From positions 1-64,000 of the forward strand of contig JAGXSG010000016.1 in assembly GCA_018333995.1 (NCBI GenBank): a stretch of DNA of 64,000 bases, given 5' to 3'. Both the position numbers and the translations under genes were made by a program. The notes below the pieces were generated by a model that made no database searches, had not been told where the DNA came from, and was given only the letters and a program-made list of their open reading frames with translations. Origin of the DNA: Clostridiales bacterium (lineage in GTDB: Bacteria; Actinomycetota; Coriobacteriia; Anaerosomatales; SLCP01). Shown piece by piece: positions 1-64,000 of the stretch; within the stretch, counting starts at the first letter, position 1; the number at the start of each line of letters is the position of its first letter.

Positions 1-1630
1 CGAAAACGCCGAAGCCTTGCGCGACGTTTGTCACAGAGCCTGCGTCAACGTCTGCTTGCGTGATGGTGTAGGCGGCCGTGAAGGTGATCTGCGCGCCGGG
101 GGCGAGGACGTCGGGGTCGCCCGGGACGTCTGCGCGGCTCGTCGCGGCCTTGTCGTCTGTGACGGTGAATGGGCCCATCAAGGTCACGTTGCCTGAGTTG
201 GTGAGCGTGTAGGTGTAGGCGATGACGTCGCCGGCCGCGTCATAGGTGGCAGGCGCCGCGGACTTCACGAGCGCAAGTTCAGGGTTCTGAAGCGCGTTAC
301 CAAAGTCCTTGTCCCACAGCTTGGTCCCGTTCACAACCGTGAAGCTGCCAACAGGCGCGACCGTCTGGAACCATCCGGGCTGTAAGACCTCGGCCAGGGT
401 GTACGAGCCTGGCAAGGGGTTCAAGAACGCGTACTTCCCAGTAGAGTCCGTGATCGTCGATGCGTAGAGCGCGCCGCCGCGGGACAACTCGATACGCCAG
501 CCCCCAAGACCGGACTCGCCAACGTCCTTGACGCCGTCAGCATTCAGGTCTTGGAACTTCATCCCATTGATGAGGGCGCTGTAGGTGAACGTGTTCGTCT
601 TGTCTGCATTCAGGGTCTCGGACATCGTCTCACTACCGAGCAGGATTTCGATCCCACCGTAGGTGGCGTACCAGTCCACGCGCGTGATGGTCGAGCCTTT
701 GGGAAGGGTCACCGATCCTGCGTACTTCGTCGCAGCCCCAGCCACGAGAGGCACATCGGGCCTCGGGCTGCTGGAGCCACTCAGCCAGTAACGGGCGAAG
801 AAGGTTGCGCCCGCGGGAGCGCCCGAGTATGTGAGCTCGAATGTCTTGACCACCGTCTCAGGGGCGGGTTTGAAGCAGAAGCTCACGTGGCTGAGCCCAT
901 ACGGCCTGTTGTTCTGCGTGTTGATCGGAGCCTGCAGGCCGGTGTCCCACGTCGCCCCTCCGAGAGGCACGTAGTCGTACAGGTTGGCGTCGGGGCCACC
1001 CTTGGCGACCACCTTATAGACGATAATTCCGCTCGCGGACCAATCAAACGACGTGCTCGACGCGTTCGAAATGGTCACTGTGCCGCCACCGGGCACCGCA
1101 TACACGCCGTTCGTAGGCGCTCTGTCGATCTTGAACTCGGTGTAGCCCTCGGATGGAGAGATACTGCTACATGTGGGATTGCCCTCAAGGAATATCGCGG
1201 TCACGCCTCGACCGCTCGTCTGGCTGTTACTCGCGATCCGCACGGTGCCGCCGGTCGCACCGCCCCCGGTCGATGTCGAGGTCGAGGCGATTCGGGATCC
1301 ATCCGTGGCTTCTAATACGCTATCGCCATCAGAGTTCGCGGAATCGGCTTCGGCGCCCACGTCGTCACTGTCCGTCAGACCCTCTGTCTCGCCCGCGATG
1401 TCGACCGGTGCGTCATCACCGGCGACCGGTGCGTCATCACCGGCGACAGACGCCGTCGCCACTACTGATTCGCCGACGTCAGCGGATGTCTCGGGTGGCG
1501 GCGCCGCCTCCCCGGCATACGACACGGGCGGCGACGCACCGGCACCCGTGAACATTATGGAAATCACGAGAATCAGATATGTCTTGAACACCCTGTGTAG
1601 CAAAGAGTTGCTACGCACCATACGCGACAT
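1..1630 (-). CDS. Secreted surface protein with SdrD-like and DUF11/DUF7507-like domains, 3' part missing
   Basis: About 543 N-terminal residues are visible and the frame is still open at the left edge. The first residues are basic (MSRMVRSNSLLHRVFK) and are followed by a hydrophobic stretch (YLILVISIMF) and an AGA-type cleavage region, so a signal peptide is likely. Next comes a low-complexity Asp/Glu/Ala/Ser linker up to about residue 115. A cysteine-containing domain follows, and then a prealbumin-like repeat (around residues 355-420, with DLNADGVKDVGESGLGGW, the SdrD-B signature). The last part reads as a DUF11/DUF7507 repeat (residues 450 on, LTNSGNVTLMGPFTVTD). Such proteins are exported adhesins or wall proteins; the ligand is unknown. 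The start is the first ATG of the frame; a second in-frame ATG lies three codons later. No sorting signal can be judged because the C-terminus is missing. Confidence 0.85.
   Translation of the reverse strand, partial: MSRMVRSNSLLHRVFKTYLILVISIMFTGAGASPPVSYAGEAAPPPETSADVGESVVATASVAGDDAPVAGDDAPVDIAGETEGLTDSDDVGAEADSANSDGDSVLEATDGSRIASTSTSTGGGATGGTVRIASNSQTSGRGVTAIFLEGNPTCSSISPSEGYTEFKIDRAPTNGVYAVPGGGTVTISNASSTSFDWSASGIIVYKVVAKGGPDANLYDYVPLGGATWDTGLQAPINTQNNRPYGLSHVSFCFKPAPETVVKTFELTYSGAPAGATFFARYWLSGSSSPRPDVPLVAGAATKYAGSVTLPKGSTITRVDWYATYGGIEILLGSETMSETLNADKTNTFTYSALINGMKFQDLNADGVKDVGESGLGGWRIELSRGGALYASTITDSTGKYAFLNPLPGSYTLAEVLQPGWFQTVAPVGSFTVVNGTKLWDKDFGNALQNPELALVKSAAPATYDAAGDVIAYTYTLTNSGNVTLMGPFTVTDDKAATSRADVPGDPDVLAPGAQITFTAAYTITQADVDAGSVTNVAQGFGVF
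1404..1445 (-). repeat. 21-bp tandem repeat, two copies
   Basis: Two identical adjacent 21-bp units lie at 1404-1424 and 1425-1445, inside the acidic linker of the surface protein. Each encodes one VAGDDAP heptapeptide, so copy number changes would keep the frame and only change linker length. Confidence 0.85.
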
Positions 1631-1704
1631 GGTTTCCAACCCCTCTTCTCAGTGACACCGGACCCCTGCCTGACCGCTTTCGAAAAGGACTGAAAACGAC
1701 AGAT

Positions 1705-1899
1705 CTAATGGGCCGGTCTCACCACTGGCTCCCCGCCGCCCTGCTCGGTGACCGACATGATGTCGGCGACGGATCTTAGCCTCCCTGATGATTCGGGCAC
1801 AGCCCGAACCATCACGATGGGGTTTTCAACGGGTGTCGTGCTCGGGCTACCTTCTTCAGCGTATACCCGCAGTCCGAGGAAGACACTGGTGAGCGCCAT
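1705..1899 (-). CDS. Possible small hypothetical protein downstream of lon
   Basis: A 64-codon frame begins 47 bases after the lon stop on the same strand. It has an N-terminal hydrophobic segment (MALTSVFLGLRVYA) followed by a polar tail. I recognise no family. No convincing ribosome binding site precedes the ATG, and third-position GC is lower than in neighbouring genes, so it may be spurious or decaying. If real, it could be a short exported peptide translated from the lon transcript. Confidence 0.3.
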   Translation of the reverse strand: MALTSVFLGLRVYAEEGSPSTTPVENPIVMVRAVPESSGRLRSVADIMSVTEQGGGEPVVRPAH

Positions 1900-1946
1900 C
1901 GTTCATTCGTATGAACTCGGGTTGGCGCGGTGTTCAGGCAGTCGCG

Positions 1947-4325
1947 TCAGCGCGTGTCCGGGTCACGGCGTTTACGTTGCACCGGTGGTCGGCAGAACTC
2001 TACAAGGGCGCGTTTGAGCACCTCATCCATGGTATTCACCGGGATGATCGCCAACTCATCACGAATATGTTGTGGAACCAGTTCGAGGTCGCGCTCGTTC
2101 TCTTTAGGTATCAGCACGGTTGCCAGTCCTGCCCGGTGTGCCGCGAGAAGTTTCTCTTTGAGGCCGCCGATGGGCAGGACCCGGCCCCTCAGCGTGATCT
2201 CACCGGTCATGGCGATGTCCCGCCGCACCGGGCACCCCATCAGAACGGACGCGAGAGAAACCGCCATGGTGATCCCCGCCGACGGCCCGTCTTTGGGAAT
2301 CGCCGCCGCCGGCACGTGGATGTGCATGTCGCACTTCTCGGCGAAATCCTGATCGATGCCGAGCGCCTCGGCCCGCGTCCGGATGTAGGAAACCGCGGCT
2401 TGCGCCGACTCGCGCATCACGTCGCCGAGGTGCCCAGTCATCAAGAGCGATCCTTTGCCGGGCATCTTGGTCGCCTCGATCGTGATGACATCGCCGCCGG
2501 CCTCCGTCCACACCAGGCCCGTCGCGGCTCCGATCTCATCTTTCTCCTCGGCGAGGCCGTACGAGAACTTCGGGGGACCTAGATACTTGTGGGCGGTCCG
2601 CCCGGTGACGCGTGTCTTGCCCCTTTTGCCCTCAACAACCTTGCGGGCGACTTGGCGGCACACCATCGCGGCCGTTCGCTCCAGGTTGCGAACTCCCGCT
2701 TCGCGGGTGTAACGGCGGACGATCTCTCGAAGCGCGTCTTCGGTGAACTCAAGCTTGCCAGGTGTCAGACCGTGCTCCCTGATCTGTTTGGGCACCAGGT
2801 ACGCCTCGGCGATGTGGAGCTTCTCGTCTTCTGTGTAGCCGGGGAAGTGAATGACCTCCATGCGGTCGCGCAGGGCGGGCGGAATCGGGTCTAGGAGATT
2901 GGCGGTGGTGATGAACATGACATTGGAGAGGTCGAACGGCGCCTCGAGGTAGTGGTCTTGGAACGCGTAGTTTTGCTCAGGATCGAGCACCTCGAGCAGT
3001 GCGGAGGTTGGGTCGCCACGGAAATCCATCCCGACCTTGTCGATCTCGTCCATCATGAAGACAGGGTTGCTGGTGCCCGCCTGGTTGATCGACTGGATAA
3101 TGCGGCCGGGAAGCGCGCCCACATAGGTGCGGCGATGCCCACGTATCTCGGCCTCGTCACGCACCCCGCCAAGCGATATCCGGATGAACTCGCGCCCAAG
3201 CGAGCGCGCAATCGATTTGCCGATCGAGGTCTTGCCCACACCTGGCGGACCGACGAAGCATAGAATCGGTCCGCGCATCTTGTCAGTGAGCTTGTGCACG
3301 GCAAGGTATTCGAGGACGCGTTCCTTAACCTTCTCGAGACCGTAATGGTCCTCGTCGAGGATCTTTTGCGCGTCAATCAAATCGAGCTTCTCTGTGGACT
3401 CGACACGCCACGGCAGCCCAATCAGCCAGTCGAGGTACGTGCGGATGACGCTCGTCTCGGCGGCCGCCGGCGGCATCTTCTCAAGACGTCCAAGCTCCTT
3501 TAGAGCCTTCTCCTCGACCGCATCCGGCATGCCCGATGCGGCGATCCTTTCCCGGTACTCGTCAACCTCGGCCTGAATCTCGTCAAGATGACCGAGTTCC
3601 TGTTGAATCGCTTTTAGCTGCTCGCGCAAGAAGTACTCCCGCTGCGTCTTGGTCATCGACTCCTTTACTCGATCCTGGATCTTCGAGCCAAGCTCGAGGA
3701 TCTCGAGCTCCTTTTTCAGAAACACCGAAGCCGTCTCGAGTCGCTTCCGAGGGTCTGCCGCCTCGAGGATCTGCTGTTTCTCGCCAACTTTCAGGTTCAA
3801 GTGGAAAACGATGAAGTCCGCGAGCCTTCCGGGCTCCTCAATGGCCGAGGCGGCCATGAGCACTTCTTGCGGAATCGGCTTGCCGAGGTCAGTCGCGCGC
3901 TCAAAATCATTCACGATCGCACGCATGAGCGCGTGCGTCTCGAAATCAGCCTCCGTCTCCTCCTCGATCACCTCGACACGCACGAGGAAGTGCGGCTCCG
4001 TCTGAAGGTACTCCAGGATACGTATCCGCTGCTGGCCCTCGACGAGCGCTTTGGCGGTGCCGTCGGGCAGCTTCAGCTCTTGCAGGATGGTCGAGACGCA
4101 CCCTATCTCGTAGATGTCACCAACTCCCGGATCAGGCGTCTCGGCCTCCTTCTGCGTGACGAGGGCCACGAGATGGTCACCGCGCAGTGCCTCCTCGAGC
4201 GCCAGCATCGATCGCTCTCTGCCCACGAAGAGCGGGACGACGAGATTCGGGAAGAGTACGAGGTCCCGCAAGGGTATGAGCGGAAGTACCTCGGGAATGC
4301 TGTTGGTCTGGCTACTCTGGGGCAT
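1947..4325 (-). CDS. lon: ATP-dependent Lon protease (S16 family)
   Basis: A cytoplasmic homo-oligomeric AAA+ protease that degrades misfolded and regulatory proteins. At 792 residues it matches the usual LonA length. The N-terminal LAN domain covers about residues 12-205. The AAA+ module has Walker A GPPGVGKT at 359-366 and Walker B VFMMDEID at 422-429. The proteolytic domain has the catalytic dyad Ser682 (in PKDGPSAG) and Lys725 (in [14 protein letters not shown]). A purine-rich site (AGAAGGGAA) lies just upstream of the ATG. The gene is divergent from the DUF6049-like gene, with about 125 bases between starts. I searched this gap for HrcA/CIRCE and HspR/HAIR operators and saw none. Confidence 0.98.
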
Positions 4326-4452
4326 CTCGGCGTGGTTCCCTTCTCTTGTCGCCGTGCGATAATCATTCTGCCCTATTCACCCTGGCGATACACGCGCCGG
4401 TCACTGTGGCGGACAGGGCGTACGTGTGGAGACTAGGTGTGAGGAGCACCCT

Positions 4453-6417
4453 TTGGCTCTGACCCACGTAATCGGCAGACCGCCAACCAAGCGGCTTGCA
4501 CTTGCGGCCGTGGCGTGTCTCACCGCGGCCCTCATTGGCCTGCCTGGAAGTAGTGTGGTACACGCCGCGCCTGAGAGCGCGACCATCGACGTGCATGTGT
4601 CGGCGAACGCGATATCAGTACCCTCCGACGGGGCATTCTCGGTTGCCGTCTCATCGTTCGTGAAGGTGCCCACACCATACTTCGAGGTCCGCTTTCAACT
4701 ACGGCGGCCAGACGGGCGGCTCCTCTTCCAACGCACAGAGGTGCGAAACAACGTCGAAGCCGGAACGGTCGACGTCGTGTTCGAGCGAACCCTCGACGAC
4801 CTTTCACTCCGGCCGGCGGCGTATCCGTACGAGATACGCGTGCGAACCGAGACCGGCGAGCCTCGGGAGCAGACGATCGAAGGCGCCCTGCTCGTGCATG
4901 CGCGTGAGCCCGAGGTAACACCATTTGCCCTCGTCGTCCGCGTGAATCCCGTCCCCCTGTTCGATCCCGAGGGCCGGTTCGTGTCAAGCCCCCACGAAAC
5001 AGACGGCGCGCGACAAGCGGTCGAAACGCTTGCGGCCGCGGTGCTTTCCGATCCCCGGCTGTCCGTTTCGCTTCTCATGCCACCAGTGGTGCTCGACGAG
5101 TGGTCCCAGATCGCAGACGGCTTTCAGATCGCCGGACCGGCAGGCATAACCGACGTGGGCGCTGACGAGGCTGCGCCCCTCCAGTACCGTCAGTCACTCG
5201 ACGATCTCAAAGCGGCGCTCGCAACCGGTCGACTCGAACTTCTCAACGTCCCCTACGCCGACCCGGATCTCGCGGGACTGATCGAAATGCGCTCCTTGCA
5301 CGACCTCGGCACGCACTACTCTCGCGCCCAATCGACGGTTCTTGCCACTACCGAGACGAGCCCTTCTGCCGGATCCGCGACCTCATCGCTGTACGCAAGC
5401 GAAACGGTGCTGGATGTCTTGGCTGGCCGAGGCATCGAGTACGTGCTGCTCGACCCGGATAGCCTGCGCGCGCACGACGCTAGCGCGACCCCGGGAGTGT
5501 GGAGTCTTCGGGGATCGGCACTCAAAGCGCTCGCGGTCGACACTGTCGCGCGCGAGCTGATCGCCTCACGCGACGCCACTGCCGCCATCGAGCACATCTT
5601 CTCGCGCTCGGTGTCATCTGAGCCGAGCGTCCCGGTGGTCGCCGTACACGACGCGGGAACCGGATCTCCCGCCGGGATCGTGGCGGCGCTCGATCTCGTT
5701 CGCGCGATGGCTAGCGTTCCGTGGGCGCAACCGGTGACAGCGGCTGAAGCCGCGCTTGCGCCACCGAGCGGCACAGCGGCCCCGATTGCGCAGCATCCGG
5801 CCGACGACGCTCCACCGGGGTACTGGGATGAGGTCGCTCAAGCCCGGCGATACGCCCACGCGCTCGAAAGCGCGGTCGGCACGAACGACCCCGACGCCCA
5901 GGCGGTCGCAAGAGCGTCACTCATCGCGCAAAGCAGGAGTTGGGCGGGACCCGATGGCCGGTGGAGTCTTGCTGACCGTGGCCGCGCCTTCTCGGCCACC
6001 GCTGTTCGCCAAGCGCGAAGTCTCCTCGAACAGGTAAGCGTGACAACACGGGACGTGACCCTCTCCGGTCCGCGGGGGCGTATCCCGCTTAGCATCACGA
6101 ACGGATCGGACAAGACCCTGACCGTCACCCTCAAGCTCTTCGGCGAGGGGATGCACTTCGGAAGCGGCGCGTCCGAGAGGATCACATTGCGTCCGCAAGA
6201 GAGCTACCATACCGTTCCCGTTGACTTGCAGTCGTCACTGAGCGGCAGGTTCACCGTGGAGATCTGGGCATCGGAGGTTATGCTCACGCAGACGACAGCG
6301 ACCGTGCGAGCATCGTACCTCGACAGACTCGCCGTTATCGGCGGGGTTGCGCTCGTACTCATCGGACTCCTCTACTTCATCCGGCGCAAAACACGCGAAC
6401 TCGGGGACGTACCGTAG
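4453..6417 (+). CDS. DUF6049-like exported protein with a C-terminal membrane anchor
   Basis: A protein of about 654 residues with an N-terminal signal sequence (LALAAVACLTAALIGLPG ... VHAAP), a large extracytoplasmic part and one C-terminal membrane helix (LAVIGGVALVLIGLLYFI) ending in a short basic tail. Layout and position just upstream of trxB-trxA resemble the actinobacterial DUF6049 family, which sits beside mviN and trxB near the origin; here mviN is absent. The TTG at 4453 is preferred because GAGGAG ends 7 bases upstream; an in-frame GTG at 4426 would add nine residues and leave that Shine-Dalgarno inside the gene. The function is unknown, possibly cell-envelope assembly. The family call is from memory of architecture and synteny, not from a search. 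Confidence 0.8.
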   Translation: MALTHVIGRPPTKRLALAAVACLTAALIGLPGSSVVHAAPESATIDVHVSANAISVPSDGAFSVAVSSFVKVPTPYFEVRFQLRRPDGRLLFQRTEVRNNVEAGTVDVVFERTLDDLSLRPAAYPYEIRVRTETGEPREQTIEGALLVHAREPEVTPFALVVRVNPVPLFDPEGRFVSSPHETDGARQAVETLAAAVLSDPRLSVSLLMPPVVLDEWSQIADGFQIAGPAGITDVGADEAAPLQYRQSLDDLKAALATGRLELLNVPYADPDLAGLIEMRSLHDLGTHYSRAQSTVLATTETSPSAGSATSSLYASETVLDVLAGRGIEYVLLDPDSLRAHDASATPGVWSLRGSALKALAVDTVARELIASRDATAAIEHIFSRSVSSEPSVPVVAVHDAGTGSPAGIVAALDLVRAMASVPWAQPVTAAEAALAPPSGTAAPIAQHPADDAPPGYWDEVAQARRYAHALESAVGTNDPDAQAVARASLIAQSRSWAGPDGRWSLADRGRAFSATAVRQARSLLEQVSVTTRDVTLSGPRGRIPLSITNGSDKTLTVTLKLFGEGMHFGSGASERITLRPQESYHTVPVDLQSSLSGRFTVEIWASEVMLTQTTATVRASYLDRLAVIGGVALVLIGLLYFIRRKTRELGDVP

Positions 6418-6465
6418 TTGAGAGCGTGGATTCTCCACACGATCACCGTGTCCCGGACGGGACGA

Positions 6466-6520
6466 AACGCTAGCGTTCCCTATACCATTGGGCATACTGT
6501 GACGAAGCCCGGCATATGAT
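6466..6520 (+). promoter_or_regulatory. Putative promoter/operator of the PIN-TPR gene
   Basis: The 121-base gap after the DUF6049-like gene holds a perfect 12-bp palindrome AACGCTAGCGTT (6466-6477) and a -10-like TATGAT (6515-6520). A GAGG site follows, before the ATG at 6539. Two short inverted repeats, GTGGA-TTC-TCCAC and GTCCC-GGAC-GGGAC, precede the palindrome and may help end the upstream transcript. No good -35 was found, so the assignment is tentative. Confidence 0.35.
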
Positions 6521-6538
6521 CGACCCGAGGATGCGCCC

Positions 6539-7654
6539 ATGAAGACCGTCGTACTCGACACCAACGTGCTACTAGCCGATCCAAACGCACTGCTCGCATT
6601 CCCGGATGCCGAGGTCGTGATCCCTGAAACGGTCTTGAGCGAACTCGATAAGCTCAAAACCTCACGAGTCGATCCTGACCTGCGCTTCCGCGGCCGTGAG
6701 GTGAGCCGAATTCTTTTCGAGCTCTCCGAGCAGGGCAACCTCATCGAGGGTGTCGACCTTCCCGACGGTGGCACGCTGCGAGTGGTTCCGCTCGACACGG
6801 ACGCTGAGATTCCTGACGGACTGACCGTTCGCAACTCCGATGACCGAATCCTGGCCGTCACGGTCCAACTGAGCCAAGCGGGCTCTCCGGACGGCATCAG
6901 GCTCGTGACCAACGACCTCAACATGCTCCTCAAAGCGCAAACGTACGGCGTCGAGGTCGAACGTCACTCAGATGGACCAGACGGCGGTTTCGCGAAGCGA
7001 TTCATCATCCGCCCGTTCCAGCGGTACCGGATACCTCTTGGCATCCTCGCTACCTCGGTCGCGATTTTCGCAGCCATCGTGTTTGTGTCGGTGTGGGGCC
7101 CCGGCACGCGGGCACCGTTAGCTGGCACCCTCCCCGCCGAGTTCCGCGACCAGCTTCCAGTCAGTCAACAACGCATCCTCGACTACTTGATCGCGCTTGA
7201 CCAGAACGAAACGGATCTCGACACGCGGCTCTCACTCGCAAACCTCTACTTCGACCTCCTCGTGAACACCGGGGACATCGGCTACGCGACTCTCGCGATA
7301 CGCCACTACGAGCGCTATTTGGAGATTCGCCCAGAGAACTCCGAGGTGCGAGTAAACTACTCCGTCGCACTGTTCCGCGCTGGAAGCACCGACCGGGCGA
7401 TCCAGGAGAGCGTGCGCATCCTGGAGCATGAGCCGAACCACGTGCTCGCGAACTACTATCTCGGCCTGTACTACTGGCGGGGCCGTCAGGACTTCCCGCT
7501 CGCCGCGAGTCAGTTCAGCAAGGTGATCACCCTAACTGGCAACGGAGACGAGCGGGCGCAGACGATCAACCGTGACGCGGCCGCCGCGCTCGAGCAGGTA
7601 CGAGTCGACGCCGAGGCCGCGGGCGAACCGCTTCCCGAGGGGGGGACGTTTTAG
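6539..7654 (+). CDS. PIN-domain / transmembrane / TPR fusion protein
   Basis: A 371-residue protein with three parts. Residues 1-145 form a PIN nuclease-like domain of the type found in PhoH-linked proteins. The expected acidic residues are Asp7 (VVLDTNVLL), Glu35 (LSELDKLK), Asp101/Asp102 (NSDDRIL) and Asp126 (VTNDLNML). Residues 165-186 form one membrane helix preceded by a basic stretch (KRFIIRPFQRYR), which predicts a cytoplasmic N-terminus. Residues about 195-355 form TPR-like helices (LANLYFDLL, ALFRAGSTDRAIQES, ANYYLGLYYWRG) that would lie outside the membrane. PIN domains are metal-dependent RNases. No antitoxin-like gene is adjacent, so a toxin role is not supported. The gene ends two bases before the trxB start, suggesting one operon. 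Confidence 0.9.
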   Translation: MKTVVLDTNVLLADPNALLAFPDAEVVIPETVLSELDKLKTSRVDPDLRFRGREVSRILFELSEQGNLIEGVDLPDGGTLRVVPLDTDAEIPDGLTVRNSDDRILAVTVQLSQAGSPDGIRLVTNDLNMLLKAQTYGVEVERHSDGPDGGFAKRFIIRPFQRYRIPLGILATSVAIFAAIVFVSVWGPGTRAPLAGTLPAEFRDQLPVSQQRILDYLIALDQNETDLDTRLSLANLYFDLLVNTGDIGYATLAIRHYERYLEIRPENSEVRVNYSVALFRAGSTDRAIQESVRILEHEPNHVLANYYLGLYYWRGRQDFPLAASQFSKVITLTGNGDERAQTINRDAAAALEQVRVDAEAAGEPLPEGGTF

Positions 7655-7655
7655 C

Positions 7656-8594
7656 ATGCACTCCGTCGACATCGCCATCATCGGTGCTGGTCCCGCCGGT
7701 CTGACCGCTGCCCTCTACGCCGCCCGCGCACGGGCGCGCACCGTTGTATTCGAGCGAGGGATCCCGGGTGGACAGATCATCACGACCGATTGGGTGGAGA
7801 ACTATCCGGGTTTTCCCAAGGGGCTCTCCGGACAAGAGCTCGGTGACCTTATGCTGGCCCAGGCCGAGGAGTTTGGTGCCGAGGTCAAGCCGTTCACCCC
7901 TGTCTCGTCGCTCCGGGGCGAAGGCCTCGATTTCGTCGTGTCGACCGAGGACGGAGAGGAATATCTAGCGAAGGCCGTCGTCATCGCGACCGGAGCCGTG
8001 CCAAAGAAGCTCGGGGTTCCCGGAGAGGCCGAATACACCGGGCGCGGAGTGTCGTGGTGCGCGACGTGTGACGGCGCGCTCTACCGGGACAAGACCGTCG
8101 CGGTGGTGGGCGGCGGAAACGCGGCGGTGGAAGAGGCGCTGTTCCTCACCAAGTTCGCTTCCCGCGTCTACCTCATCCATAGGCGAGGAGAACTGCGCGC
8201 GACCAAGTGTATCCAGGAGCGCTGCTTTGATAACAAGAAGATTGAGATGAAGTGGAGCCGTGTGGTCGATGCCATCGAAGGCGACGGCTCGCGAGTCACG
8301 GCCGTACGTCTTTCGCCCGCCGAAGGCGGCGTTGCCGAGCGACTTGAACTCGACGGCGTGTTTGTCTTCGTCGGAGTCGATCCGGTCAACTCGATCGTGA
8401 GTGACCTCGTCGAGCTCAACGAAAGCGGGTACGTCAAGATCGATCACGACGGCCGCACCGGGTGGCCGGGACTGTTCGCGGCAGGCGACGTGACTGACTC
8501 CGAGCTCAAACAGGTGATCACCGCGGCCGCGAAGGGCGCGTCGGCTGCGTTCGAGGCGCTGCGGTACGTCGATGATAAGGTATGCTCCATCTAG
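7656..8594 (+). CDS. trxB: Thioredoxin-disulfide reductase (NADPH)
   Basis: A 312-residue flavoprotein that reduces thioredoxin with NADPH in the cytosol. Visible features are the FAD site GAGPAGL (10-16), the redox pair Cys135-Ala-Thr-Cys138, the NADPH-binding GGGNAAVEEA and the HRR motif in VYLIHRRGELRA, and the C-terminal FAD motif GLFAAGDVTD. The ATG at 7656 is chosen because a G-rich ribosome binding site (GAGGGGGGG) precedes it; a longer in-frame reading would overlap the PIN-TPR gene. trxA follows 27 bases later, so reductase and substrate are probably co-expressed. Confidence 0.96.
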   Translation: MHSVDIAIIGAGPAGLTAALYAARARARTVVFERGIPGGQIITTDWVENYPGFPKGLSGQELGDLMLAQAEEFGAEVKPFTPVSSLRGEGLDFVVSTEDGEEYLAKAVVIATGAVPKKLGVPGEAEYTGRGVSWCATCDGALYRDKTVAVVGGGNAAVEEALFLTKFASRVYLIHRRGELRATKCIQERCFDNKKIEMKWSRVVDAIEGDGSRVTAVRLSPAEGGVAERLELDGVFVFVGVDPVNSIVSDLVELNESGYVKIDHDGRTGWPGLFAAGDVTDSELKQVITAAAKGASAAFEALRYVDDKVCSI

Positions 8595-8621
8595 AGTGCA
8601 TCGCCGAAAGGAGTCAGGGAT

Positions 8622-8951
8622 ATGGGAGACACGCTAATCCAGGTGACCGACGCAAGCTTCGAGCAAGACATCGTAAACGCGGCCACGCCGGCCGTACTCG
8701 ATTTCTGGGCACCGTGGTGCGGCCCGTGCCGCATGATGGAACCCGTGCTTAAAGAGCTCGCCGAGGAGTACGCTGGAAAGCTCGTTGTGGGCAAGCTCAA
8801 CGTCGACGAGAACCCCACAACCGCGAGCACATTTGAGATTCTGTCGATCCCCACCCTCCTCATCTTCAAGGACGGCGCTGTCGTCAAGAAGCTCGTTGGA
8901 GCGATGCCTAAGAAGAAGCTCGCGGAGGAGCTCGCCCCCTTGCTCGGATAG
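8622..8951 (+). CDS. trxA: Thioredoxin
   Basis: A 109-residue cytosolic thioredoxin with the classical active site WCGPC (Cys33, Cys36) and the cis-proline region SIPTLLIFKDG. It donates electrons to reductive enzymes and repairs oxidised proteins, and is recharged by the TrxB encoded just upstream. A GAAAGGAGTC ribosome binding site precedes the ATG. Confidence 0.97.
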   Translation: MGDTLIQVTDASFEQDIVNAATPAVLDFWAPWCGPCRMMEPVLKELAEEYAGKLVVGKLNVDENPTTASTFEILSIPTLLIFKDGAVVKKLVGAMPKKKLAEELAPLLG

Positions 8952-9073
8952 CGTGCGACGCTGCGCCGGCCTCGAGCCATGTTCGTACGTCGCGCCCGTC
9001 CCACCTTCTTCGTCACCGGCTCATCGAAGGGCGGTAGGTCACCATTTGCCAGACCGGAATACATATCGGACAG

Positions 9074-9289
9074 TTGAAGCTCATGATCGCGCAGGCAGAT
9101 GAGACGGTCGCGCTCGCGCAAAAGTGGCTCGAGCAAATTCACCACCTGGCGGATCACGCCGACCTCGCTGCCGAAAGCGCTCTGGTAGCGCAATCAACTG
9201 TGCTTCTCGGTGAAGCGCGGTCCAAGCTTGAAAGCGCGATTGAGGATCTTGAGTCGGAAACCGGCGGCTCAACGGTAAGACGCGTCTAG
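9074..9289 (+). CDS. Small helical hypothetical protein
   Basis: About 71 residues, almost entirely amphipathic helix (ADETVALAQKWLEQIHHLADHADLAAESALVAQ), possibly coiled-coil. No family recognised. The start is uncertain: TTG at 9074 or ATG at 9083 have weak binding sites, whereas an ATT at 9044 is preceded by a good purine run (AGGGCGGTAGG) and would add ten residues. The gene converges on cbiO, and the two frames overlap by four bases at their 3' ends. Composition is normal for the region. Confidence 0.5.
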   Translation: MKLMIAQADETVALAQKWLEQIHHLADHADLAAESALVAQSTVLLGEARSKLESAIEDLESETGGSTVRRV

Positions 9290-10047
9290 CCGCTCGCTTC
9301 ACGCCCGCACGCCGGACACGCCTGCATCGTCAGCGGCTTCTCCAGGCCGCTCGATGCGAGTAACGCCGCGTCAGCGAACACCTCTCGCGTCGGACCGTCA
9401 GCCCTCACCGCGCCGTCACTCATCACCACCGTTCTCTCGCACAGCTCGAGCGCCAGGTCGAGATCGTGGGTCGCAATGATTTTTGTGTGCTCGAACGTCG
9501 CGAGCAGATCGATGAGGCGACGCCGCGCTCGCGGATCGAGGTTCGACGACGGTTCGTCCATCACGAGAGCGCTCGGACACATCGCAAGTACCGTCGCAAT
9601 GGCCACGGCGCGCTTCTCTCCTCCTGAGAGGCGGTACGGCGGCCGATCAGCCAGGTGCGACGCGCCCACACGTGCGAGCGCGTCGGCCACTCGCGTCGCG
9701 ACCTCCTCCGGCGGCATGCCGAGGTTCATCGGCCCAAATCCAACATCTTCACGCACGCTCGGCATGAATAGCTGGTCGTCTGGATCTTGGAAGACCATCC
9801 CGATATTGCGGCGAATCTCTTGGACGGTCGACCGCGTGACCGGTGCCTCACCGACGCGGACACTGCCTGTAGCGGGAAACAAGAACCCCATGAGATGCAT
9901 GAGCAGCGTGGACTTGCCTGCACCGTTCGCGCCCACGAGCGCGATCGACTCCCCGTGGGTGACGCGCATCGTTACCCCGCAGAGCGCCGCCGTACCGTCG
10001 GGGTAGCGATAGTGAACGTCCGTGATCTCGATGCTGTGGTGGCTCAT
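9286..10047 (-). CDS. cbiO: Energy-coupling (ECF) nickel/cobalt transporter ATPase CbiO
   Basis: A 253-residue ABC ATPase that powers metal uptake together with CbiQ and CbiM(N). It has Walker A GANGAGKST, a Q-loop (GMVFQDPDDQLF), the signature RLSGGEKRAVAIA, Walker B ALVMDEPSSNLD and the H-loop IIATHDLDLAL. The C-terminal tail carries CPAC, which could bind metal or be incidental. The ATG overlaps the cbiQ stop by four bases, so translation is probably coupled. NikR, encoded at the head of this operon, suggests nickel rather than cobalt. Confidence 0.93.
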   Translation of the reverse strand: MSHHSIEITDVHYRYPDGTAALCGVTMRVTHGESIALVGANGAGKSTLLMHLMGFLFPATGSVRVGEAPVTRSTVQEIRRNIGMVFQDPDDQLFMPSVREDVGFGPMNLGMPPEEVATRVADALARVGASHLADRPPYRLSGGEKRAVAIATVLAMCPSALVMDEPSSNLDPRARRRLIDLLATFEHTKIIATHDLDLALELCERTVVMSDGAVRADGPTREVFADAALLASSGLEKPLTMQACPACGREASG

Positions 10048-10856
10048 CCAATCACCCGCGTCACCAGCGTGCCCACGAGTAGCGGCACGTCAACGATTCG
10101 CATCGTGACAAATAGCGTCGACCATCCCGCGAAAAAGAATGCGTCCCCGCGGCGGAATCGCAAGACGTGCATCGTACGGATTTCGCCATCGAAGCCGCGA
10201 GCACGCATCGCCTGGTAGACCCTCTGAGCGCGAGCATACGTCCTGAGTAGAAGGTGGCCGAGAATCTGCACGTAGACGCCTAACCCCATGCCAGCGCCGT
10301 CGAAGGAGCGAAGCGCCCTGGCGCGCGACATGCGCATCGTCTCTTCGCCGAGGACAAAGAGGTACCGGTAGAGAAAGAGCAGCTGCGTCACGAGCACGTC
10401 GGGAACGCGCATCTTCCCAAGAGCCATGCACACGCCCGCGAAACTGGTGGTGGCGATGAGCACGAGAGCCGCGAGTGTCGTGAGGAGGAAGCGAACGACG
10501 ATGGATGCGTAGGACACCCAGCCGCCCGTCACCCCGAGGTCTCCGATGTATAGCAGGACCTCGCGGTCGAAGACTGGATTGAACGCGCCCACGAAGAGCG
10601 CGAACGGCGCGACAGCAGCGAGTTTGCGCAAGAGAAATCCGGCCGGAAGGTCAGCCTCGGCCATCAGAACCACCGGATAAAGGGCGAATGGCGCCATCGC
10701 GATCAACGCGTAACGGTCGAACGACACAACGCACACGAGGAACACCAAGGTGGTCAAGACCTTTGCGCGGGGGTCAATACGGTGAACGGCCGACTTTCCG
10801 TAGGAGAGCCTGTCGAGGCGCCCGAGGTCGTAGAGTCCATTTTCGAGAGTAGACAT
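10044..10856 (-). CDS. cbiQ: ECF nickel/cobalt transporter transmembrane protein CbiQ
   Basis: A membrane T-component of about 270 residues. It has several hydrophobic helices and the cytoplasmic coupling helices typical of the family (MRMSRARALRSF and YQAMRARGFDGE, the two Ala-Arg-Gly-like motifs that contact CbiO). It couples ATP hydrolysis by CbiO to the substrate-binding CbiM. The ATG at 10856 has GTAGGTG six bases upstream; a GTG at 10865, directly after the nikR stop, is the alternative. The gene sits between nikR and cbiO in one operon. Confidence 0.93.
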   Translation of the reverse strand: MSTLENGLYDLGRLDRLSYGKSAVHRIDPRAKVLTTLVFLVCVVSFDRYALIAMAPFALYPVVLMAEADLPAGFLLRKLAAVAPFALFVGAFNPVFDREVLLYIGDLGVTGGWVSYASIVVRFLLTTLAALVLIATTSFAGVCMALGKMRVPDVLVTQLLFLYRYLFVLGEETMRMSRARALRSFDGAGMGLGVYVQILGHLLLRTYARAQRVYQAMRARGFDGEIRTMHVLRFRRGDAFFFAGWSTLFVTMRIVDVPLLVGTLVTRVIG

Positions 10857-10865
10857 CGCGGGCAC

Positions 10866-11285
10866 CTACACCAGACCATGGCCGGTGGTCGTGGCGGCGA
10901 ACTTGCCGTGTTTGACCCCCTTCGTCCCAATCAGTTCAGACGCGAGCTGACCGATCCGGCGCGCCTGTCCTCTGAGCACCACCACCTCGAGACAGTGGTG
11001 AGCGTCGAGATGAATGTGAAGGGTCGACACGATCTCATCATGGTGATTGTGTTGGCGTTCCGTCAGTCTGTCGGCGAGATCGGTTGAGTGGTGGTCGTAG
11101 ACGAGCGTGACGGTTCCCACCGCCTCTTCCTCGCCCGCCGTCCACTGCTCCTCAACGAGCGCCCCGCGAATGAGGTCGCGAACCGCCTCAGACCGGTTGA
11201 CGTAACCCTTCTTGGCAATGAGAGCATCGAAACTGTCGAGCAGGCGCGCATCCGCCGATACACCAAATCTGACCACTCCCGACAC
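10866..11285 (-). CDS. nikR: Nickel-responsive repressor NikR
   Basis: A 139-residue ribbon-helix-helix regulator. The N-terminal DNA-binding part reads [19 protein letters not shown]. The C-terminal ACT-like domain has the high-affinity Ni site in exact family spacing: His79, His90, His92, Cys98 (H-x10-H-x-H-x5-C). The GTG start at 11285 is chosen because AAGGAGGAACC precedes it immediately; a longer open frame continues upstream but is non-coding in character. It heads the nikR-cbiQ-cbiO operon and faces cbiMN, so it probably represses both directions when nickel is plentiful. Confidence 0.95.
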
Positions 11286-11333
11286 GGTTCCTCCTTGTAA
11301 TTCGTTCCGAATCGCTTGACGCAGACGGGTTCG

Positions 11334-11377
11334 GTGCTTATCTTTGGCGCAAGCGTAACACGAGTTCCCAACTCGTG
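11334..11377. promoter_or_regulatory. Candidate NikR operator between nikR and cbiM
   Basis: The divergent gap contains GTGCTTA (11334-11340), 14 bases, then GTAACAC (11355-11361). This resembles the GTGTTAC-N13/14-GTAACAC NikR sites reported for several non-enteric bacteria, with the right half perfect and the left half 4 of 7. Overlapping it is a perfect inverted repeat CACGAGTTCCCAACTCGTG (11359-11377). Another short dyad ATTCG-TTC-CGAAT lies near nikR. Position between two metal-uptake operons supports a shared operator; binding is inferred. Confidence 0.45.
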
Positions 11378-11433
11378 GCACGACTTGGCCCTTCGCCGCC
11401 ACCGGCACCGCGACGAACGAGCAGGAGACACCT

Positions 11434-12480
11434 ATGCATATGGCAGACGCGCTTATATCCCCGGCTGTAGGCGGGTTGATGTGGGGAGCTACCGCGGTCA
11501 CCACGGTGTATTGCGCGCGGAAGGTTCGGGAAGAGATCGACGAGGCGGCTGTGCCACTCATGGGCGTCACAGGCGCGTTCATCTTCGCCGCACAGATGCT
11601 CAACTTCTCGATTCCCGGCACGGGATCGAGCGGTCACCTCGGGGGCGGTCTCATTCTTGCGGCACTTCTCGGTCCGCACGCCGCGTTCCTGGTGATGCTC
11701 TCGGTGCTTGTAGTGCAGGCACTGTTCTTCGCGGATGGAGGCCTGCTCGCCCTCGGAGCGAGCTCTTTTAACCTCGGATTCTTTCCCGCGTTTGTAGCGT
11801 TTCCCTTCATCTACCGGGCAATCGTAGGTAACAAGCCCACTCCACGCCGCGTGCTCGTCGGAAGTGTCGCCGGCGCGGTCGTGGGGTTGCAGCTCGGGGC
11901 GTTTGGCGTGGTTGCGCAGACCACGCTTTCCGGCGTGAGCGAACTGCCCTTCACGGCGTTCATGCTCATGATGCAGCCGATCCACCTCGCCATCGGAGTG
12001 GTCGAGGGACTTATCACCGCCGGGGTGATCACGTTCGTGCTGCGAACGCAGCCTGACATCTTGAGCCGGGTAACGTCGGGCCGCCCGCTTGCGGGGATCG
12101 TGGCGCGCCCGGTCCTGACGGTCCTGCTCGGCGCGGCGCTCGTCTCCGGAACCGCACTCGCGTGGTTCGCCTCGGCCGATCCCGATGGACTTGACTGGGC
12201 GATTGAGCGGGTCGCCGGTACCACCGAAATCACGGGTGCCGCCGCCGATGCCCACGAAGCGGCAGCGGGCGTGCAGGCACGAACGTCCTTCTTGCCCGAT
12301 TACGGTTTCCCCACGGCCAACGAGGATGACGGCGACGGGGCGTGGCCCGCAGTCGATGCGGGAACGTCGACTGCGGGAATCGTTGGAGGAGTTATCACCC
12401 TCGGCGTGACGGCGCTCATAGGCGTCATGCTCAGACGGCGTCCGAAGGGCCGTACACAACCCGCACCGGACACTGTCTGA
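11434..12480 (+). CDS. cbiM: Nickel/cobalt ECF transporter substrate component, CbiM fused to CbiN-like domain
   Basis: A 348-residue membrane protein. The N-terminus [10 protein letters not shown] is the metal-coordinating CbiM/NikM start, with His2 as ligand, followed by seven or so helices (for example [26 protein letters not shown]). After residue about 225 comes a second module with a membrane helix, the PDGL motif ([11 protein letters not shown]), an extracytoplasmic loop and a last helix ([20 protein letters not shown]), as in CbiN/NikN. Thus the M and N components are one polypeptide. CAGGAGAC precedes the ATG. The energising genes cbiQ and cbiO are transcribed divergently. Confidence 0.93.
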
Positions 12481-12501
12481 CACGCTCCTGCCGCGGGTTG
12501 C

Positions 12502-12516
12502 TGTTACAATCGGCAT
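12502..12516 (+). promoter_or_regulatory. Extended -10 promoter for a leaderless transcript
   Basis: TG at 12502-12503, one base, then TACAAT at 12505-12510 form a textbook extended -10. The GTG start codon of the next gene at 12517 lies exactly where transcription would begin, and no Shine-Dalgarno precedes it. A leaderless mRNA is therefore likely, as is common in Actinomycetota. No -35 is evident, as expected for an extended -10. Confidence 0.6.
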
Positions 12517-13164
12517 GTGAAGCACGTACGCGCAGACTCCCGGCATGCGTCAAGCCCCGCTCGCGAGGCTCCGACGTTCTTCGAGTGCCCGCAGTGCGGC
12601 TTTCTCACCCCTGACGCCCGATTCGGTGCCGATGAGATCGTGTGTCCGACGTGCGGCGCGCACGGCGACGGCCGACGCACATTCCCACCGGAAAGACTGC
12701 GCCGTCTTGACGCTCGTATCCGCTCTTACCATGACGATGAAGAGCACGAGATCGTCGTCATCTTGGTCGAGACGTTCCTCGAGTCGATTCTCGAAGACAT
12801 CATCGACCGCATCCTCAAGGCGCGCGGCGCGGACGTGACCGTCCGGGAGGTCGTTCTCGATGGCCAGCGGGCGATCGGAGCACGCATCGGCCGCCTTTTC
12901 CCGCATCTGACCGGTGAAGAGTTCGAAGAGGCCGCGGCAGAGCTCGGCTACCGGGAGTTCCCGCAGCGGTGGCGCAAGCTGCGCGCCGCACGCAACGCGT
13001 TCATCCACGACTCGCCATTCCGTGGCACGCAGGAATCGCTTAGCGCTGATGACGCCGCAACCGCCATGGAGCTGCTCGACCAGGCGTACGAGCTGTTCGT
13101 CCTGATCAACAACCGCTTCGTTGCGTCAGCGGAACAAACGTCCCCGTTTTGCGATCGCGCGTGA
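12517..13164 (+). CDS. Zinc-ribbon protein with HEPN-like domain
   Basis: A 215-residue cytosolic protein. Two CxxC pairs (Cys24/Cys27 and Cys43/Cys46) make an N-terminal zinc ribbon. The rest is helical and contains RNAFIH (Arg159-Asn160-x3-His164), which fits the R-(N/H/D)-x3-H motif of HEPN ribonucleases, in a context (RKLRAARNAFIHD) typical of that fold. HEPN proteins often act in RNA cleavage or as toxins, but others are non-catalytic. The gene starts at a GTG with a leaderless-type promoter and ends 22 bases before hypF, so it may be the first gene of the hyp operon. Function unknown; the HEPN call rests on the motif alone. Confidence 0.85.
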   Translation: MKHVRADSRHASSPAREAPTFFECPQCGFLTPDARFGADEIVCPTCGAHGDGRRTFPPERLRRLDARIRSYHDDEEHEIVVILVETFLESILEDIIDRILKARGADVTVREVVLDGQRAIGARIGRLFPHLTGEEFEEAAAELGYREFPQRWRKLRAARNAFIHDSPFRGTQESLSADDAATAMELLDQAYELFVLINNRFVASAEQTSPFCDRA

Positions 13165-13186
13165 CCACACCTCCCGATTACCAACC

Positions 13187-15544
13187 GTGATCACGTTGCT
13201 CATACACGTCCGCGGCGTCGTACAGGGTGTCGGATTCCGGCCGTTCGTGTACGGACTCGCAACACGTCTCGGTCTGACCGGCTGGGTTCTCAACGCTTCA
13301 GACGGTGTCCACTGTCTGATCCAAGGTGACGCGGAAACTACCTCCCGCTTCCTCCACGCGCTTCGCGAGGAAGTACCGCCGATAGCGTTCATAGACTCGG
13401 TCGATACCGAGGAGGTGGAGCACGAACGACTCACCGGATTTGAGATTCGGAAGTCCACAGTAAAAGAGGGAGCGATGACGCTCGTCTCCCCCGATATCGC
13501 CACGTGCCCGGCGTGTGTGGCCGAGATGAGCGATCCGTCAGACCGGCGCTTCAGGTACCCGTTCATCAACTGCACCAACTGCGGCCCCCGTTTCACCATC
13601 ATCGACGACGTGCCCTACGACCGGCCTGCAACCGCGATGCGCGAGTTCGCAATGTGTCCCGCGTGCGCCGCGGAGTATAAAAACCCCGCTGACCGGCGCT
13701 TCCACGCCCAACCTGACGCGTGCTTTGTGTGCGGCCCGAGGCTCTACCTGCACGCTCCGGACGCTTCATCGGGATGGCGTTGGTCGCAGGATTTTGAGAC
13801 TGACCCGCGGCCCCACCGCTCTATAGCCGCCGAGCGCGAGCGCTCTGACGCGATCATCGCGCACGCGGCCGCGCTCGTCGTGTCAGGTGGTATCCTCGCG
13901 ATCAAAGGGCTCGGCGGTTTCCACCTCGCCTGCGACGCAACAAACGCCGACGCGGTCAAGTTGCTGCGCGAGCGCAAGTTCCGGTGGGGCAAGCCGCTTG
14001 CGATCATGGTGCCGGACCTTACTATGGCGCGCGAGATGGCCGACATTGACACTGTTGAGGCGGGGCTTCTAAAAGGCACGGTTCGCCCAATCGTGCTTCT
14101 TCGCAGGCGCGCCGAACGGATCGTCGGCGACCCCCCGCACATCGCTTCGGACGTGGTCGGCGACCTGCCCGATATCGGCATCATGCTCCCGTACACACCG
14201 GTGCACCACTTGCTGCTCGAAGCGTGCGGCCGCCCGCTCGTGATGACATCGGGCAACCTCACCGACGAGCCAATCGCGACCGGCAACGCCGAGGCGCTCG
14301 ACAGACTTTCCGCGATCGCCGACGGTTTCCTTCTGCACGACCGCTCGATACGCTCGCGCTACGACGACTCGGTTGTGCGCAGCGTTGCAGGCATGGCGCA
14401 GCCCCTTCGCCGGGCCCGCGGATACGCGCCCCATCCGCTCTCAGTGCCGTTCTCGGCGGACGAAGCAATCCTCGCGACAGGGCCGGAGCAGAAGAACACC
14501 TTCGCGCTGCTCACCGGCGACCAGGTGTTTGTATCGCAGCACATCGGCGACATGGAAAACGTGGCCGCGCTCGAGCATTTCCACGACACCCTTGCGCTCT
14601 ACAAGCGGCTCTTCCGCGTCGCCCCCGCGCTCGTCGCCCACGACATGCATCCTGAGTACCTCACAACCAAGTTCGCCCTGACACTCGACCTGCCAAGCAT
14701 CGCCGTGCAACATCATCACGCCCACATCGCCGGTGTGGCCGCCGAGCACGGCGTGAGCGATCCAGTCATCGGAGTGGCGTTCGATGGCACCGGCTACGGG
14801 GCGGACGGCCATATCTGGGGCGGTGAGGTGCTGATCAGCACGTGGGGCGGATTCGAACGAGTGGCGCACCTCCGCGAGGTCCCGATGCCCGGAGGGGCGG
14901 CGGCGATCCGGCGCCCGGCTCGCATGGCCCTCGGCACGCTTCTCGGTCTGGATCCGGCGCTCCTCGGCCATCCGGGGGCCGAACCATTGCTCTCGCGCCT
15001 CGCCGATGGTGAGGAGGCGACCGTGCGCCGCATGATCACACGTTCGCTCAACTGCCCCCTCACCTCTTCGATGGGGCGCCTGTTCGACGCGGTCTCCGCG
15101 CTCGCAGGCATACGCGACAACGCGCGTTACGAGGGTGAGGCCGCGATAGAACTGGAGGCCGCGCTCGACCCGCAAGCCGAGGGGGCGTACGAGTTTGCGC
15201 TTGTCGGCTCAGGACCGCTCATCATCGACTCCGCGCCGGTGATAGTGTCGGTGCTCGACGACATCGCACGCGGCACGCCCGCCGCCACGATATCGGCACG
15301 CTTCCACCGTGCCGTCGCGCGCTGTATAGTCACAACTGCCGCCGATGTCGCGAAACATGCCGGGACGAGAACCGTCTCCCTTGCGGGGGGCGTGTTCCTC
15401 AACCGTTTCGTGCTCGAAGCGGCGATGCGAGACCTTGGCCGAGCCGACTTTACCGCTCTTACCCACGAGCGGCTGCCGGTGAGCGACGGCTCAGTCTCGT
15501 ATGGGCAAGCCGTGGTCGCCTGGGCCAGACGGCATGAAGTGTAG
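13187..15544 (+). CDS. hypF: Carbamoyltransferase HypF, hydrogenase maturation
   Basis: A 785-residue enzyme that activates carbamoyl phosphate and passes the carbamoyl group to HypE for synthesis of the cyanide ligands of NiFe hydrogenase. Domains in order: acylphosphatase (residues 1-90, VRGVVQGVGFRPFVY), two zinc fingers (CPAC...CTNC and CPAC...CFVC), YrdC-like (IKGLGGFHLACDA) and Kae1-like with the metal-binding HHHAHIA and the glycine-rich GVAFDGTGYGADG. GTG at 13187 is chosen because it places the acylphosphatase motif at the family position; an upstream ATG at 13121 would overlap the HEPN gene by 44 bases. Confidence 0.97.
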   Translation: MITLLIHVRGVVQGVGFRPFVYGLATRLGLTGWVLNASDGVHCLIQGDAETTSRFLHALREEVPPIAFIDSVDTEEVEHERLTGFEIRKSTVKEGAMTLVSPDIATCPACVAEMSDPSDRRFRYPFINCTNCGPRFTIIDDVPYDRPATAMREFAMCPACAAEYKNPADRRFHAQPDACFVCGPRLYLHAPDASSGWRWSQDFETDPRPHRSIAAERERSDAIIAHAAALVVSGGILAIKGLGGFHLACDATNADAVKLLRERKFRWGKPLAIMVPDLTMAREMADIDTVEAGLLKGTVRPIVLLRRRAERIVGDPPHIASDVVGDLPDIGIMLPYTPVHHLLLEACGRPLVMTSGNLTDEPIATGNAEALDRLSAIADGFLLHDRSIRSRYDDSVVRSVAGMAQPLRRARGYAPHPLSVPFSADEAILATGPEQKNTFALLTGDQVFVSQHIGDMENVAALEHFHDTLALYKRLFRVAPALVAHDMHPEYLTTKFALTLDLPSIAVQHHHAHIAGVAAEHGVSDPVIGVAFDGTGYGADGHIWGGEVLISTWGGFERVAHLREVPMPGGAAAIRRPARMALGTLLGLDPALLGHPGAEPLLSRLADGEEATVRRMITRSLNCPLTSSMGRLFDAVSALAGIRDNARYEGEAAIELEAALDPQAEGAYEFALVGSGPLIIDSAPVIVSVLDDIARGTPAATISARFHRAVARCIVTTAADVAKHAGTRTVSLAGGVFLNRFVLEAAMRDLGRADFTALTHERLPVSDGSVSYGQAVVAWARRHEV

Positions 15545-15589
15545 GGCCGATCGGGACCGAACCAGTTTCTCGTAAGGAGGACGTCGACT

Positions 15590-15826
15590 ATGTGTCTTGC
15601 CATTCCCGCTCAGGTACGCTCGCTCGGTGCAAACAACATGGCGGAGGTCGAGATCATGGGGGTGACTCGTCATGTGAGTCTCGACCTGATCCCCGGCGCC
15701 GCTGTTGGCGACCACGTGCTCGTGCACGCGGGCTTCGCCATCCAGGTGGTGGACGAAGAGTTCGCAAACGAGACGATCGAGCTGCTCAAGCAGCTCGACA
15801 TCTATCAGATCGGTGAGGCCGAGTAA
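15590..15826 (+). CDS. hypC: Hydrogenase maturation chaperone HypC
   Basis: A 78-residue protein beginning MCLAIPAQV, the HypC signature in which Cys2 binds the Fe(CN)2CO precursor together with HypD and then the hydrogenase large subunit. A strong TAAGGAGG site precedes the ATG. The hypD ATG lies one base after the stop, fitting their function as a complex. Confidence 0.97.
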   Translation: MCLAIPAQVRSLGANNMAEVEIMGVTRHVSLDLIPGAAVGDHVLVHAGFAIQVVDEEFANETIELLKQLDIYQIGEAE

Positions 15827-15827
15827 C

Positions 15828-16919
15828 ATGGACCTCACTGGATTCCGTGACCCGGCACTCGCAACCGGACTCATCGACACGATAGCGGCCACCGTTGATC
15901 GCCCGATCTCGATCATGGAGGTGTGCGGCACCCACACCGTCGCGGTCGCGAAGCACGGGCTCCGCGGCGTGATGCCCGAGCGGCTGCGGCTACTCTCCGG
16001 ACCCGGATGCCCGGTCTGTGTGACGTCCAACGCCGACATAGATCTCGCGATCGAGTTCGCACGTCAACCCGGCGTGATAGTGGCGACCTTCGGAGACATG
16101 ATGAAGGTGCCCGGCTCACGTTCATCGCTCGCGCGCGAGAAGGCGGACGGGCGCGACGTGCGCATCGTCTACTCGCCGCTCGACGCCCTAGCGCTCGCCG
16201 GGCGCGAACCGGATCGGCATGTCGTCTTCATCGGCGTGGGCTTCGAAACAACGATACCGCTTATCGCCGCCGCCATTGAACGCGCCGCGGCGGCCGATAT
16301 TGCGAATTTCAGCGTCTTTTCGGCGCACAAGACGGTACCCAAGGCGCTCCGCGCGCTCGTCGACGATCCCGATGTCGCGGTCGACGGCTTCATCCTCCCC
16401 GGACATGTCTCCGCGATCATCGGCATCGAGCCCTACCGATTCCTCGCCGAGGAGTACGGGGTCGCGAGTGTGATCACGGGGTTCGAACCGGTCGATGTCT
16501 TGCAGGGTATCTGGATGCTCGCGGCCCAGCTCGCAGAGGGGCGCGCGGACGTCGAGATCGCATACACACGCGGCGTGCCCGCACAGGGCAATCCTATCGC
16601 CATCGCGCACATCGAACGCGTTTTCGAGCCGAGCGACGCGGAGTGGCGCGGGATCGGCGTGATCCCCGGTACGGGCTTGTCGATCCGCTCTTCCCATGAG
16701 CGGTTCGACGCGATGGTTCGTGTGCCAGTCGAACCCGAGCCGCCCCGAGAGACCCCCGGTTGTCAGTGCGGCGAGGTCCTGCGGGGAGTGACGCTCCCGT
16801 TCGAGTGCCGACTCTACGCCAAAGCGTGCACGCCGGAACATCCGGTGGGACCGTGCATGGTCTCCTCGGAAGGATCGTGCGCGGCGTACTATCGATACAC
16901 GGACCACGGCAAGTCGTAA
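15828..16919 (+). CDS. hypD: Hydrogenase maturation protein HypD
   Basis: A 363-residue iron-sulfur protein that assembles Fe(CN)2CO with HypC. Visible motifs are CGTHT (Cys33), GPGCPVC (Cys61, Cys64), the HKTVP/PGHVS segments, and the C-terminal [4Fe-4S] cysteines in PFECRLYAKACTPEHPVGPC. The ATG at 15828 follows the hypC stop directly, and the hypC 3' end supplies GGTGAGGCC as binding site. An earlier start would run through hypC. Confidence 0.97.
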   Translation: MDLTGFRDPALATGLIDTIAATVDRPISIMEVCGTHTVAVAKHGLRGVMPERLRLLSGPGCPVCVTSNADIDLAIEFARQPGVIVATFGDMMKVPGSRSSLAREKADGRDVRIVYSPLDALALAGREPDRHVVFIGVGFETTIPLIAAAIERAAAADIANFSVFSAHKTVPKALRALVDDPDVAVDGFILPGHVSAIIGIEPYRFLAEEYGVASVITGFEPVDVLQGIWMLAAQLAEGRADVEIAYTRGVPAQGNPIAIAHIERVFEPSDAEWRGIGVIPGTGLSIRSSHERFDAMVRVPVEPEPPRETPGCQCGEVLRGVTLPFECRLYAKACTPEHPVGPCMVSSEGSCAAYYRYTDHGKS

Positions 16920-16987
16920 GAGCGACACGAGACCTGCCCACGCCGCGATATCGCGGCAGGGTACCCATCGATACTTTGAGGAGCGAG

Positions 16988-17998
16988 ATGGACTCCGACA
17001 CGATCCTTCTAGCGCACGGCAGCGGCGGCTCTCTCATGCGCCGCCTGATCGACGAGGTCTTCGTCGCCGACTTCGCCGACTCCGCGCTAAGCGCGACTGA
17101 CGACGCCGCCACACTCGAGATGCCTGCCGGGCAGCTCGCATTCTCAACCGACACCTATGTCGTCTCACCACTCTTCTTCCCAGGAGGCGACATCGGACGA
17201 CTCGCCGTGTGCGGCACGGTGAACGACGTCGCGACAGCGGGTGCGCGACCGCTCTACCTCTCGGTGGGCTTCATCCTCGAAGAAGGGTTGTCCGTCGCAG
17301 ACCTGCGGCGCGTGCTCGCCTCGATGCGGAATGCCGCCCTTGAAGCCGAGGTGCACATCGTCACAGGCGACACTAAGGTAGTCGAACGCGGTCACGGCGA
17401 CGGCATCTACATCAACACCACCGGGATCGGAGTAGTGCCCGCAGGCGTGTCGCTGTCCGTCGCGCGATGCGTTCCCGGCGACATCGTGCTGCTCTCGGGC
17501 ACGCTCGGCGATCACGGCATCGCGGTCGTATCGATCCGCGAAGGCCTCGAGTTCTCGACGGACCTCACGACTGACGCCGCTCCGCTCGGTCGACTCGTCG
17601 CTTCAGTGCTTGACGCCGCACCCGGCGTGCGCTGTTTCCGTGACCCGACCCGCGGAGGACTGGCCTCCGCGCTCAACGAGATAGCCGGGGCCTCCGGCGT
17701 CTCGATAACCGTCGAAGAAACGTCGGTCCCCGTTCACCAACAGGTGATGGGTGCGTGCGAGATGCTCGGATACGACGTCTACCATGTCGCCAACGAGGGT
17801 AAGATGCTTGCCGTGGTGCCCCCCGAGCAAGCCGACGCGGCACTGGCGGCGATGCGCTCCGCCCCGTACGGCGAGAATGCTGCCATCATCGGCGTCGTAG
17901 GCGAATCCCCCGCCGGCACCGTGCACGTCCGGACGGCCTTCGGCGCGACCCGCATCATGGACATGCTCGTCGGCGAACAGCTGCCGAGGATCTGCTAG
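16988..17998 (+). CDS. hypE: Hydrogenase maturation protein HypE
   Basis: A 336-residue PurM/AIR-synthetase-like ATPase. It dehydrates the carbamoyl group on its terminal cysteine to thiocyanate. It ends in PRIC, the invariant HypE C-terminus, and has AHGSGG near the N-terminus and the ATP-binding D-T-K-V segment (VTGDTKVVERG). The ATG at 16988 follows GAGGAGCGAG. The 68-base gap after hypD holds a short dyad (GCCGCGATATCGCGGC). hypA and hypB are not in the window. Confidence 0.96.
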   Translation: MDSDTILLAHGSGGSLMRRLIDEVFVADFADSALSATDDAATLEMPAGQLAFSTDTYVVSPLFFPGGDIGRLAVCGTVNDVATAGARPLYLSVGFILEEGLSVADLRRVLASMRNAALEAEVHIVTGDTKVVERGHGDGIYINTTGIGVVPAGVSLSVARCVPGDIVLLSGTLGDHGIAVVSIREGLEFSTDLTTDAAPLGRLVASVLDAAPGVRCFRDPTRGGLASALNEIAGASGVSITVEETSVPVHQQVMGACEMLGYDVYHVANEGKMLAVVPPEQADAALAAMRSAPYGENAAIIGVVGESPAGTVHVRTAFGATRIMDMLVGEQLPRIC

Positions 17999-18009
17999 CA
18001 CCCGCGACC

Positions 18010-18963
18010 GTGGAAGCCGGGCTCTCGCGAAGCGCGTCAGCAGGTATCGCCCGTATCGCGATCGCCGCTACCGTCTGGGGCTCAATCGCCATCTTCGTGC
18101 GAGGCGCCGAGTCTCACCCGGCGGTCGTGGTCTTCTGGCGTGTCGCGTTCGCGGCCCTCGCCATAGGCGCGTATCTGGCGTTTCGCGGGCGTCTCGGAGA
18201 GCTGATGGCGCTACCGCCACGCACCAAGCTGATCATCGCGGGCATGGGCGTGCTGCTCACGCTGAACTGGGTGCTCTTTCTCGCGGCCCTGTCCCTGACC
18301 AAGGTGGCGGTCGCCGTGTTGCTCGGCTACTGCGGTCCGATCATAGTCGCTGTCTTAAACCCTATCATCGCTCGGCAGCCTTTCGATGCGCGCATCGTCG
18401 CGCCGCTCGCGCTCGCGCTCGGCGGAACGGCGATCATCGTTGGACCCCAGAACATCGCGCTCCAGGAAGGCACCCACCTGCTAGGAGCGGGGCTCGCACT
18501 CGCGTCCGCCATCACGTACGCGCTGCTCATCGTCATCGTCAAACAACTGCTCAAGGATATTCCCGCATCCACGTACATGTTTGGCGAGTACCTGGTGGCT
18601 ATGTTGGTACTGTTGCCAGCGGTGCTCCTGCTCGACGGCCCCGCCACGTTGCTCCAGTGGGGCTCCGTCGCAACGCTCGGCATTGTGCACACCGCGTTCA
18701 CCGGAGCACTCTTCTTAACGGGACTGCGCCTCGTGCGCGCCGACCACGCGGCGATCATCACGTATGCCGAGCCGGTGAGCGCCGTCCTGTTCGCCGCCGC
18801 GTTCCTCGGCGAGCGAATTGGCCTGTTCACGATTGCGGGTGGAGCGCTCGTCATCATAGGCGGGCTGATCGTTGCCCGGCTCAAGCCCGCTGCCGCGACG
18901 GTCGAAGGTCCTCCCGTCCCCGTACAAGCGACCGACACTCCCCCCGGTACCGCCGCCCGGTAG
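18010..18963 (+). CDS. EamA/DMT-family transporter
   Basis: A 317-residue inner-membrane protein with about ten hydrophobic helices in two EamA repeats (residues 10-150 and 155-300; WGSIAIFVRGAESHPAVVVFWRV and the second-repeat GALFLTGLRLVRADHAAIITYAEPVSAV). The family exports or imports small metabolites; substrate unknown. The GTG start is 11 bases after hypE, so it may be read with the hyp genes, perhaps incidentally. The C-terminal 25 residues are a polar tail. Confidence 0.9.
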   Translation: MEAGLSRSASAGIARIAIAATVWGSIAIFVRGAESHPAVVVFWRVAFAALAIGAYLAFRGRLGELMALPPRTKLIIAGMGVLLTLNWVLFLAALSLTKVAVAVLLGYCGPIIVAVLNPIIARQPFDARIVAPLALALGGTAIIVGPQNIALQEGTHLLGAGLALASAITYALLIVIVKQLLKDIPASTYMFGEYLVAMLVLLPAVLLLDGPATLLQWGSVATLGIVHTAFTGALFLTGLRLVRADHAAIITYAEPVSAVLFAAAFLGERIGLFTIAGGALVIIGGLIVARLKPAAATVEGPPVPVQATDTPPGTAAR

Positions 18964-19042
18964 CGGACGACTCCGGAGGGCGGCCCCGCTATACTCAGAA
19001 GCGAGAGTCGCTCCCTGCCCGCCACCTGCCAAGGAGACCCGC

Positions 19043-20701
19043 ATGGGCAGCATGCAAACGCTGATCGACAACGACGCGGTCGCCCGGCTCGTCAACCGTG
19101 ACGTTTCGCTCTTCTCGGTCGACGTGGATCAACGCCAGGCAATCAAGCAGCGTCTCGGTTGGACCGATCTGGCCGAGAAGGCTGTCGCGCGTCTCCCGCA
19201 GGTCACGACCCTCGCCTCGGCGATGCGCGCCGAGGGCGTTCGCGACGTCGTGGTACTCGGCATGGGCGGCTCTTCACTGGCATCGCTCGTCATGGCGAGC
19301 GTGTTAGGTCCGGTTCCGGACGACTCGCGCCTGCACGTGCTCGACACGACGTCACCGCAGGAGTGCGCACGCCTCCTCGCTTCGCTCAACCCAGCCGAGA
19401 CGGCGTTCGTGCTCGCGAGCAAATCGGGGACGACACTCGAGCCGCTCTCACTCTATGCGATCTTCCGGGCATGGATGGACGAAGCACTCGGACGAGTGAC
19501 CGCAGGCAGACACTTCGTCGTCATCACCGATCCCGGCAGCGACCTCGAGCGTCGACGGCAGAAAGATATCATGCGCATCGCGCTCCTCGCCCCGCCTACA
19601 GTGGGTGGCCGCTTCAGCGCGCTGTCACTCTTTGGCCTCGCGCCAACAGCCCTCGCGGGCATCGACGTCACAGCCGTAGTCGAGCACGCGCTCGCGACCG
19701 AGAAGGCGTGCCGGAGCCGTGCGGAAGACAATCCCGGCGCCCATCTCGCAGCGTGGATCGCTGACGCGTACGCCGCCGGACGCGACAAGCTCACGTTCGT
19801 CGCGTCGCCGCGGTACACCTCGTTTGGGGTGTGGATCGAGCAGCTTGTCGCCGAGTCGACTGGCAAGCGCGGCCACGGTGTGGTCCCGGTGCCAGAAGAT
19901 GGCGGCGTTCCTCCTGAGGCGTACGGACGTGATCGCGCGCTCGTGGTCATGCGCGAAGCGGACGATTCGAAAGTCTCCAATTTCGCTGAAGCGGCACGCG
20001 TCGCGGGTGTCCCGGTGATGGAGTTCGTCCTGAGCGAACCCGCGGCGATCGGCGGCGAGTTCGTTCGGTGGACGTTCGCGGTGGGCCTCCTCGGTCACCT
20101 GCTCGGTGTCAATCCGTTCGATGAGCCTGACGTCGCAAAAGCAAAAGCCGCCACCGTTGAAGTGCTCAACGGGAAGGCGGCGGTTCCTCGGGCGCGCGTC
20201 GACCTCGACGGTGTGTGGCCAACATTCGCGGGCGGCCTCGCAAGCGCACCCGATCCTGCCGGACTCGAAGAGGCGATCGTTTCGCTCCTCACAACCGCAC
20301 GGTCCGGCGATTACCTCGCCGTGCTCGCCTACCTTCCCTACGATGAAGCCCTCCTGGCGCCGCTGCGTAGCGCGTGCCGCGAAGCGTCGGCGTCACTATC
20401 GGTTCCGGCGTGCGTCGAGATGGGTCCCCGGTATCTGCACTCGACCGGCCAGCTCCACAAAGGCGGACCTGATAGCGGCGTATTCCTCATGATAACCACT
20501 CGCGATCAGACCGATGTAGCGATCCCGGGCGCACCCTACACCCTCTCGCAACTCTTCCGCGCGCAAGCCGAGGGTGACCTCGTCACGCTTTCAGAAGCCA
20601 AGCGGCGGATCCTCCGGCTCGACCTGCCCTCCGCAGAACCGTCTGCCCTCACACGCGTGGCTGACGCCATCGCCCGCGGTGCCCGCAACGTGCGGACATG
20701 A
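19043..20701 (+). CDS. Glucose-6-phosphate isomerase domain protein (Pgi-like)
   Basis: A 552-residue protein of the SIS/phosphoglucose-isomerase fold, converting glucose-6-phosphate and fructose-6-phosphate. VVVLGMGGSSLASLV and LASKSGTTLEPLSLYAIF are the phosphosugar-binding segments; GPRYLHSTGQLHKGGPDSG carries the C-terminal active-site His/Lys region. It most resembles the isomerase half of the bifunctional transaldolase/phosphoglucose isomerase of Actinomycetota and Chloroflexota, but no transaldolase domain is present. AAGGAGACC precedes the ATG at 19043; a longer in-frame reading would overlap the eamA 3' end. It converges with the LytTR gene, with no visible terminator between them. 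Confidence 0.9.
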   Translation: MGSMQTLIDNDAVARLVNRDVSLFSVDVDQRQAIKQRLGWTDLAEKAVARLPQVTTLASAMRAEGVRDVVVLGMGGSSLASLVMASVLGPVPDDSRLHVLDTTSPQECARLLASLNPAETAFVLASKSGTTLEPLSLYAIFRAWMDEALGRVTAGRHFVVITDPGSDLERRRQKDIMRIALLAPPTVGGRFSALSLFGLAPTALAGIDVTAVVEHALATEKACRSRAEDNPGAHLAAWIADAYAAGRDKLTFVASPRYTSFGVWIEQLVAESTGKRGHGVVPVPEDGGVPPEAYGRDRALVVMREADDSKVSNFAEAARVAGVPVMEFVLSEPAAIGGEFVRWTFAVGLLGHLLGVNPFDEPDVAKAKAATVEVLNGKAAVPRARVDLDGVWPTFAGGLASAPDPAGLEEAIVSLLTTARSGDYLAVLAYLPYDEALLAPLRSACREASASLSVPACVEMGPRYLHSTGQLHKGGPDSGVFLMITTRDQTDVAIPGAPYTLSQLFRAQAEGDLVTLSEAKRRILRLDLPSAEPSALTRVADAIARGARNVRT

Positions 20702-20703
20702 CG

Positions 20704-21414
20704 CTACAGGCCGAGGGCCTTCTTGAGAGACGGTACCCGCCGTCTCGACACAGGCACCTGCGAGTTCTCCTGATCCTGGAGGGTGAGCAGAAGCGTGCCT
20801 CCGTACATCGGGACCACTTCGCGCACCTTAGACAGATTGACGAGGTAGCGACGGTGGACGCGAAAAAACCCTGCCGTCGTCAACCGCTTCTCCAGTTGAG
20901 AGAGGGAGACCGTGGACAGGTACCGCTCGCCGTCAGTATGAAGGTAGGAGTAGTCGTCTCTTGCCATCACGTAGCAGATGTCCTCGACGTGGAGCAGCAG
21001 CTTCTTTCCGCTCTTTTCCACCGGGATCCGATCGACGCGCGCACCATCGGCGGGAGCTGGGGAAAGACGCGCGATCGCGGCCCGTAATCGTTCCATCTCC
21101 ACCGGCTTCATGAGATAGTCGGTCGCTGAGACCTCGAACGCTTTCACCGCGTGCTCGCTATGGGCTGTCACGAACACGATCGCAGGCTGGCGATCCACGC
21201 CCGCAAGGGTCTCGGCAAGCCGCATTCCCGAAAGTCCCGGCATGTCTATATCGAGAAAGACCACGTCGTACGGGATTGCCTTGATAAGCTGGAACGCCTC
21301 TGACACGTTCGAAGCCTCGCCCACAACCTCGACACCGCCAACTTCGTCAAGCAAGAAGCGGAGCTCGGCGCGCGCTGGAGCTTCGTCGTCGACAACGAGC
21401 GCCTTAAGCGTCAT
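20704..21414 (-). CDS. LytTR-family response regulator
   Basis: A 236-residue two-component regulator. The receiver domain (1-120) has acidic residues Asp9/Asp10, phospho-acceptor Asp55 (FLDIDMPG) and Lys103 region (YLMKPVE). The C-terminal LytTR DNA-binding domain (about 135-236) shows the typical YVMARDDYSYLHTDGERYL and FFRVHRRYLVNLSKV. It overlaps the upstream LytS-like kinase gene by 11 bases, which marks the cognate pair. LytS/LytTR systems often control murein hydrolase, pyruvate uptake or carbon-starvation genes; the target here is unknown. Confidence 0.94.
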   Translation of the reverse strand: MTLKALVVDDEAPARAELRFLLDEVGGVEVVGEASNVSEAFQLIKAIPYDVVFLDIDMPGLSGMRLAETLAGVDRQPAIVFVTAHSEHAVKAFEVSATDYLMKPVEMERLRAAIARLSPAPADGARVDRIPVEKSGKKLLLHVEDICYVMARDDYSYLHTDGERYLSTVSLSQLEKRLTTAGFFRVHRRYLVNLSKVREVVPMYGGTLLLTLQDQENSQVPVSRRRVPSLKKALGL

Positions 21415-22726
21415 CCGAGCCTCCTCGATCCGTCTCGCCGAGCACGACGGTAATCAGTACCTGTGTTCCGCCGCCCTCGGCGTGCTTGACGGTCAAGCCG
21501 GAACCAGGGCCGTAGTATCCCCTCAGCCTATCGTCCACGTTTTTAAGCGCGATTCCAAGTCCCTTCCCGAATCCTGGCTCCAGAACGCGGCTGAGATCAT
21601 CCTTTGCGATTCCGGCACCATCGTCGGTTACTTCGATCTCGATTCGGGAGCCGGCGCGACGAGTGGTGATCGAGATCGTTAAGGGATCGACCTCTTTCAT
21701 GCCGTGCTGCACGGAGTTTTCGACGACCGGCTGGATCGCGAAGGCGGGAACAAGCAGGCCCTGCACCCCGGTATCGATTTCCTCGATAACCTCGAGACGG
21801 TCGCCAAAACGCGCCTTCTCAAACGCGAGATACGTGCGCACGTACTCTAACTCCTGCTCGAGAGGCACGAGGTCTTCCGTCGCCTCGAGTGTGCGACGGT
21901 AGAAGCGGGCGAAATCACGGAGCAGTTCCCGCGCTTTCTCGGGGTCGGTACGGATGAGCATGGCGATCGTGTTAATCGTGTTAAAGAGGAAATGCGGGTG
22001 TATCTGCGCTTGCAGCGCCTTGAGTTCCATACGGCACGCGAGTTCCGTCTGCCGCTCAAGTTCTGAAAGCTCGAGTTGTGTCGAGAGCAAGCGGGCTAAT
22101 CCTTCGGCCATCGCGATCTGCGTCTCGTTGAGCAAGCTGCGATGCATGTAGTAAAACTTCAGAGTGCCGACCGGCTGACCTCTCATTTCGAGCGGCACGA
22201 CTATCGCGGCCTTGAGCACGCATTCCCATTGGGGACAGCCGATTTCGGCGCTGTTCTCAAGGATACGGTGTTCGTTGGTCTCGATCACCTCGCGTGTCCC
22301 TCGCGTCATGATCGGCTCACCCGCAACATGGTGGTCCTCACCTATTCCCGCGAATCCAAGCACGCGCTCCGTGTCGGTGATCGCGACGGCGGCCGCCTCG
22401 CTGTGCTCGAGCGCAAGGCGGCACACAGCGCCCGCGCTCTTCTCGGTCAGCCCTTGACGCAGGTAACCCAGGCTCCCGTTTGCGATCTCTAACGTGCGAT
22501 GCGACTGCATGGCCTTCAGATGGTCGGGTCGGCTGACCCAGCGCGCCACGCCGCTGCCAACCGCAATGAACGCAAGCCCCGCGAGCGCGATCACGAGCAT
22601 CCAACCCGGTGCGGTGGAAGAGATGATGACCCAGCCCGCCACTACCGCAAGTACGGTCGAGGCGAACAGCAGGATCGTATCGAATAAGATCGTGCGCCGG
22701 GGCGTCACGATGCGCACGCGGTTCAC
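21404..22726 (-). CDS. LytS/YehU-type sensor histidine kinase
   Basis: A 440-residue membrane kinase. Two N-terminal helices (residues 13-35 and 41-62) replace the larger 5TM-LYT sensor of classical LytS. A GAF-like domain follows (about 85-225), then the His_kinase segment LQAQIHPHFLFNTINT with phospho-acceptor His245, then a HATPase with N-box VENSVQHGMKE and G-boxes DDGAGI and GKGLGIALKNV. The GAF region contains a CPQWEC pair that could sense metal or redox state. The start overlaps the GNAT stop by four bases, so three genes are coupled. Confidence 0.94.
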   Translation of the reverse strand: MNRVRIVTPRRTILFDTILLFASTVLAVVAGWVIISSTAPGWMLVIALAGLAFIAVGSGVARWVSRPDHLKAMQSHRTLEIANGSLGYLRQGLTEKSAGAVCRLALEHSEAAAVAITDTERVLGFAGIGEDHHVAGEPIMTRGTREVIETNEHRILENSAEIGCPQWECVLKAAIVVPLEMRGQPVGTLKFYYMHRSLLNETQIAMAEGLARLLSTQLELSELERQTELACRMELKALQAQIHPHFLFNTINTIAMLIRTDPEKARELLRDFARFYRRTLEATEDLVPLEQELEYVRTYLAFEKARFGDRLEVIEEIDTGVQGLLVPAFAIQPVVENSVQHGMKEVDPLTISITTRRAGSRIEIEVTDDGAGIAKDDLSRVLEPGFGKGLGIALKNVDDRLRGYYGPGSGLTVKHAEGGGTQVLITVVLGETDRGGSDDA

Positions 22727-23550
22727 CCCTCCCGAACATCACGAACGAGAAACACCAGTCTCGTTGCGAGTTCGCGCATCCCAGCTTTCGCGTAGAGGCG
22801 GCGCGATGCCATATTTGCCTGCTGGGTGCACAGACTCACCGTGCCAGAGCACGTCCGGCCGAGATACCGGAGCGCTTCAGAAAGAAGCGCTTCGCCGACA
22901 CCACGCCTGCGCGTGGCGGGGCTGACCGCCAGACGTCCGATCGTTGGGCTGTCTCTCACGACCGTGGCCAGAGTATAGCCGATGACCCTTCCGGCCTCAT
23001 CGGCGACCGAAAGGCGATCCTCTTCAAGGTGGCGGGTTAACCTATTGGCGTCGTAGCGCCAGAACTCGTCGAAGCACGCCGCGTCGAGCGTCACAAGCGC
23101 GCCGAGATCGCCCGGAACCGCAGGACGGATGATCACACCCGGTGGTGGTTGAACGCGCTTGGGCTCACGCGCGGCGCGCAGCACGACCATCTCAGTGTGC
23201 ACACGCATCCCCGCAGCCTCGTAGCGGCACGCGGTATCGGCACAAACAAGCGGGCTCAGCAACAGACCGAACTCCTGCGCCCCTGCGACAGAGGCAAGCG
23301 AATCGATCAGAGCGCCGATCCGCTCCTCGGCGCAGTACAAGCCCTTCACGGCGAGAATGTCGAGGTGATCGCGCCACCTCTCAACTATCGCTGCTTCGGT
23401 GCCGTTTTGGGATATCTGTATCCGCCACGGACCCTGCTTCCGGAAGCGTTCGTACTCCTCGGCCGAATCGAACAGGAGCGCGCGCCTCACCACCGGCCAC
23501 AGCCGCACAGCTTCATCATCGGTAGCCGTACGCAAAGCGCCGCCGTTCAC
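22723..23550 (-). CDS. GNAT-family N-acetyltransferase
   Basis: A 275-residue protein. The C-terminal half (about 145-275) is a RimI-like GNAT domain, with the acetyl-CoA loop LAVSPATRRRGVGEALL and the following QQANMASRRLYAKAGMRE. The N-terminal half looks like a second, diverged GNAT-like domain (VKGLYCAEERIGALIDSLASVAGAQEFGLLLSPL). Substrate unknown. It overlaps both neighbours by four bases, suggesting translational coupling with the TSUP gene and the kinase. Confidence 0.88.
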   Translation of the reverse strand: MNGGALRTATDDEAVRLWPVVRRALLFDSAEEYERFRKQGPWRIQISQNGTEAAIVERWRDHLDILAVKGLYCAEERIGALIDSLASVAGAQEFGLLLSPLVCADTACRYEAAGMRVHTEMVVLRAAREPKRVQPPPGVIIRPAVPGDLGALVTLDAACFDEFWRYDANRLTRHLEEDRLSVADEAGRVIGYTLATVVRDSPTIGRLAVSPATRRRGVGEALLSEALRYLGRTCSGTVSLCTQQANMASRRLYAKAGMRELATRLVFLVRDVREG

Positions 23551-24323
23551 ACGAGGCCTGCCTCACTCGCCCCCAGGAGTATCGCGCTCACGGCAAGCAT
23601 GAACGCGAAACCCGTGCGGAGCGTGCGCTCTCCCGCGGCTGCGGTAAAACGCGCACCGATGATCGCTCCGGGAACCGCTCCGATCGCAAGAGCGAGCGCA
23701 AGCCCCGGATCAACGTTGCCGAGCACCCAGTGCGCGACCGCGCCCGGTACCGCAAGGACGGCGATAGCGACAAGACTTGTTCCCATCGCGACCTTGACGC
23801 GGTATCCCAGCAGCCGATGCAGGAGCGGGACAAGCACGATGCCGCCCCCCAAGCCGAGAAACCCCGAGAAGAGTCCGGTCACGATGCCGAGAAGAGCGAC
23901 GGTTGCCGGACGCCGGAGAGCCGGAGCACGCGTTACGCTGGAGTCATCGCCCTGCCCCCCGCGAAGCACCATCACGGCGGCACAGAGTATCATGAAGGAG
24001 TTGGCAACGATGACGGCAGTCCCGCCCGCGTGCACGGACGCCTGCGCGCCCGCGGCGGACGCGATTACTCCCCACGCCCCAACCGCGACGCCCGTCTTCA
24101 CGTCCGCGTGCCCACTGCGCATGTGCGCGATCGCTCCCGCGGCCGAGACAGGCACAATCGAGGCGAGTGCGGTCCCGACAGTCACGAGGGCCGGGTACCC
24201 GAACACAAGCCGGAGCGCTGGGATCGTAAGCACGCTTCCGCCCACCCCGAACGCGCCTGAGAGCATACCGGCGATCAGGCCGGTGAACACGGTCGCAAGT
24301 GAAAGCGTAAGCGTGAGCATCAC
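23547..24323 (-). CDS. TSUP-family permease (TauE/SafE)
   Basis: A 258-residue membrane protein with about eight helices in two similar halves. Each half carries the family signature (SGAFGVGGSVLTIPALRLVFGY and SGFLGLGGGIVLVPLLHRLLGY). TSUP proteins move sulfite, sulfoacetate or other organosulfur anions; the substrate here is not determined. It starts within the last bases of the glycosyltransferase gene. Confidence 0.93.
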   Translation of the reverse strand: MMLTLTLSLATVFTGLIAGMLSGAFGVGGSVLTIPALRLVFGYPALVTVGTALASIVPVSAAGAIAHMRSGHADVKTGVAVGAWGVIASAAGAQASVHAGGTAVIVANSFMILCAAVMVLRGGQGDDSSVTRAPALRRPATVALLGIVTGLFSGFLGLGGGIVLVPLLHRLLGYRVKVAMGTSLVAIAVLAVPGAVAHWVLGNVDPGLALALAIGAVPGAIIGARFTAAAGERTLRTGFAFMLAVSAILLGASEAGLV

Positions 24324-25582
24324 CGCTTCGTGTCGTGGCGAATCTGAGGGAACCGGCCGGTGATCGCCGCGCGGTCTACTCGGCGCTCACCAGAGAACAG
24401 CGATCGTAACGCTATATCGTCCCAGATCCGATCGAGAAACATCGGCCACCTGCGCTGAAAGTCGAAGTAGTTATGACAGTTCTGCCGAGCGTACTCGGAC
24501 GCGTCTTTGACGGCCGCGCGAGCGACCCTGAAGTACCGTCCTCCCTCTGAGCGGCGGGAGACGCCTCGAAGCATCGCGGTAGCGACCGCGCGCCACACCA
24601 CAGACGACGACATGAACCGGCCAGGATAGGGCTCCATTGACTCGGGCGTCACCTGTCTCAAATCGACCTGCGACTTGGCGAATTCGATCTTGCGGTGCTC
24701 GTAGACGAAGCGGTACACGTCCTGGCGGAACTGTAGCGCTTCACTGGGAAGCCGAGGCGGACGGTGAATCACCGACCACTCTCCGTCGAGGAACACGTCA
24801 CCGCCGTGCATGCGGACGTTGATGACATAGTCGATGTCCTCGCCCCGCACCACCCATGGGTCAAACGAAACGTTGCAATACATGTCTCGATGAAGCGCGA
24901 GGCATCCTCCAAACGCGACAGTCGATGGCGTCATCCTCGGCGGACGATCGACCATCGCGAGAGCCTCATTGAACGCGTCCTCCCGGCGCCAGAACATGTC
25001 CGCCCATTGCGGGTCAGCGTGACGCTGGTAACGGCCATCCTCATCGGTGTAGTAGCCGGTCTTCGCCAAAATCGCCTTGCCGTCGTCCAGCCGCATCCCC
25101 AGACCCTCAAACGCCTTCGTGAAGAAGGCCGGGTCATCGATGATCTGGTCGTCGTCGATGAACAAGACCGCCTCGCTCCCAAGCACCGCGGCGGCGATGA
25201 GGCCGACGTTACGCACGGCGCCGTACCCCACAAGATTCACTCCAGGAATCATGTCCGCGAACTCGAGTTGCTCCATGCGGCGATGAAGCGATCCGATCTC
25301 AGCGGGACCAAACACGAACGCGTCCATGCCCGGGATGTCCGCGAGAATCTCACGCACGCGGTCCTCCGCCGCGTGTTCGATCGAAGGGTCCGTCGCAGCC
25401 ACGGTGACTACAACCCGCTCGACTCCCTCGACCTCCTGCAACGAACGCAAACACGCTGGCAGCGTACCGTCTGAATCGATTGGTGTGGGGTGGTCGTATA
25501 CGGCGAGCACGTTGTTTGGCACCCTGTTGCGGCGCCCCGTCCAGAAGGTAGGGATGATCACGCACGGATTCACGCTGGCCAC
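24320..25582 (-). CDS. Glycosyltransferase, GT-A fold (family 2-like)
   Basis: A 420-residue soluble protein. The N-terminal nucleotide-sugar domain starts NPCVIIPTFW and has the metal-binding FIDDDQIID at about residues 151-159. An acceptor-side motif VRGEDIDYVINVRMHGG follows at about 255, and then a helical C-terminal part. It could glycosylate an envelope polymer or compatible solute; I cannot name the product. The GTG start overlaps the Sec-DsbA gene by 13 bases. No membrane helix is evident. Confidence 0.85.
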   Translation of the reverse strand: MASVNPCVIIPTFWTGRRNRVPNNVLAVYDHPTPIDSDGTLPACLRSLQEVEGVERVVVTVAATDPSIEHAAEDRVREILADIPGMDAFVFGPAEIGSLHRRMEQLEFADMIPGVNLVGYGAVRNVGLIAAAVLGSEAVLFIDDDQIIDDPAFFTKAFEGLGMRLDDGKAILAKTGYYTDEDGRYQRHADPQWADMFWRREDAFNEALAMVDRPPRMTPSTVAFGGCLALHRDMYCNVSFDPWVVRGEDIDYVINVRMHGGDVFLDGEWSVIHRPPRLPSEALQFRQDVYRFVYEHRKIEFAKSQVDLRQVTPESMEPYPGRFMSSSVVWRAVATAMLRGVSRRSEGGRYFRVARAAVKDASEYARQNCHNYFDFQRRWPMFLDRIWDDIALRSLFSGERRVDRAAITGRFPQIRHDTKR

Positions 25583-26322
25583 CTCTGCGTCTGCGGTGTC
25601 TGCGCCAAAGTTGCATCGGACCGCTCCGATTCTACCGCTTCACCCTCCTCGTGCACATGGAGACCGCATCGCTTGAGCGCCTCGCGGATGACGGCAGCCG
25701 GACGCGAGCCGATGATGAGCTCGTTGCACACCAGCGTCGCCGGCGTCGCGTCGATGCCGATATGCAGCGCGACGTGCCTAAACTGATGGAGCCTCTCGTC
25801 GTAGCGGTCTTCGCTCCAAGCCAGCCGGGCGGCGGCAGAATCGACACCGGCGCCTTCGGCCACCGTCAGCAATATCTCCTCATCGCCGATATCGAGACCC
25901 TCGGCAAAGTACGCCGCAAAGATCGAGCGGTGGACCGCTTCGTGAATCTCGCTCCCGTGGTCGCGAGCAAGCTCGGCTAGCGTGTGCGCCTTGTGCGTGT
26001 TGGGCAGAAACTCCGGCAGCACAAGCGGAAAACCTTCCTTCTTCGCAACCCGGCGCAGGTGCTCAGAGACACGGTCTGAGTGTCCGGCCGCCTCAAGTTC
26101 ACTCACACGCCAGCCCTCAAGAGGCATCGAAGGCCTGAGCTCGAAGGGCACAAGCACCATCTCAAAGTCCGTATCCACGCGCACCGTGTCCAACCGGAAC
26201 TGGTCGACGTAGCAAAACGGTCAAGTGTAGTCGAAGAACACGAGCACGCGGGGGCGCTCGAGCACCGGTTCTGCGTGTCCGGATCCGACATCAAGACCGT
26301 GGCCCTCACGCTCCAGCGTCAT
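25570..26322 (-). CDS. DsbA/FrnE-like thioredoxin-fold protein with in-frame UGA, probable selenoprotein
   Basis: Read through one TGA, the frame gives 250 residues of a DsbA-fold oxidoreductase (FrnE-like). The active site is FFDYT-U34-PF-C37-YVDQFRL: UGA at 26221-26223 stands where the family has the first Cys of CxxC. Downstream, the helical insert (HLRRVAKKEG, ARDHGSEIHEAVHRSIFAAYFAEG) and cis-Pro loop GIDATPATLV are intact, with no other stop. Start: ATG at 26322 with GGGAG just upstream, 16 bases after amrS. The protein lacks a signal peptide, so it is cytosolic, probably a thiol-disulfide or peroxide-linked oxidoreductase. A simple nonsense mutation is the alternative, but the exact codon position argues strongly for selenocysteine. 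No sel genes lie in the window. Confidence 0.85.
26190..26223 (-). promoter_or_regulatory. Candidate bacterial SECIS element
   Basis: Starting 17 bases after the UGA, the mRNA can form a small hairpin: CCAG (26203-26200) with UUGG (26193-26190), with apical loop UUCCGG; if the G-U closing pair opens, the loop begins with GU, as SelB-binding loops do. Distance from the UGA is within the range of bacterial SECIS hairpins. The stem is short, so this is a weak prediction. Confidence 0.4.
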
Positions 26323-26338
26323 TTCACTCCCTGCTCTG

Positions 26339-27352
26339 TCATTCGACGATCCCGAGGTTGTGTCCACACGAGACGCAAACGCCCGCACGCGTCGCGCGCC
26401 TGATGATGGTGTACCCATCGCGGACGATCGCGCGCGCGCCGCACGCGGGACAGACGGTGTCCCCAACACCTGTCTCTAACACATTGCCGATGTAGATGTA
26501 GTCGAGTCCCTCCTCGGCGCCGATCTCGGCGGCGCGTCTCAACGTCTCGACCGGCGTTGGTTCGAGATGCGCGAATTCGAGACACGGGATGAACCGTGTC
26601 ACGTGCCACGGTGTGGCGGTTCCGAGCGACCGCGCCACAAACCGCGCGATTGCCCGCAACTCCGTGGCGGAGTCGTTGATCGTGGGGACGACATTCGTGA
26701 CGACCTCGACATGCATTGACCACGCCTCTTGAGCGTAAACCGCCATGTCGAGCACCGGGCCTCCCGAGGGAACCTTGCACAACGCTCGGTATGTGGCGTC
26801 TGACGCCCCCTTGATGTCAACACGCCACACATCAATATGCTGCCCGAGATAGTCAAGTCCGTCGCTCGTGATGTAACCGTTTGTGACCATCACCGTGTAC
26901 AATCCGCTGGCCTTTGCGATCCGGGCGACGTCATGGACGTACTCGGCCCAGATAACAGGTTCGTTGTAGGTGAAGGCGATGCCCGCGCAGCCGGAATTGA
27001 GCGCGCACTGGACGGCGTCATCTGGTGTTATCGCCTCGATCCGCACACCGTGCCCGGCACCCTTCTCCCTGCTGATTCGCCAGTTCTGACAGTGACCGCA
27101 CGACATCGTGCAGCCAACGCTCCCCACTGAATACACCGTCGAACCTGGGTGGTAATGGAACACGGGCTTCTTCTCGATCGGATCGACCGCGGCCGAAGAG
27201 ACGCACGCGTACGTAGTGGCGATGAGCGTGCCTCCGTCGTTCCTCCGCACGCCGCACACACCGGTACGGCCTACAGCGATCAGGCACCGGTGGGGACAGA
27301 GCAGGCAACGAACGCACGTGTCTTCCGGTCGCCAAAGATCCGCGGTACGCAC
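26339..27352 (-). CDS. amrS: AmmeMemoRadiSam-type radical SAM enzyme (AmrS-like)
   Basis: A 337-residue radical SAM protein. The SAM-cluster motif is Cys81-x3-Cys85-x2-Cys88 (GCTMSCGHCQNW). An N-terminal cysteine set (Cys13, Cys16, Cys19, Cys23, Cys33) probably holds a further metal site or cluster, and the C-terminus has CPAC...CVSC. This matches the AmrS / pyruvate formate-lyase-activase-like family of the AmmeMemoRadiSam system. Its usual partners AMMECR1 and Memo are not adjacent. The biochemical role is unknown. Its end is 16 bases before the Sec-DsbA start and it begins two bases after the hydrogenase-like sensor, so all three are probably co-transcribed. Confidence 0.92.
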   Translation of the reverse strand: MRTADLWRPEDTCVRCLLCPHRCLIAVGRTGVCGVRRNDGGTLIATTYACVSSAAVDPIEKKPVFHYHPGSTVYSVGSVGCTMSCGHCQNWRISREKGAGHGVRIEAITPDDAVQCALNSGCAGIAFTYNEPVIWAEYVHDVARIAKASGLYTVMVTNGYITSDGLDYLGQHIDVWRVDIKGASDATYRALCKVPSGGPVLDMAVYAQEAWSMHVEVVTNVVPTINDSATELRAIARFVARSLGTATPWHVTRFIPCLEFAHLEPTPVETLRRAAEIGAEEGLDYIYIGNVLETGVGDTVCPACGARAIVRDGYTIIRRATRAGVCVSCGHNLGIVE

Positions 27353-27354
27353 GG

Positions 27355-29175
27355 TCAGCGCTCCTCGTGGCCGGGAGCGAGTCTCACTCGATCGCGCCCC
27401 TGTTCCTTGGCCCGGTAGAGCGCCCTGTCAGCGTCCTCGAACAGCACTTCGTGACTCGTCATGGCCGAGTGTGCCGAAGCCAAGCCCACCGAGATGGTCA
27501 CGGGCACGATCCCAGCGGCTTCCGCGCCGGCCGGCACGCGCAACCGGGAAACCGCGATACGCAACTTCTCCGCGACCGCGTACGCCGCGGTCTTGTCGAC
27601 GCCCGGTAAAATGATCGAAAACTCGTCACCGCCGTAGCGGACAGCGATGTCCGTCTCACGCAAGACGTTCTTGATCGTGTCCGCGACAGCGCGGAGCGTC
27701 GCGTCTCCCGTCGAGTGCCCATACGTGTCGTTGATCGCCTTGAATCCGTCGAGATCGAGCATGAGAAGCGAGAGCGACGGACCGTACCGGCGGAACCGGG
27801 CGAACTCGTTCACGAGCCGCTCGGCGAAGACTCGACGGTTCCACAGCCCGGTGAGCGGGTCGACGGTAGCAGACTCGCGCAACGCTGCCACCTGGTCTTC
27901 CAAGCCGCGAACGTGCATCGGGACGCACATCCGCCACTGGGAGGCCCCGGCGAGGACCGCCGCGGCGTGCTCCACACATGTCCGATAGCCACACGCGCCA
28001 CAATCGCGAGTCTCATCCCGGCTGGAAAAACCCCCGTCCCGCAAGGCGGCATCGATAGCCGCATCGTCGAAACTTAGCAGCGGCACCGGATCGGGCGAAA
28101 ACTCCCGGCGCACCTCAACGCCCGGAAGCAGCGTGAGCACCCTGCGTGAGGGAATAGGTGCTGTCCTGTGCTGCGTCAACTCGAATGTCCGCAGTGACCG
28201 CCGGGCGTAGCTCGACAGGTGCGCACCCATCGCGGGGCCGTCAACACAGCTCTCGCAGTAGAGCATGTCCACGACGCCAGGCGTTGTCTCACCGGCCTCT
28301 ATGGCGGCCAGCAGCCGGTCGACCGTAGCAAGTCCCCTGACCGTCACCACTCCTCCGGGCACGTTGTCGCGAGCTTGCAGCAACGTCCGGGGAAAGCCGT
28401 CGGTAAGCGAGATTTCCTTCCTGGCGGCCAGCGAGCGAGCCTGACTCCCGCCGGTCACTCCTTCGGTACCCGCTATGCCGCTCACCATGCTCTTGAGCTC
28501 ATCAAAGCCGATGACCGCGTCGATGGCGCCCGCAAACGCAATATCCGCATACTCGTCTTTTCGGGCGAAGCACGGCGACACGTAGACGACAGCGAGATCG
28601 GGACCGGCGTACATCTCGCGAACAAGACGTGCCTGCGCGATGTAGGGCGGGACGATCGGCGCGAGACACCCCGCAAGCGAAGGCCGGTACTTGCGTACCC
28701 ACTCCGTGACCACGGGGCACGTGGAGCGCAGCATCGGGCGGCGCGGCAACTCCGGTTCAGCGGAGGCCCACACCGTTTCGTACTCGACAGCCACCATTTC
28801 CTCGCCGAGAAACGTGCTCTCAACCGCATGGAACCCGAGTGCGAGGCACGCTTCTTCCACGCGCTCGGGCGTCGCGGGATGCATCGCCGCGGCAAACTCC
28901 GTCGCGAGCACCACTACGACCTTCGCAGAAGAGGCGAGCAAGCTCCGCACGCGGGGAACATCGTCCCTGACACGCATGCCGCCCGATCCGCACGCACCGA
29001 CGCACGCCCCGCACCTCACGCAGCGCTCCGTGACCACACGGGGGCTTCCGTCCGCGACACGGATCGCGCGTGCGACGCATACGCGCGCGCACACCCAGCA
29101 CAACTCGCACCCTGGCGGCGGATCGATGATCGTGATGCCCGTCGGGGCGTCTACGTGTTCGTAGCGCGTATCCAC
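27355..29175 (-). CDS. Ferredoxin / [FeFe]-hydrogenase-like sensor with GGDEF output
   Basis: A 606-residue multidomain protein. Two [4Fe-4S] motifs open it (Cys23/26/29/33 and Cys52/55/58/62). A hydrogenase large-subunit-like domain (about 85-340) follows, with altered H-cluster motifs: STCP (Cys153), SPCFARKDE (Cys202) and YCESCVDG (Cys307, Cys310). Next is a four-cysteine Fe-S domain (Cys392/395/400/417), a coiled coil, and a complete GGDEF domain: GGDEF at 515-519 with I-site RETD at 506-509. It probably makes cyclic di-GMP in response to redox state or H2. Group C sensory hydrogenases usually end in a kinase or phosphatase, so GGDEF output is unusual. GTG start with GGGAG upstream. Confidence 0.9.
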   Translation of the reverse strand: MDTRYEHVDAPTGITIIDPPPGCELCWVCARVCVARAIRVADGSPRVVTERCVRCGACVGACGSGGMRVRDDVPRVRSLLASSAKVVVVLATEFAAAMHPATPERVEEACLALGFHAVESTFLGEEMVAVEYETVWASAEPELPRRPMLRSTCPVVTEWVRKYRPSLAGCLAPIVPPYIAQARLVREMYAGPDLAVVYVSPCFARKDEYADIAFAGAIDAVIGFDELKSMVSGIAGTEGVTGGSQARSLAARKEISLTDGFPRTLLQARDNVPGGVVTVRGLATVDRLLAAIEAGETTPGVVDMLYCESCVDGPAMGAHLSSYARRSLRTFELTQHRTAPIPSRRVLTLLPGVEVRREFSPDPVPLLSFDDAAIDAALRDGGFSSRDETRDCGACGYRTCVEHAAAVLAGASQWRMCVPMHVRGLEDQVAALRESATVDPLTGLWNRRVFAERLVNEFARFRRYGPSLSLLMLDLDGFKAINDTYGHSTGDATLRAVADTIKNVLRETDIAVRYGGDEFSIILPGVDKTAAYAVAEKLRIAVSRLRVPAGAEAAGIVPVTISVGLASAHSAMTSHEVLFEDADRALYRAKEQGRDRVRLAPGHEER

Positions 29176-29225
29176 TCATCTCCCGCCATCAGCGAAACAC
29201 GGCATCCCAACACATGTTCGCGAGT

Positions 29226-29795
29226 TCAGCTCTGATCCGAGCCTCTATCGCCGATGAACGCGGCGTGCTTCCTGAGCAGCGTGACGAGGGGAAGCCCGAG
29301 CCCGTAGAGCACGATCGCTTGACCGGCCCCGACACTCATCACGCCGAGCAGATATACGGCCACGAACCCGTTTGCCGCGTCGATGCCCAGAATCGGCGCC
29401 TGCTCGACGCCGAGCGCCTTGAACAACATCGGCAGATACGCCGGGACGATCAGCGCGTTTGACACCACCGGTCCCAGCAGTGCGACGGCGACACGAGCCC
29501 GGAAACGCCACGTCCACGCCGCACCGAGTGCGGTCGCACACGACCCTAACACGACATCGAAGAGCGCAGCGGCGCCCAGCTGAGGAAGGAGGGTCGCGTT
29601 CGCAAGCGCGGTGCCAGCGGCCAGGCCTGGGATTGCCGCCGGCGTGAACACGGCGACCGCGGTGATCGCCTCACTCAATCGCAGCTGGATCGGACCCCAT
29701 CCAAGCTGTGCGGGCATCTGCAGTACGGCGACCGTAACGGCAGTGTGTACGGCGGCGATCACGCCCGCCTGCGCTATGTGGCGTGGCCTGCTCAC
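29226..29795 (-). CDS. queT: QueT-family queuosine-precursor transporter (ECF S-component)
   Basis: A 189-residue membrane protein with about six helices and the QueT-like motif WGPIQLRLSEAITAVAVFTPAAIPGL near residue 33. It would bind preQ1/queuine precursors and work with a shared ECF module, whose T and A genes are not nearby. The start overlaps the histidine kinase stop by four bases. No preQ1 riboswitch can lie upstream, because the gene is directly coupled to the kinase. Confidence 0.85.
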   Translation of the reverse strand: MSRPRHIAQAGVIAAVHTAVTVAVLQMPAQLGWGPIQLRLSEAITAVAVFTPAAIPGLAAGTALANATLLPQLGAAALFDVVLGSCATALGAAWTWRFRARVAVALLGPVVSNALIVPAYLPMLFKALGVEQAPILGIDAANGFVAVYLLGVMSVGAGQAIVLYGLGLPLVTLLRKHAAFIGDRGSDQS

Positions 29796-31297
29796 CCTGG
29801 GCCTCGCGTGTCATCATCGGGAGGAAAGTCGGGCACAACGATCGTGAACGTCGAGCCTTCGCCCTCGACGCTCTCCACCGAGATCGTCCCTCCGAGAGAC
29901 TCAATCGCCGCCTTCGCGATCGGCAGACCGAGACCGAATCCTCCCGTGCTCTTCGAGCGTGACACATCCGAGCGGTAGAACCGTTCAAAGACGTTGGGCA
30001 GTTCGTCCGCTGATATGCCAATACCCGTATCGCTCACTCGCGCGACCACGAAGCCCTCTTCCGCCCAGCAATCCAAGGTGACTGTCCCGCCCTCGGGAGT
30101 GTACTTGAAAGCGTTGTCCACCAGAACGGAAAGCGCGTCTTCAAAGCGTGACGGCTCTGCGAGAATCGGCAACTCGACTTCGGGCGGACCTTCGTAGTGC
30201 ACGCCCTTGTCCTGATAGCGGGTTATGGCGCCGGCCATGACCTCACGGGCGACCTGCACCACGTCGAAGGATGTTATTGCGAAATCCGTGACCTGTTCAC
30301 TTCTAACGAGCGAAAGGAGATCGCCACACAATCTCGCCATCCGGCGTGACTCGCGATCGATGGCCTCGACCGCCTCGTCCCTGACATCCGCATCATCAGC
30401 GCTCCACGCCCGCAGGATGTTGGTGTAGCCCCTGATACCCGCCACCGGAGTCGCGAGCTCATGGGAGGCGTCGGCCACAAAGCGCGTCTGCGTCGCGGCC
30501 CGGTACCGCAAGCGCGCAATTAGGGCATTTAGCGCATTCCCGAGCTCCACCATTTCTCGGGGACCCACTACCGGCAGTTCGACATCGAGGCGGCCTGAGT
30601 CGATCGACTCCGCGGCAAGTCGCAACTCTTCGATCAGTCTTAGCACCCATCCGATGCCCATCTGGATCATGAGCACCATCATCACCATGCCAGCGATTCC
30701 GAGAGCCGCAATCGGAAGTGCGACTGTGTTGATGACGGATTCCTCGGCCCATGGGAGGTACGTGACATCCATGACGCCGCGCGAGCCATCGGGAAGGTAG
30801 AGGGGGGCGTGGACAGTATGCACCGCGATCCGCGCATCGCCTATCAGGACGCCGAGAGCCGAACCCTCCCGCGCTACGGACTCCGTTTGCTGGCCGAGGT
30901 GCCTCGATTGACGGCGCCTTATGTCATCGGCGGTGACAGCTCGGTCTCCACTCGACCATAGCAGTGACAGGTTCGCGTCGTAGAGCGCTACCTCTATCTC
31001 GTCCCCACGGCCCTCGTCGAGCAACTCTGAAAGGCCGCTCAACAAGCGGCGGGTCGCCTCGCGCTGGAGTGCCTCGCCCTCCAACCCCTCGGCGGCAGCG
31101 TCGATCTGCGCCTCGGCGGCCATGGCACTCACCGCGCCTGTCATCACCGCGGCGTTCTTTGCCGCCGCTTCGCGCGCCACCGCTGTCAACGCATCACCAA
31201 GCACCGCGAACGTCGCAAGGAGCAACCCGCCAACGATGAACACCGCGACTATGGTCGACACCAGCAAGAACCATACGCGTAGCGACGACCGTCTCAT
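29792..31297 (-). CDS. Membrane sensor histidine kinase (EnvZ/PhoR-like)
   Basis: A 501-residue kinase with an N-terminal helix (8-30), an extracytoplasmic sensor of about 160 residues, a second helix (about 190-220), HAMP, HisKA with phospho-acceptor His279 (DASHELATPVAGIRG), and HATPase with N-box DNAFKYTPEGG and G-boxes DTGIGIS and GFGLGLPIAKA. Its partner regulator lies one base upstream. The signal is unknown; the sensor lacks obvious cysteine or haem motifs. Confidence 0.96.
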   Translation of the reverse strand: MRRSSLRVWFLLVSTIVAVFIVGGLLLATFAVLGDALTAVAREAAAKNAAVMTGAVSAMAAEAQIDAAAEGLEGEALQREATRRLLSGLSELLDEGRGDEIEVALYDANLSLLWSSGDRAVTADDIRRRQSRHLGQQTESVAREGSALGVLIGDARIAVHTVHAPLYLPDGSRGVMDVTYLPWAEESVINTVALPIAALGIAGMVMMVLMIQMGIGWVLRLIEELRLAAESIDSGRLDVELPVVGPREMVELGNALNALIARLRYRAATQTRFVADASHELATPVAGIRGYTNILRAWSADDADVRDEAVEAIDRESRRMARLCGDLLSLVRSEQVTDFAITSFDVVQVAREVMAGAITRYQDKGVHYEGPPEVELPILAEPSRFEDALSVLVDNAFKYTPEGGTVTLDCWAEEGFVVARVSDTGIGISADELPNVFERFYRSDVSRSKSTGGFGLGLPIAKAAIESLGGTISVESVEGEGSTFTIVVPDFPPDDDTRGPG

Positions 31298-31999
31298 CTA
31301 TCCCCTTGCGAAGAAGTACCCGACGCCCCTGATCGTTTGGATGATGGAGTTTTGTTCATCACCGATCTTGTTGCGCAGGTGACAAACGAAAACCTCGATC
31401 ACGTTGCTGTCCGTGCTCCTCTGTGCGCCCCAGACCGAATCGAGGATCTCGTCGCGCGTCACCACGCGCCCCGCATTGGTGACAAGAAAGGCGAGCAAAT
31501 CGAACTCTCGTGCAGTGAGCTCTATCGGTTCCCCGTTGAGCGTCGCCCTCCGTGATGCGGCATCGACTTCGACCCCCGACGCTCTCACCGCTGAGCCAAC
31601 ACGCCCTTGCTCGGTGCGTTTCAGCAACGCCCTCACGCGCGAGAGCAGCTCCGGAATCTCGAAGGGCTTGCGAAGGTAGTCGTCGGCGCCTGAATTAAAT
31701 CCGGAAACGACGTCTTCGGTCTCAGCCCGTGCGGTGAGCATCAGTATGGGCACCTCGATGCCAAGCGATCTGACCGTCTCGGCCACTTCGATGCCATCCA
31801 TGCCTGGCAGCATCAGGTCGAGGATGATGAGGTCGGGGGTGTCCTGCTCGATGATATCGAGCGCCTCAAGGCCGTCGTCGACCTTATGAACCCGGTAGCC
31901 TGCGTGCATGAGCTCGAGTTCAACGAACCGGGCGATCGTCCGATCGTCTTCCACCACGAGGATCTTCTCGTCCCCTGCGCGTTCTCCTTGCTGGTACAT
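31298..31999 (-). CDS. OmpR-family response regulator
   Basis: A 233-residue regulator: receiver with Asp18/Asp19 and phospho-acceptor Asp61 (LDLMLPGMDG), Lys110 region (YLRKPFE), then a winged-helix DNA-binding domain (about 135-233, LTAREFDLLAFLVTNAGRVVTRDEIL). Partner of the kinase immediately downstream. The ATG at 31999 is the only reasonable start; it leaves an N-terminal extension of ten residues before the first beta strand. A 44-base gap separates it from asd. Confidence 0.96.
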   Translation of the reverse strand: MYQQGERAGDEKILVVEDDRTIARFVELELMHAGYRVHKVDDGLEALDIIEQDTPDLIILDLMLPGMDGIEVAETVRSLGIEVPILMLTARAETEDVVSGFNSGADDYLRKPFEIPELLSRVRALLKRTEQGRVGSAVRASGVEVDAASRRATLNGEPIELTAREFDLLAFLVTNAGRVVTRDEILDSVWGAQRSTDSNVIEVFVCHLRNKIGDEQNSIIQTIRGVGYFFARG

Positions 32000-32043
32000 A
32001 CTCGGTGCCCACCCCCACTGTCTCGGTCGTCCGTGTCCTATCC

Positions 32044-33066
32044 CTATCGCTTCACAAGCTCCTCTGCGATCTGGACCGCGTTGAGCGCCGCGCCCTTGCG
32101 CAACTGGTCGGCGACGATCCACATCGCGATACCGTGCTCCACACTGTTGTCCCGGCGTATTCTGCCGAGGAAGACTTCGTCTGTTCCCTCAAGGTCCGCA
32201 GGCATCGGGTACGCTGATGACCCTTGGCCGTCAACAACGGTGATCCCAGGAGCGCTGGCGAGCGCCCGCACGGCCTGGTCAACACTGATCGCGCTGGCGA
32301 ACTCGACCGACACGGCCTCAGAGTGACAGCGCAAAACGGGAACCCTCACGCATGTCGCCATCACGTTGATCTCGGGGGCGTGCATGATCTTCCTCGTCTC
32401 GACCGCCATCTTCCACTCCTCTTTGGTGGTGCCGTCGTCGAGGAAGACGTCTATCTGGGGGATGCAGTTGAAGGCGATCCTGTGCGCAAACTGCTCGGGC
32501 ACGACTTCCTTGCCATCAAGGAACGCCTCCGTTTGTTCGTGAAGCTCTCGCATCGCGGCCGCCCCGGCACCAGACGCCGCCTGGTACGTGGATACCACAA
32601 CTCTCTTGATTGGGGCGAGCGCGTGAAGCGGGGCGAGAGCCACTACCATCTGGATGGTCGAGCAGTTGGGATTCGCTACGATCCCTGAGTGCCACGCGAC
32701 GTCCTCGCCGTTTACCTCGGGAACAACGAGCGGCACACCTTCATCCATGCGAAACGCCGAGGAGTTGTCGATCATCACACAGCCCGCGCCCACAACCGCG
32801 TCGCGAAAGCGTCTCGACACCGCCGCGCCCGCACTGAAAAGCGCGATGTGCACACCTTCAAACGATCGTGCAGTGAGCTCCTCGACGACGAACTCTTCGC
32901 CGGCGAACGGCACCGTCGAACCCGCACTCCTGCTCGAGGCGAGCGCGATGACCTTGGCGGCAGGGAACTCCCTCTGCTCGAGAACGGCGAGCATCTCGCG
33001 CCCGACGGCACCCGTGACGCCGGCTACAGCCACTACGGGGCGTGCGGGGAGCGGCGGCCACGCCAT
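32044..33066 (-). CDS. asd: Aspartate-semialdehyde dehydrogenase
   Basis: A 340-residue NADP-dependent enzyme converting aspartyl phosphate to aspartate semialdehyde for lysine, methionine and threonine synthesis. Motifs are the N-terminal GVTGAVGREML, the active-site NPNCSTIQM (catalytic Cys), and RIAFNCIPQ/RVPVLRCHSEAV. The ATG at 33066 shares bases with the lysC stop (TGATG), and GGCGGTGAG upstream is its binding site. A GTG at 33084 within lysC is the alternative. Confidence 0.97.
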   Translation of the reverse strand: MAWPPLPARPVVAVAGVTGAVGREMLAVLEQREFPAAKVIALASSRSAGSTVPFAGEEFVVEELTARSFEGVHIALFSAGAAVSRRFRDAVVGAGCVMIDNSSAFRMDEGVPLVVPEVNGEDVAWHSGIVANPNCSTIQMVVALAPLHALAPIKRVVVSTYQAASGAGAAAMRELHEQTEAFLDGKEVVPEQFAHRIAFNCIPQIDVFLDDGTTKEEWKMAVETRKIMHAPEINVMATCVRVPVLRCHSEAVSVEFASAISVDQAVRALASAPGITVVDGQGSSAYPMPADLEGTDEVFLGRIRRDNSVEHGIAMWIVADQLRKGAALNAVQIAEELVKR

Positions 33067-34325
33067 CAACTCACCGCCCTGCACGCGGGAGAGGTTTCAA
33101 CAGATATCTCGGCCGCGTCGAGCCCGAAGCTCGAATGGAGGGCTCGAACCGCCGTTTCGACTTCATCTGCGGAGATGACGCAGGAAACCCTGATCGATGA
33201 CGTCGAGATCATGTCGAGGTTGACACCCGCATCCGCGAGCGCCTTGAACATCTGAGCGGCGACACCCGGATGCGTTTTCATTCCAGCTCCAACAAGGGAC
33301 ACCTTCGCGATCGACTCATCCACGCTCCACGTGCGCGCATCGAGCTCCTCGACGACTTCACTCGTCGCCCGGCGGGCCCGCGCGAGATCGTCTTTGGGCG
33401 TGGTGAACGATATGTCTGTCGTGCCGCTCTCAGAGACGTTTTGAATGATCATATCGACGTTCACGTTGGCCTCGGCAAGCCTGCCAAAGACAATCGCCGC
33501 CACCCCGGGCCGGTCCGCCACATCCCGGATGGTGATCTTCGCCTCAGAGGTGTCGTGCGTGACACCAGAGATTATCGCTTGCTCCATCGTATCGTCGGCC
33601 TCCTTGACGATCGTGCCCGGCGCGTCGTTGAAACTCGAGCGGGAGTGGATCACTACACCGTGGTTGCGCGCGAACTCGACAGCGCGAAGCTGGAGTACGC
33701 GAGCCCCCGTTGCCGCCATCTCGAGCATCTCCTCGTAAGAAATGGTGTCGAGCTTGCGCGCCAGCGGCACGACTCGCGGGTCTGCCGTGTAGACGCCGTC
33801 GACGTCACTGTAGATGTCGCAGACATCGGCTCTCAGCCCGGCGGCGATCGCGACAGCCGTTGTGTCCGAGCCGCCCCTGCCGAGCGTCGTGATCTGGCCA
33901 TCGTCAGTCACGCCCTGGAACCCCGCGATGATCACGATGTGGCCGGTAGCGAGCGCAGCGCGAACCCGCTCCGCCCTGACCTCGCGAATCTTAGCTTTGG
34001 TATGACCGGAATCGGTCACGATACCCACTTGCGGACCGGTGAACGAGACCGCTTCGTGCCCGAGAGAGTGAATCGCCATGGCAAGCAGCGCGATCGTCAC
34101 CTGTTCACCCGTGGCGAGCAGCATGTCCATCTCGCGCTCCGGAGGGTGAGGCGATACGCGCGCCGCGAGTTCGGCGAGTTCGTCAGTCACATCACCCATC
34201 GCCGAGACAACCGCCACGACCTGATCGCCAGCGCACTTCCTGTCTACCAGTCGACGCGCGACGCCAAGAATCCGCTCCGTGTTAGCGACTGAGGTGCCTC
34301 CGAACTTGGTCACAACCAGCGCCAC
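33066..34325 (-). CDS. lysC: Aspartate kinase (aspartokinase)
   Basis: A 419-residue enzyme that phosphorylates aspartate, the first step of the aspartate family. The kinase domain begins ALVVTKFGGTSVANTERI and contains GRGGSDTTAVAIAAGL; two C-terminal ACT domains (about 265-400) give feedback control by lysine/threonine. The GTG at 34325 follows AAGGAG by about eight bases. An internal start for a separate beta subunit, known in some Actinomycetota, is possible near residue 250 but I cannot confirm it. Confidence 0.97.
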   Translation of the reverse strand: MALVVTKFGGTSVANTERILGVARRLVDRKCAGDQVVAVVSAMGDVTDELAELAARVSPHPPEREMDMLLATGEQVTIALLAMAIHSLGHEAVSFTGPQVGIVTDSGHTKAKIREVRAERVRAALATGHIVIIAGFQGVTDDGQITTLGRGGSDTTAVAIAAGLRADVCDIYSDVDGVYTADPRVVPLARKLDTISYEEMLEMAATGARVLQLRAVEFARNHGVVIHSRSSFNDAPGTIVKEADDTMEQAIISGVTHDTSEAKITIRDVADRPGVAAIVFGRLAEANVNVDMIIQNVSESGTTDISFTTPKDDLARARRATSEVVEELDARTWSVDESIAKVSLVGAGMKTHPGVAAQMFKALADAGVNLDMISTSSIRVSCVISADEVETAVRALHSSFGLDAAEISVETSPACRAVS

Positions 34326-34379
34326 TGATCTCCTTCACTCGAAAATCCCTGGAATCATCCCGATGGACTCCCACCATGT

Positions 34380-34385
34380 AGTGTA
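34380..34385 (-). promoter_or_regulatory. -10 element, lysC-asd promoter
   Basis: In the 83-base gap before lysC the minus strand reads TG-A-TACACT, an extended -10. It would give a transcript with a 5' leader of about 48 bases carrying an AAGGAG site. The leader is too short for a lysine riboswitch. Confidence 0.5.
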
Positions 34386-34408
34386 TCATCGGCCGCCGAC
34401 ACCCGGAC

Positions 34409-36976
34409 TCAGCTGGCGTAGAAGCGCAACCGCTCCGCGAGGCTCCGCATACGTTCAGGCAACACCGCCATCGAGTCCGCGCAGAAGTGATCGACCAGCG
34501 CGTGCCCGGATGTGCGGCCCATCACCTCCTCGATAGCGCGCACCGCGGTGCGCAGCCCTTCAATCTCCTCGGCGATAGCGTGACCCTGCGCCCTTTTGAC
34601 CGCGACACGGCCCCCAGTGATCCGGATCGCCTGTCCAGCCTCGGCGAAGCGCTCGTTGAGCTCCTTTTCCACGTTGTCCGCAAGGCGAGGACCGCCGAGT
34701 ATCCTAAAGCTTCCGAGCATCCCCTCGGACAGGGCCACAAAGACCGCGTGCGCCTCGTCGATGCCGATATCTTCCGTCTGGACGGACGCCTCTGGGTGAT
34801 CGAGATGCTCATGGCTATCGAGCTCCTCGATGAGGGCCTCAACGACATCCGGATCGAACTGCGCTCCGGCACACCGCCTCAACTCGGCGATCGCCTCCGG
34901 GCGGCTGCGGCCATCCCGGTATGGACGATCGGAGATCATTGCCTCATAGGCGTCCGCGACGGCAAGTATGCGAGCGAGCAGAGGTATCTCCTCTCCTCGC
35001 AGTCCCGCCGGGTAACCATTGCCGTCCCAGTACTCATGGTGGTGCCTGACAACAGGCGTGATGGGCCACGGGAACCCCACCGGCTTCAAGATGTTGGCGC
35101 CAATCAGCGGGTGGTGCCGCATCTGCCCCATCTCCGCGTCGGTAAGCGTGCCCGGCTTGAGAAGGATTTCTTCCTTAATGCCAATCTTGCCGATGTCGTG
35201 GAGGTACGCCGCCATCTCGAGCGCGACCAGCTGATCGTGCGATAGACCAAGACGCTGCCCGATGAGCCCTGCATAAATTGCGACACCTTCCGAGTGACCC
35301 CTTGTGAACGGATCCTTCGCGTCAACCGCGGCCGCAAGCGAACGGACCGTCGCCAGATACGCTTCCTGCAAGCTTGAAAACAGCTCGATATTGCCTATGG
35401 CGATCGTAACGTGATTCGCGATTGTCGACAGCAGGCGCACGTCTTCGCTGTCGAATCGCTGCTCCGGGTCTTGGCTTCCCACCATGATCGCGCCGACAGC
35501 GCCCTCAGCCGACACGAGGGGGACACAGAGCGCCGCGAGCGCCCCCGTGACCACCTCGACCTGACCGCCACCGACGCTGTCTGAGGGATTGAAAATGAGC
35601 GGACGTGACTCGGCTATCACCCACTCTGACATGGAGCTGCGGACCGTCTGGTCGTCGACACGCACCCCCGCAAGGCCTCTGTGGGCACGAATCTTGATCG
35701 CGCCGCCCTCCGTCTCGCGCATCGTCACGTAACCGAGATCCGCTCCGAATATCCGGAGGGCGGAACCGAGGACCGATTCGAGCAGCTCGTCCATATCGAG
35801 GGTCGAGCCGAGCGACCTGCTCATCTCGTAGAGCGTGGCCAACTCAAGAAGTTTCTTCGTGAGAGTTCCGCTACGCTCTTCGAGCGACTCGGTCATCTGG
35901 TTGAAGCTCTTCGCAAGCTGTCCGATCTCGTTTGCGCCCCTGACTTCGATCTGCGTCGAGAAGTCCCCATCCGCAACTCGCCGCGCACCCTCGGTAAGCG
36001 ACTCGAGCGGGATTGAAACCCTGCGCGCGACCCACCCTCCAAGCCCCACAAGCGCAAGCACCGCGACCACGGACCACATCACAATGAAGTTCACCGTAGT
36101 CGAGCGCGCCTCAGCCGTCACTTGATGGCTTATCAGCGAGAGAACGTATGCGTCGCTCTCGGCGCCTTCCGCTTGGACTGACACCGGAAGGCGGTCCACA
36201 CGCACCGTATGCGGATGCTCTCCGACGGTAATCGTCCCGAGCGCGTGTTCCGCACCGCCTTCTTCGATGGCAGACACGAGCTCAAGGATCGCATCACGCT
36301 GGCTTTCGAGCGCCGTCGAGACGACGCTTGTGTCAAGGAGACGTTCGGGATCGAGGGATCCGGAGATGGCGGTCGTGCCAAGAGCGGTGAACACGAACGC
36401 GTATGCGTTCCCTGAACCAGACGCAAGTCCCGCAACGAACTCTTCGTCAAGCAACGTGGACACGCAGACCGTGCGGGAACCGCTGGTCGGCTGGCCGACA
36501 ACCAGTCGCAAAAGACCATCACTCCCCACCACGACCTTCGCCTGCCTCCCCGCACTGGCAGATATCGCGTCTGCGGTGAGCGGAACGCGCCCGCACTCCG
36601 GAGTGTCCTCGCCCGCGGCGGCTACGATCTGACCTCCCGTGTCCACCACCGCGACCGTCGTGAATCGGTACACGCGTTGCGCTCGCTCGAGCGCCGCCTC
36701 GATCGCCGGCACATCTCCCGCTTCGATCGCCGCCGTCAGCCCCGCGTCGCTCGCGGTAAGCCCAGCGAGCGATTCCATCATGCGAACACGATCTTCAAGA
36801 CGGGCCTGAATCCCCGCTGAGGCGCTTTCGGCTACCTCTTCGATCCACCGGTCCGTCAGCTCAGACAGGAAGTACGTCGCGACAACGGTGGCCACGCCAC
36901 CCACAATGAGCGCCGCGAGCACGAGCGGGATTGCAATCTGGTAGTACAGATGCCTCCCGAGCAACACCCGCCGCAT
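34409..36976 (-). CDS. Membrane HD-GYP receptor (cyclic-di-GMP phosphodiesterase), HAMP and GAF domains
   Basis: An 855-residue protein. One helix (12-36), an extracytoplasmic sensor domain (about 40-295), a second helix, HAMP (VARRVSIPLESLTEGARRVADGDF), GAF (about 395-540), then HD-GYP (about 545-700). HD-GYP marks are HSEGVAIYAG, YLHDIGKIGI, HHPLIGANIL, HHHEYWDGNGYPAGLRG and DAYEAMISDRPYR. This predicts hydrolysis of cyclic di-GMP. A C-terminal part of about 110 residues is not recognised. It follows recR after three bases; a promoter for lysC begins after its end, so transcription of lysC may be partly independent. Confidence 0.93.
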   Translation of the reverse strand: MRRVLLGRHLYYQIAIPLVLAALIVGGVATVVATYFLSELTDRWIEEVAESASAGIQARLEDRVRMMESLAGLTASDAGLTAAIEAGDVPAIEAALERAQRVYRFTTVAVVDTGGQIVAAAGEDTPECGRVPLTADAISASAGRQAKVVVGSDGLLRLVVGQPTSGSRTVCVSTLLDEEFVAGLASGSGNAYAFVFTALGTTAISGSLDPERLLDTSVVSTALESQRDAILELVSAIEEGGAEHALGTITVGEHPHTVRVDRLPVSVQAEGAESDAYVLSLISHQVTAEARSTTVNFIVMWSVVAVLALVGLGGWVARRVSIPLESLTEGARRVADGDFSTQIEVRGANEIGQLAKSFNQMTESLEERSGTLTKKLLELATLYEMSRSLGSTLDMDELLESVLGSALRIFGADLGYVTMRETEGGAIKIRAHRGLAGVRVDDQTVRSSMSEWVIAESRPLIFNPSDSVGGGQVEVVTGALAALCVPLVSAEGAVGAIMVGSQDPEQRFDSEDVRLLSTIANHVTIAIGNIELFSSLQEAYLATVRSLAAAVDAKDPFTRGHSEGVAIYAGLIGQRLGLSHDQLVALEMAAYLHDIGKIGIKEEILLKPGTLTDAEMGQMRHHPLIGANILKPVGFPWPITPVVRHHHEYWDGNGYPAGLRGEEIPLLARILAVADAYEAMISDRPYRDGRSRPEAIAELRRCAGAQFDPDVVEALIEELDSHEHLDHPEASVQTEDIGIDEAHAVFVALSEGMLGSFRILGGPRLADNVEKELNERFAEAGQAIRITGGRVAVKRAQGHAIAEEIEGLRTAVRAIEEVMGRTSGHALVDHFCADSMAVLPERMRSLAERLRFYAS

Positions 36977-36979
36977 CCC

Positions 36980-37609
36980 TCACCCGCCCGTCTCGAAGGC
37001 GGATGGCTGATCCCGCATCTCACGTCTCGCCGCAAGCGCCCGGCCAAGCGTGACCTCATCGGCGTACTCGAGATCACCTCCCACAGGCAGGCCAGACGCG
37101 ATCCGGGTGACCGAGATTCCAAGAGGCTGGAGCATGCGCGCGAGATAGAGCGCTGTCGTCTCCCCCTCAACAGTGGTGTTGGTGGCGACCACAACCTCTC
37201 TCACTGTCCCCCCGGCGACCCTGTCGAGCAGCTCGCGAACGCGCAGCCGGTCCGGGCCGATGCCGTCCGCGGGAGAGATGACCCCGCCGAGCACATGGTA
37301 GAGGCCACGGAACTCGCCCGTGCGCTCGATTGCGACGACGTCGCGCGGCTCCTCGACGACACACACGAGCGACGCGTCACGTTCCGGGTCTGCGCATGTC
37401 TGACACACTTCGCCTTCGGCGAAGTCGAAACAGCGAGGGCAGAAGTGGATGACGCGCTTGACCTCCACGAGCGCGCCGGCGAGCCGCTCGGCATGTTCGA
37501 TGTCGGCTCGGAGCACATGGTATGCGATACGCTGAGCGGACTTGGGCCCGATGCCAGGCAACCGTTCGAGTTCCTCAAGCAAACGGGCGATAGGGGGAGC
37601 GTGATACAT
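36980..37609 (-). CDS. recR: Recombination mediator RecR
   Basis: A 209-residue DNA-repair protein acting with RecO/RecF to load RecA. It shows the N-terminal helix-hairpin-helix (LERLPGIGPKSAQRIAYHVL), a C4 zinc finger (CPRCFDFAEGEVCQTC) and a Toprim domain (VVVATNTTVEGETTALYLARML). The dnaX-ybaB-recR order is classical. Nine bases separate it from ybaB. Confidence 0.98.
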   Translation of the reverse strand: MYHAPPIARLLEELERLPGIGPKSAQRIAYHVLRADIEHAERLAGALVEVKRVIHFCPRCFDFAEGEVCQTCADPERDASLVCVVEEPRDVVAIERTGEFRGLYHVLGGVISPADGIGPDRLRVRELLDRVAGGTVREVVVATNTTVEGETTALYLARMLQPLGISVTRIASGLPVGGDLEYADEVTLGRALAARREMRDQPSAFETGG

Positions 37610-37618
37610 CGGCGAGCC

Positions 37619-37933
37619 CTACGTGAGACCGGGAATATTCAGGCCGCCTGTGACCGCCGCCATCTTTCTCGACGCGAGTTCCTGTGCTTGCCGAAGCGCC
37701 TCGTTGACCGCCGCGGCAACCATGTCTTCGAGAATCGCGAGGTCTTCGAGGTCCACGGCATCCGGATCTATTGTCAGCCGCTGCAGCTTCAGGTCGCCCG
37801 AGATCGCGGCTGTGACGGCGCCGCCACCGACAGAGACTTCAACGTGCTCCTCGGCGAGTTCCTGTTGGACTCGCGCCATCTCGGTCTGCATCTTTTGCGC
37901 CTGCTTCATCATGGCGCCCAAGTTTGGTTTCAT
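37619..37933 (-). CDS. ybaB: Nucleoid-associated protein YbaB/EbfC family
   Basis: A 104-residue dimeric DNA-binding protein. It has the helical start MKQAQKMQTEMARVQQELAE and the conserved VSVGGGAVTAAISGDLKL strand region, then VNEALRQAQELASRKMAAVTGGL. It lies between dnaX and recR as in most bacteria. Confidence 0.97.
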   Translation of the reverse strand: MKPNLGAMMKQAQKMQTEMARVQQELAEEHVEVSVGGGAVTAAISGDLKLQRLTIDPDAVDLEDLAILEDMVAAAVNEALRQAQELASRKMAAVTGGLNIPGLT

Positions 37934-37946
37934 CCCATCACTCCAT

Positions 37947-39641
37947 CTACTTGTCGGTGTGCGACGTCTCGGACACTTTCTGCGCGCCGAGCGTTTCGGT
38001 CATGAGAGTCTCGATGTCCGGCGAGCTACCGGAGTTCGCACGTGTCGCCTCTCTCGGCTGGGCCGATGTCGGCATCTCCGGCGGTCGCACCGCACCGCGG
38101 CCTAGCTGGAAACGGAATGGCGGCGGCGGGCCGAGGACCGTTGTCATCGCGCCTTTGAGCAACTCTATGCTCTCCGGCTCTGAAGCCTGGCTCATCGGGA
38201 AACGGGCGGCCGAGGGAAACTCGACGACAAGAGTCTCGCCGTCGGCGTCGATGTCGACCTCTGTGCCGTCGAACATGGCACTCCTGGCGGGCTTGCGCTT
38301 TCGGACCTCAGCGACGATCGCGGGCCATGCGCGCTTGGCCCTCGCGCGATCGAATGTGCCAGCCGTCCCAGGGCAGGACGGCGCGTGCGCGGGGGTGGGG
38401 GTGAGAGCGAGGGCGGGGGTGGGAGCGGCATCCGAAGCGATCAGCGGCGGGGCGCTCGCTTCGGCGTGCGAGACGGTCGAAACCGCACTGACCGGCGCGC
38501 CCGCTTCGAGCGCCTCGACTCGCTCCGCGAGCGCTTCGAGCGTGAGCTCGCCATGCGGACGCGCCAACCGCGTGAGCGCGACCTCGAGCGCGAGGCGCGG
38601 ATCGGGCGACCACCGCATGTCTCCCGTTAGCTCGCCGAGCAAGTCGAGCACGCGTGAGAGCCGGTCGAGCCCGAACTCATGCGCCTGAGCCGTGAGGCGG
38701 GCAAGATCTGACGATGGCGCCACGACGATTCCGTCGGCGTCTCCCACCGCCGCGATCACGTACAGGTCACGCACGTGCCCCACGAGCTGCCGGACGAACT
38801 CCGGCATGTCGACTCCCATCTGGGTGATTCGCGCCACGAATCGAAGGCTTCCCGCGACGTCGCGCTGGGCGATGAGTCCGGCAACCTCGAAGATCAGCGC
38901 CGAGTCGACCTCACCGAGCAACCCTTCGACATCCTCAAGGGAAATTGAGCGGCCTGAATACGCCGCGAGCTGCTCAAGTGTGGAAATCGCGTCGCGCATC
39001 CCGCCAGCCGCGTGGCGAGCTACGAGCGCGAGCGCGCCGTCGGCGACCTCGAAGCCTTCCGCACGCGCTATGTAGTCGAGACGGCGCACAATGTCGTCGA
39101 TGCCGATCCGGTGGAAATCAAAGCGCTGGCATCGCGAGTGAATCGTCTCGGGCACCTTGTGCGGATGAGTGGTGCACAAGATGAACACCGTTCGCGCGGG
39201 CGGCTCTTCGATACTTTTGAGAAGCGCGTTGAACGAGTGTGTCGAGAGCATGTGCACTTCGTCGATGATGTAGAGCTTCCACGCGCCTCGCACTGGCGGG
39301 TACTGCAGCCGGTTGATGATCTCCTCGCGCACGACCTCGACCTGCGTGCGGGAGGCGGCGTCAAGTTCATAGACGTCCGGATGGGTACCTTCGACTATCG
39401 CGACACACTGCTCGCAGTCGCCGTCTGGATCGGGTGTCGGACCGTGCTCGCACTGCAACGCTTTGGCGAAGATGCGAGCGGTGGTCGTCTTGCCGGTGCC
39501 GCGTGCTCCCGTGAACAGGTATGCGTGCGCTACCGTGCCCTCGGCCAGAGCGTTTCGCAGCGTGCGCGTCACGTGCTCCTGTCCAGCGACGTCCGCGAAC
39601 GTCTGGGGACGGTACTTTCGGTAAAGGGATATCTGTGCCAT
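37947..39641 (-). CDS. dnaX: DNA polymerase III subunits gamma/tau
   Basis: A 564-residue clamp-loader ATPase. It begins LYRKYRPQTFADVAGQEHV and has Walker A GARGTGKT (45-52) and DEVHMLSTHSFNALLKSIEEPP. The zinc module has Cys64, Cys76 and Cys79, but the usual fourth ligand at position 73 is Asp, an oddity. The C-terminal half (about 360 on) includes a proline/alanine-rich linker and a tau-like tail. I see no obvious slippery heptamer with stem-loop for gamma synthesis. The ATG at 39641 follows GGAAGGAACC; an open frame continuing upstream through the SRP RNA gene is not coding. Confidence 0.97.
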   Translation of the reverse strand: MAQISLYRKYRPQTFADVAGQEHVTRTLRNALAEGTVAHAYLFTGARGTGKTTTARIFAKALQCEHGPTPDPDGDCEQCVAIVEGTHPDVYELDAASRTQVEVVREEIINRLQYPPVRGAWKLYIIDEVHMLSTHSFNALLKSIEEPPARTVFILCTTHPHKVPETIHSRCQRFDFHRIGIDDIVRRLDYIARAEGFEVADGALALVARHAAGGMRDAISTLEQLAAYSGRSISLEDVEGLLGEVDSALIFEVAGLIAQRDVAGSLRFVARITQMGVDMPEFVRQLVGHVRDLYVIAAVGDADGIVVAPSSDLARLTAQAHEFGLDRLSRVLDLLGELTGDMRWSPDPRLALEVALTRLARPHGELTLEALAERVEALEAGAPVSAVSTVSHAEASAPPLIASDAAPTPALALTPTPAHAPSCPGTAGTFDRARAKRAWPAIVAEVRKRKPARSAMFDGTEVDIDADGETLVVEFPSAARFPMSQASEPESIELLKGAMTTVLGPPPPFRFQLGRGAVRPPEMPTSAQPREATRANSGSSPDIETLMTETLGAQKVSETSHTDK

Positions 39642-39705
39642 CGGTTCCTTCCACGATACCCGTGTGCGACCGGAGCACCCCGCAGCGGGGAGGAGACACA
39701 CGCCT

Positions 39706-39825
39706 GACGCCTTCGAGCGGGACCCGGACGCCCGGCAGAGGACGCTTATGGCTGCTTCCTCCCGGACCTGACCAGGTTCACGCCGTATCGCCGTCCGGAT
39801 CCCGCTCGAAGGCGCTCCGCATAGA
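39706..39825 (-). ncRNA. ffs: Signal recognition particle RNA, small bacterial (4.5S-like) type
   Basis: The minus strand holds the conserved Ffh-binding region with the GGUCAGGUCCGGGAGGAAGC segment and GGAAGC-type internal loop (39750-39775). It is flanked by long complementary arms: 39706-39730 pairs with 39792-39817. The RNA is about 110-120 bases, i.e. without an Alu domain. The promoter is about seven bases upstream. Placement just before dnaX is typical. Confidence 0.95.
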
Positions 39826-39831
39826 GCCCTC

Positions 39832-39857
39832 AGTATAGAGCCGATCGGCTCCTTCAA
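39832..39857 (-). promoter_or_regulatory. Promoter of the SRP RNA gene
   Basis: The minus strand reads TATACT at 39837-39832, placing the start near 39825. A -35 is weaker: TTGAAG (39857-39852, spacing 14) or TGGTTG (spacing 17). A perfect GCCGATCGGC palindrome lies between the boxes. Confidence 0.6.
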
Positions 39858-39941
39858 CCAGAGGGCCGTGCTCAGCGGAGCGCGGCAGGAACGCTTCGGG
39901 GAAAGGGGAACAATCTTGTACGACGAAGGGAGGCACCCCGG

Positions 39942-41111
39942 ATGGACACACTCGATCGCAGATCGCTTCTTGCGCTCGCCGGTCACGCTGGATGGCCGGC
40001 GATCTCTGTCTACCTGCCGGCACATCGCGCGGGCGCCGAGACGCAACAAAATCCAATCCGCTTGAAGAACCTCCTGAAAGAGGTCGAGGCTGCGCTTGCC
40101 CAGGGCGGTATGCGCGCCCCGCAGATCGACACACTTCTCTCGGACGTATGGAAACTCCAGGGAGATCCCGCGTTTTGGCGGGATGGCTTCGACGGGCTGG
40201 CCGTCTTCATCGGCCAGGCAACCTTCACGGTGTACCGGACAGCGGTCACTCTTCCCGAACGCGTCCGGGTCGGCAAGCACTTCTTTATCAGGCCGCTCGT
40301 TCCCGCGCTCGCACCGCACCTGCGCTTCATTGTGCTCGCACTCAGCAAGAATCGGGTGCGTCTGCTTGAGGGAACCGGTGAGGAGGTACGCGAGATCGAT
40401 CCTGCCGGCATTCCCCAGGGCCTCGCCGAAGCGCTCAAGTACGACGACTACGAGAGGCAGGTGCACTTCCACTCGCGGACACCAGCGGCCGCGGCTGGCC
40501 GAGGAGGCAAACGAGCCGCTATGTTCCACGGCCACGGCGGACACGCGGACATCGCGAAAGAGTCCCTCGAGCGCTACTTCCGGCTCGTCGACAAGGGACT
40601 TGTAGAACTGATCGGCACGGCCGGAACACCGCTGCTCCTGGCTGGGGTCGACTACCTGCTGCCGATCTACCGCGCCGTCAGCACATACCGTGACCTGCTA
40701 CCCGAAGCTCTCACCGGAAATCCGGACGAGACTCCCGCGGCCACTTTGCACGTCGAAGCGCTCGAGGTGCTCAGCCCTTACGTCCGACGGAAGCTTGAAG
40801 ACGACCTCGCGTCGCTGGAGAGCGCCCGGGAAAACGCCACTGCGGCAAGCACCCTCGAAGATGTCGTGCTCGCCGCCCATGCCGGACGCGTCGAGACTCT
40901 CTTTGTCGCTGAGACTGACGAGATGTGGGGAAGCGTCGCGCCCGGCATCATCGAGGTGGCCGGATCACACGACCAAGCGCGAGGCGACACCGACCTGCTT
41001 GACCGGGCGGCGGCGCAGACCCTGCTCCACGGTGGCGATGTGCACGTGTTGGCGCCGGGCGAAGCGGCAGCGGCCATCGGCTCACCCGCAGCGGCGGTGC
41101 TTCGCTACTGA
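39942..41111 (+). CDS. baeRF family-3-like ribosome-associated protein
   Basis: A 389-residue soluble protein starting MDTLDRRSLLALAGH and SVYLPAHRAGAETQQNPIRLKNLL, which matches my knowledge of the bacterial archaeo-eukaryotic release-factor (baeRF3) family. These proteins share a fold with Pelota/eRF1 and are proposed to act on stalled or hibernating ribosomes. The middle has a glycine/histidine stretch (FHGHGGHADIAKESLERYFRLVDKGL) and the C-terminal domain ends LLHGGDVHVL. A GAAGGGAGG site precedes the ATG. It is the only plus-strand gene between 20.7 and 48 kb. Confidence 0.85.
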   Translation: MDTLDRRSLLALAGHAGWPAISVYLPAHRAGAETQQNPIRLKNLLKEVEAALAQGGMRAPQIDTLLSDVWKLQGDPAFWRDGFDGLAVFIGQATFTVYRTAVTLPERVRVGKHFFIRPLVPALAPHLRFIVLALSKNRVRLLEGTGEEVREIDPAGIPQGLAEALKYDDYERQVHFHSRTPAAAAGRGGKRAAMFHGHGGHADIAKESLERYFRLVDKGLVELIGTAGTPLLLAGVDYLLPIYRAVSTYRDLLPEALTGNPDETPAATLHVEALEVLSPYVRRKLEDDLASLESARENATAASTLEDVVLAAHAGRVETLFVAETDEMWGSVAPGIIEVAGSHDQARGDTDLLDRAAAQTLLHGGDVHVLAPGEAAAAIGSPAAAVLRY

Positions 41112-41650
41112 GGCTCCTCCGACGTGGCCTTCTCCGCCGCTTGAGACGGTCGCAGCAAGGACGACCGGCCAGAATGGGGCCTGAGTGACGCGTGCTCCCG
41201 GGCCATCACGACGCGCACCGCGCCGATTCCAACAATGACGGCCGCAAACGCGAACACCATTTGCCACGACAGCGTGAGGCCAAACAGCCCGATCCACAGT
41301 TCCCTGAAGATGATGGCGAGCGACACATCAGCGAGGTTCACGATGCTGATCCGCTGGGTTCGCAGGTAATCGACGAGCGAGTGGAATATCTCGATGAAGA
41401 TGAAGATGGTGAGTATCTCGACGAACAGATTCTTCACGTCATAGACTTTGACACCCACGATACCCAGGTACAGGTCGACTCCGATTAGCCAGACCTTCCA
41501 TCCGAGCGCGGCAAGCACGAGCACCACCAAAACGTCGATGATGATCGACATCGCGAAGCCCGAGAAGCGGTCGACCGCAGCCGCAACCGGCTTCCCCGGT
41601 CCGTACTGGCTCATCTTGCGCGCCGTATCGTCACCCGTGTCGTCACTCAT
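41105..41650 (-). CDS. psiE: PsiE-family membrane protein
   Basis: A 181-residue protein with four predicted helices and the PsiE-like core (LFVEILTIFIFIEIFHSLVDYLR...ISIVNLADVSLAIIFREL). PsiE was first seen as phosphate-starvation inducible; its function is unknown. ATG at 41650 is preferred for AGAGGAGACC upstream; a longer in-frame start exists at 41686. It overlaps the baeRF-like gene tail-to-tail by seven bases. Confidence 0.88.
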   Translation of the reverse strand: MSDDTGDDTARKMSQYGPGKPVAAAVDRFSGFAMSIIIDVLVVLVLAALGWKVWLIGVDLYLGIVGVKVYDVKNLFVEILTIFIFIEIFHSLVDYLRTQRISIVNLADVSLAIIFRELWIGLFGLTLSWQMVFAFAAVIVGIGAVRVVMAREHASLRPHSGRSSLLRPSQAAEKATSEEPQ

Positions 41651-41705
41651 CTGGCGGTCTCCTCTGCTGGTTCGATTCCTGGCCACGGGCGGTGTACGCC
41701 CTCGC

Positions 41706-44700
41706 TCACAGCCCGTTTCCCCCAGCCGAAGAGCTCACGTGCCGGTGACACGAGGTGCAGTCGATCGGAAACGCCGTGATATCGACGGTGGGATGCTCGC
41801 TGTCGGGCATCGCATGGCACGCCTTGCAGAAGTACCGCATGTCGTGCCCCCCGCCAAGCGCCTCGGGGATTTCGTAGACGAGGAGCCCTCGCTGCACGCG
41901 GCTTCCGTCCGCCGAGCGCACATCACCTCGTAAGACGTAGTCGTTCGCGGCGCCGTGCGGCTCGTGGCACACCCGGCAGTCGAGAGTGTCACCCGGCAGA
42001 TAGCCCATCTCCGGTCGCAAGAATCGCGGGTTCCCAACCTTCGCACCGTGCCGGTTGCCCTTCTCGTGCGCAGGATTCAGGTAGACCGATGCGATGTCGG
42101 TAGTCGTGGTCTCCCCTCCAGGACCAAGTGGCGGCAGCACCCACGGCAGCGTATCGCTAGCGGTAGGCAGCGTCCCATCGTGGCATGTCAGGCAGTGGTC
42201 TGTGCCGCTCGATCCGGTCCATACACCTTGCGGTGACGGATCGTACGGATCCACGAGCGGATACTGCGCTGTGACGGCGTGGGTGTTGTGGCAGTTCTGA
42301 CACGCCATCCGGGCACCGGTGGCAGCCTGGTCGCTCGCGAGCAAATCGTGACGGCTGCTTGGACTGGCCGAAAACGTCAGGAGGGCCTGGATATCGGGTG
42401 TCTCCGGAGTCGCGCTCGCGGCGGCGTGACACTGCATGCAGCCCTTATAGCCATCGTCGTAGTGGAGTAGCTGGCTGCTGGGGGAGCCGTGTGCGAAATG
42501 ACACGCGAGACACGTGACTCCGCTGCCGCCTTCCGGCGGCTCAACACCAGTGTTGTGGATCGAGCCCTCGAAGACTCGCATATCCCCAGCAGGCAGAGCC
42601 GAGCCCTGCCCGTGACACGTGTAGCACAGCGCGTTGCCGCCGCCCGTCCCACTGACATCCAGCAGCCGTCGCGTCTCGGAGGTGTCCACGGAACCGTGCG
42701 GGTTGTGACACGATGAGCACGACAAGCCGCCACTATGGATGCCGGAACCTGAAGCGTGCAACGCGCCACTCGCATTCTGCGCGACGTCCATGGTGACCGC
42801 GGGACCGCCTGTGCCGTCATGGCAGGTCTCGCACAGCGGCCGCTCTCCCACGCCCCCCACGGCGAGCAAGCTCCTTTCGTTGGGAGCGTTATGTATCGTG
42901 TGGCACACGCTGCATCGAGCTGAGTCCGGCTCAGCGAACAACGCGTGCGGGTCGGCGGACGCGGTGGCGACGCGCGATCTTGCATACCTCTCGACGGATC
43001 TCGCACCCGTCACCCCGTCTGAGTCGACCGCGGCGACAGAGTACCAGTAGCGCTGATAGGGAGTGACGGCCTCGTCGACGTACTCGGTCCCAAGGACCGG
43101 CTCGGCAGTGAGAGTGACGGGATGCCCTCCGCTATACGCCGCACGGAACACATGATAGCCGGCGAGGTTCGAAAGACCGCTTGGTGTCCAGCGCAGCGTG
43201 ATCGAGCCCGCCGTTTCAACGATCTCGGTACGCAGGCCCCGCGGTGCGGGCGCCGGTGGCGTCTCGACCGTCGCGAACTCGACCGTCTGCGTGCTGAGCT
43301 CACTCGCCCCGCGATCGTCTTGGACCGACACCGCATAGGTGAGCAACGCCGACGAAGAAGCGTTCGTGTCAGACAGTGAGCGGTTATCAACGCCAATCGT
43401 CGTGCCGACGTGCGCCCAATCCCCGCCATCCGAGCGGAACACGTGGTAGCGTACCTCGCCAAACGTCTGGCCGGTCGGGGGGTTCCAGGCAACGAAAACC
43501 TCGTCACCTCGCACCGGCCGTGCCGCCACCAGACCGGGCGGGTCAGGCGGGAACGACTGGGCGGTCATCCCGTACACCGACGCGCTCGGACCCGATTGAT
43601 TGCCAGCGGTGTCCACGGCCCTGATGTAGACCCAGTACTCGATGTTGGGCCGGATACCTTGAACTATCGCCGCGTTGGAGGTGGTCGTCGCAACCGGGTT
43701 CCCATAGTCGTGGCCGTCCCGATCGAACAGGTACACGTCGTAGCGCGCCACACCGCTACCGGGCGCCGCGTCGATCACCACGTCCCAGCTCATCAACGCC
43801 CCATCGAGTCCGTACCCCGCACCTTGAACGTTCTGGGGGGCCGCCGGTACCACCGTGTCCACCGAGAAGCTCACAGTCCTGGTCGGCTCGTTGTCGCGAA
43901 CTCGTTCATCGTCATGCGTGCTGAAGTGCAGATTCGAAGATCCTTCGGGCACCGTAAACGGAGCGGAGTACACGCTCCACGGTCCATCGGTCGATGACCA
44001 CGAGTAGTGCGTCGTCACAGACGCTGGAGCCGGAGCGGGACTCGTCCACGACAGCGTGACCGACGGAACGGTGATGAACCAACCGCTCTCGCCGTCAGGC
44101 GTCGCCGGGACAGTGGTCGCGGTCGTGGTGACCGGAGACGTGTCGATCGCGTTCGTCCGTACGGTGACCTGCGGACTCGCGGCGGACTCGTTGCCCGCCA
44201 CGTCAACTGCGGTCACCGAGAACGTGTACTCCGTGTCAGGCGTCAATCCTGTGACCGCAAACTCGAGCGCGGTCGTAGTTGTCACCACTGAAGAGCCCTG
44301 CCACAGCCGGTAGTAGGCCAGCCCTGACGTCACATCCGTAACGGCAGGCCACGAGACCGTCACCGCCGAGGTCCCCTCAACACTTGCCGCACAGTTCGCG
44401 GGCGCTGTCGGCAACACCGTGTCGACCCTAAGCGCAAGGCTCTGAACCGCCTCTCGATTGCCCGCCGAGTCGATCGAGTGATAGCAAAGCGTCCCAACTC
44501 CCTCGGGTGCCAGGATCGACGCGACGTACGTCGACCACGGGCCATCTGAAGAGTGCCAGCTGTACCGGGTGATCCCGGACTCGTTCTTCTGTAGAGTGAT
44601 CGTCGGCGCGGTGACGTACCACTCATGCAGACCATCCGGCGCAGCCGGGTCGACGCTTGCGATGGTCACCGGCGGCGCAGCCGTGGTTGTCCGGAGCGTT

Positions 44701-47396
44701 GTTCCAGTACTGCCAACGATCCATCCGTGATCGCTGTCGACGAACGAGATAGCGTTTAGTTGATTCGCGGTGCCGGTCGCCTGGCCCGTCCAGGTGGTGC
44801 CGCCATCGCTTGTACGCCTGAGAACGCCGGTCGCTCCCACCGCCCACGCACGCGAGGCGTCGAGAGCAAAGACCCCGAATAACGTGCCTGTCACACCGGA
44901 GGCCTGAGCCGTCCACGTCGCTCCGCCGTCGGTCGTCTTCCGTATCACGCCTGCCGCGCCAGCAACCCACCCCGTGTTCGCATCAATGAACGTTGCACTG
45001 TGGAGAATCGAAGCGACTCCCGAGGTTTGCGGCGTCCACGTACCGCCTCCATTGGTCGTCCTGAGGATCACCCCTCCGTCGCCAAAAGCCCAGCCGGTGG
45101 TCGCGTTCACAAAGCGGACGCCTCGCAAGATGGTCGTCACCCCGGAGGCCTGAGCCGTCCACGTCGCGCCGCCGTCTGTGGTAGCGCGAATGACACCTCC
45201 GTCGCCAACAGCCCATCCCCTCGCGGCATCGACAAAATCGACGCCGCGAAGCGCCGAGGTCACGCCAGAAACCTGCGGTGCCCACGTCATGCCTCCATTG
45301 GCTGTAACGCGAATCACTCCCGCACTTCCTACCACCCAGCCAGTGTCAGCACTGACGAAGTCGACGCCATTAAGCGCGGAAGTGGTCCCTGACCCAAGAT
45401 TTCTCCACGTCAACCCGCCATCACGAGTGCGGCGGAGCAGACCCGAGGCGCCCACCGCCCATCCCGAGTTGGCGTCGTGGAACGCAAGCGCGTTGATCGC
45501 CAACGTCGTCCCGTACGACACTGACGTCCACAGCACGCCCGAGTTGACGGTCTTGCGTATCGCGCCAGAGTCCCCCATCAACCACCCTTGGCTAGCGCTG
45601 GCGGCGTGAACCGAGTACAGCACGCCAGTGGTTCCGGACGCCTGAGGCGACCAGCTTGTTCCCCCGTCAACCGTACGTAGCACGGTCCCAGCCGCCCCGA
45701 CAACCCAACCGTTCATGCTGTCAGAGAACCCGATCCCCCACAGCGTCTGCGTGGTACCGGAGGTCTGTGCCGTCCAGGTGGCGCCACCATTCACGGTTTT
45801 TCGAATGCGCCCGGTGGTACTTACCACGAACCACGTCTGCGCATCGATGACCTCGAGGGCGTAGATGGCACCGGTAATACCCGAGGCGACCGTCGCCCAT
45901 GTCGCCCCGCCGTCGGTGGTCCTGCGTATCGTCCCGGAAGCACCCGTCGCGATCACGGTTCCTTGATCGACCACCTCAACCGCGTAGAGGATCGCGGTAG
46001 TGTTCGACGGCTGCGGAACCCATGTAGCACCGCCGTTCGTCGTCTTGAGGATCGTTCCGCCGTCGCCCACCACCCAGCCAACATCCGCGCTCGCGAATCG
46101 AACGCCTCTGAGAATCGATGTCACGCCCGAACTCTGTCGCGTCCACGACACCCCGCCGTTCGTCGTCTTGAGGATCGTTCCGCCGTCACCTACCACCCAG
46201 CCGGTCTGCCCGTCGACGAAATCAACCCCCCGCAAGTGAGCGGCACCCGAAGTAAGGAGCTCCCATGACTCGCCACCGTCGTCGGTACGCATGATCGTCC
46301 CGGACGCACCCGCGATCCATCCTGTCAGAGCCCCGACAAAGTCGACTCCAAAAAGCGCGCGTGTCGTTCCCTGCATCTCAGATTGCCACGTGTCGCCCCC
46401 ATCGGCGGTCAGAAGGACCGTTCCCGCCGTACCCACGACGCACGCCGTTTGGGCAGAGGTCGGCGCGATCGCCCAGAGCGCGAGTGTGCCGCTGTCTTGA
46501 GTTCTCCACGTCGCGCCGCCATCGCTCGTCGCCCTGATGACTCCTGCGGCACCCGTGATCCACGCATTCTGTCCGCTGGTGAATTCGATATCGTACAGCG
46601 TCTGCGTGGTGCCGACGGCGCGAGCCGTCCACGTCGCGCCGCCATCCGCAGTCGCGAGTACCGTCCCTGAAGCACCGACGGCCCATGCTGTGTTGGCGTC
46701 GATGGCGGTCACCCCCAACAGCGTGACGGTAGTGCCTGACGTCTGCGCGCCCCACGTCACTCCTCCATTGGTCGTCTTGAGAAGCGTACCGTACGCACCC
46801 ACTGCCCACCCGGTATTGCGGTCCACGAAGTCGACGCTGTTGAGCACCGCCGTTGTCCCTGACGTCTGTGTAGTCCACGTCGTCGCGCCGCCGTTGGAGG
46901 TGTGACGGATCCGTCCGCCGTTACCAACGCTCCATCCGGTGTCCGCGTCAACGAACGACACCGCGTTCATGGCGGCCGTCCCCACGTTGGCGTTCTGCGC
47001 AACCCACGTGGCACCGCCGTCCGACGTCTTTCTCACGACACCAGACGCCCCCACAACCCATCCCGTGTTCGCGTCGGTGAACTCCACCCCGCTCAGGAGC
47101 GTCGTGACCCCTGAGTCGAGCGCTTCCCACACCACGCCGGCAGTGTCGGTCTTGAGCACGGTGCCGTTCGCGCCCACCGCGAACCCCTTGTTCGCGCCTA
47201 TGAAGTCGATTGCCCGCAACTCATTGCCCTGCGGTATCGGATTCTGCCAGTACCAACCCCGATCACCGGTGGGCCCGGTAGACAGATACGCGAGCGACGT
47301 GCCCGGAAGCCCCGTCGCCATCAGCACGGCAGAAAGTAGGCACACGCCCGCAAAGCGTGACCAGCGACGTATCGTTGTCGTATGCCGCGCACTCAT
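41706..47396 (-). CDS. Secreted YCF48 propeller / FN3 / eleven-haem c-type cytochrome
   Basis: An 1896-residue exported protein. Signal peptide: basic start then LLSAVLMATGLPGTSLA. Residues about 50-905 hold about 21 YCF48-type repeats (TGWVVGDGGTILKTTNGGVSW and variants), predicting several beta-propellers. Residues about 910-1490 include at least three FN3/Ig-like modules (TAPANCAASVEGTSAVTVSWPAV; NVQGAGYGLDGALMSWDV; GLRTEIVETAGSITLRW). Residues about 1494-1885 carry eleven CxxCH haem sites (CSVCH, CETCH, CSSCH, CYTCH, CLACH, CMQCH, CQNCH, CLTCH, CRVCH, CKACH, CTSCH), several followed by HxPHG-like doubled-CXXCH spacing. No membrane anchor or porin gene is adjacent. A role in extracellular electron transfer or sensing is inference. 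Confidence 0.93.
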   Translation of the reverse strand: MSARHTTTIRRWSRFAGVCLLSAVLMATGLPGTSLAYLSTGPTGDRGWYWQNPIPQGNELRAIDFIGANKGFAVGANGTVLKTDTAGVVWEALDSGVTTLLSGVEFTDANTGWVVGASGVVRKTSDGGATWVAQNANVGTAAMNAVSFVDADTGWSVGNGGRIRHTSNGGATTWTTQTSGTTAVLNSVDFVDRNTGWAVGAYGTLLKTTNGGVTWGAQTSGTTVTLLGVTAIDANTAWAVGASGTVLATADGGATWTARAVGTTQTLYDIEFTSGQNAWITGAAGVIRATSDGGATWRTQDSGTLALWAIAPTSAQTACVVGTAGTVLLTADGGDTWQSEMQGTTRALFGVDFVGALTGWIAGASGTIMRTDDGGESWELLTSGAAHLRGVDFVDGQTGWVVGDGGTILKTTNGGVSWTRQSSGVTSILRGVRFASADVGWVVGDGGTILKTTNGGATWVPQPSNTTAILYAVEVVDQGTVIATGASGTIRRTTDGGATWATVASGITGAIYALEVIDAQTWFVVSTTGRIRKTVNGGATWTAQTSGTTQTLWGIGFSDSMNGWVVGAAGTVLRTVDGGTSWSPQASGTTGVLYSVHAASASQGWLMGDSGAIRKTVNSGVLWTSVSYGTTLAINALAFHDANSGWAVGASGLLRRTRDGGLTWRNLGSGTTSALNGVDFVSADTGWVVGSAGVIRVTANGGMTWAPQVSGVTSALRGVDFVDAARGWAVGDGGVIRATTDGGATWTAQASGVTTILRGVRFVNATTGWAFGDGGVILRTTNGGGTWTPQTSGVASILHSATFIDANTGWVAGAAGVIRKTTDGGATWTAQASGVTGTLFGVFALDASRAWAVGATGVLRRTSDGGTTWTGQATGTANQLNAISFVDSDHGWIVGSTGTTLRTTTAAPPVTIASVDPAAPDGLHEWYVTAPTITLQKNESGITRYSWHSSDGPWSTYVASILAPEGVGTLCYHSIDSAGNREAVQSLALRVDTVLPTAPANCAASVEGTSAVTVSWPAVTDVTSGLAYYRLWQGSSVVTTTTALEFAVTGLTPDTEYTFSVTAVDVAGNESAASPQVTVRTNAIDTSPVTTTATTVPATPDGESGWFITVPSVTLSWTSPAPAPASVTTHYSWSSTDGPWSVYSAPFTVPEGSSNLHFSTHDDERVRDNEPTRTVSFSVDTVVPAAPQNVQGAGYGLDGALMSWDVVIDAAPGSGVARYDVYLFDRDGHDYGNPVATTTSNAAIVQGIRPNIEYWVYIRAVDTAGNQSGPSASVYGMTAQSFPPDPPGLVAARPVRGDEVFVAWNPPTGQTFGEVRYHVFRSDGGDWAHVGTTIGVDNRSLSDTNASSSALLTYAVSVQDDRGASELSTQTVEFATVETPPAPAPRGLRTEIVETAGSITLRWTPSGLSNLAGYHVFRAAYSGGHPVTLTAEPVLGTEYVDEAVTPYQRYWYSVAAVDSDGVTGARSVERYARSRVATASADPHALFAEPDSARCSVCHTIHNAPNERSLLAVGGVGERPLCETCHDGTGGPAVTMDVAQNASGALHASGSGIHSGGLSCSSCHNPHGSVDTSETRRLLDVSGTGGGNALCYTCHGQGSALPAGDMRVFEGSIHNTGVEPPEGGSGVTCLACHFAHGSPSSQLLHYDDGYKGCMQCHAAASATPETPDIQALLTFSASPSSRHDLLASDQAATGARMACQNCHNTHAVTAQYPLVDPYDPSPQGVWTGSSGTDHCLTCHDGTLPTASDTLPWVLPPLGPGGETTTTDIASVYLNPAHEKGNRHGAKVGNPRFLRPEMGYLPGDTLDCRVCHEPHGAANDYVLRGDVRSADGSRVQRGLLVYEIPEALGGGHDMRYFCKACHAMPDSEHPTVDITAFPIDCTSCHRHVSSSAGGNGL
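44690..47250 (-). repeat. About 21 imperfect 126-bp tandem repeats (YCF48 array)
   Basis: The coding repeats of the giant cytochrome are visible in DNA as recurring motifs such as GTCGCCGCCGTTCGT and GATCGTTCCGCCGTC. The unit is about 42 codons. Adjacent copies near 46030-46200 are almost identical over 40 or more bases, suggesting recent duplication or gene conversion. Boundaries are approximate. Confidence 0.85.
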
Positions 47397-47944
47397 CGGT
47401 ACGACTCCAGACGCTCTCGCAACATCTCCGGGTCGATCCCCTGAGGTTCCGCCTCCATAACCAGCGTCACGTGCCGCCGGGCCTCCTCAATTCTTCCTGC
47501 TTGCGCCAAGACGTCCGCCAAGAGTAAACGCGATCCGTGCAGTGCGGGATTCAAGTTCAACGCCGAGCGAAGCGAACGTTCAGCGCCCGCCAGATCCCCC
47601 CGGTCAAAATAGAGCACGGCAAGGTCATGGTGCACGGTCGGCTGCTCGGGATCGATGGCCAGCGAGCGTTGATACGCCTGCTCGGCGGCGGCAAGATCTC
47701 CCTCGGCCTCGCTCACCTTGGCGAGTGTGACATGAGGGCTTGCCTCCTTGCTTCCTGAGGCGAGCTCCCTTTGCGCGCCGCGCCGGACCTCATCGAGCGA
47801 TTGAGGAACGGGCACCACGGACACGGGCACAGGATCCTCCCCCGCTTTACCCGCACAACCGGCCATTCCAAATATGATAATGAATACGATGGCGAGCGCG
47901 CCCGCCCGGCACCGATGGATACCGCGATCGTGGTTCACGCTCAT
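47393..47944 (-). CDS. TPR-containing lipoprotein
   Basis: A 183-residue protein with a signal sequence ending in GMAGC (Cys30 as the lipidation site) and three TPR motifs (HVTLAKVSEAEGDLAAAEQAYQRSLAIDPEQP, HDLAVLYFDRGDLAGAERSLRSALNLNP, LADVLAQAGRIEEARRHV). It lies upstream of the giant cytochrome, with ATGA overlap, so the two are coupled. TPR lipoproteins often serve as assembly partners; a role with the cytochrome is inferred from coupling alone. Confidence 0.88.
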   Translation of the reverse strand: MSVNHDRGIHRCRAGALAIVFIIIFGMAGCAGKAGEDPVPVSVVPVPQSLDEVRRGAQRELASGSKEASPHVTLAKVSEAEGDLAAAEQAYQRSLAIDPEQPTVHHDLAVLYFDRGDLAGAERSLRSALNLNPALHGSRLLLADVLAQAGRIEEARRHVTLVMEAEPQGIDPEMLRERLESYR

Positions 47945-47999
47945 CCTGTCCACCTGAGCACCGATGACACCAGCACGGCACGGCATCTAAGCACCGGGT

Positions 48000-48016
48000 A
48001 TGTGATCACTACACAT
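48000..48016. promoter_or_regulatory. Dyad upstream of the TPR lipoprotein-cytochrome operon
   Basis: ATGTG (48000-48004), seven bases, CACAT (48012-48016). It resembles a CRP/FNR-type site, but the spacing is one base too short, so the assignment is weak. It lies 55-75 bases upstream of the lipoprotein ATG. Confidence 0.25.
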
Positions 48017-48104
48017 TCCTGATCCGAAATCGTTTCACTGCCGCCAGTGTAGCGCATCGCAACACTTTTCGCTCACGCGCGCCGGTCACTTTACTCTCTG
48101 AACA

Positions 48105-48223
48105 GGGCATAGTGTGCCCATGAGCGCTCCTGCGGAGGTTTGGCGGTGTAAGCTGTGTTTCACACTTAAGGTCGCGCAGCGACCCGCCGATAATTACTTG
48201 ACTGGGTGATCGCGGAACCGCGA
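48105..48223 (+). promoter_or_regulatory. Cluster of four short hairpins in the leader of the PAS-GGDEF-EAL gene
   Basis: Within a 250-base gap without genes the plus strand can form GGGCA-TAGTG-TGCCC (48105-48119), CTCC-TGC-GGAG (48127-48137), GGTCGC-GCA-GCGACC (48170-48184) and TCGCGG-AA-CCGCGA (48210-48223). The last is 13 bases before a GTG. I looked for the c-di-GMP (GEMM-I/II) consensus and did not find it. A structured 5' leader is possible; chance GC-rich pairing is the alternative. Confidence 0.3.
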
Positions 48224-48260
48224 CGACCACGAGCACGTGCGAAGGGGGTCTTGCGGCATC

Positions 48261-50762
48261 GTGCCAACCGAGCGGCGATTGACCGAGGTTCTCGGCTCCG
48301 TCCACGATGGCTCGCCGGATATCGTCATATGCGTCGATGAAGATCTTGGCATCGTGTACGCGAACCAGACGGCGTCGGCCAGAGCGGGCGTCTCGGCCCG
48401 AGATCTGATCGGCGTCGCATGCCATGAAGCGTTAATGGCGTGCGCCGTCCCCTGTGGCGTGTGCCGCGCGGACGAAGTATTCGAGTCCGGTGCGACTCTC
48501 AGCTATACGGGTGGCGCCGACACCCATCACCCTGGGGCCGAGATCGAGCACACGTGGCAACCGATCCGTGACGATACTGGGCGCGTGCTTTGCGTACTTG
48601 AGCGCATCCGCGTGGAGGTCGCCCCGGGCTGTCTGACCGGACCAGCTGGCCCGTCCGCCGCGGCAACGGTCGCGTCGCCGCCGCGCGCGTGCGGACATCT
48701 CGACACGACTCCGGCCATCTTGCTCACCCTCGACAAAGAGGGCAAGGTCACGCTGATCAACAAAACCGGCTGCGAACTGCTCGGCGTGCCGGAGCACGAT
48801 GTCGTCGGGCACCCGCTGGTCGAGGAGTTCATAGAGCCTTCCGAGCGTGCTCAATGTGTCGAGCACTTCGAAACGCTCCTGACCTCCGCGCCACGCGATG
48901 TCGAACCGTGCGAGAACACGATCGTGCGCCCCGACGGCTCCCGGCGTACCATCGAGTGGCACGCTTCGGCGCTCCACGACGAAGACGGTGCCGTGACAGG
49001 CGTGGTCGCGTCGGGTGTCGACATCAGCCGCAGAAAGGCGGCGCAGTCTGAGCTCGTGTTCCATTCCTGGGTGCTCGACCAGGCAAACGACTCGGTGATC
49101 GTGCACACCCCAGAGGGAGTCCCCGTCTACGCCAACGCGAAAGCGGCGGCGATGTGCGCCATGAGCCGGGAAGCGCTGCTTGGCCTTGAGCCGTTCGGCT
49201 GGCTTGCCGAGGGGCATCGCGCCCTTCCAGACGCCGTCCAAGAGTCGCTCGAGGTGACCGGCGCCGCGATCTACGAAACACTCTACCGCACCGCGGACGG
49301 CCATACGACGCCGGTTGAGGTCCACGCGACCGCCATGGACGCAGACGGGCGGGGATTGATAGCCGCCGCCGGCCGTGACATCTCCGAGCGTAAGCGGACC
49401 GAACACATGATGACCCGGCTCGCGTTTTACGACTCGCTCACGGGACTCGCGAACCGGGCGCTCTTCCTCGACCGTCTCAGGCACGCCGCAGCGACGAAGG
49501 CGCGAGCCAACGAACGCCTTGCTGTTGCCTTCATCGACCTCGACCACTTCAAGGCCGTGAACGACACCTTCGGACACCGTACCGGGGACGCCGTCCTTGT
49601 AGAGGTCGCCAAGCGCTTGAGCTCGGTGCTTCGCGAGTCAGACACACTCGCACGTCTCGGCGGGGACGAGTTCACGGTCCTCCTCGAGGGAGTGCAGTCC
49701 GAGCGCGATGCGGAACTCGTGGCGAGCAAGCTGCTCGAAGCGATCGAGCGGCCGCTGCGCGTGGCCGGCAACGAGATCCGTCTCACGGGCAGCATCGGTA
49801 TCGCGATAGGCGCGCCGAGCGAGGGTGACGACTCAGCAACCCTTCTTACGCGCGCGGATACGGCGATGTACCGGGCCAAACAGAGCGGCCGTGCGACTTT
49901 CTGTCTCCACGAGCCCGCGTACTCCGAGGATGCCTGCGAGAGGCTTACGCTGTCGCGCGACCTGCACCACGCACTCGAACTAGGCGAGTTCGACGTGCAC
50001 TTTCAACCAATAGTCCGGGTTGAAGATGGGCGCCTGAGGGGCGCGGAGGCATTCGTTCGCTGGCACCACCCGTCTCTCGGCCCCATCCCGCCAGCGACGT
50101 TCCTCCCCATCGCTGAAGAGAGCGGTTTGATTGGGATCATCGGCGACTGGGTTCTTAAAACCGCTGTCGCACGGTTCGCAACGTGGCGTCCTCGTGGCTT
50201 GCCTCACGATGCGCGTTTGACGGTCAACCTATCCGCCCGTCAGCTTTCGGCGCATGGGCTGGTGGACCGGATCGACGCGCTCGTGCGCGAGCATGATCTG
50301 AGCGGAGACGTCCTCGAGTTCGAGATCACGGAGAGCACCGTCATGCACGAGACTGGCGTGGCACGCGAGACGCTCGCGGCCTTGCGTGATTTGGGCGTCC
50401 GCACATCGATAGATGACTTTGGCAGCGGGTACTCCTCGCTTGAGCAGTTGCTCGCCCTTGGAATCGACACGATCAAGATCGACCAGCGCTTCGTGCGAGG
50501 GCTCGGACGCAACGTCCAATCCACAGCGATCTGTCGTGCGGTGATCTCGATGGCCGAACAGCTCGGTCTCACCGTGGTCGCGGAGGGTGTGGAGACCAGG
50601 GTGCAAGCGGCGTGTCTTCGCGCCGAGCGCTGCCATGAGATGCAGGGTTATCTCGTCAGCCCGCCGCTTCCGGCGTCCGCTGCGGAGACTCTACTCACCC
50701 GTGATACGATCGCGCACTGGAAAGGTCATGCGCACGGCGCCTCCCGCATCGCACCGGTGTGA
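48261..50762 (+). CDS. PAS-PAS-PAS / GGDEF / EAL signalling protein
   Basis: An 833-residue cytosolic protein. Three PAS-like domains (about 10-130, 145-260, 265-385) sense unknown signals; the first contains CHEALMACAVPCGVC, a cysteine-rich loop that may bind a redox ligand. GGDEF (about 395-555) has I-site RESD and the intact signature LARLGGDEF. EAL (about 575-820) has GAEAFVRW (Phe for Leu in the EAL position) with the rest intact: ITEST, DDFGSGYSSL, KIDQRFV, AEGVET, QGYLVSPP. It may make or hydrolyse cyclic di-GMP. Start: GTG at 48261 with AAGGGGG 12 bases upstream; GTG at 48237 is the alternative. Confidence 0.93.
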   Translation: MPTERRLTEVLGSVHDGSPDIVICVDEDLGIVYANQTASARAGVSARDLIGVACHEALMACAVPCGVCRADEVFESGATLSYTGGADTHHPGAEIEHTWQPIRDDTGRVLCVLERIRVEVAPGCLTGPAGPSAAATVASPPRACGHLDTTPAILLTLDKEGKVTLINKTGCELLGVPEHDVVGHPLVEEFIEPSERAQCVEHFETLLTSAPRDVEPCENTIVRPDGSRRTIEWHASALHDEDGAVTGVVASGVDISRRKAAQSELVFHSWVLDQANDSVIVHTPEGVPVYANAKAAAMCAMSREALLGLEPFGWLAEGHRALPDAVQESLEVTGAAIYETLYRTADGHTTPVEVHATAMDADGRGLIAAAGRDISERKRTEHMMTRLAFYDSLTGLANRALFLDRLRHAAATKARANERLAVAFIDLDHFKAVNDTFGHRTGDAVLVEVAKRLSSVLRESDTLARLGGDEFTVLLEGVQSERDAELVASKLLEAIERPLRVAGNEIRLTGSIGIAIGAPSEGDDSATLLTRADTAMYRAKQSGRATFCLHEPAYSEDACERLTLSRDLHHALELGEFDVHFQPIVRVEDGRLRGAEAFVRWHHPSLGPIPPATFLPIAEESGLIGIIGDWVLKTAVARFATWRPRGLPHDARLTVNLSARQLSAHGLVDRIDALVREHDLSGDVLEFEITESTVMHETGVARETLAALRDLGVRTSIDDFGSGYSSLEQLLALGIDTIKIDQRFVRGLGRNVQSTAICRAVISMAEQLGLTVVAEGVETRVQAACLRAERCHEMQGYLVSPPLPASAAETLLTRDTIAHWKGHAHGASRIAPV

Positions 50763-50802
50763 CCCATCGCATCCGTGCCGCGACGTCCCGCGAGAGAATG
50801 AT

Positions 50803-51708
50803 TCAGAGCGCGGCGGCAATTCGGGCGGCCAGCCGCGCGTTCGCGTAGACAAGCTGCTTGTTGGCGTGTTGGCTCGCCCCGCCTGTCGCACGGTGGATGC
50901 GTGCGAGCAGATACGGCGTCACCGCAGCGCCAGAAACCCCCGAAGCGGCCGCCTCGGCAAGTGCGGATTCGATGATGCCCTGGAGAAACTCCGCGTCTAG
51001 CGCGTGCTCCTCGGCGATCGGGTTTGCGACGACCACGCCCCCGGCAATCCCGAGCGCGCGTTTCGCGCGGATCACAGCAGCTGCCGCCTCGGGTGATTCG
51101 ACACGCGCCGGAACCGGATGTCCGCTCGACGCGGCATAGAACGCAGGTAGCTCGCCGGTCTGGTATCCCAGGACCGGAACGCCGCGCGTTTCCAGGTACT
51201 CCAGCGTCAGACCAAGGTCGAGCACCGACTTCGCTCCCGCGCACACGACCGTAACGTCAGTACGAGCGAGCTCCTCGAGGTCCGCGGATACGTCGAAGGT
51301 CTCCGGCGCACCCCGGTGCACCCCCCCGATCCCGCCCGTGGCAAACAGTTCGATCCCCGCGAGTGCCGCGGCGATCATCGTGGCGGCGACAGTGGTAGCG
51401 CCATCCGCCCCGCGAGCGGCGAGCACCGGCAGATCCCTCCTGCTAGCCTTGGCGATAGCGGCACCATCTCGTGCAAATCGCTCTATCTCGGCGGCTGCGA
51501 GGCCAACCGTGAGCACACCACCCACGACACCGACGGTCGCCGGCACCGCGCCCTCCTCCCGCACCACGCGCTCGCTTTCACGTGCGCACTCGAGATTCGC
51601 CGGGTACGGAAAGCCGTGCGTGATGATCGCCGACTCGAGAGCCACCACCGGTATCCCATGTGCGCGTGCGGCGACCACCTCGTCGGACGCGCGCCAGAGA
51701 TCACTCAT
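50803..51708 (-). CDS. psuG: Pseudouridine-5'-phosphate glycosidase
   Basis: A 301-residue enzyme cleaving pseudouridine 5'-phosphate to uracil and ribose 5-phosphate. Recognised from VVALESAIITHGFPYPANLECAR near the N-terminus, FATGGIGGVHRGAPETFDVSADLEELARTDVTVVCAGAKSVLD in the middle, and ANPIAEEHALD. Its ATG overlaps the psuK stop by four bases. Confidence 0.97.
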   Translation of the reverse strand: MSDLWRASDEVVAARAHGIPVVALESAIITHGFPYPANLECARESERVVREEGAVPATVGVVGGVLTVGLAAAEIERFARDGAAIAKASRRDLPVLAARGADGATTVAATMIAAALAGIELFATGGIGGVHRGAPETFDVSADLEELARTDVTVVCAGAKSVLDLGLTLEYLETRGVPVLGYQTGELPAFYAASSGHPVPARVESPEAAAAVIRAKRALGIAGGVVVANPIAEEHALDAEFLQGIIESALAEAAASGVSGAAVTPYLLARIHRATGGASQHANKQLVYANARLAARIAAAL

Positions 51709-52637
51709 TCCCTCTCCTTCTTAACGGCCGTCGAGGCGGCGAGCACGCTCATGTCCTCGGAAACTGTCTCGCCGGTTGCAAGGGTGAGGGCCGCCGCTCC
51801 TACGGCGAATCGCGCTGTCCGCACCACGCTCCATTCGCTGAGGGTCGCAAAGACGACACCTGCCATGAACGCATCGCCAGCTCCAGTCGCGTTCACCACG
51901 TCACCAGTGGGTGCCTGGGTGTAGCCCCGCTCAGTCCCGCTCGTCCAAAACACGCCGTCCGCTCCCGCGGTCACCCACACTCGGTCAGGACCACGGCTGG
52001 CGAGCAGTTCCGCCGCTAAAGCGGGGTCCGGCTCACCGGTGAGCGCCTCGGCCTCCGCCGCGCTCGCTTTCAGTCCTTTGATCTTGGTCAAAAATGGCAC
52101 GAGCCTCTGAGCCTTGGCGACCGAAACACAATCGGCGAACACCGGGACCCGCGAACACGACTCAAACACCTGACTCAAGGTAGCGGGAGCGGGGTTTGCG
52201 TCGACCACCACTCCGTCGATCGCTTCAAGACCCTCAAGCGACACGCGAATCGCTGCGGGGGTCAGATACTCAAGAACACTCATGTCTGATACGGCCGCCA
52301 CAGGATTGCCCGAGCGATCAATCACCGCCACGTACGTCGAGCCTGGCGCTTCATCAACGAACACCGAGTGACTGATGTCGACGCCTGCCTTCCGGCACTC
52401 AAGAATCAGATGCCGGGCTCTCTCGTCACCGCCGAACGCGGTAACCAAGTTGACCGTCGCGCCCATTCGCACGAGGTTTATCGCGATATTGTGACCGACA
52501 CCTCCCGTGCTCACACGAATGTGGCCTGGACTTGAGTCGCCCGCGATTGTCCGTGCATCGGCCATGCCCAGGATGTCGGTGTTCGCTCCGCCGACAACGA
52601 GCACACGAAGTCCTTCCGTGCCATCACGCGAATGCAT
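51705..52637 (-). CDS. psuK: Pseudouridine kinase (PfkB family)
   Basis: A 310-residue sugar kinase with GGANTDILG at the start, the N-terminal glycine pair GGVGHNIAINL and the PfkB signature NATGAGDAFMAGV. Paired with psuG, it phosphorylates pseudouridine from RNA turnover so that PsuG can recycle uracil. TACGGAGGG precedes the ATG. No transporter or regulator gene is adjacent. Confidence 0.93.
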   Translation of the reverse strand: MHSRDGTEGLRVLVVGGANTDILGMADARTIAGDSSPGHIRVSTGGVGHNIAINLVRMGATVNLVTAFGGDERARHLILECRKAGVDISHSVFVDEAPGSTYVAVIDRSGNPVAAVSDMSVLEYLTPAAIRVSLEGLEAIDGVVVDANPAPATLSQVFESCSRVPVFADCVSVAKAQRLVPFLTKIKGLKASAAEAEALTGEPDPALAAELLASRGPDRVWVTAGADGVFWTSGTERGYTQAPTGDVVNATGAGDAFMAGVVFATLSEWSVVRTARFAVGAAALTLATGETVSEDMSVLAASTAVKKERE

Positions 52638-52781
52638 CGGTCTTCCCTCCGTAGACCTACCCCCCTAGAAGAGTGTCCCTCCTCGCTGGGAATGTAAACC
52701 GTTTCCGCCATCGCACGAGAGCGTCCCCGCATCACAGGGAACACTCACCAACAAGAGACGAGCAACCACCGGGGGAAAGCG

Positions 52782-53717
52782 ATGACGGAGACAGACGGAC
52801 AGACCGATTTCGACGTGCTGGTAGCCGGGGCGGGACCCGCTGGGCTTACCGCGGGCATGTACAGCGCACGTCAGGGACTCACGACCGCGGTCGTAACCAG
52901 CGACGTCGGCGGACAGGCCGCGTGGGCTGGCCGTATCGATAACTACCTCGGCTGGCAGGCGATCACGGGACCGGAACTTGTCGCCGCGTTCAGGGAGCAC
53001 GTCTCACTGTTCGGCGTACGTTGCTTCGAAGGTCGGCTTGTAAGCGCGATCGTCCCCGATGGGCCGGGATTTTCCGTCTACACACGTGAGGGAGACACGT
53101 TCCACGCACTGGCGGTGATCATCGCTACCGGCAAGGCGCCCAACCGCCTCGCAGTCCCAGGAGAAACCGAACTCATCGGCCGCGGGGTATCATACTGCGC
53201 CACATGCGATGCCGCATTCTTCTCCCGCCGGGATGTCGCGGTTGTGGGACCGGGCGAGTCTGCTGCGGACGCCGCTCTCCAGCTTGCGGCTCTCGGCGTC
53301 AATCGTGTCACTGTGCTGACGTCCGCTCCGCTCAAGGCGCCCTCCGCCGTTCTCGAACGTATCACAGCCGAGCCAAGCATCACGGTACGTGAGCGCGTCA
53401 AAGTCACGCGCATCGAAGGGAAGGACCGCGTAACTGGCGTGGCCCTTGTAGACAAGGCCACATCAATCGAAGAGATCTTGCCTGTAGCTGGTGTGTTCAT
53501 CGAAACCGGAGCCATCGCTGCCGCCGAGTTCACAGCGGGACTTGTGGATGTGAACGGCAAAGGCGAGATCATCGTCGACCGCTCGTGCGCGACAAGCCAT
53601 CCCGGCATCTACGCTGCGGGTGACGTGACTAACGGCCTCGGCAAGCAGGTGATCATCGCGGCCGGCGAGGGTGCCCGGGCCGCGATCGCCGCTGGCCGCG
53701 ACCTCAAGCGGCGGTGA
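52782..53717 (+). CDS. Thioredoxin reductase-like FAD protein, atypical nucleotide site
   Basis: A 311-residue flavoprotein with GAGPAGL (16-22), redox Cys139-Ala-Thr-Cys142 and the C-terminal GIYAAGDVT. Unlike the TrxB at 7656, the NADPH loop is GPGESAADA and the basic HRR motif is absent (VTVLTSAPLKAPS). Electron donors other than NADPH, such as ferredoxin or NADH, or no dinucleotide, are therefore likely. No thioredoxin gene is adjacent. GGGGGAAAG precedes the ATG. Confidence 0.9.
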   Translation: MTETDGQTDFDVLVAGAGPAGLTAGMYSARQGLTTAVVTSDVGGQAAWAGRIDNYLGWQAITGPELVAAFREHVSLFGVRCFEGRLVSAIVPDGPGFSVYTREGDTFHALAVIIATGKAPNRLAVPGETELIGRGVSYCATCDAAFFSRRDVAVVGPGESAADAALQLAALGVNRVTVLTSAPLKAPSAVLERITAEPSITVRERVKVTRIEGKDRVTGVALVDKATSIEEILPVAGVFIETGAIAAAEFTAGLVDVNGKGEIIVDRSCATSHPGIYAAGDVTNGLGKQVIIAAGEGARAAIAAGRDLKRR

Positions 53718-53724
53718 GTGCCGT

Positions 53725-54564
53725 ATGGACCCGCGAGCGTTGACGTTCGTGCGTGCGACGATCGGCGCGGCTGCTGCTGGAACGCTCATCTGTGGTGTCG
53801 GCTGGTCGATCGCGGCAGACCTCATCAGCACGCCGCAGGAGGCGCCGACGTGGTTGCGCGAGACCCCGATCGCGCACCGGGGACTCCACACCGGCGACGC
53901 GGTGCGTCCGGAAAACTCCCTCGCGGCGTTCAGGGCCGCGGCGGACGGCGGCTACCCCATCGAGCTTGACGTCCACCTCGCGGCGGACGGCGTGCCCGTG
54001 GTCTTCCACGACGATGCCCTTGAGCGCATGACAGGCGATCCTCGCCTCGTCAGTGAAGTGACCTCGGCAGAGCTCAAGAACCTTGCGCTGCTCAACTCAA
54101 GCGAGCGGATACCGGCGCTCGACGAGGTGCTCGCCCTGGTTGAGAACAGGGTGCCCATCCTCATCGAGATCAAGCAACGCGGTGAGCCGGGCGCACTTGA
54201 ACGAGCTGTCGTCAACGTTGTCCGGGCGCATCCGGCCGAGGTCGCCGTGCAGTCGTTCAACCCCTACTCGCTAGCGTACGTCAAGACCATCGCACCCGAT
54301 CTGCCGCGGGGCCAGCTCTCTGGCTCGCTTGCCGGAGAGAAACTCCCAGGATGGCAGACGTTCGCGTTGAGGCACACACTCATGAACTGGGCGAGCAAGC
54401 CCGCGTTCATCGCCTACGAACTCGATGCGCTGCCCTCATGGGGAACGTCCCTGCAGCGCGCGAGGGGCCGTCCGCTACTCGGATGGACGGCGAACAATCC
54501 TGAAGACTTTGAGCGCGCCCAACACGTGTGCGACGGAGTGATTTTCAGTCATGGCGCGTTTTGA
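53725..54564 (+). CDS. Glycerophosphodiester phosphodiesterase
   Basis: A 279-residue GDPD. A hydrophobic segment (FVRATIGAAAAGTLICGVGWSIAADL) anchors or exports the enzyme. Catalytic features are IAHRG, VRPENSLAAFRAAADGGYPIELDVHLAADGVPVVFHDD and the second metal ligand LIEIKQR. It cleaves glycerophosphodiesters to glycerol-3-phosphate. The ATG at 53725 has GGTGAG upstream, seven bases after the reductase stop, so they are probably co-transcribed. Confidence 0.93.
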   Translation: MDPRALTFVRATIGAAAAGTLICGVGWSIAADLISTPQEAPTWLRETPIAHRGLHTGDAVRPENSLAAFRAAADGGYPIELDVHLAADGVPVVFHDDALERMTGDPRLVSEVTSAELKNLALLNSSERIPALDEVLALVENRVPILIEIKQRGEPGALERAVVNVVRAHPAEVAVQSFNPYSLAYVKTIAPDLPRGQLSGSLAGEKLPGWQTFALRHTLMNWASKPAFIAYELDALPSWGTSLQRARGRPLLGWTANNPEDFERAQHVCDGVIFSHGAF

Positions 54565-54610
54565 CGGCTGCTCGGCGTTCCCGCACCCTCGGCGTCACGC
54601 CCCCCAGCGC

Positions 54611-55081
54611 TCAGACTCTAAGCGTCGCAGTCAGGCGGCTTGGGACGCGCAACAAGCCTAGTGCGTCGCCTATCGACCGGGTGACGACATCGGCCGATAC
54701 GACCGCCGGCCCCGCGGCCCCCTCTGGCCCGATGACGCAGATTCCTATCGCGGATGCCTTGAGCATGGCGTCGTCGTTCGCGCCGTTGCCCACGGCCACC
54801 GTCGAAGACGCCCCCAGCGACTCCACGAATGCGGCCTTCTGCGCCGACTCATTCCCCGGTTCGATCACCGTGACACCAACGCCGAGCGACGCGGCCATTG
54901 CGGCGGCGCCCCCGTGAGCGTCGGCAGTGACCAGCGCTACCTTAAGCGTGCCACCAAGCGCGGCTACCGCCTCTTCGACGCCGTCGATCAGCACGCCATC
55001 GAAAGCGATTGTCCCGTTCACATCGAGCACGAGATGCGCTAACGTGAGACATCCCTTTCCAGGAATATCTATGATAAGCAT
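54611..55081 (-). CDS. HAD-family protein (soluble P-type-ATPase-like)
   Basis: A 156-residue protein with HAD motif I as LDVNGTI (Asn where most have Asp-x-Asp), motif II VALVTAD, and motif IV GNGANDDAML. This is the small cap-less family related to the P-type ATPase phosphorylation domain. Activity and substrate are unknown. GGAGG precedes the ATG, and the -10-like TTATGA (minus strand) lies 30-40 bases upstream. Divergent from the PerR-like gene. Confidence 0.85.
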   Translation of the reverse strand: MLIIDIPGKGCLTLAHLVLDVNGTIAFDGVLIDGVEEAVAALGGTLKVALVTADAHGGAAAMAASLGVGVTVIEPGNESAQKAAFVESLGASSTVAVGNGANDDAMLKASAIGICVIGPEGAAGPAVVSADVVTRSIGDALGLLRVPSRLTATLRV

Positions 55082-55210
55082 GGGGTTCCTCCGTACGCTG
55101 ATTTCCGCTCATAATAACTGGAATCGCCATCGTAAAGGCGCGTCCAGGAATTGACGAGAGATGGAATCTGGCCGATAATCAAAGCAATTCCTATCTCGCA
55201 ATACTTCGCC

Positions 55211-55219
55211 TGCTAAACT
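55211..55219 (+). promoter_or_regulatory. Extended -10 promoter of the PerR-like gene
   Basis: TG at 55211, then TAAACT (55214-55219), then a GGGAGGG ribosome binding site nine to fifteen bases before the ATG. No clear Fur/Per box (ATAAT dyad) was found; TTGATTATCGG on the minus strand nearby is only a weak half. Confidence 0.5.
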
Positions 55220-55234
55220 CGGGAGGGCCGCTTG

Positions 55235-55663
55235 ATGATCGACAGAGACCAGGCGTTCGAACGCATCCGCCAAGCGGGGCTTAGACTGACGCCTCAACGA
55301 CGGGCCGTCATTGAAGAGCTCGCCGGTGACCGCAGTCATCCGCTCGCTGAGAATGTGGCCTCTCGGGTTGCCGCGCGTGTGCCCGGAGTCTCGCTTTCAA
55401 CCGTCTACAAGATATTGCACGAACTGGGTGGTCTCGGGCTCGTACGCGAACTCTCGCTCCCGGGCGCGATGCGATTCGATCCCGATGTTGATCCTCACGC
55501 GCACCTTGTGTGCTCTGAGTGCGGTTCGGTTTACGACATTCCCGTGCCTGTCGCGACCACCGAAGATCTGTTCTCAGCCGCGGAACGGGCTACGGGCACT
55601 GACGTCATTCACATGGAGGTCACGCTGTATGGGCGATGCGCCCAGTGCAGTCCCCGTGCATGA
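55235..55663 (+). CDS. Fur/PerR-family transcriptional regulator
   Basis: A 142-residue metal-dependent repressor. Winged helix: RLTPQRRAVIEELAGDRSHPLAENV...LSTVYKILHELGGLGLVREL. Metal sites: FDPDVDPHAHLVCSECGSV (His/Asp-rich, Cys pair) and CAQC near the C-terminus form the structural zinc site. The combination of HPLA, STVYK and Asp-rich regulatory site fits PerR or Fur; PerR is favoured by the neighbouring redox genes but not proven. The GGGAGGG site fits the ATG at 55235. Confidence 0.92.
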   Translation: MIDRDQAFERIRQAGLRLTPQRRAVIEELAGDRSHPLAENVASRVAARVPGVSLSTVYKILHELGGLGLVRELSLPGAMRFDPDVDPHAHLVCSECGSVYDIPVPVATTEDLFSAAERATGTDVIHMEVTLYGRCAQCSPRA

Positions 55664-55721
55664 GACCGATTTCTTCGCGTGCGCGAACTCTGGTTTCCCA
55701 CGGATTTAGAAAGGGATTTCA

Positions 55722-55892
55722 GTGAAATCGACCCTCATCGTGCTCGCCGTCGTGATCGCGCTTCTCGCCTTCACCACCGCCGGGTGGGCGGGTTTCCGCG
55801 CCACGACGACCCGCGTCGCTCCAGGTGACCCGGCGCCGTATGAAGGACACCCTGCCTACGGCTGTGTCTGGTGCCACATAGTCGAACGCTGA
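55722..55892 (+). CDS. Small membrane-anchored monohaem c-type cytochrome
   Basis: A 56-codon gene starting GTG with AAAGGGA upstream. Residues 4-25 form a hydrophobic signal/anchor (TLIVLAVVIALLAFTTAGWA), and the C-terminal tail carries CVWCH (Cys48, Cys51, His52), a haem c site. Total size is about 6 kDa, similar to small tetraheme/monohaem subunits seen beside nitrate or multihaem reductases. It follows the PerR-like gene by 58 bases in the same direction and could be controlled with it. No cytochrome maturation genes are in the window. Confidence 0.75.
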   Translation: MKSTLIVLAVVIALLAFTTAGWAGFRATTTRVAPGDPAPYEGHPAYGCVWCHIVER

Positions 55893-55904
55893 TCCCGACG
55901 CCGA

Positions 55905-56399
55905 TCACAGCTCCGGGACGTCTGGGGCCGGCGTTCGTCCTGGGCGCCCGGTCATCTCGGCCAATACGCGCCTGAGCGCGAGCGCGAACCGCTCACGGTC
56001 GTCGTCGTCGAAAGGAGCGGGGCCGCGTGTTCGACCGCCCGCGCGCCTGTGCCGCTGTTCAGCATGGCGCACCGCAAGCTCCAGATCGATGGTAGACGCC
56101 AACCACATCCGCCCTCGTGGCGAAAGCGCGTGCGCGCCTCGGCCTAAAGCCATCGCGGCAAGCCCTGTGTCGTGAGTAACCACGACGTCTCCAGCCCGAA
56201 GCATCTCAACCATCGCAAAGTCCGCTGCGTCGCGTCCCGATGCGACCTGCACCGCACTCACACCCGAACGCTCGGTGTAGCGCGCAAAGTTCTGGGTCTC
56301 GTTTCCTACGAGCACGACAGGCACTCTCGCACTGTGAGCGATGGAAATCGCTTGCCGCGTCACCGGGCACGCGTCCGCGTCGATGTAGAGCGTCGTCAT
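55905..56399 (-). CDS. YaiI/YqxD-family protein (UPF0178)
   Basis: A 164-residue protein with the family start TTLYIDADACPVTRQA and VVTHDTGLAAMALGRGAHALSPRG. The fold is related to PIN/NYN nucleases; the biological role is unknown. The ATG at 56399 is preceded seven bases upstream by a TACACT box rather than a Shine-Dalgarno (leaderless-type). It converges on the small cytochrome gene. Confidence 0.93.
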   Translation of the reverse strand: MTTLYIDADACPVTRQAISIAHSARVPVVLVGNETQNFARYTERSGVSAVQVASGRDAADFAMVEMLRAGDVVVTHDTGLAAMALGRGAHALSPRGRMWLASTIDLELAVRHAEQRHRRAGGRTRGPAPFDDDDRERFALALRRVLAEMTGRPGRTPAPDVPEL

Positions 56400-56406
56400 A
56401 CTCGGA

Positions 56407-56412
56407 AGTGTA
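56407..56412 (-). promoter_or_regulatory. -10 box for leaderless YaiI-family transcript
   Basis: TACACT on the minus strand ends seven bases before the ATG, so transcription would begin at or next to the start codon. No ribosome binding site is visible. Confidence 0.45.
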
Positions 56413-56503
56413 CCGCGCACATGGCGATACCTCCTCTATAGGCATGGTTAAGCAAGCGTCAGGAAGTAATCCGCGTGGGAAGAATCTACCTGTTAGCTCA
56501 AGC

Positions 56504-56519
56504 GGCCCGGTTGCGGGCC
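56504..56519 (+). other. Hairpin ahead of the small membrane protein
   Basis: GGCCCG-GTTG-CGGGCC, a perfect 6-bp stem with four-base loop, 19 bases before the ATG at 56539. No poly-T follows, so it is more likely a leader structure than a terminator. The preceding 60 bases (from GGCATGGTT) carry no gene and match no riboswitch I know. Confidence 0.4.
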
Positions 56520-56538
56520 TCGGGTGAGGGAGGTCTTT

Positions 56539-56973
56539 ATGGATCTGTTCTTGCGTACGTGTAACGCGGAGCGGATGAACATCGCACGCATCGTCGGCCG
56601 AGGATTCGTAGTGATCGGCGGCTTGGTCTGGACAGTGATGTTCTTCGCCTCGGAGACCGCAGCCAGATACGCTGACATCACATACACGCTTGATGACGTT
56701 GTGCAGGCCGGCATCGGTGCCGCGATTCCGGCGGCTGTTGCGGTGCTTGTCTTCGTCATCTCCCTCTTTTATGAGCGTCTCGCTGCGTTACTTCTCATCT
56801 TGGCTGCCATTGCGACCGTCGTGTACGGGGTCATGGCTACCTGGGAACCCGCACTCTGGGTCACCGCGTCGCTTGTCATTATCTCGCCGCTTGTTATCGG
56901 CGCTGCGCTCTTCCTCGTTGCGGCGCGCACCCAACGCGTCTGCGAGCTTGAGGGAAAGACGACCGCCGGCTAA
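56539..56973 (+). CDS. Small four-helix membrane protein, unknown family
   Basis: A 144-residue protein with four predicted helices (IVGRGFVVIGGLVWTVMFFA, AAIPAAVAVLVFVISLFYE, LLLILAAIATVVYGVMAT, ASLVIISPLVIGAALFLVAA) and a short cytosolic C-terminus. No recognisable domain. GAGGGAGG precedes the ATG at 56539; a GTG at 56524 is in frame. It converges on the histidine kinase, with 39 bases between. Confidence 0.75.
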   Translation: MDLFLRTCNAERMNIARIVGRGFVVIGGLVWTVMFFASETAARYADITYTLDDVVQAGIGAAIPAAVAVLVFVISLFYERLAALLLILAAIATVVYGVMATWEPALWVTASLVIISPLVIGAALFLVAARTQRVCELEGKTTAG

Positions 56974-57012
56974 GACATCTGTCAAGAAACGCCGGGTTTC
57001 GCCCGGAACCGC

Positions 57013-59769
57013 TTAGGGATGTGAGTTTCTTTCCGGACCCACGGACGGGATGGAGAGCGAAAACGTCGATCCTTGTCCTAACGTACTGCGAAGTGCCACC
57101 GTGCCCCCGAGCAACGTGGCAAGACCCCGCGAGATGGCAAGGCCCAGGCCCGTGCCCTCCAGCTGGCCAACCGGGCGGCGTTGCCGTTGCGCGAATTCTC
57201 CAAAGATCGACTCTTGTTGCCCTTCAGGGATGCCCGGACCCGTGTCTGTCACGGAAAACCGGATACTATCGTTTTCCAGGTTCTCCAAAGCCAGCGTCAC
57301 TGAGCCAGAATCTGTGAATTTGACCGCGTTTCCAAGAAAATTAAGCAGCACCTGCCTGATCTTGACCGCGTCTGACACCACCGTCCCAAACGGTTCCTCG
57401 GGCAGCTCGAGCGTGACCGAGAGGCCTTTGGCGTGCGCCGCGGGAGCGACCACCCCGAGGGTTTCGCGAGCCAGCTCACAAGGATCGAACGCGGCTACTT
57501 CAATATCAGCCTTGCCGGCCTCGATGCGGGAAAGATCGAGGACGTCGTTGATCAGGTCGAGCAGGTGTCTCCCGGAACGATTGACCATCTCGAGCTGGCG
57601 GGCCTGCTCCTCATTAAGCGCTCCGGTCAATCCGTCAAGCATGATCCTGGAAAAACCGATAATCGAGTTGAGCGGGGTACGAAGTTCGTGGCTCATCGAC
57701 CGGAGAAAGCGGGACTTCGCCTCGTTGGCCTCGACGAGATCGCGATTGGTCGCCCGCAGCTCTTGGGCAAGCTGCTGAAGCTCCCTGTTGGTCGCGTTCA
57801 GCGCTCGCGTGCGCTCCTCCACAACACGCTCGAGCGAAGCGTTCACGCGGAGCACCTCGGCTTCCGCCTCGTGTCTCAACACCACCTTCCACACGCCATC
57901 CATGAGCACGGCGAGACGGCGAGCGTCACTGTCTTCGTAAAGGGTGCGAGAACCGCACACGACGACCACGCCTGCGACGCGCTCCGCGCTGAACACGGGG
58001 ACAGCCAACATTCGGCCAACCGCGACCTCATCCATCATGAGTCCGGTGTCATCACGTCCCGTCGTCCCCTGGCGGATCACCGGCGAACGCGTGGCCACCA
58101 CTTCGGCGATCAGCTCGCCTCGTCCGGCCGCTGTCTGCACGACGCACGGGTCACTCCCCGCCCCGTCCCAGGTCTGCACCGACCCAGCGAGTGCCACCTC
58201 GGCACCATCAGGACCGTACCGGTAGAAGTCAGCGGCGGTACTCCCCGTCATAGTGAGCGCCTCCTCGAGAGCCTCGCTCACGTACCGCTCCACGTCATCA
58301 TGCTCTGCGCTGGAGACCCGGAGCAGCGCCTCGAGCAGGTCGCTGTGCGTCCTCACCTCGCGTTCTTGCTGCTTGCGATCGGTGATATCGAGTGCCGCGA
58401 ACGAGTACCCGCGTGAAGGATCCGCCTGATCTATCGCGGTACTGTGGAGCATGATCTCGATGGTTCGTCCATCACGATGCCTGAATCGAGTCTCTACCGT
58501 CCCTGTCCCGGATTCGAGCACGCGTTGGTGAAGCTGTCGGCCCACGTGATGGAACTGCCGGTCGCTTACGTATGCTATCCGCTCGGACTTGCCGAGCAGC
58601 TCCTCGCGCTCGTATCCAAGCATCTCGCAAAACCGGTCACTCACGACCGTGTACACCCGGTCAACGGTGATCCCAAGGCCCATCGGCGCCGCGCGGAACA
58701 AACTGAGCATCATCTCTTGTCCCTCGCGTTGCACACGTTCCGATTCGAGCCGCGCCGAAAGGTACGATGTCCGGCCGAGCTGCCAAACGATGGAAAACCC
58801 GCCACCCATCAACATGATGACGCCAACAGCGAGCGCGATTATGAGCACGCCTCGGTCACGCCACTGGGCAAGCGCCTCGGACTCGTCGATCTTGGCTACC
58901 ATGTACCATTCTGAATCGGCGATCGGCGCCGCGTACGCCAGTACTTGTTCGCCCCGGTAGTCAACTCCGTCCACGATGCCCTCAACGCCCATCACGGCCA
59001 TGACCGAAGGGTTATCTCCCTGTGTGAGCGGGATCCTGAGTCTGTGAGCGGCATCCTCTGCATGCCGGAGGTCGTTGAGGAAGAGCGCGTGCGAAGCGTC
59101 TTTTGCCACCAGCGCCGTCTCCGCCGTGACGCTGGGTGTGGGCCAGCTCTGCACGAGCGGATAGAGGAACTCCTTCGCTGAAGATTGCAAGACGATCGCG
59201 CCTGAAGATACGAGCTTCCCGTCCGATTCGAAGAACAGTGGGGCGACGACGTCGATGTACGCCGAACCCCCAGCGGGACCTTCGTGCAAGCGCGTCAACA
59301 CCGGATTTCCGGACGCGACGGATTCGCGGATGGCCGCGACCGTGTCATCGTGCATAGGTGTCGGCTTGTCGCCTAGACGGAGCAGCTCACGGCCGGACGT
59401 GTCCACGAGCACCACATCGAAGTAGTCGTTGCTCGGCTGTTCCGCGCGCATTCGCTGGAGGATACCCGTGGCCGAGGTGGACGCAGGATCTTGCATCCAG
59501 CTGTTGACGATCCCGGCAAACAGGCGGCTGTTGGTGAGCCGCCACGCCGTCCTCATGTGATTTTCGCGCCACGTGACGATCTGCTCGATCTTCAAGCCGG
59601 CGATCGTCTCCAGCTCGATTTGCGCCCTCTCGCGCAACGCGTTCTCTTGATCGCGATAGAGCCACGTCCCGGCTACGATGACGGCAAGACCCGCAACCAC
59701 GAGTGCGCCGATCATCCAGACCGGAGGTCTTCCCGCCCAGTCGATCGCGGCCCGTGCCCGTTGCCTCAA
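57013..59769 (-). CDS. Sensor histidine kinase with extracytoplasmic sensor, PAS and GAF domains
   Basis: A 918-residue kinase. Helix 1 (17-38), an extracytoplasmic Cache-like sensor (about 45-310), helix 2 (about 312-334), PAS (about 355-470), GAF (about 490-650), coiled coil (about 655-690), HisKA with phospho-acceptor near His693 (SMSHELRTPLNSIIGFSR), and HATPase (GNAVKFTDSGS, DTGPGIPEGQQ, GTGLGLAISRG). No receiver domain and no adjacent response regulator, so its partner is elsewhere (orphan). The GAF contains VVQTAAGRGELIAEVVATRSPVI. Confidence 0.94.
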   Translation of the reverse strand: MRQRARAAIDWAGRPPVWMIGALVVAGLAVIVAGTWLYRDQENALRERAQIELETIAGLKIEQIVTWRENHMRTAWRLTNSRLFAGIVNSWMQDPASTSATGILQRMRAEQPSNDYFDVVLVDTSGRELLRLGDKPTPMHDDTVAAIRESVASGNPVLTRLHEGPAGGSAYIDVVAPLFFESDGKLVSSGAIVLQSSAKEFLYPLVQSWPTPSVTAETALVAKDASHALFLNDLRHAEDAAHRLRIPLTQGDNPSVMAVMGVEGIVDGVDYRGEQVLAYAAPIADSEWYMVAKIDESEALAQWRDRGVLIIALAVGVIMLMGGGFSIVWQLGRTSYLSARLESERVQREGQEMMLSLFRAAPMGLGITVDRVYTVVSDRFCEMLGYEREELLGKSERIAYVSDRQFHHVGRQLHQRVLESGTGTVETRFRHRDGRTIEIMLHSTAIDQADPSRGYSFAALDITDRKQQEREVRTHSDLLEALLRVSSAEHDDVERYVSEALEEALTMTGSTAADFYRYGPDGAEVALAGSVQTWDGAGSDPCVVQTAAGRGELIAEVVATRSPVIRQGTTGRDDTGLMMDEVAVGRMLAVPVFSAERVAGVVVVCGSRTLYEDSDARRLAVLMDGVWKVVLRHEAEAEVLRVNASLERVVEERTRALNATNRELQQLAQELRATNRDLVEANEAKSRFLRSMSHELRTPLNSIIGFSRIMLDGLTGALNEEQARQLEMVNRSGRHLLDLINDVLDLSRIEAGKADIEVAAFDPCELARETLGVVAPAAHAKGLSVTLELPEEPFGTVVSDAVKIRQVLLNFLGNAVKFTDSGSVTLALENLENDSIRFSVTDTGPGIPEGQQESIFGEFAQRQRRPVGQLEGTGLGLAISRGLATLLGGTVALRSTLGQGSTFSLSIPSVGPERNSHP

Positions 59770-59860
59770 AGTGGTGTCCTTTACGCGAATGGGCCTTCCA
59801 CTGCTATTACAGTGGTTGTCCGGTGACTCGTCAAACCAGAAGCCCGCGCACGCGCTGACG

Positions 59861-60157
59861 CTAATCGTCGATTTTCCCGATCATGGTGAGCTCAAAGGAG
59901 TGATCAGACTCGCCTTCGGCGACACCAGAAGACGTCCGCGTCGAAGTGCACGCAGCTTCCCGCCCGAGGCGCGCCGGGCCGGTCCGATCGCAAAAGACGG
60001 CGAAGTCGGTCCTGAGGATGCACTCTGCGAGCTGCGCGCTCGTCAAGCGAGCTACTCTCAACGCGACACTCCCATCACCGTACTTGGTCAACTTCGCTCC
60101 TGGTTTGAAAAGGCAGCCGATGCCGCAGCCGGCGTGCGTAAACTCGTCTTCTCTCAC
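59861..60157 (-). CDS. Hypothetical cysteine-containing protein
   Basis: A 98-residue frame starting GTG, with CGIGC near residue 11 and further cysteines at about 47, 57 and 70. No family recognised. Third-position GC is fairly high, which supports coding, but the ribosome binding site is weak. Its GTG overlaps the stop of a shorter upstream frame (60154-60360) by four bases, which may be coincidence. The plus strand over this stretch has no better candidate. Confidence 0.45.
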   Translation of the reverse strand: MREDEFTHAGCGIGCLFKPGAKLTKYGDGSVALRVARLTSAQLAECILRTDFAVFCDRTGPARLGREAACTSTRTSSGVAEGESDHSFELTMIGKIDD

Positions 60158-60223
60158 CTTATCGGCACCGGTCGCCGACGGGATGAATCGTTGCCGACAA
60201 CCCGTCGTTCGTGTGCCAGTTTC

Positions 60224-60247
60224 AGGCAGTCGTTGAGGCAGTCGTTG
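60224..60247. repeat. 12-bp tandem repeat, two copies
   Basis: AGGCAGTCGTTG occurs twice in direct succession (60224-60235, 60236-60247) in the non-coding stretch before the trkH operon. Confidence 0.85.
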
Positions 60248-60324
60248 TTGCCTCCTTCCCCCGCGCGGACATATCCTGGTAACGGTCGCTTAAGACACGG
60301 AAGCAACCCGGAGGAGGGGCCACT

Positions 60325-60453
60325 ATTCGCACGCACCGGCTTCAAAGTCCGTTCGAACATTGGCGTGTAGGTCTGCTTGTCGAGTTACTAGCGTTCGGAG
60401 CGTTCATCGGCGGAGTGTCTCTGATGGCGGCGCTCATCGCCTGGGTCACCTGA
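60325..60453 (+). CDS. Putative 42-residue single-helix membrane peptide upstream of trkH, ATT start
   Basis: An open frame of 42 codons has GGAGGAGG (60310-60317) seven bases before ATT at 60325; no ATG, GTG or TTG fits upstream in this frame. The product has a basic N-terminus and one strong membrane helix (LLVELLAFGAFIGGVSLMAALIAW). Its TGA lies in the trkH ribosome binding site, ten bases before the trkH ATG. Small helices of this kind accompany some K+ uptake systems (KdpF), so a TrkH partner is plausible. ATT starts are rare, so this needs proof. Confidence 0.5.
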   Translation: MRTHRLQSPFEHWRVGLLVELLAFGAFIGGVSLMAALIAWVT

Positions 60454-60463
60454 GGTCCGCGCG

Positions 60464-61978
60464 ATGTGGATACGACTCGGCTCTTCCGACCAGCGCCTCA
60501 TCGTGCACTACGTCGGCGTGCTCGTGATCGGCATCGGGCTGGCTATGTCGGTCCCGCTCGTCACCGGAATCGTATGGGGTGAGTGGGCCGCCGTAACAGA
60601 CTACCTTCTGGGCATGGGTGTGACCTGCACCATCGGTGCACTCATGATGAACGTTGAGACCCGTCCTGACCGGCTGCGCCAGACACACGCCCTCATCATC
60701 ACCGCACTCGGTTGGCTCGTCGCTTCGATGGTCGCAGCGATTCCCCTCGCGCTTTCCGGAAACTACCTTTCCTACATTGACGCGCTATTCGACGCGATGT
60801 CGGGGTTGACGACTTCTGGGCTGACCGTGGCGCAAGATCTCGACCACATGGCTCACGCTCACAACATGTGGCGCCACCTCACCCACTTGATCGGCGGTCA
60901 AGGTATCGTCGTGGCGGCGCTATCGTTGAGTGTCGGCCTGCGCTCAGGCGGCTTCTCGCTCTACCTTGCCGAGGGACGCGACGAGCGCATCCTGCCCAAC
61001 GTCATCCATACGGTACGCTTCATCTGGTTCGTGACCGCCACCTACATCGCGCTAGGAACGCTCGCACTGCTCGCGGTAACCACATATCTCGGCATGGACC
61101 CTGGGCGCGCGGTACTGCACTCATTTTGGGCTGCGGTTGCCACATACGACACGGGCGGGTTTGGTCCGCAGTCCATGAACGCCATGTACTACCACAACTT
61201 CCTTTTCGAGACGGTAACCATCTTCCTGATGATCGCGGGCTCGCTCAACTTCAACCTGCACGCGCAAGTCTGGCGAGGGGACCGAAGAGAGCTGTGGCAG
61301 AGCATCGAGGTCAGGGTTCTCGCGTCAAGCGTGGCGGCCCTCTCGGCGGTAACGGCGATCGGGTTCGCGACGACACACACGCTTGAGGCGCCGTTCGCCG
61401 CTATTCGTAAGGGCGTCTACCACGTGTTTTCAGCCCACAGCGGTGCGGGACATCAGACGCTTTACGGGTCACAGTGGCTCGCCGATGTCGGCGGAGCCGG
61501 GTTCGCCGCGATACTGATCGCCATGGCGGCCGGCGGGGCGGTTTCCTCGACAGCCGGTGGCATCAAAGCGCTACGCCTCGGAGTGATTGGAAAGGCGCTC
61601 TTGCAGCAGGTGCGTGAAGCCCTAGCGCCTCAAAGCGCGGTCATGCGTGCGCGCTACCATCACCTCGGAGAGAGATTGCTGACACCGGAGACCGTCAGCG
61701 CCTCGGCCATGGTGTTCATTATGTACATGATCACGTACGTCACCGGGGCGGTCATCGGCGCGAATTACGGATACGATCTAGGCGAGGCCGCGTTCGAGTC
61801 GATCTCGGCGACCGCAAACGTAGGGCTGTCGACAGGCATCACGTCAGCTGCGATGCCCACGGGACTCAAGCTCACCTATATGGCGCAGATGTGGGCGGGT
61901 CGCCTCGAGTTCCTCGCTGTGCTTGTGCTTGCCGCCCACATCATCACGTCGCTGGCGGGCGGTCGGCCAAAACGGTGA
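60464..61978 (+). CDS. trkH: TrkH/KtrB-family potassium uptake membrane protein
   Basis: A 504-residue membrane channel-transporter. The four pore loops of the family are visible in order: GLTTSGLTV, ATYDTGGFGP, AHSGAGHQTL and TANVGLSTGI, with the Gly filter residues. It takes up K+ (or Na+/K+). The cytosolic gating partner TrkA/KtrA is not adjacent. A TGAGG site precedes the ATG. No c-di-AMP (ydaO) riboswitch consensus was found upstream. Confidence 0.93.
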   Translation: MWIRLGSSDQRLIVHYVGVLVIGIGLAMSVPLVTGIVWGEWAAVTDYLLGMGVTCTIGALMMNVETRPDRLRQTHALIITALGWLVASMVAAIPLALSGNYLSYIDALFDAMSGLTTSGLTVAQDLDHMAHAHNMWRHLTHLIGGQGIVVAALSLSVGLRSGGFSLYLAEGRDERILPNVIHTVRFIWFVTATYIALGTLALLAVTTYLGMDPGRAVLHSFWAAVATYDTGGFGPQSMNAMYYHNFLFETVTIFLMIAGSLNFNLHAQVWRGDRRELWQSIEVRVLASSVAALSAVTAIGFATTHTLEAPFAAIRKGVYHVFSAHSGAGHQTLYGSQWLADVGGAGFAAILIAMAAGGAVSSTAGGIKALRLGVIGKALLQQVREALAPQSAVMRARYHHLGERLLTPETVSASAMVFIMYMITYVTGAVIGANYGYDLGEAAFESISATANVGLSTGITSAAMPTGLKLTYMAQMWAGRLEFLAVLVLAAHIITSLAGGRPKR

Positions 61979-62073
61979 GGCGAATCTGTGGATCATCTCA
62001 GCACTCGACGAGACATGCCCTCGACGCGTAGACTGCGGGAGTACCCGTACCAGTATCCGGAAAGGAGCGCGAC

Positions 62074-62448
62074 ATGAGACGGACGCTGCTTGGGTGTGTG
62101 CTTGCCGGAATGCTGTCCGGGACGCTCTTCCTCACTGGATGCGGACCCGCGACGCCAGAAGAGGGAGCGGAGTCTGGCGGCAGTGACACGATCGTCCGTA
62201 TCGCCGACGAGCGCATTCTCGGACAATGGACGGGTGATGACGGAGTAGTTGAGTTCCGCACCGACGGCACGCTGGTGCTCGACGACGGATCCGAAGTGCC
62301 GTTCGCGATGCCCAATCCGGACCGTATCGATGTCGAGTTCGCTGCGGGAACCCGCACATTCAACATTACATGGGACGGCGACGACCGCCACGGCGTACTG
62401 GCTACCGACAGCACGACGACCACCCCCACTTGGTACGTCCGCAAGTAG
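62074..62448 (+). CDS. Small lipoprotein
   Basis: A 124-residue exported protein. The signal sequence ends FLTGC (Cys23), a standard lipobox. The mature part is acidic and probably beta-rich (ILGQWTGDDGVVEFRTDGTLVLDDGSEV), similar to small META/DUF-like lipoproteins but not assigned. AAAGGAGC precedes the ATG. It lies between trkH and the transglutaminase-like gene in the same direction. Confidence 0.85.
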   Translation: MRRTLLGCVLAGMLSGTLFLTGCGPATPEEGAESGGSDTIVRIADERILGQWTGDDGVVEFRTDGTLVLDDGSEVPFAMPNPDRIDVEFAAGTRTFNITWDGDDRHGVLATDSTTTTPTWYVRK

Positions 62449-62462
62449 CGGACCACCGGCGC

Positions 62463-63578
62463 ATGAACGGTCGCCTTCGCCGCATCTTCACCGTAGCGCT
62501 TGCGGCCATCACCCTCACAACCACGGTGGCGTGCGGCCTCGACGGCGGGCACCTGTTGTCGGCAGGCGTCATCTACCCCTCCATCACGCCCGACATGACA
62601 GCGGCGGGAACACGGGCCGTTTCACACACCTTCCGGTTCGAGGGCCGCGAACGGACGATCTCGGTAGCCGTCGCCGAGTCCCTCTACCAGGGAGCCCGGT
62701 CATCCACCAAGAGTGCCGTGCGCTTTGGAGGATCTGGTTCCGGCGAGTGGATCGACGAGTACTACCCGGCATTCATCTGGGACACCGAACAAGATCCGTT
62801 CTTCTCCGACCTTCTTGCGCCCCTGCGAGACATCCGCACGAGCGAGACACTCGATTTGGACCGGTACGCTGAACTCTTAGTGGCGTTCGTCCAATCGTTT
62901 GAGTACCGGACTGGCCCTGATGAGCTCGAGCCCAAGTTTCCGGTCGAGACATTTGCCGATCGCTCGGGCGACTGCGATGACAAGGCGTTGTTGCTCGCCG
63001 GACTTCTCGCCCGCGAGGGCTACGATGTCGCAATCATGCTCTTCGAGCCTGAGCAGCACGTCGCCGTCGGAGTGCGCACGAAGGGTCCTTGTTACCGAGG
63101 AACCGGCTACGCGTTCATCGAAACCACCAGCCCCGGATACATCGGCATGGTGCCAAGTGAGCTCGACGGGGGCATCACGTTGGAGAGCGCGCCGCGAGTC
63201 ATCCCTATCGGTGAGGGCACCGTCGCGTACGAATCGGGACACGAGGTCGCCGCGATTCTCGCCCTGCTCGCTAACGCAGATGAGCGCATCACGGAACTCA
63301 GAGACGCCGTTTCGCGAGCTGACACGGAGATCGCAGCCGCTCGATCGCATGTCGACGCCGAGCAGGCGCGGCTGGAATCGCTCCGCGCTGGGGGCCGCCT
63401 TGACGAGCATGATGCGGGCGTCTCGGCATACAACAGCCTTGTTTCGGAGTTCAACGCCTCCGTCGAGACGCGCAACGCCATCGCGAATGACTTCAACCGC
63501 TGGGTCGAGATTCAGGCACTGATCGTCGATTCGGCCCATGACCGGCCAGCCGCGTATCGTGCCGCACGGTCGTTTTAA
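62463..63578 (+). CDS. Exported transglutaminase-like cysteine protein
   Basis: A 371-residue protein. A signal segment (FTVALAAITLTTTVAC) with Cys24 suggests export, perhaps lipidation, though Thr at -3 makes the lipobox weak. The central domain carries ADRSGDCDDKALLLAGLLAREGYDV with catalytic Cys171 and EPEQHVAVGV with His199, the transglutaminase-like Cys-His arrangement. The C-terminal 90 residues form a coiled coil (ANADERITELRDAVSRADTEIAAARSHVDAEQARLES). It may be a peptidase or a cross-linking enzyme outside the cell. It starts 15 bases after the lipoprotein stop. A longer in-frame start at 62370 would overlap that gene and lack a signal. Confidence 0.85.
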   Translation: MNGRLRRIFTVALAAITLTTTVACGLDGGHLLSAGVIYPSITPDMTAAGTRAVSHTFRFEGRERTISVAVAESLYQGARSSTKSAVRFGGSGSGEWIDEYYPAFIWDTEQDPFFSDLLAPLRDIRTSETLDLDRYAELLVAFVQSFEYRTGPDELEPKFPVETFADRSGDCDDKALLLAGLLAREGYDVAIMLFEPEQHVAVGVRTKGPCYRGTGYAFIETTSPGYIGMVPSELDGGITLESAPRVIPIGEGTVAYESGHEVAAILALLANADERITELRDAVSRADTEIAAARSHVDAEQARLESLRAGGRLDEHDAGVSAYNSLVSEFNASVETRNAIANDFNRWVEIQALIVDSAHDRPAAYRAARSF

Positions 63579-63606
63579 GCCATGATGGCCGACGGCAAGG
63601 CGATGT

Positions 63607-63969
63607 CTACGCTGGCACCCTCGCGATGACGCGTTCGATTTGAGCGTGATGGTGTCTGATGATTTCTCGCGGCGTCCCCCACGCCGACGCGCTCGCCGCT
63701 AGCACTTCAATGGCACCTTCAAGACTCTGCCGAGTGGGAGCGCTGTAGTCTCCACCGGCCGACTTGAACGCGCCCCTGACCGCACTCACCACGCTCCTCC
63801 TGAGACCCTCTTCATCGATCGGCAGACCGAGATCACCCTTCGCTTGTACGAAAGTCTCTCTCTGCGCGGCCATAAAACACTCTACGAGAAGATCCCGTGC
63901 ACGCAGTGCGTCAAGTCCCTTGAGTTCAGCCTCACTGACGACCCATCGGTGGCACGTACGAGTGTCCAT
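63607..63969 (-). CDS. Hypothetical protein
   Basis: A 120-residue, mostly helical soluble protein (MDTRTCHRWVVSEAELKGLDALRARDLLVECFMAAQRETF). No family recognised. A G-rich site (GGGGGTG) lies just before the ATG at 63969; GTG at 63975 is an alternative. It converges on the transglutaminase-like gene, 28 bases apart. Confidence 0.7.
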   Translation of the reverse strand: MDTRTCHRWVVSEAELKGLDALRARDLLVECFMAAQRETFVQAKGDLGLPIDEEGLRRSVVSAVRGAFKSAGGDYSAPTRQSLEGAIEVLAASASAWGTPREIIRHHHAQIERVIARVPA

Positions 63970-64000
63970 CGTCACACCCCCATCGCAACATGACGCGCTC

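Follow-up and report, generated by a model that had tools for sequence, protein, structure and literature searches.

An in-frame UGA at the active site of a FrnE-like gene from the Coriobacteriia is very probably read as selenocysteine

The minus-strand frame at positions 25570-26322 of the window, i.e., the whole 64,000-nt stretch analysed here (contig JAGXSG010000016.1 of assembly GCA_018333995.1, a Clostridiales bacterium placed by GTDB in the Actinomycetota; Coriobacteriia; Anaerosomatales; SLCP01), is judged from its sequence to be a selenoprotein gene with a probability of about 0.96. This call, which agrees with the original prediction of a probable selenoprotein, is made because the genome encodes selenocysteine (Sec) genes and a tRNA-Sec, because UGA is exchanged with Cys at one and the same codon among orthologues, and because a conserved SECIS hairpin follows that codon. 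Decoding of the codon-34 UGA as Sec is almost certain. It is also highly probable, taken jointly, that this decoding proceeds through SelB and the hairpin and that the product is a 250-residue, probably cytoplasmic FrnE-like thiol-disulfide oxidoreductase.

The reading frame and its signals are as follows:
25570-26322, minus strand: FrnE/DsbA-like gene with predicted Sec, 250 residues, ending in a usual TGA stop at 25570-25572
26221-26223, minus strand: in-frame TGA, codon 34, the U of U-P-F-C and almost certainly selenocysteine (TGA in 21 and Cys in 17 orthologues)
26327-26330, minus strand: ribosome binding site GGAG, 4 nt 5' of the ATG

Between 26322 and 25573 on the minus strand, this TGA is the sole interruption of the open frame. 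The original prediction had placed it at the first active-site Cys, and both coordinates and motif are borne out, with U34-P-F-C37 as the UxxC active-site motif. Flanks of DsbA/FrnE type in one frame had likewise been proposed, and the coding sequence is indeed conserved on both sides of the UGA as a single DsbA-family protein: in a profile match of the read-through translation, PF01323 (DSBA) spans residues 26-217 (E 1.6e-29, 103.5 bits vs a gathering score of 25.6). The start at 26322, for which a good ribosome binding site had been claimed, does lie behind the GGAG, and the AmrS gene ends upstream of it at 26339. The standard ORF list contains just a 207-aa fragment that starts at a TTG 3' of the UGA, as had been foreseen, and routine annotation would lose the active site of the enzyme here and in at least 20 relatives.

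When 400 genomes of the class were searched, orthologues (43-64% identity) came up in about 38 genomes, all from the window's own order, and the rest of the class yielded nothing closer than distant relatives. Of the 38 orthologues with a readable active site, the window's included, 21 carry TGA and 17 Cys at codon 34, which always lies within [FY]-D-Y-[AT]-[U/C]-[PQ]-F-C; the alignment that had been proposed as a check thus matches U with Cys at exactly this position. Since TGA recurs at codon 34 in 20 other genomes of the order and Cys occupies it in 17, its presence is not a matter of chance or sequencing error. On the protein tree the Sec/Cys label changes at least five times, compared with 12.3 times when labels are shuffled, so that the state follows descent; gain and loss are not distinguishable from these counts. 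All eight sampled family mates carry Cys, leaving the window's genome as the sole Sec keeper among nine sampled family members. Loss of the machinery does not explain this change to Cys, because selA is kept in six of the eight (no match was found in the other two, whose assemblies are 84-85% complete). The orthologue set is therefore a clean natural experiment, with near relatives that use either Sec or Cys in genomes most of which still make Sec.

Two kinds of additional recoding were considered and rejected: TAG codons in the matches from G064, G134 and G106, like the second TGAs of G008 and G090, turned out to be the usual stops at gene ends, and at the active site these five have Cys or a single Sec codon. 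A scan of genome contigs returned distant relatives only. Elsewhere in the phylum, four distant homologues (L104, L105, L107 and L108; 32-35% identity) have TGA within UPFC/UPYC and hairpin sequences unrelated to the one described here.

Numbered from the U of the UGA, the hairpin comprises:
26188-26208, minus strand: SECIS hairpin region, nt 16-36, in which the window gene pairs nt 17-22 with nt 29-34
26193-26205, minus strand: SECIS core GACCAGUUCCGGU (nt 19-31), conserved, all 21 Sec genes agreeing at 11 of 13 positions
26196-26201, minus strand: apical loop AGUUCC, inside the core

A SECIS-like hairpin had been suggested as possible, and its conservation in all 21 Sec genes bears this out. 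Nucleotides 19-31 read GACC[A/G]GUUC[A/C]GGU in every one of them, wobble positions included, with third codon positions 21, 24, 27 and 30 invariant. Among all five-codon windows of the Sec genes, third-position conservation peaks at codons +6 to +10 (1.94 bits vs a gene mean of 0.64), which lie outside the top ten such windows in the Cys genes; only one of the 17 Cys genes retains the loop GUUC. Directly following D-[QR], every Sec protein has Phe, and the Cys proteins, with one exception, have His, Ala, Ser, Asn, Pro or Val. In the order-wide register, nt 16-22 partner with nt 29-36 around a bulge at nt 32, and 89.8% of cells pair compared with at most 45% for slid partners; the pair 18-34 shows a double change from C-G to G-C in four genes, which are related, so perhaps through one event. 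The window gene has a G-G mismatch in this register, and a one-base shift into a register without the bulge still gives six pairs, with a core pair probability of 0.93-0.94. The SECIS limits tested were a loop of 3-9 nt with G in the first two positions, a spacing of 16-37 nt and a stem of 4-16 bp, and the window hairpin falls within them (a 6-nt loop with G as its second base, a spacing of 19 nt and a 6-bp stem). Its energy is -6.1 kcal/mol bare and -9.7 kcal/mol with flanks (nt 4-45); stability relative to shuffled sequences is unexceptional in the window gene (z -0.10), and stability alone was for this reason discarded as evidence for a SECIS.

Traces of the hairpin persist in some Cys genes. 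Four f1 Cys genes (G038, G056, G106 and G035) keep the stem sequence with the loop GCAC instead of GUUC, and a fifth gene (L074, in G148) combines a Cys codon with an intact SECIS-like loop, CAGUUC, probably after a recent change from Sec to Cys. Judged by their sequence, the stretches in all five look like the remains of lost SECIS elements. Because the window genome has the exact order-wide core, retention of Sec there with separate losses in its relatives appears more likely than regain. Such remains, together with the mixed Sec/Cys set, open the way to direct tests of Sec retention vs loss at a single site.

A search for sel genes, which the original prediction had proposed, found selA, selB and selD as well as a tRNA-Sec(UCA) in the window's genome (G000; 1.95 Mb, 99% complete):
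C2:7345-8700: selA, 605 bits, above cut-off
C2:5415-7301: selB, 380 bits, above cut-off
C2:8873-9790: selD, 364 bits, above cut-off

The three genes adjoin one another on contig C2, and the single tRNA-Sec, with anticodon UCA, is on C19. SelB and Sec-tRNA(UCA) would decode the codon-34 UGA as selenocysteine, with insertion directed by the hairpin, whose apical loop starts 19 nt 3' of the UGA. The selD locus (L098, C2:8774-9805, minus strand) itself has an in-frame UGA, in KAG-U-AAK, pointing to a Sec-containing selenophosphate synthetase, and a formate dehydrogenase alpha-like gene (fdhA; L111, C21:47920-48702, minus strand) with UGA in EHQARV-U-HSS is a further selenoprotein gene. With the window gene, at least three genes of this genome therefore have UGA at an expected Sec site.

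The positions of likely importance to the protein, with invariance counted in 29 aligned orthologues, are:
26212-26214, minus strand: Cys37, the resolving Cys of U-P-F-C, invariant in alignment A1
25741-25743, minus strand: Pro194, candidate cis-Pro (Thr-Pro) of the DsbA fold, with T193 and P194 invariant
25726-25728, minus strand: Cys199, extra cysteine, invariant
25666-25668, minus strand: Cys219, extra cysteine, invariant

The AF2 model (pLDDT 86, pTM 0.80) has a thioredoxin-type fold with a helical insert, and a DsbA-superfamily fold is a confident prediction. FrnE is nearest by both sequence and fold: the best PDB match in Foldseek is FrnE of Deinococcus radiodurans (5co3, E 2.7e-12), followed by Streptomyces SCO1869 (3gl5) and HCCA isomerase (2imd), and phmmer matches FrnE 5cp1 (E 5.6e-11). 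No NCBIfam model fits the group, the lone match scoring 19.4 bits against a cut-off of 190, and the window protein is the sole PF01323 protein found in its genome. Inspection by eye found no obvious signal peptide, on which basis the protein is probably cytoplasmic. Taken together, model and sequence make a Sec/Cys thiol-disulfide oxidoreductase of the cytoplasm the most likely product. The attack on substrate disulfides or oxidised thiols would come from Sec34, with Cys37 resolving the mixed selenenylsulfide, and regeneration of the active site may be assisted by the two other invariant cysteines, Cys199 and Cys219.

AmrS (TIGR04337) and, at 27355-29175 on the minus strand, a FeFe-hydrogenase large-subunit domain with ferredoxin-type clusters fused to a GGDEF domain are the neighbours that the original prediction had named, and rightly so; the fusion protein is possibly a redox- or hydrogen-sensing diguanylate cyclase. 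A c-di-GMP-II-GAG riboswitch (RF03169, 64.2 bits) lies in the same window at 1702-1793, minus strand. Downstream of the Sec gene, at 24320-25582 on the minus strand, is a gene for a 420-aa protein (PCVIIPTFWT...) without a Pfam match at E values up to 5, a member of an uncharacterised conserved family whose proteins share about 58-83% identity order-wide and are encoded in this block without exception.

With regard to decoding, it is very improbable that the TGA is a nonsense mutation or an assembly error in a Cys gene, which would then be dead or mis-sequenced, with translation, if any, starting at the TTG 3' of the UGA. The eight Cys-carrying family mates and the truncated form delivered by standard ORF calling would fit this account, but the same hairpin accompanies the TGA in the 20 other genomes, the window gene retains GACCAGUUCCGGU where its Cys relatives have lost the loop part, and the frame is otherwise open, with as much as 60% identity to its orthologues. 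That the host reads UGA as another residue (Trp or Cys), or reads through it generally, is the least probable of the alternatives: the frame would be open under such a code, and nothing more speaks for it, whereas UGA is the ordinary stop ending both this gene and AmrS, the genome holds tRNA-Sec(UCA) with selA, selB and selD, and the UGA is linked to a hairpin loop that disappears where the codon is Cys.

Other alternatives accept selenocysteine and differ in function. The protein could be a GST-kappa- or HCCA-isomerase-like enzyme in which Sec34 acts as the nucleophile, rather than a disulfide oxidoreductase, and the fold search did give strong matches to HCCA isomerase 2imd and GST-kappa 1r4w as well; we regard this as unlikely, since FrnE tops both the sequence and the fold matches and the full U/C-x-x-C is retained in every aligned orthologue. 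Somewhat more doubtful still is the redox pathway shared with the radical SAM neighbour AmrS that the original prediction had put forward. In most genomes with a DsbA-like gene, AmrS adjoins it, but the DsbA-like gene is one of eleven co-oriented genes that form a block conserved order-wide, and because the whole block is syntenic this adjacency is weak evidence of shared function. Moreover, AmrS and the downstream 420-aa gene are still adjacent in most relatives without the DsbA-like gene (roughly 60-170 nt between matches), and in G142 and G076 the locus contains the Sec gene but lacks AmrS, so that the block is stable but can do without the DsbA-like gene.

Like the published bSECIS consensus model (PMC13188914), the window hairpin has a loop of 6 nt in which a U follows the G at position 2, a 19-nt spacing and a 6-bp stem, but the bare hairpin misses the -7.5 limit and passes only with its flanks. 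FrnE of D. radiodurans is a proposed cytoplasmic disulfide reductase whose C-terminal CXXXXC, present in many but not all FrnE proteins, regenerates the active site (PMC8945050). The window protein resembles it (PDB 5co3, 5cnw, 5cp1) as its best sequence and fold match, with a CP[WF]C-type site and a predicted cytoplasmic location (PMC8945050), at about 23% identity; it differs in having Sec for the first Cys and in lacking the C-terminal CXXXXC, in place of which Cys199 and Cys219, 20 residues apart, are invariant. That these two regenerate the active site as CXXXXC does would be a guess by analogy.

An exact-word literature search on FrnE selenoproteins found none, and a broader search gave DsbA-like ones: UxxC selenoproteins of PF01323/COG2761 have been described from the Sargasso Sea in 2005 and later (PMC1088965, PMC1794560, PMC2398784, PMC5029168, PMC13188914). 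No name for the order-specific orthologue group was found in that literature. It may tentatively be proposed, as a minority possibility, that this is a distinct, undescribed FrnE-like selenoprotein group with four invariant redox positions (U/C34, C37, C199 and C219), in which a second thiol pair would relay electrons to the selenenylsulfide and which would be used order-wide with repeated Sec/Cys swaps while the Sec machinery is kept. The window group shares with the published DsbA-like selenoproteins (PMC1088965, PMC2398784, PMC5029168, PMC13188914) the family, the UxxC motif with Sec first and the mixed Sec and Cys forms, and is set apart from their descriptions by a conserved SECIS of its own and by the invariance of Cys199 and Cys219; UxxC selenoproteins of PF01323 being already known, the window gene adds one member and perhaps a new subgroup.
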